In this document: piece after piece, positions 1-64,000 of the stretch | Layout of the letters: each line of letters opens with the position of its first letter | Numbering within the stretch: the first letter of the stretch is position 1 | From: Desulfoscipio sp. XC116 | GTDB lineage: Bacteria > Bacillota > Desulfotomaculia > Desulfotomaculales > Desulfallaceae | NCBI RefSeq assembly: GCF_039851975.1 | Contig: NZ_CP156660.1 | Coordinates: forward strand, 1,240,001-1,304,000 | Reading direction: 5' to 3' | DNA: 64,000 nucleotides | Notes under the pieces: generated by a model | The model's input: the letters and a program-made list of their open reading frames with translations, nothing else | Databases searched by the model: none | Told to the model about the DNA's origin: nothing | Translations under genes and position numbers: made by a program

Positions 1-22
1 AAAAGAACAGTCGCAGATTTTC

Positions 23-703
23 TTAAATCCACGAACGTAATTTATACTTATCCAGTATGGTTACCTGTCCTTTTTTAACGTCAATAGCCTTTTGGCGTTT
101 GAAGTCATTAATGATACGGTTGGCGGTTTCCCGGGAGGTGCCGATTAAACTGGCCAGATCCTGATTGGTCAGTGAAATGTCAATTACTATACCCCGGTCG
201 GTTTTAGTGCCTTGCTCGCCGGCCAGGAAAAGCAGCATGCTGGCGGCGCGGCGGGTGGTATCCATTAAAGCCAGCTCAATTAGCTGATTCTGAGATATGC
301 GCAGGCGTCTGGCCATAATTTTTAATAATCCCAGGGCTATGTCGGGGTGAGTGCCAATGAATCTTTCCATATCGGTGTTTCTGATAAGACCCACGGTACA
401 GTCTTCGATTACTTCGGCTGTTGCCGGGTAGGTGCCGTCGTCAAATAAAACCACTTCCGCAAACACTTCCCCGGGGTTGATAAAGTGTAATATATGCTCT
501 CGCCCGTCTTTAGTGCGCTTGGTCACCTTGACCCGGCCTGATTTAACAAAAAATACTGCCTCTCCGGGCTCGTCCTCCATAAAAATAATCCGGCCTTTTT
601 GATAGCTGCGCTCCAATATGAACTTTTCTATTTCCTCCAGCTGCTGCCGCTCCAGCAGTGTAAACAATGGTATTTTCTTTAATATTTCTAAATTTCCCGC
701 CAT
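23..703 (-). CDS. Crp/Fnr-family transcriptional regulator
   Basis: Cytoplasmic DNA-binding regulator with an N-terminal cyclic-nucleotide-binding-like beta-roll (about residues 10-125, including a PGEVFAEV stretch) and a C-terminal Crp-type helix-turn-helix (LTNQDLASLIGTSRETANR, near residues 177-195). Length of about 226 residues is normal for the family. I start it at the ATG at 703 because AAGGAG lies 9 nt upstream; an in-frame ATG at 757 adds 18 residues but has no ribosome site. No cysteine set for an Fnr Fe-S cluster is visible, so the ligand is unknown. It is followed on the same strand only by the window edge; its targets cannot be read from the sequence. Confidence 0.9.
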   Translation of the reverse strand: MAGNLEILKKIPLFTLLERQQLEEIEKFILERSYQKGRIIFMEDEPGEAVFFVKSGRVKVTKRTKDGREHILHFINPGEVFAEVVLFDDGTYPATAEVIEDCTVGLIRNTDMERFIGTHPDIALGLLKIMARRLRISQNQLIELALMDTTRRAASMLLFLAGEQGTKTDRGIVIDISLTNQDLASLIGTSRETANRIINDFKRQKAIDVKKGQVTILDKYKLRSWI

Positions 704-773
704 AGAGAAACGCTCCTTGTTAAATTCTAAGTACTCCATTATTATAACATGTCCCAATGGTGTGGCGGGTAAG

Positions 774-798
774 AAAAAAGCCGGATTTATTATCCGGC
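774..798 (-). terminator. Rho-independent terminator of the 790-1065 gene
   Basis: On the minus strand a 7-bp stem GCCGGAT/ATCCGGC with a 5-nt loop is followed by six T. The hairpin includes the TAA stop of the upstream small gene, an economical arrangement, and separates it from the Crp/Fnr gene. Confidence 0.75.
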
Positions 799-1065
799 CC
801 TGACCAGGCTAAAAAATTCGTCGCCCAATTTGGTAGCGCTGCAAATTTTACTTTTACCCTCGGTGGATATCTCTACCAGACCCAGGGCATACAGCTGCAT
901 GATAATATGATCCAGCACTGCTCTTTTAACGCGGGCCGACAGCGAAAGGTCCTCTTTATTCATATTTCCCTGCTCCAGCAGCGCCTGCAATACTCTCTCC
1001 GCTTCCTCCGGCAGTCTATCATTGGCTTTGCGCAGAAAATCAGCCAGGCTTGTTGTAGTTAGCAT
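790..1065 (-). CDS. Small conserved hypothetical, winged-helix-like
   Basis: 91-residue protein, predicted mostly helical with a C-terminal 'LYALGLVEISTEGKSK' stretch that resembles the recognition helix and beta wing of a winged-helix fold; I recognise no named family. AGGAGG lies 11 nt before the ATG, so the start is firm. It sits just upstream of the Crp/Fnr regulator but is separated from it by a terminator, so it is probably its own transcription unit. Function unknown; a DNA-binding role is only a guess from the fold impression. Confidence 0.65.
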   Translation of the reverse strand: MLTTTSLADFLRKANDRLPEEAERVLQALLEQGNMNKEDLSLSARVKRAVLDHIIMQLYALGLVEISTEGKSKICSATKLGDEFFSLVRAG

Positions 1066-1140
1066 ATAATTCCTTAACCTCCTGTTTAACTAGTTTTATT
1101 TAGATATAGTATGTGCACTTTTTGCTTGATTAATAAGTCA

Positions 1141-1174
1141 AAAAAGCCCGGTCGAAAAAAAATTCGACCGGGCC
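1141..1174 (-). terminator. Strong terminator after the Fe-S protein gene
   Basis: Perfect 11-bp stem GCCCGGTCGAA/TTCGACCGGGC, loop of T residues, followed by TTTTTT on the minus strand, 16 nt beyond the stop codon of the heterodisulfide-reductase-like gene. Confidence 0.85.
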
Positions 1175-1189
1175 TTGAATTTTTAGAAC

Positions 1190-2350
1190 CTAATCTATGC
1201 TGTCCGCAATCAATTCACTTATATCTTTGACGGCCATCTTTTCGTCCTTGTCAATATTTTTCAGGCTGTCTTCCAGCATAACAATGCAATATGGGCAGGC
1301 GGTGACTACGTAATCAGCTTCCTTGTCCATCGCTTCCTTGGCTTTGACATCCGAGAAACGCATGCCGGCTTCGGTTTCCATCCAGATACGGGCCCCGCCG
1401 CCGCTACAGCACATGCTGTCGTCTTTGGTTTTATCAAACTCTATAAACTTAAGATCCGGAATAGAGGTTATTATTTCTCGCGGTGCTTCAAATACTTTAC
1501 TGTGCCTGCCCAGGTAGCAGGGCTCGTGGTAAATGACTTTTTTGTCCAGTCCTTTAGCGGGTTTGATTTTACCTTCCTTGAGCAGCTGGGCGTACAGCTC
1601 GGTGTAGTGAATTACTTCAAACTCGCCGCCAAATTCGGGATATTCATTTTTAAATGTCCAGTAGCAGTGCGGCGAGGTGGTAACAATTTTCTTGACTCCC
1701 TTGCTGTTGAACAGCTCAATGTTGGATTCAGCCAAGTTGGTAAATTCCTCTTCGGCACCGATTTTACGCACTGCTTCACCACAGCATTTTTCTTCATTAC
1801 CAATTATGCCGAAACTGACGCCTGCTTTTTGCAGGGTGGCGGCGATGGCGCGGGCTATTTTCTGGCTGCGGCCGTCAAAGGCCGAAGTACAGCAGACAAA
1901 CAACAGGTATTCCTGCTCACCGTTAAAAGTAGGAATATCCAGTCCCTGTGTCCAGGCGGTTCGTTTTTCACTGTCCTGGGACCAGGGATTACTGTTGCTG
2001 TTAATACTGCCCAGCACGGCTTTCAGGTTTTTGGGAATGCCACCGGTTTCACAAAGTACGGAGCGCATAGCACGGACAACATTAATAATGTTTACGCCGC
2101 GGGGACAGCGTACTACGCATTGCCCGCAGGTAGTGCAAGCAAAAAGAATATCGTCGCTTTCATAACCGTCGAGACCCAGCCGACCCATGTAAATCATCTG
2201 GCGGATGCTGAACGGGCTTTCCTTTTCCATCCTGCCCCAGGGGCAGGAGCCGCTGCATAAGCCGCATTGTTTACAAAGGGTAATATCTTGGCCGCCCATT
2301 TCAAGGACAACTTCTCTAACCTCATCAAAATAATTAACCGCTTCTGACAT
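1190..2350 (-). CDS. HdrD/GlpC-like (Fe-S)-binding oxidoreductase subunit
   Basis: 386 residues. The N-terminus has two 4Fe-4S motifs, CKQCGLCSGSCP (about 26-37) and CTTCGQCVVRCP (about 72-83). Two CCG (heterodisulfide reductase B-like) domains follow, with the cysteine sets CCxxAF...EKCCGE...SPHC and HEPCYLG...CCSGGGARIW...CPYC that bind the non-cubane cluster in HdrB. This is the HdrD/TmcB/GlpC type of electron-transfer subunit, acting on a thiol-disulfide or quinol pair at the membrane face. No membrane subunit or HdrA partner is adjacent, so the redox partner is unknown. GAGGAG is 5-8 nt before the ATG. It appears monocistronic, closed by the terminator at 1141. Confidence 0.88.
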   Translation of the reverse strand: MSEAVNYFDEVREVVLEMGGQDITLCKQCGLCSGSCPWGRMEKESPFSIRQMIYMGRLGLDGYESDDILFACTTCGQCVVRCPRGVNIINVVRAMRSVLCETGGIPKNLKAVLGSINSNSNPWSQDSEKRTAWTQGLDIPTFNGEQEYLLFVCCTSAFDGRSQKIARAIAATLQKAGVSFGIIGNEEKCCGEAVRKIGAEEEFTNLAESNIELFNSKGVKKIVTTSPHCYWTFKNEYPEFGGEFEVIHYTELYAQLLKEGKIKPAKGLDKKVIYHEPCYLGRHSKVFEAPREIITSIPDLKFIEFDKTKDDSMCCSGGGARIWMETEAGMRFSDVKAKEAMDKEADYVVTACPYCIVMLEDSLKNIDKDEKMAVKDISELIADSID

Positions 2351-2540
2351 GATACTCCTCCTCTTCCCTTGCCAGCTTTAAATAAGGTTTTTATATATGG
2401 CCCGAAATTTTTACCTAAAACTTCGTCGATTTTGGCATGAAATCCTGCCTGTAAAATAAAAAGTTGCATAAATTTCTAAAGATAAAAATATAAAAATAAA
2501 ACCATTTTTAGTATCTGATGGGCATGACCGAAATTGTCTT

Positions 2541-2569
2541 TTAATAAAAGTATATTGCTTTGCTATAAT
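2541..2569 (+). promoter_or_regulatory. Candidate sigma-A promoter for the kinase-like gene
   Basis: TTAATA at 2541-2546 and a perfect TATAAT at 2564-2569 with a 17-nt spacer, about 70 nt before the start at 2637. The -35 box is poor; the -10 box is exact. The rest of the 2351-2636 gap shows nothing else. Confidence 0.4.
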
Positions 2570-2636
2570 TAATCGTTTTATAAAAGGGAAAAGTGCGCAA
2601 GTGCAGAAATAAATATAGTAGAAGAGGTGATAAATC

Positions 2637-3263
2637 ATGCGGCAAAAAAAAGAGAAAACTAAAAAAATAGCTATCTTGGGAGGACCCGGCACCGGTAAAA
2701 CTACGCTTTGTAAACAGTTGGATGTGGAATACAGCTTGGCCGGGTATATTAGCGACGTGTGTCTGGAATATGCCCGTACTTATATTGCCCGCTATGGTAT
2801 TCCCGCATCTATCTTTGAACAATTTTTGCTTTATGAGGGCCAGAAACGCCGGGAAAATGAACTTAAGCACTGTGATATCATTTTTTGCGATAACGCAACC
2901 ATTCTTAATTATGTTTACGGTTTACTCAGCTGTGATTTTAAGAATCCCAAGGAAATGTATGCTTTGATGAAACTTTTTGAGTGGGCTATGAAAGATCTGC
3001 CGGGTTATGAGGTGTTTTATATTCCTCGGGAGTTTGCCTGTGAAAAAGACGGTATTCGCTATCAAGATGATGATTTTGCTGTAATAGTGGATCAAAAGAT
3101 TAAAAACTTTTTAGACATTATGAATGTGCCTTATGTGGAAATAACCGGGGATTTGCCCGCCAGGGTGGAGAAGATGAAGCAGATTATTGGTTTTGAGCAA
3201 AAAAGACAGCCAGTGACCTTTATGTGTGACATTGATACTCAAAAGGTATTGGAGAACGATTAA
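2637..3263 (+). CDS. NadR-like P-loop kinase/ATPase (AAA_28 type)
   Basis: 208 residues. A Walker A loop GGPGTGKTTL is at about residues 15-24, and an IIFCDNATI stretch (about 80-88) looks like Walker B. The architecture matches the ribosylnicotinamide-kinase part of NadR and related small AAA_28 ATPases, which phosphorylate a small molecule such as nicotinamide riboside; the N-terminal regulator and nucleotidyltransferase parts of full NadR are absent. The start ATG is preceded by GAAGAGGTG at 10 nt. Monocistronic, with its own promoter candidate and terminator. The substrate cannot be told from the sequence. Confidence 0.7.
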   Translation: MRQKKEKTKKIAILGGPGTGKTTLCKQLDVEYSLAGYISDVCLEYARTYIARYGIPASIFEQFLLYEGQKRRENELKHCDIIFCDNATILNYVYGLLSCDFKNPKEMYALMKLFEWAMKDLPGYEVFYIPREFACEKDGIRYQDDDFAVIVDQKIKNFLDIMNVPYVEITGDLPARVEKMKQIIGFEQKRQPVTFMCDIDTQKVLEND

Positions 3264-3287
3264 GAAACTAACCTTTTGATATGTTAT

Positions 3288-3317
3288 AACCGGAGAAATC
3301 CGGTTGTTTCTTTTTTT
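3288..3317 (+). terminator. Terminator after the kinase-like gene
   Basis: Seven-bp stem AACCGGA/TCCGGTT with a GAAA tetraloop, then GTTTCTTTTTTT. It closes the 2637-3263 unit before the flavoprotein gene. Confidence 0.8.
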
Positions 3318-3418
3318 AGCAGGAAAAATAATCAGGAAGTAGAATTTTCAGTTAACTGCCATTTAATCTGTGATTTAACTTTCCAAGCTGAATTCGAAAA
3401 ATAAGGGGGAAGTGTATA

Positions 3419-5407
3419 GTGTTACTGTTATCGCCGGTGAAGATAGGCCGGATGGAATTAAAAAACCGCGTGGTTATGCCGGCCATGCACCTGGGGTATT
3501 GCCGCGATGGGTTTGTTAATGAACAATTGGTGGAGTTTTACCGGGTACGGGCCCGGGGTGGGGTAGGCCTCATTATGGTGGGCGGCTGTGCTATAGATAA
3601 GTATGGTCATGGCAATATGGTCAGGATAGATAATGATAAATATATACCCGGGCTGGCCGATCTGGTCAAAGGTGTGCACGAAGAGGGCGGGAAAATTGCG
3701 GCCCAGCTATTTCAGCCGGGACGTTACTCCTATTCCTTCCTTTCTGGCACTCAGCCCGTAGCACCTTCGCCCATTCCCTCCAAGCTAACCAGGCAGATGC
3801 CCAGAGCCCTTGCCGTGGACGAGATACAGGGCATTGTGGACTCCTTTGGCCTGGCGGCTGTCCGCGCTCAAAAAGCGGGTTTTGACGCTGTGGAGGCCAT
3901 CGGCAGCGCCGGCTACCTGATTTCACAGTTCCTTTCTCCGGTAACTAACCAGCGGGATGATGAATATGGCGGTGACTTTGAGCGGCGGATGCGTTTTGGT
4001 TTGGAGGTGGCCCGCCGCATCAGAACGGCGGTGGGGCCGGATTATCCGGTGCTCTTCCGGGTGGGAGGCAACGATTTCATGCTTGGGGGCAATACCAACC
4101 GGGAAATTGTTATGTTCTGCAAACGCTTGGAAGAAGCGGGCGTGGATGCTTTTAACGTTACCGGCGGCTGGCACGAAACAACAGTGCCGCAGATTACTAT
4201 GGCCGCGCCCCGGGGTGTGTTTGCTTATCTGGCCCGGGGTGTTCGCGAAGCGGTTGGCGTGCCCGTTATAGCTTGTAACAGGATTAATGATCCCGCGTTG
4301 GCTGAGGAGATACTGGCCAATGGTATGGCCGACCTGGTGGGTATGGCCCGGGCTATGATTGCCGACCCTGATTTGGTGGCTAAAACCGCGGCCGGTCAAG
4401 CCGGTGCGATAAGAAAATGCATTGGCTGCAACCAGGGCTGTCTGGACAGTGTGTTTACCATGAAACCCGTGGGCTGTTTGGTCAATGCCCGGGCCGGGCG
4501 CGAGCTGGAGCAGGAACCGGAGCCTGCGCGGCAAGTTAAACAAGTGCTGGTGGTGGGCGGCGGCCCCGGCGGTATGGAAGCGGCCCGAGTGGCGGCTGAG
4601 CGCGGGCACCGGGTTACCCTGTGGGAAAAAGACCGCCGGTTGGGCGGGCAGCTAAATCTGGCGGCGGTCCCCCCGGGCCGGGAAGAGTTTAGTACGGTTA
4701 TTGAATATTACAGGCATGAACTGGACCGGCTGGGTGTGCAGGTGGAACTTAACAAGGAAGCAGACGAAAACAGCATTAAATCTTTTGGTGCTGATGCGGT
4801 GGTTATGGCCACCGGGGCCGCTCCCATGCAGCCTCCTATTTTAGGTGTGGATGGCGCCAATGTGGTGCAGGCCTGGGATGTGCTGGCGGGACAAGCGGCC
4901 ACCGGTAAGCGGGTGGTCATTATCGGCGGCGGCGCAGTGGGTTGTGAAACGGCATTGCTGCTGGCCCGTAAAGGTACATTGGACGCCGATGCACTGCACT
5001 TTTTAGCCCTTAATAACGCTGAAAGCTGGGAGACATTAAAAGAGCTGGCCATCCGGGGAGTTAAGGAAGTTACCGTGGTGGAGATGCAAAAGGCAGTGGG
5101 CGCCGATATAGGCATATCCTCACGCTGGGTAATCCTTCAGGAAATGCACCGGTTTGGCGTAAAGACAATAACCAGGGCAACGGCAAGAGAGATTAATGAA
5201 CGTGGTGTGGTGCTGGATACGCAGGGCAAGGAGGAAGTGCTGGAGGCCGATACGGTAGTGCTGGCGGCGGGCTCGCGTTCGCTGAGTGGTCTATGCGAAA
5301 GGGTGAAGGAGCAGCTGCCCGAGGTATATGTAGTAGGTGATGCCGTTGCCCCGCGCAAAGCACTGGATGCAATTTATCAGGGTTATTTGGCGGGTGCGGT
5401 ATTATAA
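3419..5407 (+). CDS. NADH:flavin oxidoreductase, OYE/2,4-dienoyl-CoA reductase (FadH) family
   Basis: 662 residues. An N-terminal FMN-binding TIM barrel (1-340) is followed by the family's 4Fe-4S motif CIGCNQGCLD with a further Cys 11 residues on (about 340-365). Two dinucleotide-binding Rossmann parts follow (VLVVGGGPGGMEA near 381; RVVIIGGGAVGCE near 497). Enzymes of this build pass electrons from NAD(P)H through FAD, Fe-S and FMN to an enone or enoyl-CoA; family members include FadH and the bile-acid enzymes BaiCD/BaiH. The sequence does not fix the substrate. An extra segment of about 50 residues in the second Rossmann domain is common in clostridial members. The start is GTG with AAGGGGGA 8 nt upstream. 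It stands alone. Confidence 0.9.
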   Translation: MLLLSPVKIGRMELKNRVVMPAMHLGYCRDGFVNEQLVEFYRVRARGGVGLIMVGGCAIDKYGHGNMVRIDNDKYIPGLADLVKGVHEEGGKIAAQLFQPGRYSYSFLSGTQPVAPSPIPSKLTRQMPRALAVDEIQGIVDSFGLAAVRAQKAGFDAVEAIGSAGYLISQFLSPVTNQRDDEYGGDFERRMRFGLEVARRIRTAVGPDYPVLFRVGGNDFMLGGNTNREIVMFCKRLEEAGVDAFNVTGGWHETTVPQITMAAPRGVFAYLARGVREAVGVPVIACNRINDPALAEEILANGMADLVGMARAMIADPDLVAKTAAGQAGAIRKCIGCNQGCLDSVFTMKPVGCLVNARAGRELEQEPEPARQVKQVLVVGGGPGGMEAARVAAERGHRVTLWEKDRRLGGQLNLAAVPPGREEFSTVIEYYRHELDRLGVQVELNKEADENSIKSFGADAVVMATGAAPMQPPILGVDGANVVQAWDVLAGQAATGKRVVIIGGGAVGCETALLLARKGTLDADALHFLALNNAESWETLKELAIRGVKEVTVVEMQKAVGADIGISSRWVILQEMHRFGVKTITRATAREINERGVVLDTQGKEEVLEADTVVLAAGSRSLSGLCERVKEQLPEVYVVGDAVAPRKALDAIYQGYLAGAVL

Positions 5408-5529
5408 CTTATCTATGATAACCTATTTTGTTGTTATTACGGCGCATTGGCGGGCGGGCCAGACGCGGTTGGCCGGAGCTATGTTCACACTTGCAAGTGC
5501 ATACTGTTAAACGTTAGACGAATAAAAAT

Positions 5530-5555
5530 AAAAAGCCCCGGAGAATTCCGGGGCT
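5530..5555 (-). terminator. Terminator of acuA
   Basis: Stem AGCCCCGG/CCGGGGCT with a 6-nt loop, followed on the minus strand by TTTTATTTTTATT. It lies directly after the acuA stop. On the plus strand the T-tract is poor, so it serves mainly the minus strand. Confidence 0.8.
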
Positions 5556-5558
5556 TAA

Positions 5559-6176
5559 TTACAGTATGATGGAATTTTGGTATGTAAGATCGTCAAACAT
5601 CTCAATGTGATTTTTACTTACATTTTTACCGACGCGTACCATCAACATATTGGCGGAGTGTTCCAGTATTTCGGGGTCATCGGTGTGCCGCCTTTTGAAG
5701 TTCACCGATCCAAAAACATGTTTAAGCATGCTCTGGTATTCCCACACGCCCATACCGCTGTTTTTCAGGTCCCAGTGCCAATAAAACTCAGTGGTAATCA
5801 GCACATATTCCTCCAGCGCGGGGTTTTTAAAAGCTTCTTGTAAAATCGCCTTGGCCAGACCTTTTTTCTGCCATTCGCGGCTGATTTCAATGGCGCCCAG
5901 TTCCAGAATGCGTGGATGCCTGACCCAGCGGCTGTACTGGTTGGGATAGTGGAATAACACATAGCCAACAATTTCACGATCGAAACGAGCAATATAAACC
6001 ATTCCTTCGGGAAGGTTGGCTACTAAGCCCAAGGCTTCTTTTTGCCGTCTGGGATTTCTGAAATTGTTCAGTGCCTGGTTAATTTCCAATGAGTCCAGAT
6101 ATGCCAGGGAAACCGGTCCTTCAAAAAATACCGGCCCTCTGTCCGTTATTAATTCCTTAGCCATAGCCACCACCAT
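5559..6176 (-). CDS. acuA: GNAT acetyltransferase, AcuA type
   Basis: 205 residues of the GNAT fold. The acetyl-CoA pyrophosphate loop region reads REWQKKGLAKAIL (about 100-112), and an HWDLKNSGMGVWEY segment (about 134-147) is characteristic of AcuA. In Bacillus subtilis AcuA acetylates and inactivates acetyl-CoA synthetase, so a role in acetate/acyl-CoA control is likely. The partner deacetylase AcuC is not in the window. Two starts compete: ATG at 6176 with no clear ribosome site, and ATG at 6162 preceded closely by GGTGGTGG. The assignment rests on motif memory, not an alignment. Confidence 0.78.
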   Translation of the reverse strand: MVVAMAKELITDRGPVFFEGPVSLAYLDSLEINQALNNFRNPRRQKEALGLVANLPEGMVYIARFDREIVGYVLFHYPNQYSRWVRHPRILELGAIEISREWQKKGLAKAILQEAFKNPALEEYVLITTEFYWHWDLKNSGMGVWEYQSMLKHVFGSVNFKRRHTDDPEILEHSANMLMVRVGKNVSKNHIEMFDDLTYQNSIIL

Positions 6177-6362
6177 TTTCGCTTAATTTATGAAAACGCG
6201 CTCCCGGCGATATTTTCATTTATCTGATCCTGTAGATCACGGCTGTTTTCCAAAACTAGCGTATAATATTTATTATAACGTTGTTGTCAAGAGACTATTG
6301 CGTAAAATATTCTGAATTAAAGCTGAAAATCCTGCTAGATGAATTATTTTTTTAAAAAAAAC

Positions 6363-7715
6363 CTAATTCCAGGTGATTCCGTATTTCTGTGAGCGGTAAA
6401 GCAGTGCCGAGCGGGTAATACCCAACAGCTGGGCAGCCTTGGTTTGGTTGCCGCCGCTTTTTTGTAAAGCTTTTAATATCAACTCCTTCTCTACTTCCTC
6501 CAGTGAAATGCCTTGTTCTGGAAATTCCAGTACCAAACCGGAACTGGGCTTGGGAGAAGCATAAAGTTCCCTGGGTAAATGCTCGGTATTAATAGTTGTG
6601 CTGTGGCAGATAATGGCGGCCCGTTCAATTACATTTTGCAGTTCCCGGATATTGCCCGGCCAGTTGTAACTGCATAAAAGCTCCATAGCCTCGACGGATA
6701 TATTTTCTACCTGGTAAGCGGGACCGAATTTATTTAAAAAGTGCTTGGCCAGCAGAGGTATATCCTCCTTGCGTTCCCTGAGCGGCGGCAGGTGGATATG
6801 AATTACATTCAGCCGGTAAAACAAATCCTCCCTGAATTCTCCTTTGGTAATTGCTTCATTGAGCTGGCGATTGGTTGCGGCAATAACCCGGACATCTACC
6901 GACAATGTTTCAGTGCCGCCTACTCGCTCAAAAGTCTTTTCCTGTAATACCCTGAGCAGTTTAGCTTGCATATTTAAAGACATTTCGGCAATCTCATCTA
7001 AAAAGATAGTGCCTTTGTCAGCCAGTTCAAAACGACCCAGCTTGCGGGAGATTGCGCCGGTAAATGCGCCCCGCTCGTGTCCGAACAGCTCGCTTTCCAG
7101 TAGTTGTTCCGGCAGTGCCGCGCAGTTGACGGTTACGAAAGGTGCATTATGCCGCTTACTGTTATTATGGATGGCTACGGCGGCTACTTCCTTGCCCGTG
7201 CCGCTTTCACCGGTGATGAGCACACTGGCGTTACTATGGGCAACTTTTTCGATGAGAGCGATAATCTCCTGCATTATTTTGCTTTGGCCCACAATGTTAT
7301 CGTATTTGCTGGTCAGTTCGGAACGCAGAAAAGTCACTTCGGTTTCCAGCTGGCTCAATAACAGATTTTGCTTGATCACCAGCTTGAGCTCATCTAAATC
7401 AAAAGGTTTGGTGATATAGTCGGCGGCGCCCATTTTCATGGCCTCAATGGCTGTTTCTATGGTGCCGTGGGCGGTGAGCATGATAACTGGCAGCTTGGGG
7501 TTAATGGCTTTAGCTTCTTTTAAAACTTCCATGCCATCCATATCCGGCATGCGTAAATCCAAAATCACCAGGGCAGGGGACTCCTCCCGAATTAAATCCA
7601 GTCCTTGTTGGCCCCGGTAAGCTACTATGGCTTGGTATCCCTCCTGACGCATGGCCCGGTCCAGTGCCCAACACATATGTTCTTCATCATCAACGATTAA
7701 TATCTTATGTGCCAT
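6363..7715 (-). CDS. Sigma-54-dependent response regulator, NtrC/AtoC/ZraR family
   Basis: 450 residues: receiver domain with DD pair (residues 9-10) and phospho-acceptor Asp in VILDLRMPDMDG (about 52); AAA+ domain with Walker A GESGTGKE (about 168-175), the sigma-54 contact loop GAFTGA (about 214-219) and the GNIRELQN signature; and a Fis-type helix-turn-helix at the C-terminus (GNQTKAAQLLGITRSALLYR). All functional motifs are intact. It is 23 nt downstream of the histidine kinase gene and surely co-transcribed. Its obvious target is the divergent tauE operon, whose upstream region carries a sigma-54 promoter and repeats (9426-9596). Confidence 0.95.
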   Translation of the reverse strand: MAHKILIVDDEEHMCWALDRAMRQEGYQAIVAYRGQQGLDLIREESPALVILDLRMPDMDGMEVLKEAKAINPKLPVIMLTAHGTIETAIEAMKMGAADYITKPFDLDELKLVIKQNLLLSQLETEVTFLRSELTSKYDNIVGQSKIMQEIIALIEKVAHSNASVLITGESGTGKEVAAVAIHNNSKRHNAPFVTVNCAALPEQLLESELFGHERGAFTGAISRKLGRFELADKGTIFLDEIAEMSLNMQAKLLRVLQEKTFERVGGTETLSVDVRVIAATNRQLNEAITKGEFREDLFYRLNVIHIHLPPLRERKEDIPLLAKHFLNKFGPAYQVENISVEAMELLCSYNWPGNIRELQNVIERAAIICHSTTINTEHLPRELYASPKPSSGLVLEFPEQGISLEEVEKELILKALQKSGGNQTKAAQLLGITRSALLYRSQKYGITWN

Positions 7716-7738
7716 TTTTGTCCCCCCAGTTCAATTGC

Positions 7739-9292
7739 TTAATTATACAGATCCCACGTTTCCGGCAGGGGTAATTGTACTGTAAAAGTGGTTCCTTCAT
7801 TGATGTGGCTGCTGACATTAATATGTCCGCCGTGCGCACGTACTATCTGGTGGCTTATAGACAATCCCAGACCGGCGCCGCTTTCCTTGGTGGTATAAAA
7901 CGGGTCGAATATACTGCCCAGCTCGGCTAGTTCAATACCCGAGCCATTGTCGGTGAAGTCTGTATATACCCATTTACTGTCATGAAACGTTTTGATGGTT
8001 AATGTGCCGCCATCGGGCATGGCCTGTGCGGCGTTTAATATTAGATTGACAAAAACCTGCTTGATTTTTTCCGCGTCGACCTCGGTATACGGTATGCTTT
8101 CGTCGAACTGCAGCTGAAGTTGAATATGCTGCTGGCGTAGCATAGGCGAAGTAAAAGTGAGTACTTTTTCCAACAGTGCATTTATAAACGCGCTTTGTAC
8201 GATATGTTTGCTGGGCCGTCCGAAATCCAATAATTCCTGAATTACTCGGTTGGAGCGGCTGATCTGCTCGTTAATTATTTTTACATACTCCTGCGTTTCA
8301 CTGATATGGGCGAAATCCTTTTCCATTAATTGTACAGTAGCTTTTATAACACCGATGGGGTTGCGCAGTTCATGAGCCACACCGGTGACCAGTCTGCCTA
8401 AGGCTGCCAGTCGTTCTGAGCGTCTTAACTCTTCCTCTAATTTTTCCTTCTCCGCCAGGGAAGCGGCCATTCTGTTCACAGCCCGGGCGATTTGGCCGGC
8501 TTCGCCGGGCAAATCGGGTATGGGGTGGCTGAGGTCCCTTTCCATAATACGCAAGCCGTTTTTAATTTTACTTACGCCACTGGTTAAATTGTGCATGATT
8601 ATTAGGGCCCCAAAAGGACTAATCATTAGAGCCAGCAGAGTAAAGTATCGGGTCATGGTGCGAAAATACCGGCTTTGAGCAAAGATGGGATGCACACCCT
8701 GATCGGCCCAGACTACAGCAACCAGTTGACCGTCAATGGTAACCGGGGACAAGTATTCGTAAGTCTGGTCATTTAGGCTGCTGGTTAACCGGGCCAGCGG
8801 TTGGCCTCCGGCGGCTACGTTAATTAATCCGCTGTTGGCTTCGTCTAAAATTCGCCTTTCTCTTTCCCTTTCTTCTTCCGGTCTTAACTTGCGGTATTGA
8901 TGCAAAAAACCTTGTACAAAGATTTGGCCCGTTTCGGGAATATATATCCCGAAACGCACTCCCGGGTTGCTGGGTACCAGCGGGCTGGCTGCCCGGTCAA
9001 AGGCTGTCTTGAGCAGTTCAACCTTATGGTTGGTTTCAAGTTTATATATATCTGTGTTGCCGGTATGAGTGATTGTTTTCTTAATGTCCGGTATAACCAC
9101 CGAATCAATGATAGTACCCAGCTTTTCCTTGCGTTCTATGAACATGGCTTCGTCGCTGCGGCTGGCAAAAAATAAGTCATACATAATTACCAGTACGGGA
9201 ATTATGAGCAGTAATGTAATAACTACTAAAAATTGATTGCGCAAGCTTTGGCCAATGAACCCGACGAAATAACCACTATCTTGTTTATTCAT
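7739..9292 (-). CDS. Membrane sensor histidine kinase, partner of the NtrC-like regulator
   Basis: About 517 residues. A transmembrane helix (residues 19-40) precedes an extracytoplasmic sensor of about 180 residues; a second helix (YFTLLALMISPFGALIIMH) is followed by a HAMP linker. The HisKA domain has the phospho-acceptor in VAHELRNPIG, and the HATPase has N (LILNAAQAMP), G1 (DNGSGI) and G2 (GAGLGLSI) boxes. I choose ATG 9292 (AAAGG 7 nt upstream) over a TTG at 9313. The sensor has a stretch of charged residues (RPEEERERERR) but no known ligand fold I can name. Operon with the regulator; stimulus possibly linked to sulfur anions given the target exporter (inference). Confidence 0.93.
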   Translation of the reverse strand: MNKQDSGYFVGFIGQSLRNQFLVVITLLLIIPVLVIMYDLFFASRSDEAMFIERKEKLGTIIDSVVIPDIKKTITHTGNTDIYKLETNHKVELLKTAFDRAASPLVPSNPGVRFGIYIPETGQIFVQGFLHQYRKLRPEEERERERRILDEANSGLINVAAGGQPLARLTSSLNDQTYEYLSPVTIDGQLVAVVWADQGVHPIFAQSRYFRTMTRYFTLLALMISPFGALIIMHNLTSGVSKIKNGLRIMERDLSHPIPDLPGEAGQIARAVNRMAASLAEKEKLEEELRRSERLAALGRLVTGVAHELRNPIGVIKATVQLMEKDFAHISETQEYVKIINEQISRSNRVIQELLDFGRPSKHIVQSAFINALLEKVLTFTSPMLRQQHIQLQLQFDESIPYTEVDAEKIKQVFVNLILNAAQAMPDGGTLTIKTFHDSKWVYTDFTDNGSGIELAELGSIFDPFYTTKESGAGLGLSISHQIVRAHGGHINVSSHINEGTTFTVQLPLPETWDLYN

Positions 9293-9425
9293 GTGTTTAC
9301 CTTTCCCTGCCAATTAGGTTAAAGCCTCGCTTACTTGAACTTTGTGCCCTTTTTAACAATTTTAAATGTTTGACGATATAATTGCAAGCTATTATTATAT
9401 AGAATGTCTGATAACGCACAAACCG

Positions 9426-9524
9426 CTGTCTGTTATTATGCAGTAAGATAAACTGCTCTTTTGTTTGTATTCCGGTTCACAAACAAATTGGCTTAATAAT
9501 TAATAAATAAACTGTCTGTTATTA
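9426..9524 (+). promoter_or_regulatory. Candidate enhancer sites for the sigma-54 regulator
   Basis: CTGTCTGTTATTA occurs twice as an exact 13-bp direct repeat (9426-9438 and 9512-9524, 86 bp apart). Between them a perfect 9-bp inverted repeat, TTTGTTTGT/ACAAACAAA with a 10-nt spacer, covers 9460-9487. All lie 55-155 bp upstream of the sigma-54 promoter, the usual distance for NtrC-type enhancer binding. Which of the two motifs is the operator is not decided by the sequence. Confidence 0.55.
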
Positions 9525-9580
9525 AACAATCGTTAAATAAGTAAGTGTTCGTAAACCTGCAAATAGTGCTATATTTGTTT

Positions 9581-9596
9581 TGGCACGGTATATGCA
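9581..9596 (+). promoter_or_regulatory. Sigma-54 (-24/-12) promoter of the tauE operon
   Basis: TGGCACGGTATATGCA: GG at 9582-9583 and GC at 9594-9595 with exactly 10 nt between, and six of seven bases of the -24 box TGGCACG in place (all seven match). The expected start point is about 9607, giving a leader of about 250 nt. The leader has no recognised riboswitch. Confidence 0.8.
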
Positions 9597-9858
9597 TAAT
9601 GAAAAAGCAATTATTATTTTTTTCACATGCTCCGGTGGGAATGTAAAACACACAAATTCATTATATCACATTCTTAAATTGCAAAAAAGGAATAAAGGAG
9701 GGGGTGAATCTGAAAACTGCTTGATTCGTTGGCTGGGGGTCAAGGTATTTTAAATTTAATAATAGCTTTAATATGTGCGGATTCTATTCATAATTAATAA
9801 TGCTTGGCAAGTGATTAATGTTCTCTAAACTAGATTATAGTATCGGGGGAAAGAAAAT

Positions 9859-10797
9859 ATGCTGGATGGAATTTTAGCCAAGGCAAGCATGATTATGGAA
9901 CTGGCTAACAACTCCCAGGTGGCCGCGGCGGTGACGCAGGCCTCGGGAACGCCGGGGATGCCCTGGTGGATGTGGCCTCTTATATTGCTGGTAACATGCT
10001 TTGTCATGGGCATAGTGGCTGTGATGGCGGGTGTGGGCGGCGGTGTGCTGTTTGTCCCCATCGTAGGTAGTTTCTTTCCGTTCCACCTGGATTTTGTACG
10101 GGGTGCGGGACTGATTGTGGCTCTGGCGGGTGCTCTGGCGGCGGGTCCTGGTTTGCTGAAAGCCAACTTGGCTAATTTGCGACTGGCCTTGCCGGTGGCA
10201 CTTATTGCATCAACCTTTAGTATCGTAGGGGCGTTTGTCGGCTTGGCGCTGCCGGCGGATATATTACAGATTTGCCTGGGTATCACTATCAGCTTGATTG
10301 CTGTACTGTTTATATTCTCCAAAAACAGCGAGTTCCCCAATGTAGGGCAGCCTGATACACTGACTCGTTCCCTCAATATCAGCGGTTCGTATTACGAGCC
10401 TTCGGCCGGCCGCCCGGTTAACTGGACGATTTGGCGCACTCCGCAGGGATTCCTGCTCTTCGTGGGTATCGGTATAGTGGCCGGTATGTTCGGTCTGGGT
10501 GCCGGCTGGGCTAACGTGCCGGTATTGAACCTGCTTATGGGTGCACCGCTAAAAATCGCCGTGGGATCAAGTAAGTTTTTATTGTCCATTACCGACACAT
10601 CGGCAGCCTGGGTTTATTTAAACCAGGGCGCGGTTCTGCCTATTATTGCAGTGCCGTCGGTGCTGGGCATTATGCTGGGTTCACTGGTAGGCGTTAAGCT
10701 GTTGGCAGGAGCAAAGCCCAAAATAGTGCGCAACATGGTTATTATAATGCTGTTATTTGCCGGCATCAGGTCTTTTCTCAAGGGATTAGGATATTAG
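9859..10797 (+). CDS. TauE/SafE family anion exporter/permease
   Basis: 312 residues, eight or so hydrophobic segments in two repeats. Each repeat has the glycine-rich family signature: GVGGGVLFVPIVGS (about 57-70) and FGLGAGWANVPVLNLL (about 212-227). TauE/SafE proteins move sulfite, sulfoacetate, taurine-derived or other organosulfur anions across the cytoplasmic membrane. A hydrophilic loop of about 50 residues (near 155-200) separates the two halves. Followed after 16 nt by a DUF1634 gene. Expected to be controlled by the divergent kinase/regulator pair through the promoter at 9581. Substrate is not readable. Confidence 0.88.
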   Translation: MLDGILAKASMIMELANNSQVAAAVTQASGTPGMPWWMWPLILLVTCFVMGIVAVMAGVGGGVLFVPIVGSFFPFHLDFVRGAGLIVALAGALAAGPGLLKANLANLRLALPVALIASTFSIVGAFVGLALPADILQICLGITISLIAVLFIFSKNSEFPNVGQPDTLTRSLNISGSYYEPSAGRPVNWTIWRTPQGFLLFVGIGIVAGMFGLGAGWANVPVLNLLMGAPLKIAVGSSKFLLSITDTSAAWVYLNQGAVLPIIAVPSVLGIMLGSLVGVKLLAGAKPKIVRNMVIIMLLFAGIRSFLKGLGY

Positions 10798-10813
10798 GTG
10801 GGGGTGGAAAGAT

Positions 10814-11296
10814 ATGAGTAGTCAAGTGAGAGCTGAAAACGTGCAACAGCAGACTGCACCGGCCAAGCAAAAGGCCGCGGCGCCCCGGATAGAAGTGCCT
10901 GCCGAGCAGATTAAATACGCTAATATGCTATTGTACTGTTCTTGGACCGGAATTGGCATACTAGTGGTTACCTTCCTTCTTTATATGAGTGGTATGATGG
11001 GTTCGTTCATTCCACCTGCTGAAGTATCTCAATATTGGGGTATGAGTGTACATGAGTACCTGGAAGCCACGGGAGCTCCGCACGGTTGGGAATGGCTGGG
11101 GATGTTGGGTAATAGTGACTATCTGAACCTTATAGGTATAGCTTTCCTGGCTTTGCTTACTATAGCAGGTTACCTGACGCTTTTATTACCGGCTTACTTA
11201 CGCAAAAAAGATATTCCTTATACGACTATTGTTGTATTGGAAATTGCTGTTTTAACGCTGGCTGCTTCCGGAATTCTTAAAGTTGGCGGGCACTGA
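10814..11296 (+). CDS. DUF1634 membrane protein, TauE/SafE partner
   Basis: 160 residues: a polar, Gln/Ala/Lys-rich N-terminal tail of about 35 residues, then three membrane helices (about 42-62, 105-127 and 136-155). DUF1634 genes commonly follow TauE/SafE genes, and the 16-nt gap here points to co-translation. GGGGGTGG precedes the ATG. Probably an accessory subunit of the exporter; its biochemical role is unknown in general. Confidence 0.75.
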   Translation: MSSQVRAENVQQQTAPAKQKAAAPRIEVPAEQIKYANMLLYCSWTGIGILVVTFLLYMSGMMGSFIPPAEVSQYWGMSVHEYLEATGAPHGWEWLGMLGNSDYLNLIGIAFLALLTIAGYLTLLLPAYLRKKDIPYTTIVVLEIAVLTLAASGILKVGGH

Positions 11297-11477
11297 TTTT
11301 TAAACATTGCGGTAGAGTCAGTTTTAATATGCAAATCCTGCAGGTGCCGGACCGGGTGATATGAAATTACGCTCGATCCTCCTGTCGGCCGGGTTCCGCG
11401 TCACATGTCCGGTGTTATATCGGATAGTTGCAAACTACTGGCGGGCTGATACAGTTATTTATTTGGAGGGGCATCAG

Positions 11478-12152
11478 ATGAATAGTGATTTTATGGAACA
11501 ATTTATCAGACATAAAAATGATTTTCTCAAGGAACTTACCAGAGGTAATATAGAGGTCAATTTTAAGACCGATAACAATGCAGACAGTAAAAAAATTATT
11601 CTGGAATTGTTTGAACAATGGCTGCTGAAAAAAACCGATCAAGAGCAATTGCAGCCGGTTCAATCCATCCAAGAGGATACCCAGTCATTTGATGTTTTTT
11701 TGGATGATGTGCTGTTCCGGGCTAAAAAAATACTGAGCGAGCGGGGTATCAAAATTGCTTATACCTCACTAAGCAATAAAATTGGCATTACTGAATCCTG
11801 GAAATGTATAAGAGTGTTTGGCAGCAGCAATATATATTACCGAATTGGTAAAACCCGCCCCCGCAAAGGTCCTTATAAAGGCCAGGAATATTTAGTGATT
11901 GACCTGGTTATGGACGGCAATAAAAAACAAGTATTTGTGCCGCTGTTGAAAAAGAAGGATGCAATAGAGAACCAGCTGGGAACCTCGCTGGAAAGGGAAT
12001 TGCCCAAGGTTGAAGCTACTGGGAAATACCGTTTAAAGCTAATGTTGCCCTATGATGTGATAAAGGAAAGGAATAAACGCCTGGCGGCCAAGAAGTTGGC
12101 GGATTTTGTCGAGGCCACCAAGCCTCACTTAAATGAGCTGGGTGTGGTGTGA
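11478..12152 (+). CDS. Conserved hypothetical protein
   Basis: 224 residues from the ATG at 11478, chosen because GGAGGGG lies 6-7 nt upstream; a longer frame back to 11361 has no ribosome site. Soluble, rather basic, with a helical N-terminal half (NDFLKELTRGNIEVNFK) and a mixed C-terminal half containing GKTRPRKGPYKGQEYLVIDL. I recognise no domain. It is about 180 nt after the DUF1634 gene with no clear terminator between, so it might be a weakly expressed tail of the tauE unit. Confidence 0.6.
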   Translation: MNSDFMEQFIRHKNDFLKELTRGNIEVNFKTDNNADSKKIILELFEQWLLKKTDQEQLQPVQSIQEDTQSFDVFLDDVLFRAKKILSERGIKIAYTSLSNKIGITESWKCIRVFGSSNIYYRIGKTRPRKGPYKGQEYLVIDLVMDGNKKQVFVPLLKKKDAIENQLGTSLERELPKVEATGKYRLKLMLPYDVIKERNKRLAAKKLADFVEATKPHLNELGVV

Positions 12153-12213
12153 TTGTTTCAAGGCAGGCCTCCGTATAGGGAATCGTTATTAAGTACGGTT
12201 CCATTTTTTTTAT

Positions 12214-12249
12214 AAAATGCGGTGCTGCCTTTTGGCAGTGTCGCATTTT
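12214..12249 (+). terminator. Terminator-like hairpin after the 11478 gene
   Basis: 16-bp RNA stem: AAAATGCG and CTGCC pair exactly, with three G-U pairs between, and a TTTT loop; the distal arm ends in TTTT. The T-tract is part of the stem, so efficiency is uncertain. Confidence 0.5.
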
Positions 12250-12361
12250 AAACGGCTTGGTTTTTTGTGTGATTAGCCCGGAACCGAGCCTGTTTCAAAA
12301 GCCGTGGTGGCTTGCCCGGGCTGCTTGGAAGAGGATCTCTTGTGTTCAGGAGGTGAGGCGA

Positions 12362-12895
12362 ATGTCTGAACAATTAGAAAAAAGAGTCAGTGATATAATG
12401 ATACCGGTGCGCAATTATAAAGTAGTATCGCATAGTTGTACGGTTGCGGATGCTGTTAAGGTATTGCATAGAGGTTTTTACCAGCACGGCAATATAGGCG
12501 GGCAGGGGCATCGATCGGTCATTGTGAGTGATGATTACGGTGACCCCTTGGGGATGGTTACTTTTCGGTCCGTATTACAGGCTTTGGAGCCCTTTTTTGC
12601 CAGGGCCGATAATCTTTCCGTGCCAACCTTTTGGGAGGGGTTGTTTACCGAAAGATGTGTTTCCGAAGCGCAAAAAAACATTAAAGATATAATGCATCCC
12701 ATTAATGTCATTGCTCTGGATACCAACGATACTTTAATTAAGGCGGTACATGCCATGATTAAACACAAATTGGGCACACTGCCGGTTAAGAAGAATAACC
12801 GCTTGGTGGGCATGGTCAGGGTTAATGAATTGTTTGCCGAGGTGCATGATCTGGTAGTGGGTGCACAAAGCATGGAGGGTGCGCATATCGGGTGA
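12362..12895 (+). CDS. Tandem CBS-domain protein
   Basis: 177 residues consisting of two CBS domains: one starting VSDIMIPVRNYKVVSHSCTV and the second IKDIMHPINVIALDTNDTL. No enzyme or transporter domain is attached. CBS pairs (Bateman modules) bind adenine nucleotides and act as energy sensors on partner proteins. AGGAGGTGA lies 6-10 nt before the ATG at 12362; an upstream extension to 12257 lacks a ribosome site. Monocistronic, closed by the terminator at 12932. The partner is unknown. Confidence 0.85.
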   Translation: MSEQLEKRVSDIMIPVRNYKVVSHSCTVADAVKVLHRGFYQHGNIGGQGHRSVIVSDDYGDPLGMVTFRSVLQALEPFFARADNLSVPTFWEGLFTERCVSEAQKNIKDIMHPINVIALDTNDTLIKAVHAMIKHKLGTLPVKKNNRLVGMVRVNELFAEVHDLVVGAQSMEGAHIG

Positions 12896-12931
12896 TAACA
12901 GAAAAATAAAATTTAATATGCCGGAACGTAT

Positions 12932-12958
12932 AAAAAAAGCCCGCGAGGGGCTTTTTTT
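12932..12958 (+). terminator. Terminator of the CBS gene
   Basis: AAAAAAAGCCC/GGGCTTTTTTT stem around a short GCGAG loop, ending in seven T. A-tract plus T-tract makes it potentially bidirectional. Confidence 0.8.
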
Positions 12959-13000
12959 GTGTAAGAGTATTTTGATTAATAAAATATTTCACAAATGTAA

Positions 13001-13029
13001 TTGATTTTTATTGACCCGGAATTTATAAT
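13001..13029 (+). promoter_or_regulatory. Sigma-A promoter for the 77-residue gene
   Basis: TTGATT (13001-13006), 17-nt spacer, perfect TATAAT (13024-13029), 38 nt before the GTG start at 13068. Confidence 0.65.
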
Positions 13030-13067
13030 AATATAAAAGATTAGGAATGTGAAGGAGGGGGCGGGCA

Positions 13068-13301
13068 GTGGCTGTGGTGATAAGCATGGGTGACTTGCGA
13101 AAACCTCCGGCAGACGAACAGGAAAACATGGCGGTGCGTTATTTGGAAGATCCCTTTTTGCGGGCGGAATTGGCCAGGGCGGAGATGTGTCGGGCAGAGC
13201 ATCCGGGTCAGGTAAATGAGGGAATCATTAATTATGTGTTTGCTTGGGCTATAAGCTATACGGGGGTTTGTGCATACTGGTTTGTGAAATATGTTATATG
13301 A
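13068..13301 (+). CDS. Small hypothetical with C-terminal membrane anchor
   Basis: 77 residues from a GTG start; AAGGAGGGGG lies about 7 nt upstream and a good promoter precedes it, so it is probably real despite its size. The N-terminal 50 residues are charged (ADEQENMAVRYLEDP, AELARAEMCRAEH); the last 25 (INYVFAWAISYTGVCAYWFVKYVI) look like one membrane helix. A strong terminator follows. No family recognised; a small tail-anchored membrane protein is the best description. Confidence 0.6.
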   Translation: MAVVISMGDLRKPPADEQENMAVRYLEDPFLRAELARAEMCRAEHPGQVNEGIINYVFAWAISYTGVCAYWFVKYVI

Positions 13302-13329
13302 TAAGGTGTGAATTATGGTGCAAGTGCTT

Positions 13330-13366
13330 AAACGTTTAGCGGCTTTGGCGCTAGCTAAACGTTTTT
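13330..13366 (+). terminator. Terminator of the 13068 gene
   Basis: Perfect 11-bp stem AAACGTTTAGC/GCTAAACGTTT with a 13-nt loop, followed by further T residues. Confidence 0.75.
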
Positions 13367-13445
13367 AAGTTTATTTTTGAATCCCGCCATCGGCCTATGG
13401 TATGATATAGAAAAATGCCATGTTTGGCGGTAGGAGGCGTTTTAG

Positions 13446-13970
13446 TTGTCCGGTATTATGCAAACGGTTGCCGGGCTTATGGCAGTGGCTGCCAAGACCG
13501 CGCCCAAATGTTTGGGACAGGATTATTTGGATATCCGGGTGCTGGCGGGTGATGACCTTTTAAGGTTGGCTGATGAAATGGATAAGTTTGGGCGGGAAAC
13601 CGGTAAGATTAATTTTGACCGGGATGCGGAAAATATCCGGCATTCCGATGCCGTATTATTTGTGTCTTTAAGGGAGAATCAGCCTCTGGGACTTGATTGC
13701 GGTGCTTGCGGGCAAGATAAATGTGTTCAATTGGAAAGCCGTCAGGGGCCGGATTTTGAAGGGCCGCTTTGTGCCTGGCGGGTGCTGGACTTAGGTATCG
13801 CTCTTGGTTCAGCGGCTAAAACAGCGGGCATATTAAATGTCGATAACCGGATTATGTACCGCCCGGCGGCGGTGGCCAGAAAAATGGGGTTGGTTAAAGG
13901 TTCTATTGCTTGTGCTATTCCTATATCCGCTACAAGTAAGAACATTTATTCTGACAGGCCGGTAAAATAG
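13446..13970 (+). CDS. DUF2148 ferredoxin-like domain protein
   Basis: 174 residues from a TTG start with AGGAGG 8 nt upstream. The centre has a cysteine cluster, LDCGACGQDKC (about residues 83-93), with another Cys in GPLCAWR (about 107), fitting the Fe-S-binding DUF2148 family of anaerobes. Function of the family is unknown. The next gene (IPP isomerase) starts 2 nt after its stop, so the two are one operon. That pairing could hint at a redox link to isoprenoid synthesis, but this is only a context argument. Confidence 0.75.
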   Translation: MSGIMQTVAGLMAVAAKTAPKCLGQDYLDIRVLAGDDLLRLADEMDKFGRETGKINFDRDAENIRHSDAVLFVSLRENQPLGLDCGACGQDKCVQLESRQGPDFEGPLCAWRVLDLGIALGSAAKTAGILNVDNRIMYRPAAVARKMGLVKGSIACAIPISATSKNIYSDRPVK

Positions 13971-13972
13971 CT

Positions 13973-15034
13973 GTGAGTAGCGAAGGTTACAGAAAGACAC
14001 GGAAACTTGAGCATATTAAATACGCTATGGAATTGCCCGAGGCAATTTGCCAATCCGGTTTTGATAATCTCTTATTGATACACAATGCACTGCCTGAAAT
14101 TGACTGGGAAGAGTTGGATACTTCCTGCGGCTTTATGGGTAAACGATTACGCGCTCCGCTGATGATTAATGCTATTACCGGTGGACATGCCGGTGTGCTG
14201 GAAATTAACCGGGAATTGGCCAGGGCAGCCGCTGCTACGGGAATTGCCATGGCAGTGGGGTCGCAGCGGGCTGCGCTGGATGATCCGGCGGTGCGCAGTA
14301 CTTTTTATGTGGCCAGGAAGGAGAATCCCAGGGGACTGTTGCTTGCTAATTTAAGTGCTTTTTGCACTCTGCAAGAGGCACTGGACGCCGTAAAAATGAT
14401 TGATGCCGACGGCATCCAGCTTTATCTTAATGTAAATCAGGAACTGGTGATGCGTGAGGGGGAAGCAAGATTTAGCGGCGGTCTGGAAAATATCAAGCAT
14501 TTGGCGCTTAATTTGCCTGTGCCGGTGCTGGTTAAGGAAGTAGGCTGTGGAATGGCGCGGGAGACAGTGCAGGCTTTGGCCGACGCGGGGGTACACTATA
14601 TAGATGTTAGCGGGTTGGGCGGCACCAACTTTGCGGCTATTGAAGGAAGACGCGGTGGTAAAGGTGGTTTTTCCCTGGAGCAGTGGGGAATTCCTACAGC
14701 AATTGGTTTGCTGGAGGCGTTGAGTATCGGTCGAAGGATATCGGTGGTGGCGTCCGGGGGAGTGCGTACGGCCGAGGATGCCGCCAAAGCACTGACGGCC
14801 GGGGCTTCTCTGGTGGCGCTGGCGGGGCCATTTTTGCGGGCCTTAAAGAAGGATGGAACAAAGGGGCTCATTAAATATATTAATGATTTAATTTTAGGCC
14901 TGAGCAGGGTGATGATGCTGACGGGTGCGCAGCATTTGGCTGCTTTGTCTCAAAAGCCCCTGGTAATTACCGGTTTTGTTGCCGAATGGCTTGAGCGGCG
15001 CGGTGTAGATGTTAATAGTTACGCCAGACGATAA
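13973..15034 (+). CDS. fni: Type 2 isopentenyl-diphosphate delta-isomerase
   Basis: 353 residues, GTG start 2 nt after the DUF2148 stop. FMN-dependent TIM barrel that interconverts isopentenyl and dimethylallyl diphosphate. Visible signatures: RKLEHIKYA near the N-terminus, MINAITGGH (about 65-73), MAVGSQRAAL, the catalytic region DGIQLYLNVNQE (Gln in the QLH-type motif), VKEVGCGM, and SGLGGTNFAAIEG plus ASGGVRTA for phosphate/FMN binding. Length is typical. No other isoprenoid gene is nearby. The ribosome site is weak (CAGG), so translation is probably coupled to the upstream gene. Confidence 0.93.
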   Translation: MSSEGYRKTRKLEHIKYAMELPEAICQSGFDNLLLIHNALPEIDWEELDTSCGFMGKRLRAPLMINAITGGHAGVLEINRELARAAAATGIAMAVGSQRAALDDPAVRSTFYVARKENPRGLLLANLSAFCTLQEALDAVKMIDADGIQLYLNVNQELVMREGEARFSGGLENIKHLALNLPVPVLVKEVGCGMARETVQALADAGVHYIDVSGLGGTNFAAIEGRRGGKGGFSLEQWGIPTAIGLLEALSIGRRISVVASGGVRTAEDAAKALTAGASLVALAGPFLRALKKDGTKGLIKYINDLILGLSRVMMLTGAQHLAALSQKPLVITGFVAEWLERRGVDVNSYARR

Positions 15035-15148
15035 TAATTTTTATTTTGTGTCTTTAAAGCAGGAATATTATAAGTCGGCGTTGAAAATAACAAAATGAGT
15101 TGTTGGTCAGCCTGGTTTACACCGGCACTTTCGTTTGGGCAGAAATGC

Positions 15149-15177
15149 TTGACAGCATAATTTAATCTCTTTGTATC
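15149..15177 (+). promoter_or_regulatory. Candidate promoter of the riboswitch-cobT unit
   Basis: Perfect TTGACA at 15149-15154; with 17-nt spacing the -10 is a poor TGTATC (15172-15177). Transcription from here would begin about 20 nt before the riboswitch. Confidence 0.4.
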
Positions 15178-15205
15178 CCACATGCGTAAGCATTAATTTA
15201 ATAAT

Positions 15206-15369
15206 ACAGCAGGTGCCCCCTTTATGGGGGAGAATAGGGAACCGGGTGTGATTCCCGGGCGGTCCCGCCACTGTAACCGGGTAACCTTCGCCACTAAGCC
15301 ACTGATGATATTATTGGGAAGGCGGCGATTTTGGTGTTAATCCGGGAGCCAGGAGACCTGCCTGCTGTG
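15206..15369 (+). ncRNA. Adenosylcobalamin riboswitch
   Basis: Contains the conserved blocks of the cobalamin aptamer in order: CAGGTGCCCCC (P1/P2 side), GGGAGAATAGGGAA, the B12-box-type core GCCACTGTAACCGGG, and closing GGAGCCAGGAGACCTGCC. The ends pair (ACAGCAGG/CCTGCTGT) to form P1. It is followed by an intrinsic terminator and then cobT, so high cobalamin should stop transcription before cobT. About 164 nt, within the usual range. Confidence 0.95.
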
Positions 15370-15413
15370 CGGTAGACTCTTAATTTAAAGAGAGTATATC
15401 GGTGGATGATGGC

Positions 15414-15448
15414 AAAGTTCACGGTCTAAATGACTGTGAACTTTTTTT
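15414..15448 (+). terminator. Riboswitch expression-platform terminator
   Basis: Stem AAAGTTCACGGTC/GACTGTGAACTTT (one wobble) with a 5-nt loop and a T7 tail, between the aptamer and cobT. Its position makes it the regulated stop of the riboswitch. The intervening segment 15370-15413 presumably forms the antiterminator, which I did not resolve. Confidence 0.85.
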
Positions 15449-15477
15449 GTTTCAAATAAATAACAGGAGGTTATCTA

Positions 15478-16554
15478 ATGTTACTAACGCAAACTATCAA
15501 TAAGATTGGGCCGCTGGACCGACAGGCGATGGCTGGAGCCAAAGAACGTCTGGATAACTTAATCAAGCCTCCGGGCAGTCTGGGCCGGCTGGAGCAGGTG
15601 GCTATTAAGCTGGCGGGTATAACCGGCCAGATGCGGCCGAGCATTGGTAAGCGTACTGTTATAGTGATGGCCGGTGATCACGGTGTAACAGATGAAGGGG
15701 TTAGCGCGGCCCCTCGGGATGTTACTTGGCAAATGTTGCCCGCCTTTCTTAAGGGAGTGGCCGGTATCGGTGTGCTGGCGCGGCATGCCGGTGCTTCCCT
15801 GACGGTTGTGGATGTGGGAGTTGCGGCTGATGTTGACATTCCGGGGGTACTGAAGCGCCGGGTGAAGCCGGGTACCGGCAATATTGCCGTCGGGCCGGCC
15901 ATGACCAGGGAGGAGGCTATGGCTGCGCTGGAAGTGGGTATTGATGTGGCGCTGGCTGAAATAGATGGAGGTGCTACACTGCTGGCTTTAGGTGACATGG
16001 GTATAGGCAATACCACGCCCAGCAGCGCAATTTTAGCGGTGCTGGGGGGGTATTCCGCCGACGAGGTTACCGGTCGGGGCACGATGGTTAATGACCAGGT
16101 GCTGGAGAAAAAACGTCATGCTGTGGGCCGGGCAATGGAAATAAACCAGCCTGATCCAGCTGATGGAGTGGACGTGCTGGCTAAAGTGGGAGGCTTGGAA
16201 ATAGCCGGTTTGGCCGGGGTGGTGCTGGGTTGTGCCGCTAGACGAGTGCCGGTGCTGGTCGACGGGTTTATTACCTCGGCGGCCGCGCTGATTGCCGCTG
16301 CTATTAAGCCCGAGAGCAAGAATTACATGCTGGCTTCCCATCTGTCGGGGGAGCCTGGACACCGGTTAATGTTGGAACTTTTAGGTCTGCCCCCCATGCT
16401 GCACATGGACATGCGCCTGGGCGAAGGCACCGGCGCAGCTCTGGCCATGCATATTGTAGAGGCCGCCTGCAGGGTGCTGGATGAAATGGTCACTTTCCAG
16501 GAGGCCGGCGTGATGGACATGGAGGAAGACATGTTGCATAAAGAAAATAAATAA
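15478..16554 (+). CDS. cobT: Nicotinate-nucleotide--dimethylbenzimidazole phosphoribosyltransferase
   Basis: 358 residues. Makes alpha-ribazole phosphate for the lower ligand of cobalamin. Typical stretches are present: KPPGSLGRLE near residue 30, MAGDHGVTDEGVSA (about 65-78), LALGDMGIGNTTPSSA (about 173-188) and the catalytic Glu in MRLGEGTGAALAM (about 317). AGGAGG is 8 nt before the ATG. No other cobalamin gene adjoins it, so it is a stand-alone B12-controlled unit. Its stop abuts the stop of the opposite-strand gene with no spacer and no terminator between. Confidence 0.95.
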   Translation: MLLTQTINKIGPLDRQAMAGAKERLDNLIKPPGSLGRLEQVAIKLAGITGQMRPSIGKRTVIVMAGDHGVTDEGVSAAPRDVTWQMLPAFLKGVAGIGVLARHAGASLTVVDVGVAADVDIPGVLKRRVKPGTGNIAVGPAMTREEAMAALEVGIDVALAEIDGGATLLALGDMGIGNTTPSSAILAVLGGYSADEVTGRGTMVNDQVLEKKRHAVGRAMEINQPDPADGVDVLAKVGGLEIAGLAGVVLGCAARRVPVLVDGFITSAAALIAAAIKPESKNYMLASHLSGEPGHRLMLELLGLPPMLHMDMRLGEGTGAALAMHIVEAACRVLDEMVTFQEAGVMDMEEDMLHKENK

Positions 16555-17100
16555 TTAAAACTCCCCGGGTTTACAGATAATTTCTTTGATCTTGGTATCA
16601 AAGAAGTGGTTGGAGTGGGCAGGCGCTATGACTACTGCGGTATCGGCGCCTTTGCCTGAACCGCCGATAGCTATAATATCTTCACCATAGGGAATTAAGC
16701 CTGCATCCAGGGCCATGCCGCTGATTTCCACGCATACCTTAACACCCTGACCCAGCATGCGCAAGGTTTGGGCCATGATTTCGGCAGGGTAAACGCCGCC
16801 GAATTTATTGCGCATGGCCCGGTCTACTCCGGCTAGAAGGTGGGTGGTGAATAACACCCGGATGCCTTTTTGATTGAGCTCGGCTATAGTTTCGTCGTTC
16901 ATGCGCTTGCTGCCGGGGCTGTCAAAGCCCACGTGGTAGCTGACGCAAATCACCCGGCGGCTGCAGTCAATCAGCTTTAAGGCTGTATTTCCGGTGCTGG
17001 AGGCTACCACAATATAGCGAATATCTGTTTGTGCAGCCCGATCCAGTGCGGCCTTAATGGTTGCATCTGTGTTATCGGGACCTTTTTTTTCCCAGTACAT
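16555..17100 (-). CDS. Pyruvate-kinase alpha/beta-domain (C-terminal-like) protein
   Basis: 181 residues resembling the stand-alone C-terminal domain of pyruvate kinase: IRYIVVASSTGNTALKL near the N-terminus and a C-terminal GEDIIAIGGSGKGADTAVVI. There is no kinase barrel. Such proteins are widespread in Firmicutes and Archaea and have no established function; a regulatory or nucleotide-sugar-binding role has been guessed. GGGAGG lies 7 nt before the ATG. Convergent with cobT with zero spacing, so the two transcripts must overlap. Confidence 0.75.
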   Translation of the reverse strand: MYWEKKGPDNTDATIKAALDRAAQTDIRYIVVASSTGNTALKLIDCSRRVICVSYHVGFDSPGSKRMNDETIAELNQKGIRVLFTTHLLAGVDRAMRNKFGGVYPAEIMAQTLRMLGQGVKVCVEISGMALDAGLIPYGEDIIAIGGSGKGADTAVVIAPAHSNHFFDTKIKEIICKPGEF

Positions 17101-17172
17101 AAAAAAACCTCCCGGTACTTTTCTTCCATTTTAGCCCGATGCAATTATTTTGACAAGAATGTTGGTTGGGGC

Positions 17173-17201
17173 AAAAAAAAACGCCCTTTACAAGGAGCGT
17201 T
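17173..17201 (-). terminator. Orphan minus-strand terminator
   Basis: AACGCTC/GGGCGTT stem (one G-U) followed by nine T on the minus strand. The nearest upstream minus-strand gene ends more than 300 nt away at 17520, so it insulates the 17100 gene or is left from a lost gene. Confidence 0.6.
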
Positions 17202-17519
17202 GGAAGAGGAGTATCATTTAAAAAAACTTGGGAGTATCTTAACGACTTCAATTATAGGTTTAATATGAAGTTTTTTCTGTCAAGCAAGTGACAAAGAAAG
17301 GTATTCTAACCGACACATTAAATGTGATAAGTTAGATTTTTCATTTTTTAATCACTAATTTAATCACTAATATTGAAGGTTTATACGATGGGTATCGGGG
17401 TAACCTCTAAAAACTAAAAATGCTCACACTCGCATGAATAAAGGATTTTTACATAGAAAACGACGGCTGATATTGGGTATCCCAGAAAAATGTTCAAATC
17501 GCCAACCGTCGTTCAAAAG
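17202..17519. other. Intergenic stretch with one long inverted repeat
   Basis: No gene seen. AACGACGG (17459-17466) pairs with CCGTCGTT (17506-17513) around a 39-nt loop that holds its own GGGATACCC-type hairpin; on the minus strand this sits just after the transporter stop and ends in TTTTC, so it may be that gene's weak terminator. Confidence 0.4.
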
Positions 17520-18380
17520 TCAAATCAACAAACTCATTGTACCTGATACAATCATTACAAGCCCGGCAAAAGCTTTTTTACTTAGCTTTTCATGTAAAAT
17601 AAAGTATCCGAAAGCGATGGTTGCCAGAATGCTCAATTTGTCGATGGGAACCACCACACTGGCCGGCCCTTCTTGTAATGCCCGATAGAAGCACAGCCAT
17701 GAAAGCCCCGTGGCGAGACCGGACAGCCCGATAAACACCCGGCTGCGTCTATCGATATGCTTTATTTCGTGCTGCTTTCCCTGCATAAAGACAATTAGCC
17801 AGGCCATTAAAAGGACAACGATCGTCCGTATCGCGGTTCCAAGGTTGGATTCGATGCCTTCAATGCCGACCTTGCCCAAAATCGCCGTGAGGCTTGCAAA
17901 CACTGCCGATAGAATGGCGTAAACCAGCCATTTGTAATCTTTTGCAGCGCCCGTTGCGGTTTCCTTCCGTTCAATCATCAGATAGGTGCCAACACCGATG
18001 AGCGCTATGGCGAGCGCTTTCAGCCAGGTCAGCCTCTCGCCGAGCAGGAGAAAGGACAGCAGCATTGTGAGAACGGTGCTGGATTTGTCAACAGGGACAA
18101 CCTTGTTGGCATCGCCGATCTGCAATGCGCGGAAATAGCAAAGCCACGAGCCACCTGTCGCTAGCCCGGACAGGACAAGAAAAATCAGGCTCTTGATATC
18201 AATATTTGCAATGGTTGTATGAGAACCCACGATGAAAACCATCAACCAGGCAAAGATGATTACGACTATGGTTCTCAGTGCTGTCGCAAGATTGGAATCA
18301 GTATTTTTTATCCCGACTTTCGCCAGAATTGACATAACACCGGCAAAGAGCGCGGAAGCCAACGCATAAACAATCCACAT
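17520..18380 (-). CDS. EamA-family (DMT) transporter
   Basis: About 286 residues, ten hydrophobic helices in two EamA halves. The halves are visibly duplicated: ALRTIVVIIFAWLMVF (about 35-50) against AIRTIVVLLMAWLIVF (about 182-197), and GLATGGSWLCYFRALQ against GLATGLSWLCFYRALQ. EamA carriers export metabolites or amino acids; the cargo is not readable. ATG 18380 has AAGG 7 nt upstream; a TTG at 18404 is the alternative. It marks the left edge of the accessory region, standing alone. Confidence 0.88.
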   Translation of the reverse strand: MWIVYALASALFAGVMSILAKVGIKNTDSNLATALRTIVVIIFAWLMVFIVGSHTTIANIDIKSLIFLVLSGLATGGSWLCYFRALQIGDANKVVPVDKSSTVLTMLLSFLLLGERLTWLKALAIALIGVGTYLMIERKETATGAAKDYKWLVYAILSAVFASLTAILGKVGIEGIESNLGTAIRTIVVLLMAWLIVFMQGKQHEIKHIDRRSRVFIGLSGLATGLSWLCFYRALQEGPASVVVPIDKLSILATIAFGYFILHEKLSKKAFAGLVMIVSGTMSLLI

Positions 18381-18404
18381 AAAATAACCTTCTTCAAAGA
18401 ACAA

Positions 18405-18893
18405 CGATTTATCCGCAATATCATAGTTGGCTTATATATTCGTTTCTGATTATAGCACCGGAAACTGAGATAGTCTATGATCTCGCACAGGCCGATTCGC
18501 GTGAACATCTTTGTCAGCTTGTTTGTTATCCAATGCCTCGATAGCAAAAGTCTTTATCAACTGCTCAATATTGGAGGTAATTGAACGCAGGGTTCAAAAA
18601 CCGGATTTTCAGATTTTTCGTCTCGGATTCTGCGTTTTTCGGAACAAGGGAAATTGGACATCCATGAAATAATGAAAACACCAACGGCCTATAATAAAAG
18701 GCTTTGGGACAAAGAAAAGGTCTTCAAAATTTGTTCAGTCCAATAAGACTGCTCAAAATTTGAAGACCGATTCGGATGAGAAGTTAGGTAAATATAGATG
18801 CCATATATTCTGCCGGAGTATTTCAGATAAATGAGCCGGTCCGCCTCAACGTAGAAGGGGCTCTCGCATCATCTCTTTCATGTTCATCTTGTC
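18405..18893. other. Gene-free stretch with a strong palindrome
   Basis: No coding region recognised. It contains a perfect 15-bp inverted repeat, GGTCTTCAAAATTTG (18719-18733) and its complement (18754-18768); inside it CAGTC/GACTG also pair, leaving a CAATAA loop. There is no T-tract, so it is not an obvious terminator. A smaller GCCT...AGGC hairpin lies just before it. Confidence 0.6.
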
Positions 18894-19119
18894 TTAGTGC
18901 TTAATTATGATAACTTTTACGCTTTCGGATTTTTCGATATCTTTTTTGAATTCTGCTTCGTTCTGAATAACGCCCAAATCATACACAATGTAAAGCTGGC
19001 GCTGATACACTTTTTGATAGGCGGTAATGTCTGCGCTTATTTCTTCAATCACCTTCGATTTTCTGCCGTCTCGCAGAAGCTTTGCTTCAATGCACAGACT
19101 CAATTTAGGAATAATGAAG
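18894..19119 (-). pseudogene. C-terminal fragment of a PD-(D/E)XK nuclease-like gene split by IS66
   Basis: About 75 residues in frame from the IS66 target duplication to the stop. It continues exactly the frame of the fragment at 24982-25513: removing IS66 and one TAATGAAG copy restores ...EYIPDF-IIPKLSLCIEAKLL..., a PD-(D/E)XK catalytic core (PDF, then E-A-K). It ends YIVYDLGVIQNEAEFKKDIE...VIIIKH, typical of this restriction-endonuclease-like family. A start at 19142 inside IS66 would be artificial. The broken gene cannot make an intact nuclease. Confidence 0.85.
19112..19119. repeat. Left 8-bp target duplication of IS66
   Basis: TAATGAAG, repeated exactly at 24982-24989 on the other side of the element. 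Confidence 0.93.
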
Positions 19120-19256
19120 GTAAGCGTCAAATCTAACGACACCTACCTTCCCCGCCCTTTCTGTGAGAGACTATAGTAGCGAGAGTATCCTGAGAGAACG
19201 CGAGATATTGCGAGAGCTCTCAATAGCTTTTAATACTGCCTCGCAGGAGGATTACA

Positions 19257-19631
19257 ATGGAACTGCAAAAAGTAAAACATGAGCTTAAAGTGGAGGAATG
19301 GCGCAGGCTTATCTATGAATGTCGGACCAGCGGCCAAACAATTTGCACCTGGTGCAAAGAGCGCCATATCTCCCCGCAGACCTATTACCGATGGCAGCGT
19401 GCGGTTTGGGACGCAGGGACACAAAACCTTCTTGCAGAGTCAAATCAGCAACCGATCATGACGCGGGCTGAAACAGCTGTATTTACCGAGTGCCGGATAC
19501 CGGCCCCGGTTCAGAGCGTGCCAGCGGCGGTCGTCACCCTTCATTTTGGTAACGTCACACTGGAATTTCAAAACGGTGTGCACTCAGAAACCGTGGAAAC
19601 GATCCTCAGAGCGGTGAAGGCGCTGTGTTAG
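19257..19631 (+). CDS. tnpA: IS66 accessory protein TnpA
   Basis: 124 residues, IS66 OrfA type: a helix-turn-helix-like N-terminal half (EEWRRLIYECRTSGQTICTWCKERHISPQTYYRWQRAV) and a beta-rich tail (VVTLHFGNVTLEFQNGV). GCAGGAGG is 6 nt before the ATG. Overlaps tnpB by 7 nt, as usual in IS66. Required for transposition in studied elements, mechanism unclear. Confidence 0.9.
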   Translation: MELQKVKHELKVEEWRRLIYECRTSGQTICTWCKERHISPQTYYRWQRAVWDAGTQNLLAESNQQPIMTRAETAVFTECRIPAPVQSVPAAVVTLHFGNVTLEFQNGVHSETVETILRAVKALC

Positions 19632-19978
19632 ATGTCACACGCGCTGCGCACGTGTATCTGGCCTGCGGCTACACAGACCTGCGCCGGGGTATTGACGGGC
19701 TGGCCGCTATGGTTCAGCAGCGCTTTCAGCTTGACCCCTTCTCCGACAGTCTGTTTCTGTTCTGCGGCCGGCGAACTGATCGGATTAAAGCGCTCTACTG
19801 GGAGAGAAACGGATTCGTACTTCTGTATAAGCGGTTGGAAAGCGGGCGTTTCCAATGGCCGAGAACCCCGGAAGACGTCCGGGCACTCACGGAACAGCAA
19901 TTCCGCTGGCTCATGGAAGGGCTCTCCATTGACCAACCTAAAGCCCTGCGTCCGGTGAATAATTTAAGTATTGTTTAA
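19625..19978 (+). CDS. tnpB: IS66 accessory protein TnpB (Orf2)
   Basis: 117 residues with the classic Orf2 sequence: ACGYTDLRRGIDGLAAMV, LFLFCGRRTDRIKALYWERNGF and WLMEGLSIDQPKAL. GTG start inside the end of tnpA, indicating translational coupling. Intact. Confidence 0.93.
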   Translation: MLDVTRAAHVYLACGYTDLRRGIDGLAAMVQQRFQLDPFSDSLFLFCGRRTDRIKALYWERNGFVLLYKRLESGRFQWPRTPEDVRALTEQQFRWLMEGLSIDQPKALRPVNNLSIV

Positions 19979-20046
19979 AGCCGGGAAGCCTTGAAAATAC
20001 GGGGTTTTTCATTGTTTTTCGCAGCAAAATATGGTATAATTCAAGC

Positions 20047-21290
20047 ATGAAAAACGTGCCTGAAACCGTTAAAGACAGCGCCGAAATCGTGACGATTTCG
20101 CGCACAGAATACAATGAATATCTTGCACTAAAGACCCAAAACGCCGAATTGTCACGTCAAGTAGAATGGTTTCTGGAGCAACTGCGCCTGGCCCGGCAAA
20201 AACGTTTTGGGTCTTCGTCCGAACAGAGCCAATATGACGGCTGGGAGCAGCCGAACCTATTTAATGAAGCGGAACTCTTCGCGGACGAAGCTGTGCCGGA
20301 ACCGGAGTTAACCGATGTAAAACCCCACGTTCGCAAGAAGCGACGGGAAACGAAGGACAGCCTGCCTGAGAACCTGCCCGTCGAAACCACCGAGCATTTT
20401 CTGCCGGATCAAGAGCGCACCTGCCCGGTCTGCAACGACGAACTGCAAATTATTGGAAAGACCGTGCAGCGGAGGCTAAAAATCATTCCGGCCAGCGCGG
20501 TGATCCTGGAAGATATCTATTATACCTACGCCTGCCGAACCTGCGAAAAAACCGGCACAGAAGTCCCCGTGCTCAGAACGCCCCAAAGAAACAACGTCAT
20601 CAAAGGGAGCTTTGCCTCACCGGAGGCGGTAGCGCACATCATCACGCAGAAATTTGTCATGGGAGCCCCGCTATACCGGCAAGAGAAATCTTTTCAGCGC
20701 CAGGGGATAACACTGTCGCGCCAAACGTTATCCAACTGGGTGCTGAAAAGCACTGCAGATTGGCTGGAGCCCATCTACCATGAACTGCATCGCAGGCTTT
20801 GCGCCCGGCAAGTGCTGCATGGTGATGAAACCACTCTGCAAGTGCTGCGGGAGCCGGGGAAATCCGCTCAGTCCAAGAGCTACATGTGGCTATACCGGAC
20901 CAGCGGAGATACCGGACAGCCGATTATCCTGTATGAATACCAACCGGATCGAAAAGCCCGCCGCCCGGCCGAGTTTCTAAAAGGTTTCTCCGGATATTTG
21001 CATACGGACGGGTACAGCGGCTATCACAATCTGCCGGGTTCGATCACTGTGGTAGGCTGCTGGGCTCATGCCCGACGAAAATTTAATGAAGCCCTGAAAG
21101 CTCTCCCGGAAAAAGACCGGGGGGGGTCTTTAGCCCTGCGCGGAAAACGCTATTGCGACGCACTGTTTGACCTTGAAAAACAATTGGCGGCCTGCCCGAC
21201 GGAAAGACGCTATGAGAAACGTCAGGAACTGGCAAAACCAATGCTTGAAGCCTTTTCGGCGTGGCTGAGAGCCCAGAATGTTCCTGCCGC
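20047..21290 (+). pseudogene. tnpC: IS66 transposase TnpC, N-terminal part (interrupted)
   Basis: About 415 residues: a coiled-coil/leucine-rich N-terminus (EYLALKTQNAELSRQ), a zinc-finger segment (CPVCNDELQ ... CRTCEK), and the first catalytic parts of the DDE domain (HGDETTLQVL; HTDGYSGYHNL; CWAHARRKFNEAL). The frame runs into a TAA at 21295-21297 supplied by the inserted transposon. The remainder is at 24277-24664. Joined at the CCGC duplication the protein reads VPAAPKSAIGKAIYYL, the normal family sequence, so the break is due only to the insertion. Confidence 0.9.
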
Positions 21291-21455
21291 CCTGTAATGC
21301 CCGAAAGCTGATGGTGTTGCCTGTCCAGAAGTTGCCATATATAATGACCATATCATGAAGAAAGGAAAGACGCCCCTTTTTTTGGTGTACTGCTGCAGCA
21401 ACAGCAATACCAGGGGCGCCACCACGTATGGTCATTTTAACAGAATATGAGCTAA

Positions 21456-21977
21456 TTGAAAACCTTGAAAAAAGTGTTTTTTGTAAAGAGCGCGGAGCAG
21501 ATTCCCTGTCCCTGTTGTAACGGGCCACTGGATGTCATCGGCAGCCGGCAACGCAAGTACATAAATGGCCTTGGCGATCAGATCGTGCTCATCATTCGCC
21601 GGCTCCGTTGTGAACACTGCCGTCGGATCCATCACGAACTTCCGGATATACTCGTCCCGTACAAACGCCACAGCAGAAAAAGCATTGAGGCGGTCATAGC
21701 CGGAGACACCGCACTGACCGTCACCGCTGACGAATCCACATTAGGCCGTTGGCGCAGTTGGTTTAGTGAAATGTATTATCACTTCCTGGGTTGCCTGGCC
21801 TCCATCGCTACCTTACTCGGTAACCAATCTGTGAAAGAATCGTCCTGTCTTTCCCAGTCTGCGCTCACAAGGATTTGGGACTATGTTGGCAACGCCACCG
21901 GCTGGCTGGCCAGAGTTGTCCGATCAGTGGCAAACACAAATTGTTGGGTACATACCCGTTCTGCATTCCCGTCCTGA
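21456..21977 (+). CDS. DUF6431 zinc-ribbon protein of the transposon
   Basis: About 173 residues with a zinc ribbon (IPCPCCNGPL ... LRCEHCRRIHHELPD) and a helical tail ending WVHTRSAF. DUF6431 genes regularly precede a DDE transposase and an ExeA-like ATPase, as here, so a transposition role is likely. The start is uncertain: the frame as given begins with TTG without a ribosome site, whereas an ATG at 21428 (MVILTEYELIENLEK) is in another frame and would need a +1 shift near the A6/T6 runs at 21468-21481 to join this one. It may be frameshifted. Confidence 0.65.
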   Translation: MKTLKKVFFVKSAEQIPCPCCNGPLDVIGSRQRKYINGLGDQIVLIIRRLRCEHCRRIHHELPDILVPYKRHSRKSIEAVIAGDTALTVTADESTLGRWRSWFSEMYYHFLGCLASIATLLGNQSVKESSCLSQSALTRIWDYVGNATGWLARVVRSVANTNCWVHTRSAFPS

Positions 21978-22026
21978 CGGTCAGGATATAAACTCATGCT
22001 AAGCCTAAAAATTAGGGGGTTTTAGC

Positions 22027-23379
22027 ATGAAAGACCAACAAAAGGCCGAAGAGATTGCCGCTCAGCGGATGCAACTACTATCCCCGCTGCTAGCGGACGG
22101 GCTTGATGCGGCCAAAATCAGGGAAATTAAGAAAGATATCTGCCAGCAGACCGGACTATCCGAGCGTACGCTGCGCAGATACCTGGCCCAGTACCGGGCA
22201 GTCGGCTTTAGGGGACTAAAACCTAAAGGCAAAGGCCGGCAAACCGAAGAAGCTATACCATCAAATATCCTAACTCAGGCCATCCTGTTGCGTCGTGAGG
22301 TGCCCGGTCGCAGCATCGCTCAGATCATTCAGATTATGGAATGGGAAGGGCTGATCCAGGAAGGGCGGATTAAACGCAGCACCCTGCAGGAGAAGTTGGC
22401 CGAGAAAGGCTACAGCACAAGACAGATGCGCATGTACTCCGACAGCGGCGTGGCGGCTCGGCGATTCCAAAAGAAGCACCGCAACCAGCTCGTACATTCC
22501 GACATCAAATACGGCCCCTACCTGCCAATCGGCAAGGATGGCGCTAAAAAGCAGGTCTACCTGGTCACCTTCATCGACGATGCCACCCGCTTTGTGCTGC
22601 ACGGCGAGTTCTACCCGACGCTGGATCAGGTCATTGTAGAAGATTGCTTCCGTAAAGCGATTCACAAATACGGAGTTCCCGAAGCGGTATATTTCGACAA
22701 CGGTAGCCAGTATCGCACTAAATGGATGCATCGCACCTGCAGCAAATTAGGCACCCGGCTAGTATTTGCAAAACCGTACTCTCCGGAGGCAACCGGTAAA
22801 GTAGAAAGGTTTAACCGGGTGGTGGACGCCTTCTTAGGCGAGGCCAAACTGGAAAAACCACAATCGCTGGACAAGTTAAATGAGCTGTTTTGGGTCTGGC
22901 TGGAGGAGTGCTACCACAACAAGCCGCATTCCGGGCTAGATGGTAGCGCCAGCCCGCATGCTGCCTACCGCAGTGACAACAAGGCACTAAGGTATTTGGA
23001 TCCACAAACCATCGCTAACGCCTTTTTGCACTGTGAAAAACGGAAAGTGGACAAGGCTGGCTGCATCAGCTTTAACGGCAATAAGTACGAAGTCGGGCTG
23101 CCGTTTATCGGGTGTAAAGTGCAAGTCATCTACGACCCCGCTAACATCACTGAACTGACTATTGAATATGAAGGGCACGCACCCTGGACAGCTAGGCAGT
23201 TAGTAATCGGCCAGCGAGCCGGGAAACGCCCCCCGCTGCCGGAACACCTGCAGCCCAAGCCCGCCGAATCGTCGCGACTCCTGGCTGCAGCCGCCCTGAA
23301 AAACCAGCAGCGTAAAGAGCAGCAGGCTCCAGCCATTTCTTTTAGAGCCGTGAACAAGGAGGATAACAGTCATGTTTGA
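22027..23379 (+). CDS. DDE-type integrase/transposase (rve core)
   Basis: 450 residues: N-terminal helix-turn-helix region (GLSERTLRRYLAQYRAVGF, about 44-62), then an rve-type RNase H fold with catalytic residues visible as D in LVHSDIKYG, D in VYFDNGSQY and E in ATGKVERFNR, followed by a C-terminal beta barrel (FNGNKYEVGLPF). A Mu/Tn7 TnsB/IS481-like transposase. GGGGG lies 7 nt before the ATG. Overlaps the ATPase gene by 8 nt, implying they act as a pair (strand transfer plus target/ATP regulator). Appears intact. Confidence 0.9.
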   Translation: MKDQQKAEEIAAQRMQLLSPLLADGLDAAKIREIKKDICQQTGLSERTLRRYLAQYRAVGFRGLKPKGKGRQTEEAIPSNILTQAILLRREVPGRSIAQIIQIMEWEGLIQEGRIKRSTLQEKLAEKGYSTRQMRMYSDSGVAARRFQKKHRNQLVHSDIKYGPYLPIGKDGAKKQVYLVTFIDDATRFVLHGEFYPTLDQVIVEDCFRKAIHKYGVPEAVYFDNGSQYRTKWMHRTCSKLGTRLVFAKPYSPEATGKVERFNRVVDAFLGEAKLEKPQSLDKLNELFWVWLEECYHNKPHSGLDGSASPHAAYRSDNKALRYLDPQTIANAFLHCEKRKVDKAGCISFNGNKYEVGLPFIGCKVQVIYDPANITELTIEYEGHAPWTARQLVIGQRAGKRPPLPEHLQPKPAESSRLLAAAALKNQQRKEQQAPAISFRAVNKEDNSHV

Positions 23380-24172
23380 ATCCTTCTACGGCCTGTCTAA
23401 AACACCGTTCTCCCGGGACATCCCAACGGATCAGTTGTACCAATCGCTGATGCTAGATGAGACACTGGGCCGATTGGAATATGCCGCCCGTAGGCAACTT
23501 TTCGCCGTGGTTACCGGTGACTGCGGTACCGGTAAAACAACCACCATCCGCCTGTTCAAGGCCTCTTTAAATCCGGCCATGTTCATGGTGATGTATCTGG
23601 CGGACTCCAAACTTACCCCCCGGCATTTCTACAAGGGCCTATTGGAACAGCTAGGCTGTGAAGCCAAGTTTTATCGCGGCGACGCCAAGCGCCAGTTGCA
23701 CCGGGAAGTCGAACTCATGCGCGGTATTCAGCAACTGCAGCCGGTTGTTATCGTAGACGAAGCGCATCTTTTGGACAAAGAAATGCTGGAAGAGGTACGA
23801 TTCTTGTTGAACTTTAAAATGGATGCCCAAAGTCCTATGGCCCTGATCTTGGTGGGTCAGAGCGAACTGTGGGATAAGTTCCAGCTTCAAGCGTACGCCG
23901 CCATCCGCCAACGGATCGACCTGCAGTGTAAACTGCCGCACCTGGACCGTTCCCAAGTCGGGGAATATATTAATCGGCACCTGGCTTATGCCGGCGCCGA
24001 ACACGATATCTTTTCAGATAATGCGGTTGATCAGGTGTTCCGGTATTCCAGCGGTGCAGTCAGGCTTGTTAACAAAGTCTGCACCCATTGCTTGCTCTAT
24101 GGAGCTCAAAACGGTCGTCGGATTATTGATGATCACATGGTGAAGTTGGTTATCCAGGGAGAATTGTTATAA
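23372..24172 (+). CDS. ExeA/TniB-like AAA+ ATPase of the transposon
   Basis: 266 residues. Walker A GDCGTGKTTT (about 50-59), Walker B VVIVDEAHLL (about 124-133), arginine-rich sensor region AIRQRIDLQCKLP. It starts MFESFYGLSKTPFSRDIP, the signature opening of ExeA-type ATPases linked to transposases. By analogy with TniB, IstB, TnsC and MuB it should select target DNA and activate the transposase. AAGGAGG is 9 nt before the ATG, inside the end of the transposase gene. Intact. Confidence 0.88.
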   Translation: MFESFYGLSKTPFSRDIPTDQLYQSLMLDETLGRLEYAARRQLFAVVTGDCGTGKTTTIRLFKASLNPAMFMVMYLADSKLTPRHFYKGLLEQLGCEAKFYRGDAKRQLHREVELMRGIQQLQPVVIVDEAHLLDKEMLEEVRFLLNFKMDAQSPMALILVGQSELWDKFQLQAYAAIRQRIDLQCKLPHLDRSQVGEYINRHLAYAGAEHDIFSDNAVDQVFRYSSGAVRLVNKVCTHCLLYGAQNGRRIIDDHMVKLVIQGELL

Positions 24173-24276
24173 TTCTCCCTTCCCCGGGCCGGTGGGCACT
24201 AAGTCCGTCAATTCACGGACAACTAACACCGTCTATTGCTGGACGTTACAGATCGTCAGTAACACCAGAAAACCGC

Positions 24277-24664
24277 ACCGAAATCCGCGATTGGCAAAGC
24301 CATCTATTACCTGCAGGAGCAGTGGTCCTGGCTAACAAATTATCTCCTGGACGGGCGGCTGGAGTTCAGCAACAACCGAGCGGAACGCAGCATCAAACCG
24401 TTTGTCATTGACCGGAAGAACTTTTTGTTTGCCAATACACCGAAAGGGGCGCAAGGCAGCGCCGTCATGTTCAGCCTCATTGAGACGGCGAAGGAAAACG
24501 GATTGGATCCCCACCGCTTTCTGAGCTATGTTTTTGACGCGGCACCTAACATGGATCTCGGCGACCCGAAACAGTTAGAGCTGCTGCTGCCCTGGAACGC
24601 GCCGGAGACGTGCAAAGTCCCGCCAGGCTTAAACGAGAGGAGTTACCATGAAAAAACGAAGTAA
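24277..24664 (+). pseudogene. tnpC: IS66 transposase TnpC, C-terminal part
   Basis: Continues the tnpC frame: PKSAIGKAIYYLQEQW, then the DDE-Tnp_IS66 end NNRAERSIKPFVIDRKNFLFANTPKGA, and IS66 C-terminal tail LIETAKENGLDP...YVF. It carries the last catalytic acidic residue (E of RAERS). Without its N-terminal part it is not expressed as a full transposase. It overlaps the next gene's start by 17 nt. Confidence 0.88.
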
Positions 24665-24929
24665 CATTGACATGGTTCTCGATATGGTCGAAGCGTTCCT
24701 CAAAGGCAACATAAGTCGTCTGGATTTCCAACTGGATTTCCCCCATGAAGTACAACAGCGCTACCAAAAAATGGCCCGTGAAGACGAGGAATTTGCAAGA
24801 TTGATTGACGATCGCCTGGTGGAAGACGGTGTTTATAAAGGCGAGCGCCTCAGCGATGAAGCATTCCGAAGACACATTCGGAAGCAGTTTCTGGATGTCG
24901 TTGACATCAGTGATGAAGGGTTCCTGTAA
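24648..24929 (+). CDS. Small hypothetical carried by IS66
   Basis: 93 residues, acidic and helical, ending FLDVVDISDEGFL. GAGAGGAG precedes the ATG, which lies within the last codons of tnpC, so it was translated with tnpC. Not a standard IS66 gene; I recognise no domain. A passenger gene or a regulator specific to this IS66 subgroup. Confidence 0.6.
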   Translation: MKKRSNIDMVLDMVEAFLKGNISRLDFQLDFPHEVQQRYQKMAREDEEFARLIDDRLVEDGVYKGERLSDEAFRRHIRKQFLDVVDISDEGFL

Positions 24930-24981
24930 CCGCTTAATACGAGTCGGCATTGGTCAAGGCGTCAATTGGTTTGACGCTTAC

Positions 24982-24989
24982 TAATGAAG
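24982..24989. repeat. Right 8-bp target duplication of IS66
   Basis: TAATGAAG, identical to 19112-19119. It lies inside the coding frame of the split nuclease gene. Confidence 0.93.
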
Positions 24990-25513
24990 TCTGGTATGTA
25001 CTCTTTTCCGGAGAATTCAAACTTTCCGGATTCTCTGTCGTAATCGATACCTTTGTTCAAACCACGACCTAACAATAGCGATTCTATGGCATTTTGGACT
25101 TCGATTTCTTTTTCTGGCTTATTAAATATTACAGTGCGAAGGCGGGAGGCAAAGAAGTTTTCAATATTGTCAAACTCATCGTCAACAAAATCGATACATC
25201 CTTCCAGACTTGCTAACAGCATTTTTGCACTGACAAGAACCTGCTCAAGAATTTTCTTTTCTATGCCCCATACAGCATCACCATATCGAGGTATATCAGC
25301 AATATTAAAAGTATATACCATCGAAGAGACTTTCAATACCTTCTTTGTCTGTTCTGCAAAATCGTTGTACATACATGCCATATCTTTATTACAATGGACC
25401 CCAATGTCAAGACACAATTTTTCAAATTCAAAGCGACACTGAGTAAGTATTAACAGCAAGGCCTTCATGGTCGAATGTTTCGATACGTTAGAAAGCCGCA
25501 TTAAGGTAAACAC
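24982..25513 (-). pseudogene. Middle fragment of the split PD-(D/E)XK nuclease-like gene
   Basis: About 177 residues, in frame down to the target duplication and ending KEYIPDFI, where the catalytic PD motif begins; the E-x-K half is 5.9 kb away at 18894-19119. Stretches such as DMACMYNDFAEQTKKVL and LLGRGLNKGIDYDRESGKFEF are typical of a family of about 290-residue PD-(D/E)XK proteins. The GTG/ATG starts at 25513-25468 have no ribosome site, and an in-frame TAG lies just upstream, so the natural 5' end is missing here; the likely N-terminus is at 27032-27169 beyond the IS3 element. Confidence 0.8.
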
Positions 25514-25777
25514 ATGCTAGCTAGCCTAATATTTGACAGTAGTCATAAAATGTGGCGGTCTCCAGAGGGAGGGTACGTTATCCCTATTCACAAAACCTAG
25601 CCGCCGCTTGCGGTCGGAGCGAAGCGGAGAGCCTTGACTCCATGTGCTAGACTTAAACAACCCGACCGAAGGCAAATATTTTTTTGGCGTATATCCGTCG
25701 GTCGGGTTATCTATTAAGCGGCACATGGAGTCAAGACCGGCGGCCTCTTTGTTTACATCCACTTTCAAATATCTTGG
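25514..25777. other. Gene-free block with nested inverted repeats
   Basis: Three nested pairs: GCCGCCG 25600-25606 with 25738-25744, CTTGACTCCATGTGC 25633-25647 with 25721-25735 (15 bp, perfect), and AACCCGACCGA 25659-25669 with 25698-25708 (11 bp, perfect). The 5' side also holds a CGCTT...AAGCG hairpin (25605-25627). Together they can fold into a long branched structure. It lies between the nuclease fragment and IS3 orfB; whether it belongs to the IS3 element or is a separate insertion is unresolved. Confidence 0.7.
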
Positions 25778-26644
25778 TTATGCAGATTGCTGCGATAAGT
25801 TGTTAGTAGCATAATAAGCGCTTGCTGGAGTCCTCTTGCCAATAGATGTATGTGGACGCTCGAAATTGTAATAACGCATAAAAGCAGCAATTCCTTGTCG
25901 GAGAGTACGGGGGGTTTCATAATTCTTCAGGTAAATATCTTCCCATTTAATGGTTCTCCAAAAGCGCTCTGTAATAGCGTTATCCAGGGCCCTACCTTTA
26001 CCGTCCATACTGATTTTGATGCTATGTTCTTTGAGTGTATTTATATAGACAGGGCTGGTAAATTGACTGCCCTGATCAGAATTTAATATGATAGGAGTTC
26101 CGTGTATTTCGATGGCTCTGTTTACAGCTTTAATGACAAATTCCTTATTCATCGTATCGGAGAGCTCATATCCAACAATCATCCTGGAGTACCAGTCAAT
26201 TATAGCCACCAGGTACATCCAGCGGCCTTGCATGGCACAATACGTAATATCAATTCCCCAGACATGGTTGGGGTGGGCTGCTTTGACATTCCGAAGCAGG
26301 TATGGGTAAACATACTGAGCTCTGTTACGTTTGCTGAGGTTGGGGCCGGGGTAAATCACCCGTATTCCCATTTCCCGCATATATTTTTGAATGCGTTTGC
26401 GGTTGACCTTGTAATCTACATCATCCATGTTATTTATGTCGTCAACAATCCGCCTGGAGCCTTTAAATGGATGCTGCGTGTGGATCTTGTCAATCAGATG
26501 TTTAATCTCCACTTCGTGTTTAGACACCTTTTGGGCAGTCCAGTATAAACCCGTTCGATTCAAGGATAATAGCTCGGCCTGAACTTTTATGGTTAAATGT
26601 GAATTTGTGATATCCCAATTCACCATAGCTTTGCGTTCATTCAC
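25778..26644 (-). CDS. IS3-family transposase OrfB
   Basis: 288 residues with HTH_21 region (IDKIHTQHPFKGSRRI) and rve domain; DDE residues visible as D in WGIDITYCAM, D in LNSDQGSQFTS and E in NAITERFWRTIKWE. GTG start at 26644, overlapping orfA by 8 nt. Intact by length. Fusion to OrfA would need a +1 (or -2) shift at the A9 run (26668-26676), unlike the usual -1 of IS3. Confidence 0.9.
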   Translation of the reverse strand: MNERKAMVNWDITNSHLTIKVQAELLSLNRTGLYWTAQKVSKHEVEIKHLIDKIHTQHPFKGSRRIVDDINNMDDVDYKVNRKRIQKYMREMGIRVIYPGPNLSKRNRAQYVYPYLLRNVKAAHPNHVWGIDITYCAMQGRWMYLVAIIDWYSRMIVGYELSDTMNKEFVIKAVNRAIEIHGTPIILNSDQGSQFTSPVYINTLKEHSIKISMDGKGRALDNAITERFWRTIKWEDIYLKNYETPRTLRQGIAAFMRYYNFERPHTSIGKRTPASAYYATNNLSQQSA

Positions 26645-26945
26645 GGGGTAAGATGCCGCTAGATTTTTTTTTAAGCCAATCCAACTGTGTTGTTAGACGG
26701 CCGACTTGCGCGTATAAGTTCTCGATGGTTTCTTCTTGTTTGCGCTTTTCTTGGGCAGCGGCTTTAGCATTCTTAGAGGTGGCGAATACCTTGTCGGCGC
26801 CTTCTAAGAGCTCCTTCTTCCAGCGGTGAACCACACTCACATGTACTCCGTATTCCGAGGCAATTTCGCCTATGTGGCGTTCTTCTTTTAAGGCTTCTAG
26901 AACTATCTGCAGTTTTTGCTCCGGTAACCATTGTTTTTTTTGCAT
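26637..26945 (-). CDS. IS3-family OrfA (DNA-binding)
   Basis: 102 residues: helix-turn-helix (EIASEYGVHVSVVHRWKKELLEG) and a leucine-zipper-like tail (IENLYAQVGRLTTQLDWLKKK). ATG 26945 with AAAGGAG 8 nt upstream; an in-frame GTG at 26963 lies before that site and is unlikely. The gene ends after an A9 run that could promote frameshifting or polymerase slippage. Confidence 0.88.
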   Translation of the reverse strand: MQKKQWLPEQKLQIVLEALKEERHIGEIASEYGVHVSVVHRWKKELLEGADKVFATSKNAKAAAQEKRKQEETIENLYAQVGRLTTQLDWLKKKSSGILPRE

Positions 26946-27031
26946 GGGATATGCTCCTTTCACTTAGTTATTTTACTTCGAGATTGGTGTCGCTTATCCC
27001 TCGCAAAATCGTGTCGCATTTCCTGGGTCCA

Positions 27032-27169
27032 TTATATATAGCTTGAATATCTTCCGATCTCTGCTGTATTCGCGTTATGCAAAATGTCATGCATTGTTTC
27101 ACAAAAGGCGCGTATTTGAAAAATCAAAACTTTAATTTCTCTCGTTTCATCCAATGAGTTTTTTGCCAT
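27032..27169 (-). pseudogene. Probable N-terminal fragment of the split nuclease gene
   Basis: 45 codons from ATG 27169 (GCAGGTG 5 nt upstream), helical, ending IGRYSSYI at a TAA created at the IS3 junction. Same strand and order as the two other nuclease fragments; a helical N-terminus followed by an RY-S-Y-type motif is what I recall of the ~290-residue PD-(D/E)XK family, and total length would fit. It begins 45 nt after the PIN gene stop, so the intact nuclease was probably the last gene of the defence operon. Confidence 0.5.
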
Positions 27170-27213
27170 TTTATCACCTGCCATAGATATAAAGTTTAGT
27201 CAATCGATTTCTT

Positions 27214-28401
27214 TCAATGCTTTGGAGCACAGTCAACACAGAATCCATTGCCACCGTCGTTATGAAGCCCAATTTGTTTGCCGCAATCGGGACACATATC
27301 AAAATATGGGTCATGATAGTCATCGTTACGCTCTGTTAATTCATATTCAATAGTCTCACAATTCTCTTTGTCAAGTTCATCGAAGTCTGGCGAATCAAGT
27401 TCAAATTCACCAGCATCTTCATCTGGTAACATAACCGTAATTGACAAACTGATAGGAATCTTTATTTCTGTCATCCCATCGCCATAAGCAGTGTTATACC
27501 AAACATGATCTTCTTTATCGTATATTTCATCTGTGTGGTCAATGTAAGAAAAGTTGATTCTGACCATTGCTATGCCCGAAAGAGTGGCAACAGCAGAACC
27601 CTCTAAGGTATCAATGTATTCAATGCCATCAAGTACGAGATTTACATCTCTTATATCGACTTCTTCGACTTCATCACACTCGATGCACATTTCAACCTCA
27701 TCAACTGCAAAATCCCATTCTTGATCCCCGAGCCAGTCTTTTGCACGTTCTTGAAGTGATTCAATTTGCTCTCTGATGAATGGAACGATTCGTCGGTATA
27801 TTTCTTGCTCTTTAGAAATTTTCGTAAGCAAAGATTTAAGATCTTTATATATGAAAACGTCAGAAATATCTTTAAGCGCATTATGCCATCCGTCATCGCC
27901 GGTGACCACATGTAACGATTCATGTTCTGTTGAAGCAAGATATTGCTTTATGCTCATAATAACTGCGGCATCAGGAAATTCTGACTTTTTTCCTTTACGA
28001 CCTTCAAAGGGAGCATTGGGTACAAAATAGTCGTTGAATAAATCTATAACTGACAGTCCAGTATTCGACAACGCTGTCGAACCACTCATATAAGAATCAA
28101 ACGCCGTTGTAAGCTGCGTCGGTGCATTAAGAAGCGTGTTCTTTATTGTTTCAAATACCGATGGCGTTATTGCATTTATTAGTTCGCCATTGTCTTTAAT
28201 TGCATTTTTGGCCTGTGCAGCCAAGAGTCCAACTTCAGTTTCAATGTGATGCTTGACTTCTCGAATAATAATGTCATTTGTGAACATGGAAGCAATCCCA
28301 TCATCACAGTATTTTTTCAAGTTATGAAGCGATGCTCTGTCAAAATCATACTTGGCATTAATAAAAATATTCGTGTCAAGAAACACATTGAATGTAGTCA
28401 T
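27214..28401 (-). CDS. DUF4935 PIN-domain ribonuclease with C-terminal zinc ribbon
   Basis: 395 residues from ATG 28401. N-terminal PIN domain with the four acidic positions visible: D in VFLDTNIF, E in IIIREVKHH, D in FPDAAVIM and D in VVTGDDGW. A long helical linker and an acidic beta-rich domain follow (about 230-360), then a zinc ribbon, CPDCGKQIG...GFCVDC (near 374-391). PIN domains cut RNA; DUF4935 members recur in phage-defence loci. GGAGG is 13 nt before the ATG (long); an upstream TTG at 28431 would place that site inside the gene. Third gene of the OLD/UvrD operon, 106 nt after the helicase. Confidence 0.85.
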   Translation of the reverse strand: MTTFNVFLDTNIFINAKYDFDRASLHNLKKYCDDGIASMFTNDIIIREVKHHIETEVGLLAAQAKNAIKDNGELINAITPSVFETIKNTLLNAPTQLTTAFDSYMSGSTALSNTGLSVIDLFNDYFVPNAPFEGRKGKKSEFPDAAVIMSIKQYLASTEHESLHVVTGDDGWHNALKDISDVFIYKDLKSLLTKISKEQEIYRRIVPFIREQIESLQERAKDWLGDQEWDFAVDEVEMCIECDEVEEVDIRDVNLVLDGIEYIDTLEGSAVATLSGIAMVRINFSYIDHTDEIYDKEDHVWYNTAYGDGMTEIKIPISLSITVMLPDEDAGEFELDSPDFDELDKENCETIEYELTERNDDYHDPYFDMCPDCGKQIGLHNDGGNGFCVDCAPKH

Positions 28402-28537
28402 TGAGTTATGCTGACCTCCTAAACTATTCAAATATAAGCGCTCAATAGTTATCCGTTTTTAATAGCTCAATCAGTATCTGACTATTGTTCTTATCCATCT
28501 ATTGTTCTTCATGCAAAAGAATATAATAAAGCTCAAT

Positions 28538-30415
28538 CTAAGTGTGCGATCCGTTCAGTTGCGTTATATATCTTGAGGGAACTTGGTTCCTTGAATCACC
28601 CCAAGGCATAACACGAGATTTTGGGCAAGTCAAATAACATAGCCTTTTAGAACGAGTTATAGATACAAACATATTGTGCTGTTCTTCGTTTAATTGAGCT
28701 GCATCGTTAAGCGACCGATAGTCAGGAAAAACTCCTTCATTCAAACCCATTATGAAGACAATATCAAATTCAAGCCCTTTTGACATGTGTATTGTAGAAA
28801 GAGTTAAGCCCGATTCTTTCGATATATTAGTAATTCCTAATGCTATAGACCTCATCATATGTGCCAAGCTGCGATCCTCTATAGATGAATTCTTCACGTA
28901 GGTATTCCAGCGCTCTCGCCAACATAAATAATCATTAAATACCAATGACCGTTCATTATCATTTGAAAAATTATCTTCAGATTCGCAGTAAGACGATAGA
29001 ATTTCAAGTGTCTTGTCAAACCTAAAAGAATTTTTTGATGTTTGGATGGAGTCCCAAGCAAAGTTAATTGCTGTTGCTCCATTGTTTCCGATAGCGCGGT
29101 TCAACTCTTCGCTTGATTTCAAATCATCAAATGATGCAATAGGTTTTGTAGTCTCTCCTAATAGGCTCACCATATCAGATAAATGAAGAACATCATTTTT
29201 ATTCATGATGACACGTAATCCAAGGTCGAACAGCTTAAAGAAGACTGATTCGCTCAATAGTCCCTGATTTGTTGATATTCGGAGATTAAATTCTTTCTGT
29301 TGCTCCTCGAATAGAGCTGCCAGTGAGTTAAACACATATCGGTTTCTCGCTAATACTGCACATTGTTGCGGTGAAACTATAGTACCCTCTATATCTGGAT
29401 GCCCATCTCTAATCAATGCATCGATTTTTTTAGATATCCATGTAGCCTCAGACATCTCATCATCAAAAACATGGATTTCCATTTCACCTCGAATTGGTAA
29501 CTGACCTTCCATCTCAAAACTTGGCTCAATAATTTTTGCAGCATTGATAACTGCTTGGGAAGATCTGAAATTTTCTACCAACTCATACTTTTTAGCAGGA
29601 TAGTCCTTTGGGAAATCAATACACATATAACGACTGGAAGAGCCGTTAAATCCATAGATAGCTTGATTGGGGTCTCCTACCATTAGAACACTTGCGGTAT
29701 CACCCGCTATTGCTTTTATTACTGAATACTGAGCTTTGTTCAAGTCTTGTGCCTCATCCACACAAATGTGCTTATAGATGCGTTGATAAATTCGTGCTAT
29801 TGAGGGCTTTTCAGCCATAATTCTGTAAGCATAAAGTAGAATATCATCAAAATCAATAGCGTTTTGAGATAACATCAAATCATTATACTCTTGATAGAGT
29901 CGTTGGCTTAATGGTTTTGAGGCATAATCGGTTGGAAATTTAAAATCTCTTTTAGCTTTACTCAGAAGTTCAAAAAGTTCACGCATGCCTTTTGAGTTGA
30001 TTTTTCCCTCAGATGTCAGATATTTTGCTTTCATTTGAGGTACATTGTCCAAAGCTTTTTTAAATATTTCAAAGCGGTCTTCAAAAGATTCAAATATGTG
30101 CAAATCATCGGGCAGACCAATTGAAGAACCGCGTTGCAATACTATTTCCATACAAAAGTTATGAACCGTACCTACATACACAAGATCGTTAAGTTCATCT
30201 TGTGTATAAAAATGTAACAGTCGTTCTTTTAGCTCATTTGCAGCTTTATTACTAAATGTAATAGCAAGCACGCGTTCTCCACGCTTGCTTTTGGAAAGTA
30301 ATCTTATTATTCTTTCAGTCAATGTACGCGTTTTCCCACTGCCAGCGCCAGCAATTACATACATATAATTATCAACGGATTCGACTATTTGAAGCTGTTT
30401 AGGTGATAAATTCAT
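28538..30415 (-). CDS. UvrD/PcrA-type SF1 helicase, GajB-like
   Basis: About 625 residues with the SF1A motifs: Walker A AGAGSGKTRT (about 24-33), ITFSNKAANEL, DEAQDLN (motif II), GDPNQAIYGF (motif III), and STIHMSKGLEFDIVFIMGLNEGVFP (motif V region). 3'-5' DNA helicase. Its ATG overlaps the stop of the OLD gene (ATGA), with GGAGGGGG 7 nt upstream, so translation is coupled. An OLD nuclease directly followed by a UvrD helicase is the Gabija (class 2 OLD) arrangement. It is somewhat longer than the GajB I know (about 490 residues). Confidence 0.88.
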   Translation of the reverse strand: MNLSPKQLQIVESVDNYMYVIAGAGSGKTRTLTERIIRLLSKSKRGERVLAITFSNKAANELKERLLHFYTQDELNDLVYVGTVHNFCMEIVLQRGSSIGLPDDLHIFESFEDRFEIFKKALDNVPQMKAKYLTSEGKINSKGMRELFELLSKAKRDFKFPTDYASKPLSQRLYQEYNDLMLSQNAIDFDDILLYAYRIMAEKPSIARIYQRIYKHICVDEAQDLNKAQYSVIKAIAGDTASVLMVGDPNQAIYGFNGSSSRYMCIDFPKDYPAKKYELVENFRSSQAVINAAKIIEPSFEMEGQLPIRGEMEIHVFDDEMSEATWISKKIDALIRDGHPDIEGTIVSPQQCAVLARNRYVFNSLAALFEEQQKEFNLRISTNQGLLSESVFFKLFDLGLRVIMNKNDVLHLSDMVSLLGETTKPIASFDDLKSSEELNRAIGNNGATAINFAWDSIQTSKNSFRFDKTLEILSSYCESEDNFSNDNERSLVFNDYLCWRERWNTYVKNSSIEDRSLAHMMRSIALGITNISKESGLTLSTIHMSKGLEFDIVFIMGLNEGVFPDYRSLNDAAQLNEEQHNMFVSITRSKRLCYLTCPKSRVMPWGDSRNQVPSRYITQLNGSHT

Positions 30416-32259
30416 AACCTTACCCCCTCCAGACAAGCTTTAATTTGATCAAGCAATGTTTTAATTTTAGAAGGATATTTGCGCTCACCCATACAACTTG
30501 AACAAATTAATTTTGCTATGGGAACAGCATACTTGGTTTTTCCCGCTTTCATACAGTCGCAAATTGCGCGCTCACGACCACCTTCGGTGTGATAATCACG
30601 CAATGGGCTTTCCTTTATCATTTGCCCGCATGTTTCACATGGTATACCCGTACTGCGAGGACTCATGGATTCTCCGTGATGCTGTTGAATAAAATAATCA
30701 AAATATGGATCTTGGTGTTCCTCATCTTCAATGCCCTCATATTCATTGATGGCTGAGATTATTTCTGCTGCATATCCAGCATTGAGCAGATATGTTTCAA
30801 AGTCATACGAATCATTTAATACAATTATGTTATTGTATTGGTCTAAATCAGGTTTAGCAGGCAAATTTCTAAGTTGCTTCATCGTAGATTTCAAATCATT
30901 GATAGCTGCTGCTTCTCCATCGCTAAAGATATACCAGTTGGCACCTATACTTTCCAACATACGTAAAAATGGAAGATAGTTTTTACCGCCTACTCCTACA
31001 AAACTTACACCTAATTCATAGGGTTCATAACCAAAAAATTCTTTAAAGAAAACTTGGAGTGCCTGCTCCTCCGTTTCCCCTTCTGCTAATATTGCCACAT
31101 TAGCAAAAAGTAATTCTCCTCGTGTATTAAGAACAAATCTTTCAATATGGCGTATCTCTTCGGCGGTCAATCCAAGACTTGACAGTGAAGAAAAATATGT
31201 TTTAGCGCTCCGCAAAGCTACATATATTAGATTGTCCAAACTCGATGAAGACAAGATGTAAGGGGAATGAGTAGTAACAATACGCTGCCCCTGAATACCA
31301 GAAAAATCTTTTACTAATTCCCGTTGAGAATGTGGATGGATATGAGATTCAGGTTCTTCAAATGCAACCATACAAAAGTAAGGTGTTTCATTGGCATCGT
31401 TTATTTTCTTGTTAACAATCGTTTTTAAAGAAGCAAACACAGCACGACTGCGCGTTCCTAACCCCAAGTTGGCTATAGGAATAGAAGAGGAAGCATTTTG
31501 GGATACATAAATATCCAGTCCTTTATACAGTTCATCAACGCTTCTTGTAATTGGGTTAATTTCCACACTACTATTTCTTGTATTTGTTGCAGAAGCTAAA
31601 TCTCTTGAAACTTGTTGCAAGAAGGGACTTTCTGACATAATGCGATCACTCAATGTGCCAAGTGATGATTCTATTTCGGCTTTTGCTTCTGGTGTCATTT
31701 TTAGTTTTGAGATCTGCTTACTCCACATAGAACTCTTATCTCGAATATCAGAAGACATATCACGTTGCGCATCAAGATAAATAAACTCAAAAGCAGACAA
31801 TGTTTTGTATCGGAGAGAGCTTCCAACTACAATCTCGTTTTCTCTCCACTCATTTATGACCATCCTATCTCGCACATACTCTTCTTTATCCGAGTCGTAA
31901 GCGAACTCTGTACGGAAAGCAAAAAATTCTTTATCCTCATCGTCGGTCATGACATTCTCTCCTAAGTGCAATCCCCATAATTCATTGAAGGTGTCTGTTT
32001 GTTTGCCATCCTCCCCGACAGGAACAAATTTTAAATCAATAGAAACAACCGTAGTGTTGCTATAGGGTGTGACTAAGGAGCAAAATACATCTTTCTCGTC
32101 TATGCTACCATTGCCTAAAGCTAATCTTAGGGCAAGTAAAAAATTTGATTTGCCACTATCGTTCATACCGAACATCACAGAAAATGGGCGCAGTTGAACA
32201 GTGGCTTCATTTATTGATCGAAGATTACGAATACAAACTTGAGTTAGCTGAATATTCAT
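30412..32259 (-). CDS. OLD-family ATP-dependent nuclease, GajA-like, with zinc-ribbon tail
   Basis: About 615 residues. ABC-type ATPase domain: Walker A FGMNDSGKSN (about 30-39), signature NLGLGTRSRAV, Walker B VAFEEPESHIHP, H-loop TTHSPYIL. The TOPRIM domain has AEGETEEQAL (acidic metal site), then VGVGGKNYLPFL and YIFSDGEA. After it comes a cysteine-rich tail: CETCG ... ICDCMKAG ... ICSSCMG (about 535-595), which I do not know from GajA. GajA nicks DNA when NTP levels fall during phage infection. ATG 32259 has GGAGG 8 nt upstream; an ATG 6 nt earlier is too close to that site. Directly after the XRE gene. Confidence 0.85.
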   Translation of the reverse strand: MNIQLTQVCIRNLRSINEATVQLRPFSVMFGMNDSGKSNFLLALRLALGNGSIDEKDVFCSLVTPYSNTTVVSIDLKFVPVGEDGKQTDTFNELWGLHLGENVMTDDEDKEFFAFRTEFAYDSDKEEYVRDRMVINEWRENEIVVGSSLRYKTLSAFEFIYLDAQRDMSSDIRDKSSMWSKQISKLKMTPEAKAEIESSLGTLSDRIMSESPFLQQVSRDLASATNTRNSSVEINPITRSVDELYKGLDIYVSQNASSSIPIANLGLGTRSRAVFASLKTIVNKKINDANETPYFCMVAFEEPESHIHPHSQRELVKDFSGIQGQRIVTTHSPYILSSSSLDNLIYVALRSAKTYFSSLSSLGLTAEEIRHIERFVLNTRGELLFANVAILAEGETEEQALQVFFKEFFGYEPYELGVSFVGVGGKNYLPFLRMLESIGANWYIFSDGEAAAINDLKSTMKQLRNLPAKPDLDQYNNIIVLNDSYDFETYLLNAGYAAEIISAINEYEGIEDEEHQDPYFDYFIQQHHGESMSPRSTGIPCETCGQMIKESPLRDYHTEGGRERAICDCMKAGKTKYAVPIAKLICSSCMGERKYPSKIKTLLDQIKACLEGVRL

Positions 32260-32298
32260 AAACATGCCTCCTCTGGCATTAAAGCGTCCAACGGTGAA

Positions 32299-32505
32299 TT
32301 ATTCTTGTTTTATACACAGAAGGTCTTCTACTCCACAACTAAATAGGGTACATAATTTATATATTGTTTCAAAGTCGATTCTCGTAGCTTTGTCATTATA
32401 CAGATTAGAAATCGTATTTCTTGAAAGTCCCGTTTTCTCATGAACATCTTTTATTGAGTAGCGTCGGCTTCCCATCAGCGTAGACAAATTACTGTGAATA
32501 GGCAT
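32299..32505 (-). CDS. XRE/Cro-type regulator of the defence operon
   Basis: 68 residues, a single Cro/CI helix-turn-helix (SIKDVHEKTGLSRNTISNLYN). GGGGGGAG lies 6 nt before the ATG. It is the first gene of the minus-strand operon (39 nt before the nuclease) and close to a promoter candidate at 32539-32567, so it probably represses its own operon. Confidence 0.85.
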   Translation of the reverse strand: MPIHSNLSTLMGSRRYSIKDVHEKTGLSRNTISNLYNDKATRIDFETIYKLCTLFSCGVEDLLCIKQE

Positions 32506-32538
32506 TGGTTACTCCCCCCACAACCTGTTTCCAGTAAA

Positions 32539-32567
32539 ATTATACCATGTTTCCTACGCACCGTAAA
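32539..32567 (-). promoter_or_regulatory. Candidate promoter of the XRE-OLD-UvrD-PIN operon
   Basis: Minus-strand TTTACG (32567-32562), 17-nt spacer, TATAAT (32544-32539), about 35 nt before the XRE start. A second TATAAT occurs about 30 nt further upstream. Confidence 0.5.
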
Positions 32568-32616
32568 CAGCATTATACGCACAGGGGGGATTCAAATAAC
32601 TTATCTGAGCTTGGCA

Positions 32617-33213
32617 CTACTTGTCTATGCTTGCCATACGAAACTTCTTGACGACATCCAGCCTGTATGCCGGATCAATCCACATGCTGAATTCACAGGC
32701 AATGTCCGGATGGGCAAAGGTCCCGCCATTTTTACCCTGCTTCGACGTAATTCCTACCGCACCTGTATTGGCAATCCACTGCTTAAGCGTCAGTGTAAAA
32801 GAGCTGGATTTCATCTTTTCAATTAGCGCCATACATTCTTCATCTATGAATTTAGCATTGCTCTCCTTCTCCCATAGACGGAGGAATTCAATTGTCCCAT
32901 AGTTGCGCAGCCAGCTTTGAATCACATAGCTGGGTGCGTCTGTATTTTTCTGTCGGGCTATTTCAGTCAGCGATATGTAGGTATCGTCTGGAGAAATGAT
33001 CTGAATATGTTTAGCGATCATGGCTTCACCGATTGATGAGCGGCGGAATCCAGGCACAAAACTTGCATTCATCTGCTCGAGCATCTTTTCGGAGAGCGTG
33101 TCCGCAACGTCTTGCTCCATAAGATTCTTTGAAACTAAGTGCTTAAAGATTTTTTCCCTTGATATGCAATATGTCCAAATTGCTTCCGCACGCTTTTCTT
33201 CCTCGGTCACCAT
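32617..33213 (-). CDS. KilA-N domain protein
   Basis: 198 residues. The C-terminal part, GTIEFLRLWE...TGAVGITSKQGKNGGTFAHPDIACEFSMWIDPAYRLDVVKKF, is a KilA-N DNA-binding domain, typical of phage and defence-associated proteins. The N-terminal 80 residues are helical and charged, without a recognised domain. GGGAG is 6 nt before ATG 33213; in-frame starts at 33219 and 33234 are less well placed. It precedes the defence operon on the same strand with about 110 nt between, so it is probably a separate unit. Confidence 0.8.
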   Translation of the reverse strand: MVTEEEKRAEAIWTYCISREKIFKHLVSKNLMEQDVADTLSEKMLEQMNASFVPGFRRSSIGEAMIAKHIQIISPDDTYISLTEIARQKNTDAPSYVIQSWLRNYGTIEFLRLWEKESNAKFIDEECMALIEKMKSSSFTLTLKQWIANTGAVGITSKQGKNGGTFAHPDIACEFSMWIDPAYRLDVVKKFRMASIDK

Positions 33214-33287
33214 GCTCATCTCCCATCCAAACAAAACCTGAATATATTCATATTATACTTTGTTCGGGAGAGTTTGAATAGTGTTGT

Positions 33288-33920
33288 TTAGAGAGAGGAA
33301 AAGCGCTGGGTATGCTTGTACTCAAAAGAGATAGAGCCAGCATGGTCAACTAGGATTTGGTCAATCAAATCTCTGACATGCTCTGAATCAAAAGTGTCCA
33401 TACTGAGCGCATTGCAAACTAACTGAATGATATCCTTTTCTGCAATTGATGGGGACTGCGTGCAGCTTCTACTTTCCACCTGGCTAGCGCAACGCCATAC
33501 TACTTCACCGGAGGCACGTGTAATCCGGCGATAATTCGCGCCGCACTCCGAGCAAACTAAAAGACCGCTCAGTACATTCTTTGAATTGTACCGGGCGGCC
33601 TTCCGCTGTGTGCTTCCGTCATTATTAAGTTCTTGATTTGAGCGTGCAGCTTTTTCAAACTGTACTGCGGTATATAGTTCCAAGCTAATAATGAGAGGAA
33701 CATACTTTGAACTGGACAACAGCTTATCAATTGCGGCCCGCCCCCAACACTTATTCCCTGATGGCGAGGGGATACCCCGACTCTCCAGCATTCTTGCTAA
33801 TCCTCCAAGGCTATTGCCGTTAAGGTATTCTCTAAAAATCATCTGAATAACTTGCGCTTGTGCTTGGTCAATAGTAACCTTGCCATCATTATCTACAGCA
33901 AAACCATAGGGAATTTTCAT
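33288..33920 (-). CDS. Recombinase-domain protein lacking the serine catalytic domain
   Basis: 210 residues: starts directly with the 'Recombinase' DNA-binding domain of large serine recombinases (IPYGFAVDNDGKVTIDQAQAQVIQMIFREYLNGNSLGGL..., about 1-75), then a recombinase zinc ribbon (LLVCSECGANYRR...WRCASQ...SCTQ, about 118-155). The N-terminal resolvase domain with the nucleophilic serine is absent. It is not simply a cut-off fragment: GGAGG lies 9 nt before the ATG. Could bind an attachment site or act as a directionality/regulatory partner (inference), or be a decayed integrase. It lies about 225 nt from tRNA-Ala. Confidence 0.75.
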   Translation of the reverse strand: MKIPYGFAVDNDGKVTIDQAQAQVIQMIFREYLNGNSLGGLARMLESRGIPSPSGNKCWGRAAIDKLLSSSKYVPLIISLELYTAVQFEKAARSNQELNNDGSTQRKAARYNSKNVLSGLLVCSECGANYRRITRASGEVVWRCASQVESRSCTQSPSIAEKDIIQLVCNALSMDTFDSEHVRDLIDQILVDHAGSISFEYKHTQRFSSL

Positions 33921-34093
33921 CGAAGATATCCTCCTTAAACATTGTTATTTGTGAGTTCATTAGCTGAAATATTCTCCTTGCGATCTAAAACCCGCATTAA
34001 ATCATGTTATAAATTGAATTGTAGAAGGGGGTAAGCCTTTACTTTTTATAATTTCAAGGGTAAAGCTTATACAAAACCGCCATTTAAGGGCAT

Positions 34094-34141
34094 AAAAAAG
34101 ACAAACCCACTTTTAACTAAGTTAAAAAAGTAGGTTTGTCT
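34094..34141 (-). terminator. Terminator of tRNA-Ala
   Basis: Long stem AGACAAACC-ACTTTTTTAAC with its complement GTTAAAAGTGGGTTTGTCT and a T6 tail on the minus strand, starting 3 nt after the tRNA CCA end. Confidence 0.85.
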
Positions 34142-34144
34142 ACT

Positions 34145-34219
34145 TGGTGGACGAGAGGGGATTCGAACCCCCGACCCCTGCGTTGCGAACGCAATGCTCT
34201 CCCGCTGAGCTACACGCCC
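34145..34219 (-). tRNA. tRNA-Ala (anticodon CGC)
   Basis: 75 nt with encoded CCA. D-arm GCTC/GAGC, anticodon arm TTGCG-TTCGCAA-CGCAG giving CGC (reads GCG), T-arm GGGGG-TTCGAAT-CCCCT. The acceptor stem has the G3-U70 pair that identifies alanine tRNAs; one T-T mismatch at pair 6-67. It borders the accessory island and is a plausible integration target, but no second copy of its 3' end is present in the window. Confidence 0.93.
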
Positions 34220-34347
34220 TTAGGTAATTTAAGTGAACAAAAATTATAATAGCATAAAATCCGCCTACAGGCAAGGGTTATGTGAATTACAATTGAACTT
34301 GCAATTAAAGCAATCCAGCTATGTATTTAAGATATAATAGACCGGAT

Positions 34348-35199
34348 TTAGGTTGCCCTATTGGTTTGATAACGATATATTTGTTCTGAAAGCTGGTGGA
34401 TAACCGCCAGTGCCTCACTGTAACCGGGTGTATCTTTGCTGGTAACGACCAGTATATAAGGCCGTTTGGGGTGATCAACATAAGCAGCATCGTTATAAGT
34501 GTTGGTCGGCGGCCAAGTGCCTATTTTATTGGCTACCTTGATTTCCGGCGGCAGGGGCTCTGGAATGCGGTCTTTGAGTTTATTATCAAGCAGATTATTA
34601 AACAGCCGTTCCCCTGCCGGCTGATCGGCTAAACGTACTGCCTCTTGCATATATAACGCTAAATCATAAGGACATGTGCTATTTTGTTTATTATCCACCA
34701 CTTGTCCACCCAAGGAACGCATAAAGTCCTTCACATTTTGTTTGCCCAGCCGATCCAATAATATATTGGTGGCTACATTATCGCTGTATAATATGGAATA
34801 ATCCGCCAGCTGTTCTATGCTATAGCTGCCTCCGGGTGATTTGTTCTGCAGTATGCCGGTGCCCCCTTCCATGTGTTGGTCCGTGAAAGTCAATTGCTCT
34901 GTCAGACTTAATTGGCCGTTGTCTGCTGCACGGTAAAGATACAGGTTCATAGGCACTTTAAATGTGCTGGCGGCATGAAATACTGTACGGGAATTATAGC
35001 CGAACTTTTGGCCCGAATGTATATCAATAAAATAAAGTCCGTAAACGCCCGGTTGTTCGTCCAGGTAGCTGGTAATTTGTTTTTGCAGTGTTGAATAATC
35101 GGGTATTGGTTGAATAATTTTTTTTAACGGCTCACTGATAACTGACGCGCTTGTTAATAGAAAAACGGCAAATAGTACATAAAGGGCAATTTTTTTCAA
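34348..35199 (-). CDS. Exported class A beta-lactamase-like serine hydrolase
   Basis: 283 residues with an N-terminal signal peptide (KKIALYVLFAVFLLTSASV). Class A motifs: SxxK as STFK (about residue 83), SDN as YSDNVAT (about 140), and a KTG-box-like NKIGTW (about 229), K-I-G rather than K-T-G. A short stand-alone serine hydrolase of the beta-lactamase/PBP type; the changed KTG box and missing obvious E166 loop make real beta-lactam hydrolysis uncertain. TTG start with GGAGG 11 nt upstream. Monocistronic, just outside the island. Confidence 0.8.
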   Translation of the reverse strand: MKKIALYVLFAVFLLTSASVISEPLKKIIQPIPDYSTLQKQITSYLDEQPGVYGLYFIDIHSGQKFGYNSRTVFHAASTFKVPMNLYLYRAADNGQLSLTEQLTFTDQHMEGGTGILQNKSPGGSYSIEQLADYSILYSDNVATNILLDRLGKQNVKDFMRSLGGQVVDNKQNSTCPYDLALYMQEAVRLADQPAGERLFNNLLDNKLKDRIPEPLPPEIKVANKIGTWPPTNTYNDAAYVDHPKRPYILVVTSKDTPGYSEALAVIHQLSEQIYRYQTNRAT

Positions 35200-35393
35200 G
35201 TGTATTCAGACCTCCGGGGAAGAAGTTAATATATACAAACTACCATAATATGTAAATTAAGTAAAGTTAAGTAACCCGTTGGGGAATAAAAGCAATAAAC
35301 TATCCTGAAAATAGCGTTAGGTAATTTCATCCTCTGATGGTGCCGTGTTGGTGGCATGGGTGTCTATAACGTAATTGCAATCCTAAAACCGAA

Positions 35394-36125
35394 GTGCTCA
35401 AAGAGGAACTATCAGGGATTCCCTTTGCTGTTCGGCGGCTGATGTGGTTTAATAAGCTCATCGGCAAAAAACTATTAGTTAAAGTATGGTGTGAAAATAT
35501 GATATTTAATCCCTTTGCTCTGATAAATAAAGAGGAAGTGCGCCGCAGGGTGGAAAAAATGCGTAAAGATCATCCGGATTTAACCAATCGGGAGCTGTGT
35601 GAGCTGATTATTGCCCGGAAAAGCCGGTTTTGCGCCGCCAGCGGTGTATTTACCGCTTTGCCGGCCGCAGTGCCGGTTGTTGGGACTCTGATTACCCTGA
35701 TAGGGGGTACGGCGCTGGACATGGCAGCTGTAGGTTACTTTACAGCGGAAATGATTCTGGAAATGTCCGCTGTTTACGGGCGTAATTTATATTTGCCTAA
35801 GGTCTCCCGGGAGGCATTGTGGGTAATGGCCTCTGCTGTTGGCGCGGATACGGCTAACAAGACTATTGGCAGGACGGCGGTGCAGCAGATGAATAACCAG
35901 TTTTTTACACGCATGTTGCGCGAGGTGCTGGTATCTCTGGGTATTCGAGCCACCCAGCGGACAGTGCTGAAAGTGATACCATTTTTGGGAGCAATAATTT
36001 CGGGTTCGGTTAATTATTATGTTTGCCGCAAGATTGGGCGCATTGCCGCGGATCATTATGAAAAAGATACTTATGAACACTGGATGGGCGATACCATTGA
36101 TGTTGAAAGAGAGGTTATGGATTAA
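35394..36125 (+). CDS. EcsC-like membrane-associated protein
   Basis: 243 residues at most; starts at GTG 35394, ATG 35442 or ATG 35499 are all possible and none has a strong ribosome site, so the N-terminus is open. Two hydrophobic stretches (VFTALPAAVPVVGTLITLIGGTALDMAAVGYFTA) and a C-terminal VIPFLGAIISGSVNYYVCRKIGRIAADHYEKD like the EcsC family, which also ends P-x-hydrophobic-G-hydrophobic-G-x-x-N and a tail. Function of the family is unclear. Convergent with murI. Confidence 0.65.
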   Translation: MLKEELSGIPFAVRRLMWFNKLIGKKLLVKVWCENMIFNPFALINKEEVRRRVEKMRKDHPDLTNRELCELIIARKSRFCAASGVFTALPAAVPVVGTLITLIGGTALDMAAVGYFTAEMILEMSAVYGRNLYLPKVSREALWVMASAVGADTANKTIGRTAVQQMNNQFFTRMLREVLVSLGIRATQRTVLKVIPFLGAIISGSVNYYVCRKIGRIAADHYEKDTYEHWMGDTIDVEREVMD

Positions 36126-36210
36126 ATAAGCAGATTAAAATCATTCTTTCAAGCGGTCGTAAGGTTTGCTGCGAATCCGTCCCAAATGTACTTATTAACG
36201 AAATAAACAT

Positions 36211-36241
36211 AAAAAAAGCCCTGGCTTTATGACCGGGCTTA
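36211..36241 (-). terminator. Terminator of murI
   Basis: AAGCCCGG/CC-A-GGGCTT stem (one bulge) followed by seven T on the minus strand, overlapping the murI stop. Confidence 0.75.
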
Positions 36242-37039
36242 TAGCTTTATGTATTCCACTTTTATATTCGGGTGATCCCATAAATGTCTGATTGTTTGTT
36301 CAACCTGCTTAACGTTGCCGCTGGTATAAAAAACTTCCAGACCGCTCCGGGGAGTGTTATTTGCCAGCAAATCTTCTGATTGTAAGATCTGGTGCACTCT
36401 TTTGGCTACTGCGCAACCGGTATCGATTACCTCTACCTTGGGTCCCATTATAGACTCCACCAGTGGGCGCAGGAAAGGATAATGAGTGCAACCCAGTACC
36501 ACGGTGTCCACGCTGTTTATTATGAGTGGATTCAAGAACTGGCGCAGCAATGCAGTTGTCTCCGGAGTATCCAGCAAACCCAATTCCACTTGTTCCACCA
36601 GGCCCGGACAGGGCACATTTATAACTTCGATGCCGTTGGCAAAGCGCGTTAGAAGGGAATTGAAGCGGTCTCCATTAATGGTGACACCTGTGGCCAGCAC
36701 ACCTATTTTACCGTTACGGGTTATATGGGCGGCGGGTTTGATGGCTGGCTCCATGCCTACAATAGGTACCTGAAAATGCTGGCGCAGGTAGTCAAGGCCT
36801 GCTATAGATGCGGTGTTGCATGCGGCCACAATTACTTTGGCCCCGGTGTTGATCAAAAATTGAGTAATTTTAATGGTTCGCCGTCGTATGTGCTCCGGCG
36901 GTTTTACTCCATATGGACAATGGGCGGAATCGGCGAAGTAAAGAAGGTTTTCACCCGGCATCAGGTGGCGGATTTCCTTCAATACCGATATACCTCCCAC
37001 ACCCGAATCAAAAATCCCTATGGGATTCGGGTTGGGCAA
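36239..37039 (-). CDS. murI: Glutamate racemase
   Basis: 266 residues. Converts L- to D-glutamate for peptidoglycan in the cytoplasm. Catalytic parts visible: GIFDSGVGGISVL at the N-terminus, VAACNTASI with Cys about 73, and LGCTHYPFL with the second catalytic Cys about 185; FADSAHCPYG is also typical. TTG start at 37039 with AGGTGAGG 5 nt upstream. Followed by its terminator. Placed upstream of tRNA-Leu on the opposite strand. Confidence 0.95.
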   Translation of the reverse strand: MPNPNPIGIFDSGVGGISVLKEIRHLMPGENLLYFADSAHCPYGVKPPEHIRRRTIKITQFLINTGAKVIVAACNTASIAGLDYLRQHFQVPIVGMEPAIKPAAHITRNGKIGVLATGVTINGDRFNSLLTRFANGIEVINVPCPGLVEQVELGLLDTPETTALLRQFLNPLIINSVDTVVLGCTHYPFLRPLVESIMGPKVEVIDTGCAVAKRVHQILQSEDLLANNTPRSGLEVFYTSGNVKQVEQTIRHLWDHPNIKVEYIKL

Positions 37040-37123
37040 GGGTGCCTCACCTCTATTCCTTTAATATTCCCATAACAGGATATCATTTTAGCCTGAGGCA
37101 TGCAATATTTAGAACGGTATGGT

Positions 37124-37306
37124 TTACTTTCTGTCTGTTTTGCCGTGGTATAGCTGGTGCGTGGCGGTTAATACTGCTGCCAGTGTCAAAATCCCTGCTA
37201 TTAGATGATATTTATCCGCGCCTGCAACTCCCACGTAGGCAGCCAGCCCAAGTACAGCGGTAATAATAATTATTATGGCCGTAACGGCAGCCAATAATTT
37301 TTGCAT
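37124..37306 (-). CDS. Small two-helix membrane protein
   Basis: 60 residues: two hydrophobic helices (LLAAVTAIIIIITAVLGLAAYV and HLIAGILTLAAVLTATHQLY) and a short basic tail. ATG 37306 has AAGGAG 8 nt upstream; a GTG at 37315 overlaps that site. No family recognised. It is 85 nt upstream of murI on the same strand and may be co-transcribed. Confidence 0.6.
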   Translation of the reverse strand: MQKLLAAVTAIIIIITAVLGLAAYVGVAGADKYHLIAGILTLAAVLTATHQLYHGKTDRK

Positions 37307-37461
37307 GGGCGTCACTCCTTTTATTATTATGTATATTTTACTTTTAGCACTGACTTTCCTTCTGTGGGTTTTTTATTTGGGCAAAAAGAATACTGCGGAG
37401 CAATATTCCAATTGACATATGGGTACATATAAAATATAATAATACATGCCTTGCGAATGTT

Positions 37462-37550
37462 GCCGGAGTGGCGGAACTGGCAGACGCAAGGGACTTAAAA
37501 TCCCTCGATCAGTAATGATCGTACCGGTTCGATTCCGGTCTCCGGCACCA
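37462..37550 (+). tRNA. tRNA-Leu (anticodon TAA)
   Basis: 89 nt with encoded CCA; acceptor GCCGGAG/CTCCGGC, D-arm region TGGCGGAACTGGCAGACGCA, anticodon loop CTTAAAA giving TAA, long class II variable arm (CGATCAGTAATGATCG), T-arm CCGGTTCGATTCCGG. Confidence 0.96.
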
Positions 37551-37561
37551 CTTGATATGCC

Positions 37562-37604
37562 AGTTAATGCATCCCCGTTTTCGGTGGGTGCATTAACTTT
37601 TTTT
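37562..37604 (+). terminator. Terminator of tRNA-Leu
   Basis: AGTTAATGCA/TGCATTAACT stem with an inner CCCCG/CGGTGGG pairing and a T7 tail, 11 nt after the tRNA. Confidence 0.85.
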
Positions 37605-37645
37605 ATGGGTACCGATTGGCTGCGCATTGGAAGGGAGTATTAACC

Positions 37646-37831
37646 GTGGATAAACGAAACGTGCTGTGGGAGAAGCACCGCATAATGCTGCCGGTAATGC
37701 GAGAGAAGACGGTCCATCGCTGCAGTTTGAAACACGACGAATTAGAGTCACCGCGCGCGATGTTCCAGGGCGCCATTGGCGAGCAATGCAAGAACCAGAG
37801 TCATTTAGCTATCTCTCAATCCTTGCGTTAG
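37646..37831 (+). CDS. Small basic hypothetical, doubtful
   Basis: 61 codons from GTG 37646 with GGAAGGGAG 8 nt upstream, which is the main reason to list it. The product is basic (WEKHRIMLPVMREKTVHRC) without recognised domain and ends in low-information sequence, so it may be a decayed or truncated gene. Confidence 0.35.
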   Translation: MDKRNVLWEKHRIMLPVMREKTVHRCSLKHDELESPRAMFQGAIGEQCKNQSHLAISQSLR

Positions 37832-38302
37832 GCTGTGGACAGTGCTACTTTAAAAAAACGACCATAACAATAATTAGAACCCGAAAAAACAAGTTGGGTA
37901 GATAGTAGTGGCCTACCAGTATTCCCAAGTTAGTGGTTAACGTCATACCGGAACTGTGACTTTACCGCACAGAAACACTTATATCTACATTAATGGCGGT
38001 TTCCCAGTTCCGGACTGACGGTTTCCGTTATTCCGGAACTGCGGTTTCACCGCAACGGTATATCCACTCTCCACTCCGGTCTGTACGTTGTAGGCCGGTT
38101 TTAATTTTAATTGGGCATTGCGCATGTGGTCATCTTTCATGTGCATGAATGTGGCATCGGGATCTGTTTGGAGTAACTGTTTCTTCCTTGGGCTTCCCTC
38201 TTTTCCCCTTCCTAAGTGATTCCTCTAGTCATTGTCGTTAAAATAAATATCGGCATATGTTAGATTAAAATTAAGTCTAAAAAGTTGTAATAATATCATT
38301 TG
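37832..38302. other. Gene-free stretch with repeated CCGGAACTG units
   Basis: No gene seen. Units of the type ACCGGAACTG-GAC/GTTT-ACCGCA occur at about 37949 and 38034, and CAGTTCCGG (about 38007) is the inverse of CCGGAACTG (38034), making imperfect direct and inverted repeats. Nothing else recognised. Confidence 0.4.
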
Positions 38303-38345
38303 TGATAACATACAATATGTACAAATGTAAGTCTGCATGTTATCA
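38303..38345. promoter_or_regulatory. Inverted repeat before the toxin-antitoxin pair
   Basis: TGATAACAT (38303-38311) and its exact complement ATGTTATCA (38337-38345), 25 nt apart, 42 nt upstream of the antitoxin start. A fitting place for an autoregulatory operator. Confidence 0.4.
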
Positions 38346-38387
38346 TAGGGGTGAAATATTTTGGAAAATATCACAGGGGGGCTGCCT

Positions 38388-38819
38388 ATGACCACCGCCG
38401 TTACCATTGCCGAATTCAGAAAAGATCTGTGCAGATTGATTGACAGTGCATTAACCGGCAGGGAAATTATATGCATGGACGCTAAAAGTAGGGATAGACA
38501 AACGTGTTCCCTAATTAAAACCAATTTATTACTGGAAATGTTACAAGCCTATATCTTTAAGCCCAAGGTTTCTTATGACCAAGAAACCAAGACCCATAAT
38601 ATCCATCTGGATGAACTCAAGTTGTATGCCTACGCTGATACATTGGAGGAGGCAACAGAACAGATAATTGATTTAACCATTGATTATGCCCGGGATTATA
38701 TTAATCGCCTTGAATTGTTTTTAAATGTCCCGGACAGGAAATCTCATTATCCGTACGTCATAAGACTGGCTCATTGTCAGAATGCGAACGAAGTTAAAAA
38801 ACTAATCTTCGGGAGTTAA
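38388..38819 (+). CDS. Putative antitoxin of a HicA-like pair
   Basis: 143 residues from ATG 38388 (GGGGGG 6 nt upstream; a TTG at 38361 with AGGGGTG is the alternative). The first 40 residues (TTAVTIAEFRKDLCRLIDSALTGREII) resemble a Phd/YefM-like DNA-binding N-terminus; the middle (IHLDELKLYAYADTLEEATEQIIDLTIDYARDYI) is a helical toxin-binding-like part. Its stop overlaps the start of the toxin gene (TAATG). I do not know a named family for it; the role is inferred from the partner. Confidence 0.55.
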   Translation: MTTAVTIAEFRKDLCRLIDSALTGREIICMDAKSRDRQTCSLIKTNLLLEMLQAYIFKPKVSYDQETKTHNIHLDELKLYAYADTLEEATEQIIDLTIDYARDYINRLELFLNVPDRKSHYPYVIRLAHCQNANEVKKLIFGS

Positions 38820-38821
38820 TG

Positions 38822-39064
38822 ATGGGCACATGTAACTTCAGGGTATTTATCAAGGTTTGCAAGAAGCTGGGCCTCCAAAAAAGAAAGATGGGCAATCGTT
38901 TTGTTTGGGAAGGCATAGACAACAAAGGCCAATATTGTCAAGTATCCATCCATATCCACGCCGAAGGAAGGGACATTCCCAGCGGAACATTCAATAAAAT
39001 GGTTAAGGATCTAGGTTTTGAGAGCGAGGAAGATTTTTTCAGGTACAACAAGTTCAATAAATAA
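38822..39064 (+). CDS. HicA-like toxin (mRNA interferase fold)
   Basis: About 80 residues: VFIKVCKKLGLQKRKMGNRFVWEG...VSIHIHAEGRDIPSGTFNKMVKDLGF has the layout of HicA/YcfA dsRBD-like toxins: a small KKLG helix, a His in a beta strand (SIHIHAEG), I-P-x-G-T-x-x-K-hydrophobic helix, and final DLGF. HicA cuts mRNA. ATG at 38819 overlaps the antitoxin stop; ATG 38822 is better spaced from GGGAG. The order antitoxin-toxin is reversed relative to classic hicAB. Confidence 0.6.
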   Translation: MGTCNFRVFIKVCKKLGLQKRKMGNRFVWEGIDNKGQYCQVSIHIHAEGRDIPSGTFNKMVKDLGFESEEDFFRYNKFNK

Positions 39065-39139
39065 AAAAATTTTTTGTTGGCGCACATAGGCCTTGGCAAA
39101 TATAAAGACTTAGTGATCATTAATGATTCGTTTAGCATT

Positions 39140-39745
39140 TTATACAGAACGTCTTTTTCGCATTAGGCAAACCCAGGCTCTGGGCGGGTTTGGATGGTTA
39201 GATCCAAAGTGGCTTGAGACGAGCGAAAGGATTTCGAAGTAAGGTTCCACGGAGTTAACAATATCTCTGGCAGTACGCTGCGGTGGACCCGGGCCGTCAC
39301 GTTGTTCATCGGCGTTGCCAGTAATACTCAGCCACAGGCCGTCTTTTTCTAAATAGGCAGCGGTATTCTCAGCAAATCTCTTCCGTTCTTGATCAGATTT
39401 TAATGAATGAAAACAACCTCTATCAAACACAAAACCAAATGGCGCCCCTTCAATTTTGTTCGTAAGGAAGTCAGTTACAATAAAGGTACATTTGACGTTA
39501 GCTTTTGAAGCTTCCTCTATGGCCTTTTGTATTGCAATTTCTGATGTGTCAATACCTATAACATCAAAGCTTTTTTGAGATAGCCATATGGAGTTATTGC
39601 CAGTTCCGCATCCTATATCCAGAGTTTTACAGGGTTTTATCTCCATCGTGGTTGCAGCCTGAACAAGGTTAAAACCAGGTTTGCCAATATCCCAAGGAGT
39701 ATCGCCTGTTTTATATCTTTTCTTGTAACGTTCCTCTATCATCAT
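39140..39745 (-). CDS. Class I SAM-dependent methyltransferase
   Basis: About 201 residues. SAM-binding motif I TLDIGCGTGNNSIWL (about 41-55), acidic motif II VIGIDTSEIAI, motif post VTDFL. The N-terminal WDIGKP..L and RGCFHSL are as in the TPMT/tellurite-resistance-like methyltransferases. Substrate unknown. GGGAGG lies 10 nt before ATG 39745. Stand-alone, convergent with the toxin gene. Confidence 0.85.
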   Translation of the reverse strand: MMIEERYKKRYKTGDTPWDIGKPGFNLVQAATTMEIKPCKTLDIGCGTGNNSIWLSQKSFDVIGIDTSEIAIQKAIEEASKANVKCTFIVTDFLTNKIEGAPFGFVFDRGCFHSLKSDQERKRFAENTAAYLEKDGLWLSITGNADEQRDGPGPPQRTARDIVNSVEPYFEILSLVSSHFGSNHPNPPRAWVCLMRKRRSV

Positions 39746-40237
39746 CTTGTTTGTACCTCCCACGGACATAACGTGTTCTTCAGCGGTGCACCATTTCCGG
39801 CAAATTCACTAATTCAGTGCAAGGACCTATTTTTTTCGGATCCATCATTCAGGGTATCCTGGCAGGCGCTGAATACTCGATGGAACAAATTGTTACGCCT
39901 TTCTCCTATCCATTATTATACTTCATAACCTGATTATTGCAACACACGAATGTAACTTACAATATCCTGAATATCACCTTCTTAAAAAGAAAAAACCTGC
40001 ATATCCCCGGAAATAAAGAGTTCTTACAACTGTTGCAAATTGGTCGGAATCCGTAATAAAATTTAGGGCTAATCTCCTCTGTCGAAATATTCTTGTTAAT
40101 TTGCATAAACTTTTTCGACAAAGCAGCGAATATGGTTTCTTAAATATCACATAAATTCCGGCAAAGTTAAAAGGGTTCACCTGTTAGTCTTTAGAAATGT
40201 TTTTTTACCTCTACAAAAGAACAACAACTGTCTTTCT
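39746..40237. other. Intergenic stretch
   Basis: About 490 nt, AT-rich, no coding region, RNA or clear repeat recognised. Confidence 0.5.
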
Positions 40238-41236
40238 TTAAATGACTGTGGATATAGCTATGTAAGTCAGTCCTGCCAGTATTGAAGTTATGGGTAAGGT
40301 AATCAGCCAGGCGATAACTATTCTCTGTGCGGTTCCCCATTTGACAGAGGAAATACTTTTAGCCGAGCCGACGCCCATAATAGCGGAAGATATTACATGG
40401 GTGGTGCTTACGGGTTGCCCCAGTGCGGTGGCGCTTATAATTATCGTAGCTGATGTTAAATCAGAAGCAAAACCGCTAATTGGCTGCAGTTTAATAATTT
40501 TAGTGCCCACAGTTCTGATGATTCTCCAGCCGCCGATTGATGTTCCCAATGCCATAGCCAGGGCGCAGGATATTTTAACCCAAAACGGTATCTCCATTGT
40601 CTGATGCAGCCCACCGGCTATTAAAGCAAAGGTGATGATGCCCATTGACTTCTGAGCGTCATTGGTACCGTGACTAAATGCCTGAAAAGCTGCCGTTATA
40701 ATTTGCATAGTTCTAAAACCGCGGTTTACAGAGTGGGGGTTGGCGTTCTTAAAGATAAATCTCAGTATCGACATAATAATATAGCCAATGGCAAAGGCAG
40801 CAAAGGGTGATAAGATCAGCGCTTGAATGATAGTTATAAAACCTTCTAAGTTAACTCCTGCCAGACCCGCGGCAGTAATTACCGAACCGGCTAGTGATCC
40901 TATCAGGGCATGGGAGGAACTGCTGGGTACGCCGTAATACCAGGTTATTAAATTCCAAATTATAGCCGCAATTAAAGCGGCTATAACAATAGTTAATCCG
41001 TTTTCCAGTTCAAAAGGGTTGGCGATTTTGCCGCCGATAGTTTTGGCCACGCCGGTAAAGGTTAATGCGCCAACCAGATTCATTGAAGAAGCTAATACAA
41101 TAGCCATTCGTGGGGTTAATGCCTTGGTGGATACGGAAGTGGCAATGGCGTTGGCCGTATCATGAAAACCGTTTATAAAATCAAAAGAAAGTGCCATGAT
41201 AACTACAATAAAAACCAGCGGTATAGTAGATTCCAT
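40238..41236 (-). CDS. pit: Low-affinity inorganic phosphate transporter, Pit family
   Basis: 332 residues, about ten membrane helices. Two copies of the PiT signature: DFINGFHDTANAIATSV (about 19-35) and AFSHGTNDAQKSMG (about 187-200); also PSSSSHAL and PVSTTHVI loops. Proton- or metal-phosphate symport across the membrane. Starts 11 nt after the stop of the DUF47 gene, so the two form an operon. Confidence 0.95.
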   Translation of the reverse strand: MESTIPLVFIVVIMALSFDFINGFHDTANAIATSVSTKALTPRMAIVLASSMNLVGALTFTGVAKTIGGKIANPFELENGLTIVIAALIAAIIWNLITWYYGVPSSSSHALIGSLAGSVITAAGLAGVNLEGFITIIQALILSPFAAFAIGYIIMSILRFIFKNANPHSVNRGFRTMQIITAAFQAFSHGTNDAQKSMGIITFALIAGGLHQTMEIPFWVKISCALAMALGTSIGGWRIIRTVGTKIIKLQPISGFASDLTSATIIISATALGQPVSTTHVISSAIMGVGSAKSISSVKWGTAQRIVIAWLITLPITSILAGLTYIAISTVI

Positions 41237-41247
41237 AATTAATCTCC

Positions 41248-41862
41248 TTACGAATTGCGCATCATTAAGGCTTCTAGAATATCGGCCACATCTTCACAAG
41301 CATCTGTGATACCTTCCAGCATTTCGTATAATTCCTTTTTTTTAATGATTAATATCGGGTCGTTATATTCTTCAAATAAATCTTTAATACATTCCCTCAA
41401 TAACTGATCGGCTTCATTTTCCAACTCATTGATTCTATATATGTGTCTTAACATTTCCTGTAATTTTTTTTGTTCCAGCAGCCTCATGGCGGTACATATC
41501 TCATTGGCGCAATTAACAATCATTTGTACAAACAATTTAATATAATCATCAGCCTCGGTTACCTTGTACAATTCTAAACGGTCGGCGCATGCCTCTATGC
41601 CGTCAACAACGTCATCCAGTTTTAATGCCAGACCAAGTATATCCTCCCTTTCCAAAGGCGTAATAAAAGTTTTGTTTAAGGCATGAATGATCTTATGGGT
41701 AAGCTCGTCCCCTTTGTCTTCAAGAATTTTTATTCTTTCCGCGTATGATTCCACTTCTCGTAAATCGTTAATTTCCTCTTGGAATAAAACACTGGCATCT
41801 CTTAAATTATGGGTACTTGATACCAGGGTTTCTAAAAAAACATCTTTCTTTTTAAAGAACAT
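41248..41862 (-). CDS. DUF47 PhoU-like phosphate-transport partner
   Basis: 204 residues, all-helical, PhoU-like: FFKKKDVFLETLVSSTHNL start, LEREDILGLALKLDDVVDGIEA (E-x-x-x-D metal motif) in the middle and EGITDACEDVADILEALM at the end. DUF47 proteins bind metals and regulate Pit transporters encoded beside them. ATG 41862 has CAGGAGG 8 nt upstream; longer frame to 41985 is not supported. Confidence 0.92.
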   Translation of the reverse strand: MFFKKKDVFLETLVSSTHNLRDASVLFQEEINDLREVESYAERIKILEDKGDELTHKIIHALNKTFITPLEREDILGLALKLDDVVDGIEACADRLELYKVTEADDYIKLFVQMIVNCANEICTAMRLLEQKKLQEMLRHIYRINELENEADQLLRECIKDLFEEYNDPILIIKKKELYEMLEGITDACEDVADILEALMMRNS

Positions 41863-42416
41863 CTGATTTACCTCCTGCTGAAAAGACCTTGCGAATTTAC
41901 TGTGACGGCTATAAGAATAATACTTACTATCCAATGATATATTAACTTGCGGAACAAGTAAATACTGCCCGGTCACGAAAGTCATGACCGGCGGTTATAC
42001 CGTTCCTGGTTAAAACATATTATAGAAATATGGGACTAGAGTGGGATAAATATAAGGAAAAAATCCTACTATAGGAAGGTTTTTGTTAATATGTGTGGAA
42101 TAACAAATAATTAAAAAGATAGAAAGCAGTTAAAGTAGCATGTAAAGTAGTATGATAATTCTCGCGATTTAGCTTTGCCACCGGACGAATCGGATAAGTA
42201 AACTGTTAAGCGTATTGCGGCGTTTATTGACTGTGAGTTTGTATTAAAATATTGGAAGATACAGATAGTTGACTGCCTGAACGGGCTTGCATTTTGGCAA
42301 TATGTGGTAGTCGTGTATTCCATAATACTTCTATAAGGGCATACGTATTATCAATATTCTGTTATTTGCAATGTAAAAGTGGAAAAACGTTGAACGTACT
42401 ACGGGAGTGCTGGCAG
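41863..42416. other. Intergenic stretch
   Basis: About 550 nt between divergent genes. A hairpin AAATCCT...AGGA-GGTTTTT lies at about 42062-42084. No gene, riboswitch or promoter could be assigned with confidence. Confidence 0.4.
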
Positions 42417-43820
42417 ATGCAAAAAAGCCAACTTAAAAGTGAACTTAAGTTGAGAGCCATGTTTGAAAATACATTAAATCCTATCTTCGTATTTGATGGA
42501 GAATATCGATATATTGATGCCAACCGGGCGGGGCTGGATTTTTTGGAATGTAACAAACAAGAACTGTCGGCCAGGTGTTTGGGAGATGCGATTTTACCAC
42601 TGGATTTGGAACAACGTATGCTGCGGAAAAAGGACTTTGAGAAACCGGAGACATTCGAAATAAACTATCCAATAGGTGATCAAGTTAAAACACTGCTGCT
42701 TAATATAGTACCGGTTAAAGCAGCTGACCAAAATGTTATATATGGGATCGGGCAAGAGATTACTCATTATAAAAAGGATGTTGAACAGCTGCGCTATCTT
42801 AGTCTGCATGATCCGGTTACCGGTCTTTTTAATCGTGCTTATTTTGAACAAGAGATGAGCCGATTGGATGCCGGGCGTAACGTACCGGCATCCATCGTAT
42901 TATGTGACTTGGATGGTCTTAAATTTATTAACGATACTTTAGGGCATGATAAGGGAGATGCATTAATCATGGTTGCCGCCGATATACTAAGAGATTGTTT
43001 CAGGGGCGGCGACATGGTAGCCAGGATTGGCGGCGATGAATTCGCTATACTGTTCCCCAATGGTGAGAGAAATGTGGTGGAAAACATCTGTCGCAGAGTC
43101 AGATGGGCCGTGGCCAATCATAATAAAGTCAGCCCCGACCTTCCATTAAGTATATCCATAGGCTACGCCACCCGATCCGGAGACGGCAAAAATATGAATG
43201 ACCTATTTAAAGAAGCCGATAATAATATGTATCGGGAGAAGTTGCAGCATAGTCAGCGCGCGAGGGGTACCATAATAAAGACATTGTTCGAAGCATTAAA
43301 AACAAAGGATTTTATAACTACGGAGCAAGTAGTTAAATTTCGCCAACTAGTGGGGTTGTTTGGTACCGATGTTGGCTTATCTGACACCAGTGTTTCCAGG
43401 CTGAGACTGTTGGCGCAATTTCATGACATCGGCAAGGTGGGTTTGCCGGAGGATATACTTTTTAAGCCTGGGCCGCTCACGGCTGAAGAAGCGGCCGAGA
43501 TGCGCCGGCACTGTGAAATTGGCCACCGCTTGGCGCTGTCGACGCCCGACCTTTTCCCTATAGCTGATTGGATACTTAAACACCATGAATGGTGGAACGG
43601 CAATGGCTATCCGCTGGGTTTAAAGGGGATAGAAATTCCCTTGGAATGTCGTATTTTAGCTATTGCCAACGCATACATGGCTATGGTAAGTTTCCGACCC
43701 TATCGGGATACGTTATCGCGTGAGCAGGCTCGCATTGAGCTTGTAAATTATGCGGGAATCCAGTTTGATCCTCAACTGGTTGCTCGGTTTATAGAGTTTA
43801 TGGAAGTCAGAGCCGGGTAG
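42417..43820 (+). CDS. PAS-GGDEF-HD-GYP signalling protein
   Basis: 467 residues from ATG 42417 (GGGAG 9 nt upstream). PAS-like domain (10-120, NPIFVFDGEYRYIDANRAGLDFL), GGDEF domain with an intact RIGGDEFAILF active site (about 200), then an HD-GYP domain with HD in FHDIGKVG and HHEWWNGNGYP. Intended activities are synthesis and hydrolysis of cyclic di-GMP. The last HD-GYP metal-binding block reads ANAYMAMVSFRPYR where D-A-x-D-A-M-T-S is usual, so both Asp are lost and hydrolysis may be impaired. No membrane helix seen. Stand-alone gene. Confidence 0.88.
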   Translation: MQKSQLKSELKLRAMFENTLNPIFVFDGEYRYIDANRAGLDFLECNKQELSARCLGDAILPLDLEQRMLRKKDFEKPETFEINYPIGDQVKTLLLNIVPVKAADQNVIYGIGQEITHYKKDVEQLRYLSLHDPVTGLFNRAYFEQEMSRLDAGRNVPASIVLCDLDGLKFINDTLGHDKGDALIMVAADILRDCFRGGDMVARIGGDEFAILFPNGERNVVENICRRVRWAVANHNKVSPDLPLSISIGYATRSGDGKNMNDLFKEADNNMYREKLQHSQRARGTIIKTLFEALKTKDFITTEQVVKFRQLVGLFGTDVGLSDTSVSRLRLLAQFHDIGKVGLPEDILFKPGPLTAEEAAEMRRHCEIGHRLALSTPDLFPIADWILKHHEWWNGNGYPLGLKGIEIPLECRILAIANAYMAMVSFRPYRDTLSREQARIELVNYAGIQFDPQLVARFIEFMEVRAG

Positions 43821-43996
43821 GTATAAAGCTGCCTCTAAGATAAATGGGGTGGTTTTTATATTTTCATGGAATTTTAAGGAATGGATTCTTTTTACTCACA
43901 TACTTTCATATTTTTCTACTAATGATAAGTTTTAATCGGGAAAAAACTAAACTACTGTCATGCGAAATATAAAAAAACTATCAAAAGGAGGATAAT

Positions 43997-44530
43997 ATGA
44001 AAGCTACTGGTATTGTTAGAAGAATAGATGATTTGGGCCGGGTAGTAATACCCAAGGAAATTAGGCGCACAATGAGGATTAAGGACGGTGAGCCACTGGA
44101 AATATATGTAGACAGGGAAGGGGAGGTAATTTTAAAAAAATATTCTCCCATTACTGATTTAGGTCAGTATGCCAAGGAATACGCCGACTCACTCCATGAG
44201 GCCATTGGCTATGTCGTTTGTGTTGCCGATCGAGATGAGATAATTGCAGTTTCCGGTGGCTTCAAAAAGGATTTGCTGAAGAAGCCGATTGGGACCGTAC
44301 TGGAGGATATTATCAGCAGTGCTCAAACTAAAACCTTAGAGGAAGAACATAGTTTAACAGAAGACGAGCGCGTGACTTTTAAAAATAGTATCGTTGCTCC
44401 TATCGTGACCAATGATAATGCCATTGGTGCTGTGATCATCACTTCCAACGAGGATGTCCAAATGGGTAACTTGGAAAATAAGCTTGCCGAAACAGCAGCG
44501 GCTTTTCTGGCTAAACAAATGAAGATTTAA
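43997..44530 (+). CDS. spoVT: Stage V sporulation protein T
   Basis: 177 residues: N-terminal AbrB/MazE-type swapped-hairpin DNA-binding domain (TGIVRRIDDLGRVVIPKEIRRTMRI) and C-terminal GAF-like domain (about 55-177). SpoVT regulates forespore genes; its presence shows the host forms endospores. AAAGGAGG is 5 nt before the ATG. Followed by a hairpin-T terminator at 44567. Confidence 0.95.
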   Translation: MKATGIVRRIDDLGRVVIPKEIRRTMRIKDGEPLEIYVDREGEVILKKYSPITDLGQYAKEYADSLHEAIGYVVCVADRDEIIAVSGGFKKDLLKKPIGTVLEDIISSAQTKTLEEEHSLTEDERVTFKNSIVAPIVTNDNAIGAVIITSNEDVQMGNLENKLAETAAAFLAKQMKI

Positions 44531-44566
44531 GATTATCTATGCGAGAAACGTAAGGGAATCTTGCCG

Positions 44567-44596
44567 AGCCGGGTTGTTATAAGCCCGGTTTCTTGT
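44567..44596 (+). terminator. Terminator of spoVT
   Basis: GCCGGG/CCCGGT-type stem of 5-6 bp with a 10-nt loop and a TTTCTTGTT tail, about 40 nt after the stop. Confidence 0.5.
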
Positions 44597-44618
44597 TATC
44601 GGCACCTTTGCCAGCCGG

Positions 44619-45236
44619 CTATCGAAGTAATACGGCCCTGGTGGGTGCCCCTTCGGCACCCTTTATTCTTAGCGGAGCTGCTACAAGCAAATAATCACCT
44701 TCTGCGATTTCCTTCAGTCTTAATCCTTCCAGTATCACTATCCCGGCCTTAAATAGTATTTTATGCGTTTGGTGTTCCGGTTGACTTCTTTCGATGCCCA
44801 GAGCGTCTATGCCTACGCCGCTGATCCCCTTGCTGCTTAAATAGGCAGCGCCGCTCCGTTCCAGGTAAACAAAATCAAAATCAAAGTTGTCCGCATAAGA
44901 GTTGCGTGTGCGCAGCAGTATAAAATCACCTTTCTTGATATCCCGTGCCGACAAATCACAAGCGCTGATTTTTTCCGTTCGGTCGCTAAAATCGAACACT
45001 TTGCAAGGGGTAATCACCTTGCTTAAATCAATTTGGTCGATGGCGGCACCGTATGGCAGCATGTGCAGCGGGGCGTCCACGTGGGTGCCGGTATGGATGT
45101 CCATTTGTATCCTGGATTCATAGGCGCTGCTGTTGGAAAAATTACTGATGCACGATAAAACAGGTTGTTTATCGGCTTTATTTTTATACACCGGCATGCC
45201 CGGGTAAATAGCCATGGAGATATCATAGATTTTCAT
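44619..45236 (-). CDS. Cyclase-family (kynurenine formamidase-like) metal hydrolase
   Basis: 205 residues. The metal motif of the family, HTGTHVDAPLH, is at about 47-57; also MPVY near the N-terminus and a C-terminal EGLRLKEIAEGDYLLVAAPLRI. Family members hydrolyse N-formylkynurenine, isatin or act as polyketide-type cyclases; the substrate here is open. AAGGAG is 7 nt before ATG 45236. It follows zwf on the same strand at about 110 nt, across a dispersed repeat. Confidence 0.85.
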   Translation of the reverse strand: MKIYDISMAIYPGMPVYKNKADKQPVLSCISNFSNSSAYESRIQMDIHTGTHVDAPLHMLPYGAAIDQIDLSKVITPCKVFDFSDRTEKISACDLSARDIKKGDFILLRTRNSYADNFDFDFVYLERSGAAYLSSKGISGVGIDALGIERSQPEHQTHKILFKAGIVILEGLRLKEIAEGDYLLVAAPLRIKGAEGAPTRAVLLR

Positions 45237-45275
45237 TGCGCAGCTCCTTTTATCCATGGTTATAATTGAACCTTC

Positions 45276-45348
45276 CTATTTCTACTTCGGGTGAGGTAGA
45301 ATCTCTGTCTGAAGCCCCGATATTCGGCTTTGGCTGAACGAGTTCACT
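45276..45348. repeat. Dispersed repeat, copy 1
   Basis: About 73 nt matching 63230-63291 (tract TATTT-T-TACTTC-GGTG-G, then TCTGAAGCCCCGAT-TTC-GC-TTGGCTGAACGAGTTCACT). The TTCGGC-tttg-GCTGAA part forms a hairpin. It includes the zwf stop codon. Confidence 0.75.
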
Positions 45349-46915
45349 GCTGCCTGCCAATATGCAGCCATTCCCGGCCGTTCCGGGCGACCAGCTTATC
45401 CGCTTCCTGCGGTCCCCGGTCACCGGCGGGGTAATTGGGGAAGGCGGGGAGGTGCTGCTGCCAGGTGGCGGCAATGTTATCCACAAACTGCCAGGAATGT
45501 TCCACTTCGTCCCACCGGGTAAATAATGTGGAGTCGCCCCGCAGGGCCTCGAACAACAGCCTTTCATAGGCCTCGGGAGAGTTTAGATCGTTTAGGCAGT
45601 TTTGGCAAAAGTCCATCTGTACGGGAACGATATTGGTTTGTGTGCCCGGTTTTTTGGCGTTAATTTGGAAAAATATCCCTTCCTGGGGTTGGATTTTAAT
45701 CACCAGCAGGTTGGGATGCAGCTGTTCGTCTCGCCGGGCATATAAAACTTTAGGCAGCGGTTTGAACTGCACAATAATTTGGGTGGATTTAAACGGCATT
45801 CTTTTGCCGGTACGGATATAAAAGGGTACTCCCGCCCAACGGAAGTTTTCTACGTGTACCTTAAGGGCCATAAAAGTTTCCGTGTTGGAGTCGGGTGCCA
45901 CCAACTTCTCTTGCCTGTAGCCCGGCACGGTTTCACCTTTTGCTATGCCGGGGCCGTATTGCCCCCGAATCACATTTTTATGCACTAGCTCGGGGGTGAA
46001 TCTTTGCAGGGAGCTAAGTACTTTGACTTTTTCATTTCGGATAGCTTCAGTGTCCAGGCCGGCGGGCGGTTCCATCGCGGTAAGGCTGAGCAGTTGCAGC
46101 ATATGGTTTTGCACCATATCTCGCAGTGCTCCGGATTGTTCATAATAACCGCCCCGGTTTTCTACTCCCACCTTTTCACAGGAGGTAATCTGTATGTTAT
46201 CGATAAACTGGTTGTTCCAGACGGGTTCAAAGAACATATTGGCAAATCTGATCACCATGATGTTCTGCAGCATTTCCTTGCCTAAGTAATGATCAATGCG
46301 AAAGATATCTTTTTCCTTAAACACCTCGGTGATCTTTTGGTTTAATCGGCGCGCCGAGGATAAATCACGGCCGAAAGGCTTTTCAATCATCACCCGCTGC
46401 CAGCTTTTGCCGTGATGCGCCAGGCCGCAGGCCTGCAGTTTTTCCACTATAACACTGAAGTATTCCGGCGCCACCGCCAGGTAAAAAATACGGTTGCCGC
46501 GAGTTTGATATTGTTCATCGAGCTGTCGCAAAAAATCGGCCAACCCGATATAACCGCCGGGATCGGTAAAATTAAATTGCCGGTAATATATCCTCCGGTG
46601 CAGCTTATCCCAGGATTGCTCCCGTATATCAAAACGGGAGAAGTTCTTGATGGAAGCATATACTTCATATCGGTAATCCTCATGGCTTTTGTCCCGCCTG
46701 CCGACGGCCACTACGGCAAACTGGCCGGGCAGTTTCTGAGAGCATTGCAGGTTATACAGAGCGGGCATTAACTTGCGGTGAGTCAAATCACCGGTGCCGC
46801 CGAAAATAACCAGTATGCAGGAGGGGTTCGTGCTGATGCTGAAGTTAAAAGTATTGCCTGCGTTTACTATAGCATCACTTGTCCAACTGTTTTTTATCAA
46901 CTTGATGGCCCCCAA
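45344..46915 (-). CDS. zwf: Glucose-6-phosphate dehydrogenase
   Basis: 523 residues. Oxidises glucose 6-phosphate with NADP. NADP-binding IFGGTGDLTHRKLMPALY near the N-terminus, catalytic RIDHYLGKEMLQN with the active His, EKPFGRD, and FVRYGPG-type tail region. The frame overlaps gnd by 41 nt; the only in-frame start found is TTG 46915 without a good ribosome site, so coupling to gnd translation is likely and the exact start uncertain. Its stop lies in a dispersed repeat. Confidence 0.92.
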   Translation of the reverse strand: MGAIKLIKNSWTSDAIVNAGNTFNFSISTNPSCILVIFGGTGDLTHRKLMPALYNLQCSQKLPGQFAVVAVGRRDKSHEDYRYEVYASIKNFSRFDIREQSWDKLHRRIYYRQFNFTDPGGYIGLADFLRQLDEQYQTRGNRIFYLAVAPEYFSVIVEKLQACGLAHHGKSWQRVMIEKPFGRDLSSARRLNQKITEVFKEKDIFRIDHYLGKEMLQNIMVIRFANMFFEPVWNNQFIDNIQITSCEKVGVENRGGYYEQSGALRDMVQNHMLQLLSLTAMEPPAGLDTEAIRNEKVKVLSSLQRFTPELVHKNVIRGQYGPGIAKGETVPGYRQEKLVAPDSNTETFMALKVHVENFRWAGVPFYIRTGKRMPFKSTQIIVQFKPLPKVLYARRDEQLHPNLLVIKIQPQEGIFFQINAKKPGTQTNIVPVQMDFCQNCLNDLNSPEAYERLLFEALRGDSTLFTRWDEVEHSWQFVDNIAATWQQHLPAFPNYPAGDRGPQEADKLVARNGREWLHIGRQQ

Positions 46916-47783
46916 ATTGATTTCTCAATGCGGCCGCTAATTTGCCGCTAAAGGTATCCTCCTGTTCCGAACGATAGCGCATAAAAAGGGAACCGGCAAT
47001 TACGGGTACAGGCACCTTTAAGTCCAGGGCCTCCTGTACGGTCCACAGCCCTTCGCCCGATGAATGAACCACACCATTGATGGATGCCAGGCCGGGGTCC
47101 TGCCTAAATGTTTGTTCAGCCAGTTCGATAAGCCAGCTCCGGATAACTGAACCGTGATTCCAAACCCTGGCCACCGCTGCCGGATCAAGGGCAAAGCCGC
47201 ACTTGTCCAGTATTTCAAAACCTTCCCCGATGGCCTGTATCATACCATACTCAATGCCATTGTGTACCATTTTGACAAAATGTCCGGAACCACTGGCTCC
47301 GGTATGTAAATAACCGCTTTCTACGCAGATGTCTTGAAAAAGCGGCTTCAGATAGGCGAATACCGCCGGGTCCGCGCCAATCATAGCGCAGGCTCCGTGC
47401 CTGGCCCCCTCTGTGCCGCCGCTGGTGCCCACGTCAACAAGGTTGATGTTTTTTTCTTTTAACATTTGGTATCTGGCCAGGGTGTCCCGGTAATTGGAAT
47501 TGCCTCCGTCGATGATGATATCGTGCTCACCTAATAAAGGCACTAGTTTGGCTAGATTATCATCCACGGGCCGGCCGGCCGGCACCATCAGCCAGATCAC
47601 CCGGCGCGGTGGCAGCCCGGCCACCAATCCCTCCACACTGCCAGCCCCGGTGATGCCTTCCGCCAGCGCCCGCTGCACCGTAGCCGCGGTTCTGCTGAAA
47701 CCCAGCACTTGATGTCCATGATCCCGCATATTAAGGGCCAGGTTAAAACCCATTTTCCCCAGCCCGATTAAGCCTATTTGCAT
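46875..47783 (-). CDS. gnd: 6-phosphogluconate dehydrogenase (decarboxylating), short YqeC/GntZ type
   Basis: 302 residues. NAD(P)-binding MQIGLIGLGKMGFNLALNM, substrate motif VDVGTSGGTEGARHGACAM, catalytic KMVHNGIEYGMIQ. The length, about 300 rather than 470, marks the short NAD-preferring class. AGGAGG is 9 nt before ATG 47783. First gene of a gnd-zwf operon, giving the oxidative pentose phosphate branch and NADPH. Confidence 0.93.
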   Translation of the reverse strand: MQIGLIGLGKMGFNLALNMRDHGHQVLGFSRTAATVQRALAEGITGAGSVEGLVAGLPPRRVIWLMVPAGRPVDDNLAKLVPLLGEHDIIIDGGNSNYRDTLARYQMLKEKNINLVDVGTSGGTEGARHGACAMIGADPAVFAYLKPLFQDICVESGYLHTGASGSGHFVKMVHNGIEYGMIQAIGEGFEILDKCGFALDPAAVARVWNHGSVIRSWLIELAEQTFRQDPGLASINGVVHSSGEGLWTVQEALDLKVPVPVIAGSLFMRYRSEQEDTFSGKLAAALRNQFGGHQVDKKQLDK

Positions 47784-48327
47784 AAGGGAAAACCTCCTGG
47801 GACTCAGACTAAAATCAACTAATAATATCCGGATAAGTAAATTAACAAATGACACGGGCCTGCCCATTACACAACTTTTTTCAAAAGCTATGCTAAAATT
47901 ATTACTGCTTTGAAAGCACTGGTTTGAAAGCGGCAGTATTAATGGCAACTATAAGTACCCGTGCTGGGCATTATTTTATCCTGGCCTATGGGTTTTTATG
48001 TGGGAATGGCTGGTTATAGCGCTTTTTCGACAAGGAGGAATGCTTGGTGAAAAGGATTTCTATACTTTATGTTGAATTTTTCTAAAATGATTTGCTTGCG
48101 TAATGCTGGCAACTCAACAATATTACTGTAAGTGTGTATAATTGGCAAGGTTCCGGTATGGTATGGTAAGACAATTTTTCGTGCGGTGCTTGGCACTAAG
48201 TGATATGATTATGACTAGCGTGTATTTGCGCCAAATGTGATTATGCTGATCTGAATAGGGCTAACCGACATAGTACGGTTGTATATAGAAATAAAACCGG
48301 GCGATATTTAGAAAGGGAGTGGACAAA
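47784..48327. other. Intergenic stretch
   Basis: About 540 nt between divergent gnd and aconitase genes. AAGGAGG at about 48032 precedes only a 12-codon frame. No gene, RNA or strong promoter recognised. Confidence 0.4.
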
Positions 48328-50250
48328 GTGGGCCAGAATATGACCAGGAAAATTATTGCATCCCATCTGGCGGAAGGTGAGATGACGCCGGGCAAAGAAA
48401 TTGCACTGAGGATAGATCAGACCCTCACCCAGGATGCCACGGGCACAATGGCTTATCTTGAATTCGAGGCTATCGGTATTCCTTCCGTGCGGACGGAGCT
48501 TTCCGTCAGCTATGTGGATCACAACACTCTGCAGGTGGGTTTTGAAAACGCGGATGACCATAGGTTTTTGCAAAGTGCCGCCGCTAAATTCGGTGTAAAA
48601 TTCTCCCGCATGGGCAACGGTATTTGTCACCAGGTACACCTGGAGCGTTTTGGTGTGCCGGGTAAAACACTGCTCGGTTCGGACAGTCATACCCCTACCA
48701 GCGGCGGACTTGGCATGCTGGCCATCGGGGCCGGCGGGTTGGATGTGGCCACTGCCATGGCGGGCTACCCTTTTTACGTTAAAATGCCTCAGGTGGTTAA
48801 TATCCGCCTATATGGCAAACCGGCCCCCTGGGTGGCAGCTAAAGATATTATTTTGGAAGTACTCCGGCGGCTCACTGTTAAAGGTGGAGTAGGTAAGGTA
48901 ATGGAATATACCGGTCCGGGAGTGGCTTTTTTAAGCGTGCCCGAGCGGGCCACCGTCACCAATATGGGCGCTGAGTTGGGTGCCACATCGTCAATATTCC
49001 CCAGTGATGACGTTACCGCCAGGTTCCTGGCCGCCCAGAACAGGGCCGGCGATTTCGTGGAGCTGCTGCCCGACCCGGATGCGCAGTATGATGAAGTTAT
49101 TGATATTCATCTGGACGAGTTGGAGCCGCTGATTGCCCTGCCGCATATGCCGGACAATGTAGTTAAAATAGCCGATGTGGCCGGACAACAAGTGGATCAG
49201 GTATTTATAGGCAGCTGTACCAACTCTTCCTATACCGATTTAATGCGGGTGGCCGCTATTTTGAAGGGGAAGACAGTGCATTCCAAGGTAAGCTTGGTGA
49301 TAGCGCCCGGATCGCGTCAGGTGCTGGGCAGTTTGGCGGCAAACGGGGCACTGGCCGACCTGGTGGCTGCGGGGGCCAGAATTCTGGAGTGTGCTTGTGG
49401 TCCTTGCGTAGGCGTGGGGCAATCCCCTTGTTCCGCAGGTATGTCATTGCGCACTTCCAACCGCAACTTTGAAGGGCGCAGCGGTACCGTGGATGCTAAA
49501 ATTTGCCTGGTCAGCTGCGAGGCGGCCGCTGCGGCGGCGCTAACCGGTAAAATTACCGACCCCCGCGAGCTGGGTGAACCAATTGAGGTGCCCATGCCCG
49601 AAAAATTTCATGTGGATGACCGGATGATTATTGCCCCGCCGGATAACCGGGAGGATTTGGAACCGGTGATGGGACCCAATATAAAGCCGCTGCCCGTTGC
49701 CAGCCCGCTGCCCGGGGAAATTAAGGGCGAGGTGCTGCTCAAGGTGGGGGATAATATTACTACTGATCATATTATGCCGGCCGGGGCCAAAATTCTGGCG
49801 CTGCGCTCCAATATACCCGCCATATCCATGCATGCCTTTGAGCGGGTGGATGCTGCTTTTGCCGAGCGGGCGCTGGCCGCCGCCGGCGGTATTATTGTCG
49901 GCGGTTTAAATTACGGGCAGGGCTCCAGCCGGGAGCATGCTGCGCTGGCACCGCTGTACCTGGGTATTAAAGCGGTTATTGCCAAATCCTTTGCCCGGAT
50001 TCATATGCAGAATCTGGTGAACTTTGGGCTTCTGCCCCTTACGTTTGCCAGCGAAGAGGATTATGATGATATACAGCCCGGTGATGTGCTGCTAATTGAA
50101 GATGCCCGGCGGGACCTGGCCGCCAATAATGTGCAAGTGCGCAACATCACCAGGAAAAAGCTTTACCCTGTAAAGCACAGTCTTTCAGAACGGCAGATAG
50201 AAATTTTGCTGGCCGGAGGACTGTTAAAGTACGTTAAGGGCAGGATCTAA
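48328..50250 (+). CDS. Aconitate hydratase, compact LeuC/LeuD-like type
   Basis: 640 residues, the short aconitase form (about 640 against 870-900 for AcnA). Large domain with Fe-S ligands: Cys in FIGSCTNSSYTDL (about 300) and the CACGPC pair (about 360); substrate loops DSHTPTSGGLG and GQGSSREHAAL (swivel domain, about 525). Interconverts citrate and isocitrate. The start is taken at GTG 48328, 8 nt after GGGAG; GTG 48319 touches that site. A fully separate unit. Confidence 0.9.
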   Translation: MGQNMTRKIIASHLAEGEMTPGKEIALRIDQTLTQDATGTMAYLEFEAIGIPSVRTELSVSYVDHNTLQVGFENADDHRFLQSAAAKFGVKFSRMGNGICHQVHLERFGVPGKTLLGSDSHTPTSGGLGMLAIGAGGLDVATAMAGYPFYVKMPQVVNIRLYGKPAPWVAAKDIILEVLRRLTVKGGVGKVMEYTGPGVAFLSVPERATVTNMGAELGATSSIFPSDDVTARFLAAQNRAGDFVELLPDPDAQYDEVIDIHLDELEPLIALPHMPDNVVKIADVAGQQVDQVFIGSCTNSSYTDLMRVAAILKGKTVHSKVSLVIAPGSRQVLGSLAANGALADLVAAGARILECACGPCVGVGQSPCSAGMSLRTSNRNFEGRSGTVDAKICLVSCEAAAAAALTGKITDPRELGEPIEVPMPEKFHVDDRMIIAPPDNREDLEPVMGPNIKPLPVASPLPGEIKGEVLLKVGDNITTDHIMPAGAKILALRSNIPAISMHAFERVDAAFAERALAAAGGIIVGGLNYGQGSSREHAALAPLYLGIKAVIAKSFARIHMQNLVNFGLLPLTFASEEDYDDIQPGDVLLIEDARRDLAANNVQVRNITRKKLYPVKHSLSERQIEILLAGGLLKYVKGRI

Positions 50251-50321
50251 CCTGATTAACTTGGCGTAAGTATTCCACTTTTATAAGTGGAGTGCAACGC
50301 CAACTGAGTCATGCATTTTGC

Positions 50322-50369
50322 AGTTCTAAAATTCAGGGGGAGTTGAATCTCCCCCTGAATCTTAGAACT
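50322..50369. other. Large perfect-type hairpin downstream of aconitase
   Basis: 20 bp of pairing with one mismatch: AGTTCTAA then ATTCAGGGGGAG against their complements, TTGAAT loop. There is no T-tract, so it is not a standard terminator; it lies among other repeat-like sequence (a TCCACTT-tttat-AAGTGGA hairpin at about 50272-50290 resembles the one at 63194). Confidence 0.7.
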
Positions 50370-50601
50370 TGCTTCAATGGAGAAGCACCAGGCGGTTGCA
50401 CATTGGCTCGTCAATGATCTGCTGTAAAGCAATCGAGAGGAAGTACGCTTGTAAGCGGAAGTGAATGCTTGGCGTGTATTTAAAGGCCAAAGCATACGAT
50501 AGGCATTGATGGCCGTTTTTAATATGTTGTTCTTGAATTTTTATTTCATCAAGGAAGCTCTTTAGCTAATTGTCTAAAAGGGGTTTTTATATCTGGAAAA
50601 T

Positions 50602-50629
50602 AAAAAAATAACGCCCGTAAGTGGGCGTT
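50602..50629 (-). terminator. Terminator left from the decayed catalase gene
   Basis: AACGCCC/GGGCGTT stem with a 6-nt loop and ATTTTTTTA tail on the minus strand. The only thing upstream of it on that strand is the catalase remnant at 50750-50902. Confidence 0.7.
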
Positions 50630-50749
50630 GCCAGGAAAAATTTGTGACGCCTATATTGCTCATGAAAATAATAAGCTATTTATGAAACCATATTAATAAC
50701 TATTTTTCCCTGTAAAGATTCTTTTTTATTTCTTTTTTGCAAATATACC

Positions 50750-50902
50750 TTATCTTGGTTCCGGACTGGTTGACCTGGGCCGGCGCTTATTTATCAGATT
50801 TCGAGACTCCCACTTCAGCTGTTCCCGCAACATGACCGCACACTAAGGATTGGGTCGTTCTACCCGTGCCATTTCCAGCAAGTTCTTATCGTGTTTATAC
50901 AA
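50750..50902 (-). pseudogene. Manganese-catalase/spore-coat CotJC-like remnant
   Basis: TTG start at 50902 with AAAGGAG 11 nt upstream opens MYKHDKNLLEMARVERPNP, then a TAG (50843-50845), and in the same frame CAVMLREQL. These match the conserved N-terminus of manganese catalases (M-x-K-H-E-K-x-L-...-VERPNP-x-YAV-x-x-x-EQL). After about 30 codons the similarity stops and a TAA follows at 50750. A normal terminator lies 120 nt further on, so most of the gene has been deleted and the start carries a nonsense codon. Confidence 0.65.
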
Positions 50903-51149
50903 AAAATCACCCTCTCCTTTGTTGGGGTAGTATTCCATAGAGGAGAGGCGGATATGCGTTTTTGTCCTCTTCAAGCCCGCATCCTTTTATATAGCCACTC
51001 TTGTAAAAAAGCCCCCGTTACTTTTGGCAATGTTATAGATTTAGAGGGGAAGGGGTCATATTTTATTGTCTTGACCGGTATTAAAACGTAATATATTATT
51101 TGCATATATAAATCTATTTAATTAAGTAAGTAATAGGAGTTTCGATATC
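50903..51149. other. Leader region between catalase remnant and ferredoxin
   Basis: Holds the ribosome site of the catalase remnant on the minus strand and AGGAG for the ferredoxin on the plus strand; no further gene supported. Confidence 0.4.
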
Positions 51150-51317
51150 ATGTATATAATTACTGATAAATGTCGTTTTTGCGATACCTGTATAACAGTA
51201 TGCCCGGCTGAAGCCATAGAAAGAACCTATCCCATTTATCGCATAAACCGGTCCCTTTGCATTGAATGTGGTGTATGTAAAGAAAATTGCAGTTTTGATG
51301 CCATTATCTTTATATAG
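51150..51317 (+). CDS. Short 2[4Fe-4S] ferredoxin
   Basis: 55 residues. Two complete cluster motifs: CRFCDTCITVCP (from residue 8) and CIECGVCKENC (from residue 37), the spacing of clostridial bacterial-type ferredoxins. ATG 51150 with AGGAG 10 nt upstream; ends in TAG. A low-potential electron carrier of the cytoplasm, partner unknown. A possible terminator with a T7 tail follows at about 51430-51451. Confidence 0.92.
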   Translation: MYIITDKCRFCDTCITVCPAEAIERTYPIYRINRSLCIECGVCKENCSFDAIIFI

Positions 51318-51592
51318 TTGTATGTTTAATGCATTCAATATTTGATATTATAGGTACTGTTCCTTTATAAATGTTTGTTGAATTAAGTAGCCTATGAGGG
51401 CTGATTGAGCGCGGCAAGTAATCGGACCGGTTATTGTGCCGGGCTTTTTTTAAAAGATAAGCTGCAAGCTTGGCGCAGTTGCCCGTTAGTTGAATTCAAG
51501 AAGAAAAATTAGTATAGTACATGTCGAAATGAATCAGTAAATAAAGTAAAATATAATTTGTAATATACTCTGTCATAAGCGGGGTGCAATAA

Positions 51593-54500
51593 ATGTTTGA
51601 TATTAGTGACGCCACTATAAAACATCTGGCTTCTAACAGCCTGGTTTTTGCAAAGGGGTTAAAATATTACCATGAAAACCGGGTAGTGAAAATGGAAATA
51701 AATGAGCATGATTTGTGCATTTCAGCTGTGGTACTGGGCAGTGACCGATATGAAGTTGAGGTATGTTTTGCGCCAAACGGGGAATTGATTCATATGTACT
51801 GTGATTGTCCTGCCTTTTACCAGTACGAGGGGGGCTGTAAGCATATCGTAGCCGTGCTGAAGGCCGGTCAGCGCGGATCCAGTGTCACTGTGGGAAGCAA
51901 AAAAACTAAAACCGGAACTAATGCTAAAAAAATCGGCCAAAGCGATCCCCGGGCAGAAAGCATTTTAAATTATTTTGAATATAACTTGCATGACCAGACT
52001 CGGATACCTGTTTATACGGAAGCCACTGTCGAAATATCGCTTCAAAGAGTGGATGGCCGAATGGAGGCCGTTCCCGCTCTTTCTCTGCGCATGGGTGAAA
52101 ATAAATCTTATGTCGTGAAGAGCATAAAAAAGCTGTTTGAGGCTTTGGATAACGGGACAAGTGTGGTTTTTGGCAAGAATTTTACCTTTGATCCCGCAAG
52201 GCATTTTTTTAAGCCTGAGGACAAACCGTTGATCGATTTTCTGCGGTCAATATATGAAGTGGAGAAAACCATTCATGATAATATGTGGTGGTACGTAAAC
52301 AGAAAAATAAATCATGGCAGTGTATTTAGCGGTAAAACAATTATTTTAACCCAGGCGACGGCTAAAAAATTGCTTGATCTCTTGCCATCGGAAAAGTTTA
52401 ATTTAAAATTGCCTGATAGTGAATATAAAAATATACAGGTGCTGGAACAGGATTTACCTCTGCAGTTTTTACTGGATAAAAGCGGTGCACAGCTTGAATT
52501 GCAACTCAGAGCGGCAGGCTATCTGCCGCTGATTAAGACGGGGGAATATGTTTTTTTTAATGGTGAAATATACAAGGTTTCCAAGTTGCAGGCAAAATAC
52601 TTTGCTCCTCTTGCCGATGCCTTTGCTCAATCTGCAAGAGGCATCCGGTTAACAGCTCAACAAGGGGAGCGTTTTGTAACCCAAGTTTTACCGACCCTCA
52701 AAAAAATCGGGCAAGTGCAAATTTCGCCCGCTGTACAAGACAGCTTTTTTGAAACCGAATTAAAGACAGAAATCTACCTGGATAGAAAAGATGAGGCTGT
52801 TACGGCCAGGGTTGATTTTGAATACGGACCGATTAAGATTAATCCGTTCGCCAATGATAATGACAGGCTAACGGGAGATAGAATACTGATACGGGATTTG
52901 GATAGTGAGGGGGCTATATTAAATCTTTTAGAACGGGCCGAGTTTAGAACGGTTAACGGTAGCTTATACCTCAAGGATGAGGAAATGATATATGAATTTG
53001 TATATCATGTATTGCCGGAATTGCAGGACCTGGCGGATGTTTACTACAGCGAAAGATTCCGCAATATGCGGGTCAGAGATAAGGCGGCCTTTAGCGGTGG
53101 AGTGCGCTTGAACGAAGAAAGCGACATGCTGGATTTTTCCTTTCAGCTGGATGATATTGACATGAATGAGATAGGTAATATATTTCAGTCGCTGCGGGAA
53201 AAGAAAAAATATTATCGCTTGCGGGACGGCTCGTTTTTACCACTGGATACCGAAGACAATCAATTATACCAGTTGGCCAATATGCTGGACTCTTTGAATA
53301 TCTCCGGGCGGGACTTGCAGAAAAAAGTGCTCAGCATTCCCAAATCCAGAGCAATATACATTGATCGCTGTTTAAGGGAATCAAATATGCAAGTGGAAAG
53401 AAATCAGGCCTTCAAACAGCTGGTGCAAAGTATCAGCGAACCGCAGGATATGGATTTCGTGTTGCCCGGAGGTATTAACGGGGTGCCGCGGGAGTACCAG
53501 CGCACGGGTTTTAAATGGTTGAAAACGCTGGCTATGTACGGGTTGGGCGGTATTCTGGCGGATGACATGGGACTGGGTAAAACGTTTCAGGCCATTGCAT
53601 TTGTGCTGTCTGAAAGGGAACGGGTACAGGCACCGTCAATGGTGGTGGCTCCTACTTCCGTGGTCTATAATTGGCAGGATGAAGTCGGTAAATTTGCCCC
53701 CGGCTTAAAAGTTGTAGTGGTTTCAGGCAGCTTAAAAGAAAGGGAGAACCTGCTGGCGGAGGCTAAAAATGCGGACCTGGTGGTTACCTCATATGCGTTG
53801 CTGCGGCGGGATGTGGAATTGTATGCGGATTTTAATTTCGGCTATTGTTTTCTGGATGAAGCGCAGCACATTAAGAATCCCAATTCAATAAACGCCAAGT
53901 CGGTCAAAACAATCAAAGCCAGGAGTTGCTTTGCTTTAACCGGCACTCCCATTGAAAACGGTTTGACGGAGCTATGGTCTATTTTTGATTTCGTCATGCC
54001 CGGCTATCTGCTTAATCATCAAAAGTTTGTAAAGAAATATGAACGGCCTGTCGTCAAAAATCAAGACGAAAAGGCGCTTAGAATACTGCAGAAACAAATT
54101 GCCCCGTTTATCCTGAGAAGGATGAAAACCGAAGTTCTGCAGGAACTGCCGCCCAAGATTGAAAGCAAAGTGCTGGCTGATTTAACCACCGAGCAAAAGA
54201 AAATATACGTTTCTTATCTGCACCAGGCCAGACAAGAGGTAAATACAGTGCTGGCAAACGGCGGATTTGAAAAAAGTCAAATTAAGATTTTGGCGTTATT
54301 AACCAGACTGCGCCAAATTTGCTGCCACCCGGCTACCTTTTTAGATAATTATGACGGTGACAGCGGCAAGCTAATCTATTTAAAGGAATTTTTAAAGGAT
54401 GCCGTCAACAGCGGTCACCGGGTTTTGCTTTTTTCACAATTCGTTGCTATGCTGGCTATTATTCGTAAACTGATGGATGGTGAGCAAATAAATTATTTTT

Positions 54501-54874
54501 ACCTGGACGGTTCCAGCAAAGCGGAAGAAAGGGGGCAAATGGTGCGGGCCTTTAACAGGGGTAAGGGAGATGCTTTTTTGATCTCCTTAAAGGCCGGGGG
54601 TACGGGACTGAATTTAACCGGTGCCGACATGGTTATTCACTATGACCCCTGGTGGAATCCTGCCGTGGAGGAGCAGGCCACCGACCGGGCTTACCGCATT
54701 GGTCAAAAAAACTCGGTGCAGGTGATCAGCCTGATTACCAGGGGCACTATTGAAGAAAAAATATACGCGCTGCAGCAAAAGAAAAAAGCCATGATAGAGT
54801 CAGTGATTAAACCCGGGGAAACCATGCTTGCCAAAATGACGGAGCAAGAGGTAAGAGAACTGTTTGACATGTGA
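51593..54874 (+). CDS. SNF2/Rad54-family helicase with N-terminal SWIM zinc finger
   Basis: 1093 residues. A SWIM finger (MYCDCPAFYQYEGGCKHIVAVL, about 64-85), a long bacterial SNF2-associated middle region (130-600), and the SNF2 motor: motif I DDMGLGKTFQA (about 657), DEAQ box LDEAQHIKN, TGTPIENGLTELW, and C-terminal LSLK-type ISLKAGGTGLNLTGADMVIHYDPWWNPAVEEQATDRAYRIGQ. A DNA translocase acting in repair or in transcription-complex removal (HepA-like). No ribosome site is strong near the ATG. Stand-alone. Confidence 0.93.
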   Translation: MFDISDATIKHLASNSLVFAKGLKYYHENRVVKMEINEHDLCISAVVLGSDRYEVEVCFAPNGELIHMYCDCPAFYQYEGGCKHIVAVLKAGQRGSSVTVGSKKTKTGTNAKKIGQSDPRAESILNYFEYNLHDQTRIPVYTEATVEISLQRVDGRMEAVPALSLRMGENKSYVVKSIKKLFEALDNGTSVVFGKNFTFDPARHFFKPEDKPLIDFLRSIYEVEKTIHDNMWWYVNRKINHGSVFSGKTIILTQATAKKLLDLLPSEKFNLKLPDSEYKNIQVLEQDLPLQFLLDKSGAQLELQLRAAGYLPLIKTGEYVFFNGEIYKVSKLQAKYFAPLADAFAQSARGIRLTAQQGERFVTQVLPTLKKIGQVQISPAVQDSFFETELKTEIYLDRKDEAVTARVDFEYGPIKINPFANDNDRLTGDRILIRDLDSEGAILNLLERAEFRTVNGSLYLKDEEMIYEFVYHVLPELQDLADVYYSERFRNMRVRDKAAFSGGVRLNEESDMLDFSFQLDDIDMNEIGNIFQSLREKKKYYRLRDGSFLPLDTEDNQLYQLANMLDSLNISGRDLQKKVLSIPKSRAIYIDRCLRESNMQVERNQAFKQLVQSISEPQDMDFVLPGGINGVPREYQRTGFKWLKTLAMYGLGGILADDMGLGKTFQAIAFVLSERERVQAPSMVVAPTSVVYNWQDEVGKFAPGLKVVVVSGSLKERENLLAEAKNADLVVTSYALLRRDVELYADFNFGYCFLDEAQHIKNPNSINAKSVKTIKARSCFALTGTPIENGLTELWSIFDFVMPGYLLNHQKFVKKYERPVVKNQDEKALRILQKQIAPFILRRMKTEVLQELPPKIESKVLADLTTEQKKIYVSYLHQARQEVNTVLANGGFEKSQIKILALLTRLRQICCHPATFLDNYDGDSGKLIYLKEFLKDAVNSGHRVLLFSQFVAMLAIIRKLMDGEQINYFYLDGSSKAEERGQMVRAFNRGKGDAFLISLKAGGTGLNLTGADMVIHYDPWWNPAVEEQATDRAYRIGQKNSVQVISLITRGTIEEKIYALQQKKKAMIESVIKPGETMLAKMTEQEVRELFDM

Positions 54875-55155
54875 GCAGTGGGTGTTGCCGGGCATTGGTT
54901 AAAAATAATCGAAAGTATGTTGCTTTAGAAACTAATTTAACGAGTGGTTGTTAGTGCCACAGTATAAATTACTTTTTGAGCAAAGCTTTCGCTGTCTTGA
55001 CAGGTGCCAGGTGTTGGGGTGGTCTACTTTACCACGCCGAGGAGCGGTAAACCCATCAGCGTTCGATAAACTATACTTTTCGCTGTGGGGTCGGTAAATA
55101 AATATGAATGTTACGGAATTTAAGGAGCGGTTTCAGGGAACAGGTGGTAAATTAT

Positions 55156-55770
55156 ATGAAAAATAATATGCTCACTATAGCAAAGCCGGCGCAAGCGGAA
55201 ATCATAATTAAAAAGTCGCGCTTTATTGCTTCAGCCTGCCCGGTTGAAAATGAGCGGGATGCGATAAACTTTGTTAGTCAAATAAGAAAAGAGCATAGCC
55301 AGGCCAACCATAACGTTTATGCCTATGTAATCAATGAGCAAAGTTTGCGCTGCAGTGATGACGGAGAGCCCGCCGGCACAGCGGGAAAGCCGGTGCTGGA
55401 GGTTATCAGGCATAAGGGCTTGTCCGGCATAGCGCTGGTGGTTACGAGATATTTCGGCGGCATATTGCTTGGAGCCGGTGGCTTGGTCCGGGCCTATAAG
55501 GAAACCGCCGTGCAAGGGATAGAAGCTGCCGGCATTGTGGAAAGAACGTTGTACCGGGAAATAAATATTACTATGGATTACACGTGGCTGGGGACGATTA
55601 AACGCGAGATGGAAAATAACGGCGGGCGGCAAGTTAACATAAGTTATGCACAGCGGGTGCATTTGCAAGCGTACCTGCTGTCTGATAAAATCAATGTAAT
55701 GATTAAACGCTTGCAGGATTTAACCGCCGCACAGATCGAAATCGTACCGGGTGAATATTTGTATTTGTAA
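55156..55770 (+). CDS. YigZ/IMPACT-family protein
   Basis: 204 residues: N-terminal UPF0029/IMPACT domain (KKSRFIASACPVENERDA... NHNVYAYVI...CSDDGEPAGTAGKPVLEVI...VTRYFGGILLGAGGLVRAY) and C-terminal DUF1949 ferredoxin-like domain. Function in bacteria unclear, ribosome- or nucleotide-related suggested. ATG 55156 with AGGTGG 8 nt upstream is favoured over ATG 55108, which has none. Confidence 0.9.
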   Translation: MKNNMLTIAKPAQAEIIIKKSRFIASACPVENERDAINFVSQIRKEHSQANHNVYAYVINEQSLRCSDDGEPAGTAGKPVLEVIRHKGLSGIALVVTRYFGGILLGAGGLVRAYKETAVQGIEAAGIVERTLYREINITMDYTWLGTIKREMENNGGRQVNISYAQRVHLQAYLLSDKINVMIKRLQDLTAAQIEIVPGEYLYL

Positions 55771-55801
55771 ATAGCTGATATAGGCAGTATTTGCTGCCAT
55801 T

Positions 55802-55857
55802 AACAATAGCAGCCCGCGGGATAATGTAACCCTGCCGGGCTGCTATTGTTTCTTTCT
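55802..55857 (+). terminator. Terminator after yigZ-like gene
   Basis: Perfect 15-bp stem AACAATAGCAGCCCG/CGGGCTGCTATTGTT, 19-nt loop, TCTTTCT tail. Confidence 0.75.
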
Positions 55858-55944
55858 GTAATGATTATATCTTCGGTTAATTCTTGGTGTGATGCAAAAT
55901 GGCCTTGTTTGCAATAAGTTTAATACGGTTTGGTTAGCTTTTGG

Positions 55945-56313
55945 TTAGCTCATAGTAGTGATATATATGGTTTTTTCTACTTTAGTGCCTTTAAGCAGCT
56001 CACAATGCCGCAGTACGGCAAAATTTCTTTCCAGCTCCCAATCCTTTAAATCAAAATGCCTGGCAATTTCCGGGCGGGTAACTTTGCCTTTTTCTTTGAC
56101 GAATTCATATATTTCTTTCTGCAGTTTGGTTAACCCCTCCGTGCCGGTTTGTCCGAACTGCTTGCGGTGGGTGACTGCGCTGTGTACCGCGGCTACGTCG
56201 CATGTTTTGGGCGGCTCGACGGCAATAATGAAACAGTCTTCACACAGGGTTTGACCATGCAGTTGCATTTCATCGCCGGCTGGGATTTCTTCCCCGCATT
56301 TGGCGCAAATCAT
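55945..56313 (-). CDS. Zinc-ribbon plus winged-helix small protein
   Basis: 122 residues: an N-terminal CxxC pair set (MICAKCGEEI ... LCEDCFI, LIM/zinc-ribbon-like) and a C-terminal winged helix (LTKLQKEIYEFVKEKGKVTRPEIARHFDLKDWELERNFAVLRH). Likely a small DNA-binding protein or transcription accessory. ATG 56313 with GGAGG 8 nt upstream. It lies 18 nt after the stop of the AhpD-like gene, so both form an operon. Confidence 0.75.
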   Translation of the reverse strand: MICAKCGEEIPAGDEMQLHGQTLCEDCFIIAVEPPKTCDVAAVHSAVTHRKQFGQTGTEGLTKLQKEIYEFVKEKGKVTRPEIARHFDLKDWELERNFAVLRHCELLKGTKVEKTIYITTMS

Positions 56314-56331
56314 AAAATACACCTCCGAATT

Positions 56332-56646
56332 TTATATTTCCTTCCACAGCTTAATTATCAATGTGCTGTAAGCCATACCCGGGCCTCCGTGCATGAGCAT
56401 GCCTACACCGCATACCTCCAGTACTTCCTCCAGGCTGGCTCCCAGCGCCTTTAGCGCCTTTAAGTGCACTGCAATGCAAAAATCGCATTTTAATGCCAGG
56501 GCCATACCCAGACCAATAAGTCTTTTTTCCTTGGCGGAGAGGGTACCGTCCTGAAAAACCACATCATGAAAAGAATTAAATTTATCCATGATCCCGGGCA
56601 TGGCTCCCTGCAGAAAATTTTTTCCTTGCTCGATTTGCTTCAGCAT
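56332..56646 (-). CDS. AhpD-like carboxymuconolactone decarboxylase family protein
   Basis: 104 residues; the CMD signature with redox CxxC pair, LALKCDFCIAVHLKALKALG (about 46-65). Such proteins are alkylhydroperoxidase-like or thiol-disulfide helpers. ATG 56646 has AAAGGAG 5 nt upstream; ATG 56664 is the alternative. Translated before the zinc-ribbon gene; a redox-sensing pair would fit but is inference. Confidence 0.85.
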   Translation of the reverse strand: MLKQIEQGKNFLQGAMPGIMDKFNSFHDVVFQDGTLSAKEKRLIGLGMALALKCDFCIAVHLKALKALGASLEEVLEVCGVGMLMHGGPGMAYSTLIIKLWKEI

Positions 56647-56806
56647 GGCGTCTCCTTTTTCCATATACCTCCGCCCCTTTGCTTTTCTTAATTGTTATTT
56701 ATTATAATTATTTACAGCTATATTGTCAATATATTAACTAAATGGCGTATTGTCGCGCCATGGGCATTGGACGCAATTATTATATCTTCTGTCTGCAGTT
56801 TAAACG

Positions 56807-56844
56807 AAATGAAAGCCTCCGGGCTCACCCGGAAGCTTTCATTT
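56807..56844 (-). terminator. Bidirectional-type hairpin after the DUF2520 gene
   Basis: AAATGAAAGC-C-TCCGGG against CCCGGA-A-GCTTTCATTT, 16 pairs with one mismatch, CTCA loop. T residues are within the stem only. Confidence 0.55.
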
Positions 56845-56938
56845 ATATAGTCGGATAATTGTATATACTTGGATATGATATATTGCCATATTGCAGTGCG
56901 GATTTGGTCTTCAGTGTATATATAATGCTTTTGGAATC

Positions 56939-57835
56939 CTATGGCTTTCCGGAATCTCCCGTCTTCTTTGACCTAAATACTTTAATTAACTCTTCACTTT
57001 GCTCATGGTTTATACTACCCTTTTCCAGGGCCACTTTAACCGTGTATTGTCCCAAAAGGCTGTACAGCTCTTGCAGCCGGGGGTCAAGTTCCCGGAATGC
57101 TTTCATGTGTCCGGCAATAGTGGGAGTGTCGCCCCGGGCGACCGGTCCGGTCAGCGCGCCCGTGGGCCCTGCTTTGGTTATATTAGCCACCGTACCCTGC
57201 ACCAGTGGATACAAAGCCTCAAAGGCTTCTTTGGGCTTCAGACCGAACTGGGCGTATAAACCGGTGGCGAAATGCATCAGTGATACCAGATAATTGGAGG
57301 CTATACAGGCTGCCGCGTGATAAATCGGCTTGTCGGCGGCGGATATGGTAAACCACTTGCCGTTCAGGTCTTCCACTACCTGCCGGGCCAGAGGCAAAGC
57401 ACTCTCATCGCCTTCCAGGGCAAAGTACGAGCCCGGCAGGTTTTCCATAGCGGCTGCCACTTCCGCAAAGGATTGCAGCGGATGGATGCTCATCGCACAT
57501 GCACCCGCCTCCCGGACGCCGTGTAATTCACCGGCGGCGTGGGCACCGCTGGTATGCGCCACTACCTGCCCCGGCCGAAAACCGCCCGATCCGGCAATTT
57601 CGGCAGCCACAGGGGCTATACTGCGATCGGGGGTGGTGATAAAAACCAGTTCAGCCCGGAATGCGGCTTCTTTGTTATTCAGTACAGGGCAATTAAGCCG
57701 GCGGCCCAGCTGTTCCGCTGATTCCGCGGTACGACTGGCCACTGCGGCCACATCGTAACCTTTTTGTTGCAGTAAAATGCCCAGAGCCGAGCCTACTTTA
57801 CCGGCCCCGATAATAGCAATGGATACCTTGCTCAT
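56939..57835 (-). CDS. Rossmann-fold DUF2520 dehydrogenase-like protein
   Basis: 298 residues. N-terminal NAD(P)-binding AIIGAGKVGSALGILL (about 7-22), HTSGAHAA and SIHPLQSFA blocks, and C-terminal helical DUF2520 domain (HAAACIASNYLVSLM...). Related to ketopantoate reductase / prephenate-dehydrogenase-like oxidoreductases; substrate unknown. AAAGGAG is 8 nt before the ATG. Often neighbours pantothenate genes, but none lie here. Confidence 0.85.
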   Translation of the reverse strand: MSKVSIAIIGAGKVGSALGILLQQKGYDVAAVASRTAESAEQLGRRLNCPVLNNKEAAFRAELVFITTPDRSIAPVAAEIAGSGGFRPGQVVAHTSGAHAAGELHGVREAGACAMSIHPLQSFAEVAAAMENLPGSYFALEGDESALPLARQVVEDLNGKWFTISAADKPIYHAAACIASNYLVSLMHFATGLYAQFGLKPKEAFEALYPLVQGTVANITKAGPTGALTGPVARGDTPTIAGHMKAFRELDPRLQELYSLLGQYTVKVALEKGSINHEQSEELIKVFRSKKTGDSGKP

Positions 57836-57972
57836 ATTAGCGCTCCTTTTAACAATACTCTGGGAATTTTAACACATAACCAGCGGGGAGGCAAGATTTA
57901 ACATGGGTTATAAAACATGGGGAAAATTTCAGAAAGATAGTGCATATCCATTGTGAATTAGTATACTTCGTT

Positions 57973-57999
57973 GGCAGTGTCAACTTAGTAGACATTGCC
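57973..57999. promoter_or_regulatory. Candidate upstream activator site 1 for the sigma-54 activator
   Basis: GGCAGTGTC-(9 nt)-GACATTGCC: 9-bp arms, one mismatch, centred about 150 bp before the -24 element. Confidence 0.5.
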
Positions 58000-58035
58000 C
58001 CAAACATGCGGCTAAGCTGGGTTCTGCAGAGCTTT

Positions 58036-58069
58036 TTATTATGCCCGTCTACGAGGTAGACCATAATAA
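58036..58069. promoter_or_regulatory. Candidate upstream activator site 2 / structured inverted repeat
   Basis: TTATTATG and GTCTAC pair with GTAGAC and CATAATAA (14 bp, a 3-nt bulge on the left arm, GAG loop), about 85 bp before the sigma-54 promoter. Confidence 0.5.
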
Positions 58070-58136
58070 CTTATCGTAATTTGGGCGGTTGCCGGCTGTT
58101 TATAGGGTTAACGGAGTTTTCGGATCTATGCCTTAC

Positions 58137-58151
58137 TGGTATGACAATTGC
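58137..58151 (+). promoter_or_regulatory. Sigma-54 (-24/-12) promoter of the CoA-transferase gene
   Basis: TGGTATGACAATTGC: GG at 58138-58139, GC at 58150-58151, exactly 10 nt between; the TTGC of the -12 box is perfect. Start expected near 58163, 54 nt before the ATG. Confidence 0.75.
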
Positions 58152-58216
58152 GACTAATACAAGATAACAAGAATAATTTTAATTTTTAGATTTGTATAAC
58201 AGAGGAGGATCAGAAA

Positions 58217-59587
58217 ATGTCTTTAGACCTATCCCGGGAAATGTATTATTCATATGCAGAGAAAAAGAAATTAATATTTTATCCCAGGATACAAAAAAAT
58301 CTTCGGGAGCTTTATAAACGCAAATTGGTTGCCGCACAAGAAGCCGTACAAGTTATTAAGTCCGGTGATAATATTGTTTTGGCCTTTGGCTGCGGGGAAC
58401 CGCCGGCTTTGCTTGAGGCTATGGCCAGGCGGCACCATGAACTGGAAGAGGTAAAGGTGCACCAGATGTTGCCGATTAGGGAAGCTAACTATTTGAATCC
58501 CGAAATGGCCAAAAGTTTTCGTCATGTTTCCTGGTTTACCAGTGGTCCTAACCGGCAGGCTGTTAACGAAGGGCGAGCCGATTTTATGCCGGGGCACTTT
58601 CATGAATATCCGCTGTTTTTTCAGAAATATATTAATGTGGATATTTTTATGGGAACGGTCTCACCCATGGATGACAGGGGTTATTTTAGTTTCGGACTTT
58701 CAGTGGACTATACCAGTACTGCGGCGGCTCAGGCCAGGGTAATTATTCTGGAAGTCAATCCGAACATGCCCAGGACCAGAGGAGAAAGTCTAATTCATAT
58801 CTCGGAAGTGGATTTTATTGTAGAAAACAATGATCCCATACCTGAGATACCCATACCTGCCACAACGGAAAATGACAAAATTATCGGAGGCTATATAGCG
58901 GAATTAGTTGAAGATGGCTCCACCTTACAGCTTGGTATAGGCAGTATACCCAATGCCGTGGCTGATATCTTACAGCATAAGAAAAACTTGGGCATACATA
59001 CGGAAATGGTGACAGACGGCATGGTGGATTTAATTGAAAGCGGAGCGGTAACGGGAAGCAAAAAGACCCTTCACGCAGGGAAAATCATTGGCACTTTTGC
59101 CGCCGGCACCAGAAGGTTGTACGACTTTATAAGCGATAATCCCCTGGTGGAGTTGTACCCGGTATCCTATGTTAATGATCCCTATATTATTGGTCAAAAT
59201 TATAAGATGGTTTCGATAAATGCCACTCTTCAGATAGACTTGCTGGGCCAGTGCGCTTCGGAGAGCATCGGTCCCAGGCAGTACAGCGCTACCGGCGGTC
59301 AGACGGATTTTGCCAGGGGATGCCTGCGTTCTCCCGGTGGTAAGGGATTTGTCGCATTGCATAGTACTGCTAAAAACGGTAAAGTTTCTAAAATAGTGCC
59401 CGTGCTGCAGAAAGGTGCTGTGGTAAGCTGTTCTAAAAACGATGTGGATCATGTGGTCACTGAATTCGGAGTGGCCAAACTGCGTGGTAAAACAGCCAGG
59501 GAAAGGGCACTGGCACTGATAGCGATAGCACATCCCGACTTTCGCACTGAGTTGCAGGCAGCGGCACATAAAATGGAATTAATCTGA
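58217..59587 (+). CDS. Acetyl-CoA hydrolase/4-hydroxybutyrate-type CoA-transferase
   Basis: 456 residues. Two-domain class I CoA-transferase: N-terminal VQVIKSGDNIVLAFGCGEPPALLEAM, LQLGIGSIPNAVADIL in the middle, and the catalytic block ASESIGPRQYSATGGQTDFARG, where the Glu of ES-I-G is the acyl-CoA nucleophile. Moves CoA between acetate and another short acid. GAGGAGG is 9 nt before the ATG. Sigma-54 promoter upstream and PAS-type sigma-54 activator gene immediately downstream. Confidence 0.9.
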   Translation: MSLDLSREMYYSYAEKKKLIFYPRIQKNLRELYKRKLVAAQEAVQVIKSGDNIVLAFGCGEPPALLEAMARRHHELEEVKVHQMLPIREANYLNPEMAKSFRHVSWFTSGPNRQAVNEGRADFMPGHFHEYPLFFQKYINVDIFMGTVSPMDDRGYFSFGLSVDYTSTAAAQARVIILEVNPNMPRTRGESLIHISEVDFIVENNDPIPEIPIPATTENDKIIGGYIAELVEDGSTLQLGIGSIPNAVADILQHKKNLGIHTEMVTDGMVDLIESGAVTGSKKTLHAGKIIGTFAAGTRRLYDFISDNPLVELYPVSYVNDPYIIGQNYKMVSINATLQIDLLGQCASESIGPRQYSATGGQTDFARGCLRSPGGKGFVALHSTAKNGKVSKIVPVLQKGAVVSCSKNDVDHVVTEFGVAKLRGKTARERALALIAIAHPDFRTELQAAAHKMELI

Positions 59588-59722
59588 TTATAAACTAAAG
59601 TTTATTACCGGATGCGCTAAACAATTCACATTGAGCGGTACAGGTTTTAACTCTGTTTAGTGGCGGGTTTTAGGTGATTATATATCGAATTTATAATAAA
59701 ACTTAGCACTAGAAGGTCTGGT

Positions 59723-61471
59723 GTGAATATGGCAATTGCAAGGCTTAAATTAGAAGACATTGTTATTAATTTGGAGGACATAATTGATTCGTCAAGTAAT
59801 GCGGTGTTGGCCATAAATTGTGCCGGAGTGGTTGTTTACTGCAACCAGCAGGTGGAAAAATTTCTTGCTCTACCGATTTGGCTGATTGTTGGCCGTCATG
59901 TGGAAAAGTTTTTTCCCGATACCGGGCTCCTGGAGGTGATGACGGAAGGAAAGCCGCAATTGGGCTGTAGGTTTATACTGAACAATGAAACTTACCTTTC
60001 AAATCGCAACCCGATTATCATTGATGGTAAAATCGCAGGGGCCGTGGCTGTATTTCAGGATGTAACCGTAATTCAAAATATTATTGATACGCTGACCACT
60101 AAAAATGAAAAAGTTCGTGAACTCAAGGAGACCCTGGCTAATGTTCTGGAATTATCCAGTGATGGCATAGTTGCCATTGACAAAGATTATAAAATTACCA
60201 TGGTGAACCAGGCTTATGCCAGTTTTTTCAATAAAAAGGCCCAGGAAATTATAGGCCAGAATGTAAAAAAGATTTATAATCGTAATCCCATATTTGCCCA
60301 ATCAATGGAGACCGGTGAAACCGAGCACGGATATGTTACTACCTTAAATGGCAAGGAGATAATAGCCAACAGAATGCCTATAAAAAAGGACGGGCAAATT
60401 GTCGGTGCGCTGGGTACGGTAGCTTTTAAAACAATATCTGATTTGTATGCCCTGTCCCAAAAAATTCAAAAATTGCGCAGTCAGCGTGACTATTACAGGG
60501 ATGAACTGGGGCGTACACAGCGTACTCGTTTTACCTCCGATCAAATTATTGGGCAAAGCCCTGCGTTCAGTGCCCTAAAAGAGACTGTCAAACGAGTAGC
60601 TAAGAGCCATTCCACAGTGCTGATCAGGGGGGAAAGCGGCACGGGCAAGGAACTGTTTGCCCACGCTATTCACACCGAAAGCGGTCGCTACCGTGGGCCT
60701 TTTGTTCGGGTGAACTGTGCCGCAATTCCCGAAAACCTTCTTGAATCAGAATTATTTGGTTATAGGGAAGGGGCTTTCACAGGAGCCAAAAGAGGGGGAC
60801 ATATCGGTAAATTTGAGCTGGCCGACAAAGGGGTAATATTTCTGGACGAAATCGGCGATATGCCGCTAATGATGCAGGCCAAACTACTTCGCGTGCTTCA
60901 GGAAAAAGAGATTGAACGTCTCGGAGACACCAAGCCGCGCAAGGTGGATGTGCGTGTAATTGCAGCCACCAATCGCAATCTCGAGGAAATGATTGTTAAT
61001 GGGGAATTTCGCGAGGATCTTTACTACCGGGTTAATGTAGTTACCCTAAATATTCCGCCTCTGTGCAAAAGGGTTGAAGACATTGAATTGTTGCTGGATT
61101 ATTTTATAAAACGATTTAATAATATATTTGGTCTTAAGGTTACGGGGGTGGAGAACGAGGTTATTCAGATATTAAAAAATCATCGTTGGCCGGGTAATGT
61201 TCGGGAACTGGAAAATGTTGTGGAAAGGGCATTTAACGTTATAGACGGTAGTTTAATCCATAAGGAACACCTGCCATTGTATTTATATAACCATCAAAAG
61301 TATAAGTGGATAAGTCGCGAAGGCGGGCTGGCCAAGATGGTCGAGGATATTGAAAGGGAAGCCATTATTGATGCTTTGCAGACCTGCGGAAATAATAAGA
61401 ATCGGGCAGCCGCTATGTTGGGTATATCAAGGGCGGGGCTCTACAAGAAGATAAACCGTTACAAAATATAG
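59723..61471 (+). CDS. PAS-domain sigma-54-dependent activator (RocR/BkdR type)
   Basis: 582 residues: two PAS-like domains (about 15-120 and 135-235), a coiled linker, AAA+ domain with Walker A GESGTGKELF (about 304), the sigma-54 loop GAFTGAKRGG (about 346), NVRELENV, and a Fis-type helix-turn-helix (GNNKNRAAAMLGISRAGLYKKI). No receiver domain, so it senses a ligand or redox state directly. GTG start with AAGG 6 nt upstream; ATG 59729 is the alternative. It most likely drives the CoA-transferase promoter 1.6 kb upstream. Confidence 0.92.
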   Translation: MNMAIARLKLEDIVINLEDIIDSSSNAVLAINCAGVVVYCNQQVEKFLALPIWLIVGRHVEKFFPDTGLLEVMTEGKPQLGCRFILNNETYLSNRNPIIIDGKIAGAVAVFQDVTVIQNIIDTLTTKNEKVRELKETLANVLELSSDGIVAIDKDYKITMVNQAYASFFNKKAQEIIGQNVKKIYNRNPIFAQSMETGETEHGYVTTLNGKEIIANRMPIKKDGQIVGALGTVAFKTISDLYALSQKIQKLRSQRDYYRDELGRTQRTRFTSDQIIGQSPAFSALKETVKRVAKSHSTVLIRGESGTGKELFAHAIHTESGRYRGPFVRVNCAAIPENLLESELFGYREGAFTGAKRGGHIGKFELADKGVIFLDEIGDMPLMMQAKLLRVLQEKEIERLGDTKPRKVDVRVIAATNRNLEEMIVNGEFREDLYYRVNVVTLNIPPLCKRVEDIELLLDYFIKRFNNIFGLKVTGVENEVIQILKNHRWPGNVRELENVVERAFNVIDGSLIHKEHLPLYLYNHQKYKWISREGGLAKMVEDIEREAIIDALQTCGNNKNRAAAMLGISRAGLYKKINRYKI

Positions 61472-61548
61472 GCGATCTACCATCCCTGGATGTATATTCC
61501 GGGCAGTGGTTTATTGTAAAGCTGAATTAAAATTATAAATTGTGTATT

Positions 61549-61577
61549 AAGTCCGTATCTCCGGGCTTTTTTTTTGT
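61549..61577 (+). terminator. Terminator of the PAS-sigma-54 activator
   Basis: AAGTCCG/CGGGCTT stem (one G-U), 6-nt loop, T9 tail. Confidence 0.8.
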
Positions 61578-61660
61578 GCAGCTATCATAGCTTGAGGAAA
61601 GCCGGTGGCAAACTTGGAAATAATGCCAAGGCTTGATAAATTCCAATACTTTGCATTAGT

Positions 61661-61692
61661 CCCGATGTTCGGCTTTAGCTGAATGAATTCAC
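61661..61692. repeat. Dispersed repeat, partial copy 3
   Basis: CCCGATGTTCGGCTTTAGCT-GAAT-GAATTCAC: about 32 nt like the hairpin part of copies at 45276 and 63230. Confidence 0.65.
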
Positions 61693-61759
61693 CTTTGGGT
61701 ATAGATATTATTGTTAGCGAAAAAATATAAATAACAACTATAGTAAAAGGAAATCAACA

Positions 61760-63181
61760 ATGCTTGATAATAATAAAAGTAATGCTTGGCCGCATAAGAT
61801 ACTTCTTGCCGGCGCCTTGGGATATATAGGCTATAAGGGAGCCGTTTGGCTTGCCAGAAAGGCTGTCGACAGGGCTAACGATAGTTTAGTGCATAGAATA
61901 ATGATAGATCCATTTTCTGAAAATCTTTGGGAATTTGTTTCGGCAGCCCGTAAAACCGGACTGCAAAACATTGTCGAGACCAATTTAAGGGGCCAGTCGG
62001 GCCAAATAATCAGACGTCCTTTGGGAAGTCCTAAAAAGATACCCGATTTTGACGGTATTATGTTTAACTTTGCCCAGTTACATCGATTGCCCACTGATGA
62101 AGGAATGCCCATAGATACCAGGGTGACTATCGGACCCTGTGCCCGGAGACCTATGCAAATAGATATGCCCATCATGATTGCCGGGATGGCTTATGCTCTG
62201 TCACTGTCCGCCAAGACCAAAATAGCATTGGCTAAAGGGAGCAAAGCGGCCGGTACTGCCACTAATACCGGCGAAGGACCCTTTTTGCCGGGGGAAAGGA
62301 AAGCCGCGGGCAAGCTTATCATTCAATATAACAGAGGTAAGTGGAATAAATCCGCCGAGATTCTAAAACAGGCGGATATGATTGAAATCTATATTGGACA
62401 GGGAGCAACCGGAGGGGTTGGATATTACATTGACGATAAAGAAATCGACTGGAAAATAAGAAATATGATGGGCCTGGGATGGGGGGAAAAGGGGGTGGTT
62501 CATTCTGCTCTCCCCGGAATAAAAGAAAATAAAGATAAATTGAGGGACCTGGTAACGTACCTTAAAGAAATTACCCGGGGGGTGCCGGTTGGAGTAAAAA
62601 TGGCGGCAAGTAAGTACTTGGAAGAGGATCTTCGTATAGCCTGTGCATCCGGTGTGGATTTCTTGACACTTGACGGCAGCAATGCGGGTTCTAAAGGGAC
62701 AGCGCCAATACTGCAGGATGACTTTGGGCTGCCAACTTTATTCGCTGTGGTTAGAGCTGCTAATTTTCTTAAAAAGCACGAATTAAACAATAAAGTAAGT
62801 CTGATAGTCTCCGGCGGCTTGGTAACCCCGGGCGATTATCTTAAAGCTATTGCTCTAGGGGCGAATGCCGTATATATCGGCACTATTGCTTTATTTGCCA
62901 TGAGTCACACCCAGGTTTTAAAGCCGTTCCCCTGGGAACCGCCTCCGGAATTAATCTGGTACAGGGGAAAATATCAAAGTAAGTTAAATGTAGAAAAGGG
63001 TGCCAAAACCCTGGCTAATTATCTTATCTCCTGTAACAAAGAAATAAAAGATGCAGTGAAAGCCTTGGGTAAAAGTAATATTAGTGAGGTTGATAAAAGT
63101 GATTTATTCGCTCTGGATCATTTGACAGCGGAGGTTGCGGATATACCTTTAGGTTATAAGGAAATACGTTGGACAAATTAA
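61760..63181 (+). CDS. FMN-binding glutamate-synthase-like protein
   Basis: 473 residues. A short N-terminal hydrophobic stretch (KILLAGALGYIGYKGAVWLA), then the glutamate-synthase FMN barrel: MPIMIAGMAYALSL, ATNTGEGPFLPGE, QADMIEIYIGQGATGG and the glycine-rich VSGGLVTPGDYLKAIALGA. Like GltS-domain proteins of anaerobes that act without an amidotransferase; substrate unknown. No Fe-S cysteine set of the GltB type is visible. AAGGA precedes the ATG. It has its own unit after the activator terminator. Confidence 0.85.
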   Translation: MLDNNKSNAWPHKILLAGALGYIGYKGAVWLARKAVDRANDSLVHRIMIDPFSENLWEFVSAARKTGLQNIVETNLRGQSGQIIRRPLGSPKKIPDFDGIMFNFAQLHRLPTDEGMPIDTRVTIGPCARRPMQIDMPIMIAGMAYALSLSAKTKIALAKGSKAAGTATNTGEGPFLPGERKAAGKLIIQYNRGKWNKSAEILKQADMIEIYIGQGATGGVGYYIDDKEIDWKIRNMMGLGWGEKGVVHSALPGIKENKDKLRDLVTYLKEITRGVPVGVKMAASKYLEEDLRIACASGVDFLTLDGSNAGSKGTAPILQDDFGLPTLFAVVRAANFLKKHELNNKVSLIVSGGLVTPGDYLKAIALGANAVYIGTIALFAMSHTQVLKPFPWEPPPELIWYRGKYQSKLNVEKGAKTLANYLISCNKEIKDAVKALGKSNISEVDKSDLFALDHLTAEVADIPLGYKEIRWTN

Positions 63182-63193
63182 TCAAATTCCAAG

Positions 63194-63291
63194 ACTCTCA
63201 CTTCTATAAGTGGGAGTTTCTATTTTTACTTCAGGTGGGCAGAACCCCCATCTGAAGCCCCGATGTTCAGCCTTGGCTGAACGAGTTCACT
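63194..63291. repeat. Dispersed repeat, copy 2 (longest)
   Basis: Hairpin CTC-TCACTT-ctat-AAGTG-GGAG (63194-63217) followed by the shared tract and GTTCAGC-cttg-GCTGAAC hairpin, ending TTCACT. The arrangement of two small hairpins near an end resembles IS200/IS605 termini, but no tnpA or tnpB adjoins. Confidence 0.7.
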
Positions 63292-63545
63292 AGCGTTCTT
63301 AGAGAGGCTTTTCAATTTATAAGTATCCCTGAATTGTCCATTTATACGCGAAACGGCTTTTGTAAATTGGTGGATTGATGCTTTAAAGGGGGAGCTGCCG
63401 TTTTGACGTGTTTATCGTAGATCATACGGGCCGCTAAGCTTTATGCGGCTTAATTTTGACCACTCAAGGACGATTTGTGGCGAATTATGGATTCCAAGAA
63501 TACATATACTAAAGATTACAATTAAACTTAAAGGATGTGGCATAT
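63292..63545. other. Leader region of the last gene
   Basis: About 250 nt without recognised gene; AAAGGATG is 8 nt before the ATG at 63546. Confidence 0.4.
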
Positions 63546-64000
63546 ATGTATAATAAACCTCAGATTAATGTATTTTCTCCTAATACGAAGCAAGATAAGA
63601 TTCAGAAGGTTGCCGAGGTTTGTAACGAAGAGAATTTGGATTGGCGTCATTTACTGGACATAGGCGCTTCAAAATTGCTAAGTTCATTATTGGATGAAAA
63701 TGATCTGGAGGATCATATTAGATATTCCGCATGCCGCAATTATGCGGATGAGGCCGTTCAATACTTAAACGATAAAATAGGGAATGACAGACTTCGTTTT
63801 CGAGGCATTGTCTATCTGTTAAAGTCAATGTGCGGTACCATGTCTCAAGTAGGATATAATATTCCTTGTCATATAGAACCCGAGCTGCAGATTAATTTTT
63901 TTACTCCGGTAACGTCCTCTATAAGTCTGGAAGTTATTTCGCAATGCTGCCTGGAGAACGAGATAACAGCGCTTGAGCTGCTGGACGTCGGACTTTCTCT
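63546..64000 (+). CDS. Hypothetical protein, cut by the window end
   Basis: Open for 151 codons from ATG 63546 to the window edge with no stop, so it is a real but partial frame. The product is helical and hydrophilic with scattered Cys (VAEVCNEENLDW, YSACRNYADEAV, SQCCLENE); no domain recognised. Codon use resembles the neighbours. Confidence 0.65.
   Translation, partial: MYNKPQINVFSPNTKQDKIQKVAEVCNEENLDWRHLLDIGASKLLSSLLDENDLEDHIRYSACRNYADEAVQYLNDKIGNDRLRFRGIVYLLKSMCGTMSQVGYNIPCHIEPELQINFFTPVTSSISLEVISQCCLENEITALELLDVGLS

Follow-up and report, generated by a model that had tools for sequence, protein, structure and literature searches.

A sigma-54 control region with phased enhancers upstream of a putative sulfur-oxyanion uptake operon in a Desulfotomaculum-type sulfate reducer

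Gene Content of the Locus

The window (the whole 64-kb stretch of DNA that was analyzed) belongs to a 4.26-Mb genome in which a single rpoN was found. It contains a 545-bp control region that separates a divergent kinase–regulator pair, on the minus strand, from a TauE/SafE gene at 9859–10797. The genes around this region are as follows:

5559–6176, minus strand: GNAT acetyltransferase, downstream of the regulator; a relative is present in 13 of the best 80 of 565 TauE loci
6363–7715, minus strand: NtrC-family response regulator, with receiver, sigma-54 activation domain with GAFTGA, and Fis-type HTH
7739–9313, minus strand: sensor histidine kinase, with HAMP, HisKA, and HATPase domains, ATG at 9292, and a putative Cache/WalK-like extracytoplasmic sensor
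9859–10797, plus strand: TauE/SafE (TSUP) transporter of 312 aa (Pfam PF01925), of a clade common in sulfate reducers
10814–11296, plus strand: P4, a 160-aa membrane protein, partner of the TauE clade and candidate subunit
11361–12152, plus strand: P5, a conserved soluble protein, with a start near 11478 suggested by comparison with relatives
12257–12895, plus strand: CBS-domain protein, with a true start probably near 12362

The initial annotation had proposed that a kinase and a GAFTGA-type regulator are transcribed divergently from a TauE/SafE gene, and both genes of the pair were indeed found intact with their domains in place (HAMP, HisKA, and HATPase in the former, receiver and Fis-type HTH in the latter). 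The regulator combines the receiver, the GAFTGA-bearing sigma-54 activation domain, and the Fis-type HTH that define the NtrC family. The identity given to the gene at 9859–10797 is likewise sound, with a Pfam TauE match of 5.3e-36 and 124.9 bits against a cut-off of 32.6; its closest named relatives among the matches listed are those of Desulfotruncus alcoholivorax (87% identity) and Desulfoscipio geothermicus (86%). P4 directly follows the TauE clade gene in 79 of the best 80 of 565 loci and has no Pfam or NCBIfam match, while P5 has no Pfam match above cut-off and its fold model (pLDDT 76.7) retrieved no PDB match with E ≤ 0.001. Distant relatives of the window CBS-domain protein are the first genes of SulP operons in other genomes. 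Elsewhere in the window, we observed a long flavoenzyme (3419–5407) near the BaiCD, bilirubin reductase, and mycofactocin OYE families, with all scores below cut-off, a type 2 isopentenyl-diphosphate isomerase above its NCBIfam cut-off (13973–15034), and, at 60545–61048, another sigma-54 activator domain, which lies in a 597-aa open frame.

The sensor part of the kinase (residues 1–293) was modeled from 13 sequences as a long helix followed by a mixed strand–helix domain. This is a middling model (pLDDT 73.8), and it is with this reservation that its likeness to the Cache/WalK-type sensors 5is1 (Z 12.3, rmsd 3.4 Å, 127 aligned) and 4ywz (E 4.2e-4) should be read. The modeled fold carries no information on the ligand; the residues that are invariant in the 13 sequences, R113, H131, R134, R144, R147, and H201 among others, would be compatible with an anion.

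A Conserved, Predicted Sigma-54 Promoter

The initial annotation reported an exact −24/−12 promoter upstream of tauE, which we recovered:

9581–9596, plus strand: predicted sigma-54 promoter TGGCACGGTATATGCA, with an exact GG-N10-GC and a start predicted at about 9606–9607

The GG and GC doublets lie 10 bp apart within a TGGCAC...TGC context that is conserved in relatives. This element is the sole match to the TGGCAYR-N5-TGCW pattern (TGGCAYRNNNNNTGCW) on both strands of the 64-kb window; since 0.30 matches are expected by chance and 29 of 100 shuffles carry at least one, the match is only mildly unusual when taken alone, and it is conservation in relatives that gives the promoter and its accompanying repeats their support beyond chance.

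To compare promoters, we used the best 80 of 565 TauE loci, two of which were set aside for having too little upstream DNA. An orthologous regulator (64–88% identity) is encoded at 14 loci, two of which (L037 and L043; L and G numbers are our own handles for loci and genomes) show no kinase relative. The strict promoter TGGYAYNNNNNNTGC stands upstream of tauE, or of a P5–tauE operon, at 12 of these 14; in the remaining two (L035, L036), the element is conserved except that GT replaces GC at −12. Among the 64 other TauE loci with at least 300 nt upstream, only 3 have the strict promoter (L066, L075, L106). Two of them (L066, L075) encode a more distant sigma-54 activator (41–43%) upstream on the opposite strand, yet a distant opposite-strand activator is also found upstream at L093, L095, L099, and L103, which lack the strict promoter. 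No such promoter was detected in 720 nt at four TauE loci with more distant regulators of 48–59% identity (L026–L029). Genome-wide, 34 sigma-54-like sites were counted in the host against 12 for the reversed control. In one genome (L016/L040), a second sigma-54 promoter was observed downstream of the first, 185 nt before tauE, with its own pair of upstream activating sequences (UAS; 147 and 86 bp).

Three Predicted Enhancer Palindromes on a Common Helical Phase

The initial annotation also described paired motifs 86 bp apart. These motifs (CTGTCTGTTATTA, at 9426–9438 and 9512–9524) exist, and each turns out to form the left part of an imperfect palindrome of 16 bp; a third copy of this palindrome, absent from that annotation, must be added at 9405–9420:

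9405–9420, plus strand: UAS1, predicted enhancer palindrome TGTCTGATAACGCACA, starting 22 bp before UAS2; matrix score 17.7 (maximum 24.4)
9427–9442, plus strand: UAS2, predicted enhancer palindrome TGTCTGTTATTATGCA, including the first of the two repeats described initially; score 13.9
9513–9528, plus strand: UAS3, predicted enhancer palindrome TGTCTGTTATTAAACA, starting 68 bp before the promoter TGG; score 20.9

The matrix behind these scores derives from TauE-linked loci of genera other than that of the window, with the window and the SulP loci out of sample, and its consensus is the 16-bp palindrome TGTCTGATATCAGACA. The pattern TGTCTGWTAWYNNRCA, with at most one mismatch, has four matches in the window against 0.17 expected, a number reached by none of 100 shuffles; three of the four are exact and fall within a 124-bp stretch of the control region. 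Across 30 regions, some of them in-sample, we counted 2.73 UAS matches per region against 0.05 in base-shuffled ones (here, as in the Rex-like and extended −10 tests below, shuffling kept base composition only), and the out-of-sample SulP-operon regions had at least two matches in 8 cases out of 8. In the host genome, the UAS pattern occurs at 19 places with at most one mismatch, three of which fall in this control region, with no other close pair among the 19, and at 267 places with at most two mismatches against 166 for the reversed pattern.

The spacing of these palindromes is itself conserved. UAS1 and UAS2 are 22 bp apart in the window's family. Among the 25 TauE or P5–TauE regions used in the period test below, 20 have UAS3 at 66–70 or 77–79 bp from the promoter; in 15 further regions, the nearest UAS falls near 45, 56, 67, 78, or 89 bp. 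The misfits are L012 (83 bp), L015 (134 bp), L021 (88 bp), L023 (52 bp), L024 (102 bp), and L025, whose UASs stand at 195 and 217 bp. Taking the nearest upstream UAS of each region, the distances under 100 bp are periodic at about 11.0 bp (R = 0.77), a value equaled in 0 of 5,000 random sets drawn uniformly on 45–90 bp, with the caveat that n = 38 overstates independence because the loci are related. The test set leaves aside L015 and L024, which exceed 100 bp, L025 and L026, which were not entered, L257 and L231, whose promoter is not in the usual place, and L182 and L183 (81 and 76 bp); its "other targets" category also includes the TauE- or P5-linked loci L237, L244, L246, L248, and L256. 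Some misfits aside, these distances suggest that the enhancers occupy one face of the helix, as expected of an activator that must face the polymerase.

One could still argue that the sigma-54 match is fortuitous, given that chance alone would yield 0.3 copies of the 16-mer in the window, and that tauE transcription depends instead on a sigma-A promoter; one candidate is TTAACA-18-TATAAT at 9353–9382, a good sigma-70-like plus-strand site that agrees at 11 of 12 positions. We regard this alternative as very improbable, because the sigma-54 promoter and its phased enhancers are conserved together in different genera and also at SulP loci that were out of sample. The conserved promoter, enhancers, spacing, and divergent kinase–regulator pair lend strong support, at the level of sequence comparison, to the sigma-54 two-component circuit that the initial annotation had proposed.

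The Same Switch Precedes Interchangeable Transporters

We then looked for a composite pattern joining enhancer and promoter in 60 genomes, and obtained 18 matches in 17 of them against none for the reversed control; in the host, the pattern occurs once, at the window promoter. All 18 precede anion-transporter operons. The target belongs to the window TauE clade in 13 cases, three of them with P5 first, whereas the five other matches come from four genomes devoid of this clade (only weak TauE paralogues are present), in which the target is another TauE-family gene or a SulP permease:

G039 (L177, L220): CBS protein and SulP permease, encoded divergently from a related regulator (60% identity)
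G056 (L178, L223): kinase divergent from a CBS...SulP operon
G047: SulP away from the kinase (L182, L240) and, next to the kinase, another TauE-family gene (L184, L239)
G025 (L183, L241): SulP on a contig other than that of the kinase

The two SulP promoters located away from the kinase (L182, L183) have three UASs each. As for the identity of these permeases, the scanned SulP proteins match Pfam Sulfate_transp (PF00916), and the complete ones STAS as well; relative to the NCBIfam sulP cut-off of 380 bits, one complete protein scores 369 and a truncated one 352, and matches to the BicA and DauA models also occur below cut-off.

We also searched from the side of the kinase. At E ≤ 1e-25, its sensor family is present in 52 of 113 genomes of the class, and forty neighborhoods were examined. 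In seven genomes of one genus, the kinase–regulator pair is divergent from CBS-...-SulP operons (L222, L223, L225, L227, L229, L232, L233), all of which have a sigma-54 promoter and at least three enhancer matches. Other neighborhoods served as an internal control: no UAS match was found at L219, L221, L230, L235, L236, L243, L245, L247, L249–L255, and L258, and a single one at L231. In the same genus as the seven SulP-linked genomes, we also observed paralogous pairs with sigma-54 promoters that are divergent from another TauE-type gene, TSUP360 (L224, L226, L228, L234); these regions gave no UAS match at the same threshold and may constitute a sister regulon with a different operator.

In a quick tree of 50 kinases, the G047 kinase that neighbors another TauE-family target (L239) falls inside the TauE-linked clade (97, starred), and target labels change at least 4 times over the tree; among these changes, only the nested swap of L239 is well placed, because the SulP, TSUP360, and L238 branches all attach at an open fork.

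A Rex/HcpR-Like Element and a Probable Facing Promoter

Between the enhancers, the initial annotation had pointed out an inverted repeat (TTTGTTTGT/ACAAACAAA, at 9460–9468/9479–9487). The repeat is present, but its palindrome is not conserved, and we rejected it as an operator in itself; what relatives keep, in part, is a shorter TTGT-N7-TTCACAA element:

9465–9482, plus strand: TTGTATTCCGGTTCACAA, Rex/HcpR-operator-like, between UAS2 and UAS3, agreeing with TTGTGAANNNNTTCACAA at 11 of 14 positions

With three mismatches to TTGTGAANNNNTTCACAA, the window copy has a score of 11, which 2 of 200 shuffles reach. Over 25 regions, the score is at least 11 in 10, equal to 10 in 7, and at most 9 in 8, for a shuffle mean of about 8. 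Allowing two mismatches, the motif occurs at 17 places in the host genome against 16 for the reversed control, so only the clustering of these matches counts as evidence: six of the 17 fall within 44 kb (binomial 1.3e-8, for an interval chosen post hoc). Within this cluster, one motif is upstream of sat, which is followed by aprB, aprA, and qmo-like genes, two are upstream of a TauE-type gene, one is between a DASS gene and a divergent CBS gene, one is upstream of a second DASS gene, and one is upstream of a gene for an unassigned 557-aa protein. We note for the record that this sulfate-activation cluster, with sat, aprA, aprB, qmo-like, two DASS, TauE-type, and CBS genes and six motifs, spans loci L267–L269 (G000:C1:2940000-2996500). 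A tighter pattern, TTGTGMANNNNTKCACAA, was found without mismatch at 10 places in 8 of the 60 genomes and nowhere for the control; three of these places are upstream of sat (G000, G001, G006), one is between a DASS gene and a 557-aa-type gene (G052), one is upstream of an MFS gene, and the remaining five paired with none of the proteins compared.

In sequence, the element of the window resembles a putative operator whose copies cluster near sat, DASS, and other sulfate genes in the same genome. This genome also encodes one Put_DNA-bind_N protein (Rex-type N-terminal domain). Rodionov et al. attributed to HcpR the motif TTGTGANNNNNNTCACAA, which they found in front of sat and apsAB in Desulfovibrio (PMC545781); in the available text of a paper from 2020, sat is placed under the control of Rex (PMC7531388). 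Degenerate left halves are common to the sites described in the accessible part of the former paper and to the motifs of the window's genome; the window copy differs in sitting between sigma-54 enhancers.

Past the sigma-54 promoter, three further elements were noted:

9618–9627, plus strand: TTTTTTCACA, conserved block just past the predicted start, present in 12 of 25 regions, 31–41 nt after TGG
9660–9668, minus strand: TGATATAAT, extended −10, probable sigma-A promoter for the kinase–regulator operon, facing the sigma-54 promoter
9694–9706, plus strand: AAAGGAGGGGGTG, resembling a strong ribosome-binding site and accompanied by a 6-codon frame (GTG...TGA) in the 250-nt leader; identified by eye

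On the opposite strand, TGNTATAAT occurs 54–125 nt downstream of TGG in 18 of 25 regions, compared with 0.9% of shuffles, and this element probably starts the kinase–regulator transcript as an extended −10. In Desulfofundulus-type loci, the gap between the kinase start and the first enhancer is below about 60 bp, so that little room is left for another kinase promoter. In the leader, the 6-codon GTG frame that follows AAAGGAGGGG was considered as a leader peptide and rejected, being by eye not conserved as coding. An Rfam scan of 9200–9900 gave no match at E ≤ 1, and hence no known riboswitch in the 250-nt leader. A terminator-like stem is present at 9440–9456; three such sites occur in 9200–11500, against 2.4 in shuffles.

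Import or Export of a Sulfur Oxyanion

To situate the transporter, TauE relatives were collected by a whole-genome search of 60 genomes, own included, and from the best 80 of 565 confirmed contig loci. Counting the clade as present at E < 1e-100 (as well as in G050, where a contig-end fragment gave 1.5e-42), we found it in 29 of 52 genomes with a DsrA over its curated cut-off, the host's own among the DsrA-bearing ones, and in 0 of 8 without (Fisher p 0.005, kinship ignored). Since 23 of the 52 dsrA-positive relatives lack it, the clade is not essential for sulfate reduction. It extends, at 58–71% identity, to records of other phyla, including Archaeoglobi. It was also observed in records titled Actinobacteria, Euryarchaeota, Burkholderiales, and Nitrosomonadales (L041, L051, L096, L106), some of which may be misbinned.

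The initial annotation had read this module as stress- or sulfur-anion-induced export. On such a reading, sulfite or organosulfonate-derived sulfite would induce a protective exporter. The Pfam name TauE/SafE invites this reading, named members of the family include a sulfite and a sulfoacetate exporter according to the available text of PMC11535334, and sulfite is an intermediate of sulfate-reducing metabolism. The same sulfite, however, is the substrate of DsrAB, no sulfonate gene was recognized by Pfam or NCBIfam among the ten annotated window neighbors, and, above all, SulP permeases take the place of the target behind the same enhancers and promoter in genomes without the TauE clade. We therefore consider a protective exporter quite unlikely: control by a sulfur anion stays plausible, whereas export and induction by stress find no support.

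Sulfate has been reported as a substrate for both the TauE-type and the SulP-type families (PMC5840216, PMC11535334, in their accessible text), and a TauE homologue of P. fluorescens that restores growth of an E. coli delta-cysA strain is called a sulfate uptake transporter (PMC11535334, accessible part). A switch that interchangeably controls TauE- and SulP-type proteins would most simply imply one shared substrate. On this basis, with the swapped SulP targets, the dsrA association, and the TauE complementation literature taken together, we rank import above export with moderate confidence: the TauE protein more likely imports sulfate or another sulfur oxyanion than exports it.

The shared substrate of the TauE, TSUP, and SulP proteins could, however, be another anion, namely thiosulfate, sulfite, or bicarbonate, imported for respiration or for carbon/pH purposes and read as such by the sensor. 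SulP substrates do include bicarbonate and dicarboxylates, the SulP proteins found here match the BicA and DauA models below cut-off, and sulfite import has been suggested for a tauE homologue of Archaeoglobus fulgidus (PMC3949148, available text). The dsrA association and the Rex/HcpR-like motif shared with sat favor sulfate over bicarbonate and are also compatible with sulfite or thiosulfate. We hold this alternative to be unlikely overall and retain sulfate as the most likely cargo.

Relation to Known Systems

Sigma-54 control of TSUP-type transporters is already known, for example in Desulfovibrio. In Desulfovibrio vulgaris, nine sigma-54 operons encode TSUP or PSE transporters, for which substrate data are absent from the accessible part of the source (PMC4641369). 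The nearest precedent is DVU2956, which was shown by EMSA to bind upstream of the sigma-54 operon DVU2957–DVU2964 (PMC4641369, available text); as in the window, a GAFTGA activator is divergent from a sigma-54 operon, labeled there as transmembrane transport, and one of its products, DVU2958, belongs to a conserved TSUP clade (PMC5840216, available text). DVU2956 differs in having neither an N-terminal domain nor a kinase partner according to the accessible text, unlike the window regulator, which has a receiver and a kinase.

Marietou et al. (2018) delineated a highly conserved TSUP clade B, with DVU2958, Adeg_0175, and Dret_2118 among its members, present in 25 of 44 sulfate reducers from six phyla and considered a possible sulfate transporter (PMC5840216). 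The distribution of the window TauE agrees with that of clade B, of which it may be a member, judging by description and not by sequence; no regulator, promoter, or P4 partner is given for clade B in the accessible part of that paper. TK06_RS10770 (PMC11535334, accessible part) is likewise a TauE-family protein with sulfate import concluded from complementation, but it comes from Pseudomonas, is tied to assimilation, and is likened to the window TauE by family only. Finally, XptB (target sulT) and XhpR (target hyp-memP; also in Desulfotomaculum) of Clostridiales, whose function is listed as unknown, are sigma-54 activators with sulT or membrane-protein targets found in Desulfosporosinus, Desulfotomaculum, and relatives, and XhpR has a TGT/ACA-type UAS; the likeness is one of description only, and the accessible text describes no kinase-coupled regulon of interchangeable transporters (PMC6615313). 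In the open-access literature, we found no earlier description of a regulon that couples a kinase and phased enhancers to importer families replacing one another.

Proposed Mechanism and Implications

We consider it likely, at roughly two chances in three, that this region governs an operon for the uptake of a sulfur oxyanion, most probably sulfate, in a Desulfotomaculum-type sulfate reducer, and that it works as follows. The extracytoplasmic Cache-type sensor of the kinase would read the anion, or the need for it, and the regulator, once phosphorylated, would bind the three TGTCTGATATCAGACA-type palindromes on one face of the helix, two of them 22 bp apart and one near the promoter. Its GAFTGA ATPase would then open the sigma-54 polymerase at 9581–9596 and thereby activate a putative operon made up of the TauE-clade transporter gene and those of its partner P4 and of P5. 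Through the Rex/HcpR-like operator between the enhancers, this switch may respond to the same redox or electron-acceptor state by which sat is controlled. As for the kinase–regulator transcript, its probable start lies downstream on the opposite strand, from where it would traverse the sigma-54 promoter and the enhancers, so that regulator binding could limit the regulator's own synthesis.

Sulfate import and its control are poorly settled in dissimilatory sulfate reducers, in whose genomes TSUP proteins are abundant with roles that, according to the available text of PMC5840216, could not be predicted. In this regard, a conserved regulon in which TauE-type and SulP proteins substitute for each other suggests a function, open to test, for a widespread clade labeled "sulfite exporter" and for the unannotated protein that accompanies it. 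The regulon also points to a sensor as a candidate for sulfate sensing. More broadly, and with slightly less than even confidence, we propose that Gram-positive sulfate reducers may possess a dedicated sulfate-supply regulon, in which one kinase–regulator pair, phased TGTCTGATATCAGACA enhancers, and sigma-54 would control whichever importer the lineage has (TauE with P4, another TSUP protein, or SulP), under Rex/HcpR-like energy gating and opposed-promoter feedback, and in which the so-called sulfite exporter would be a two-gene sulfate importer.
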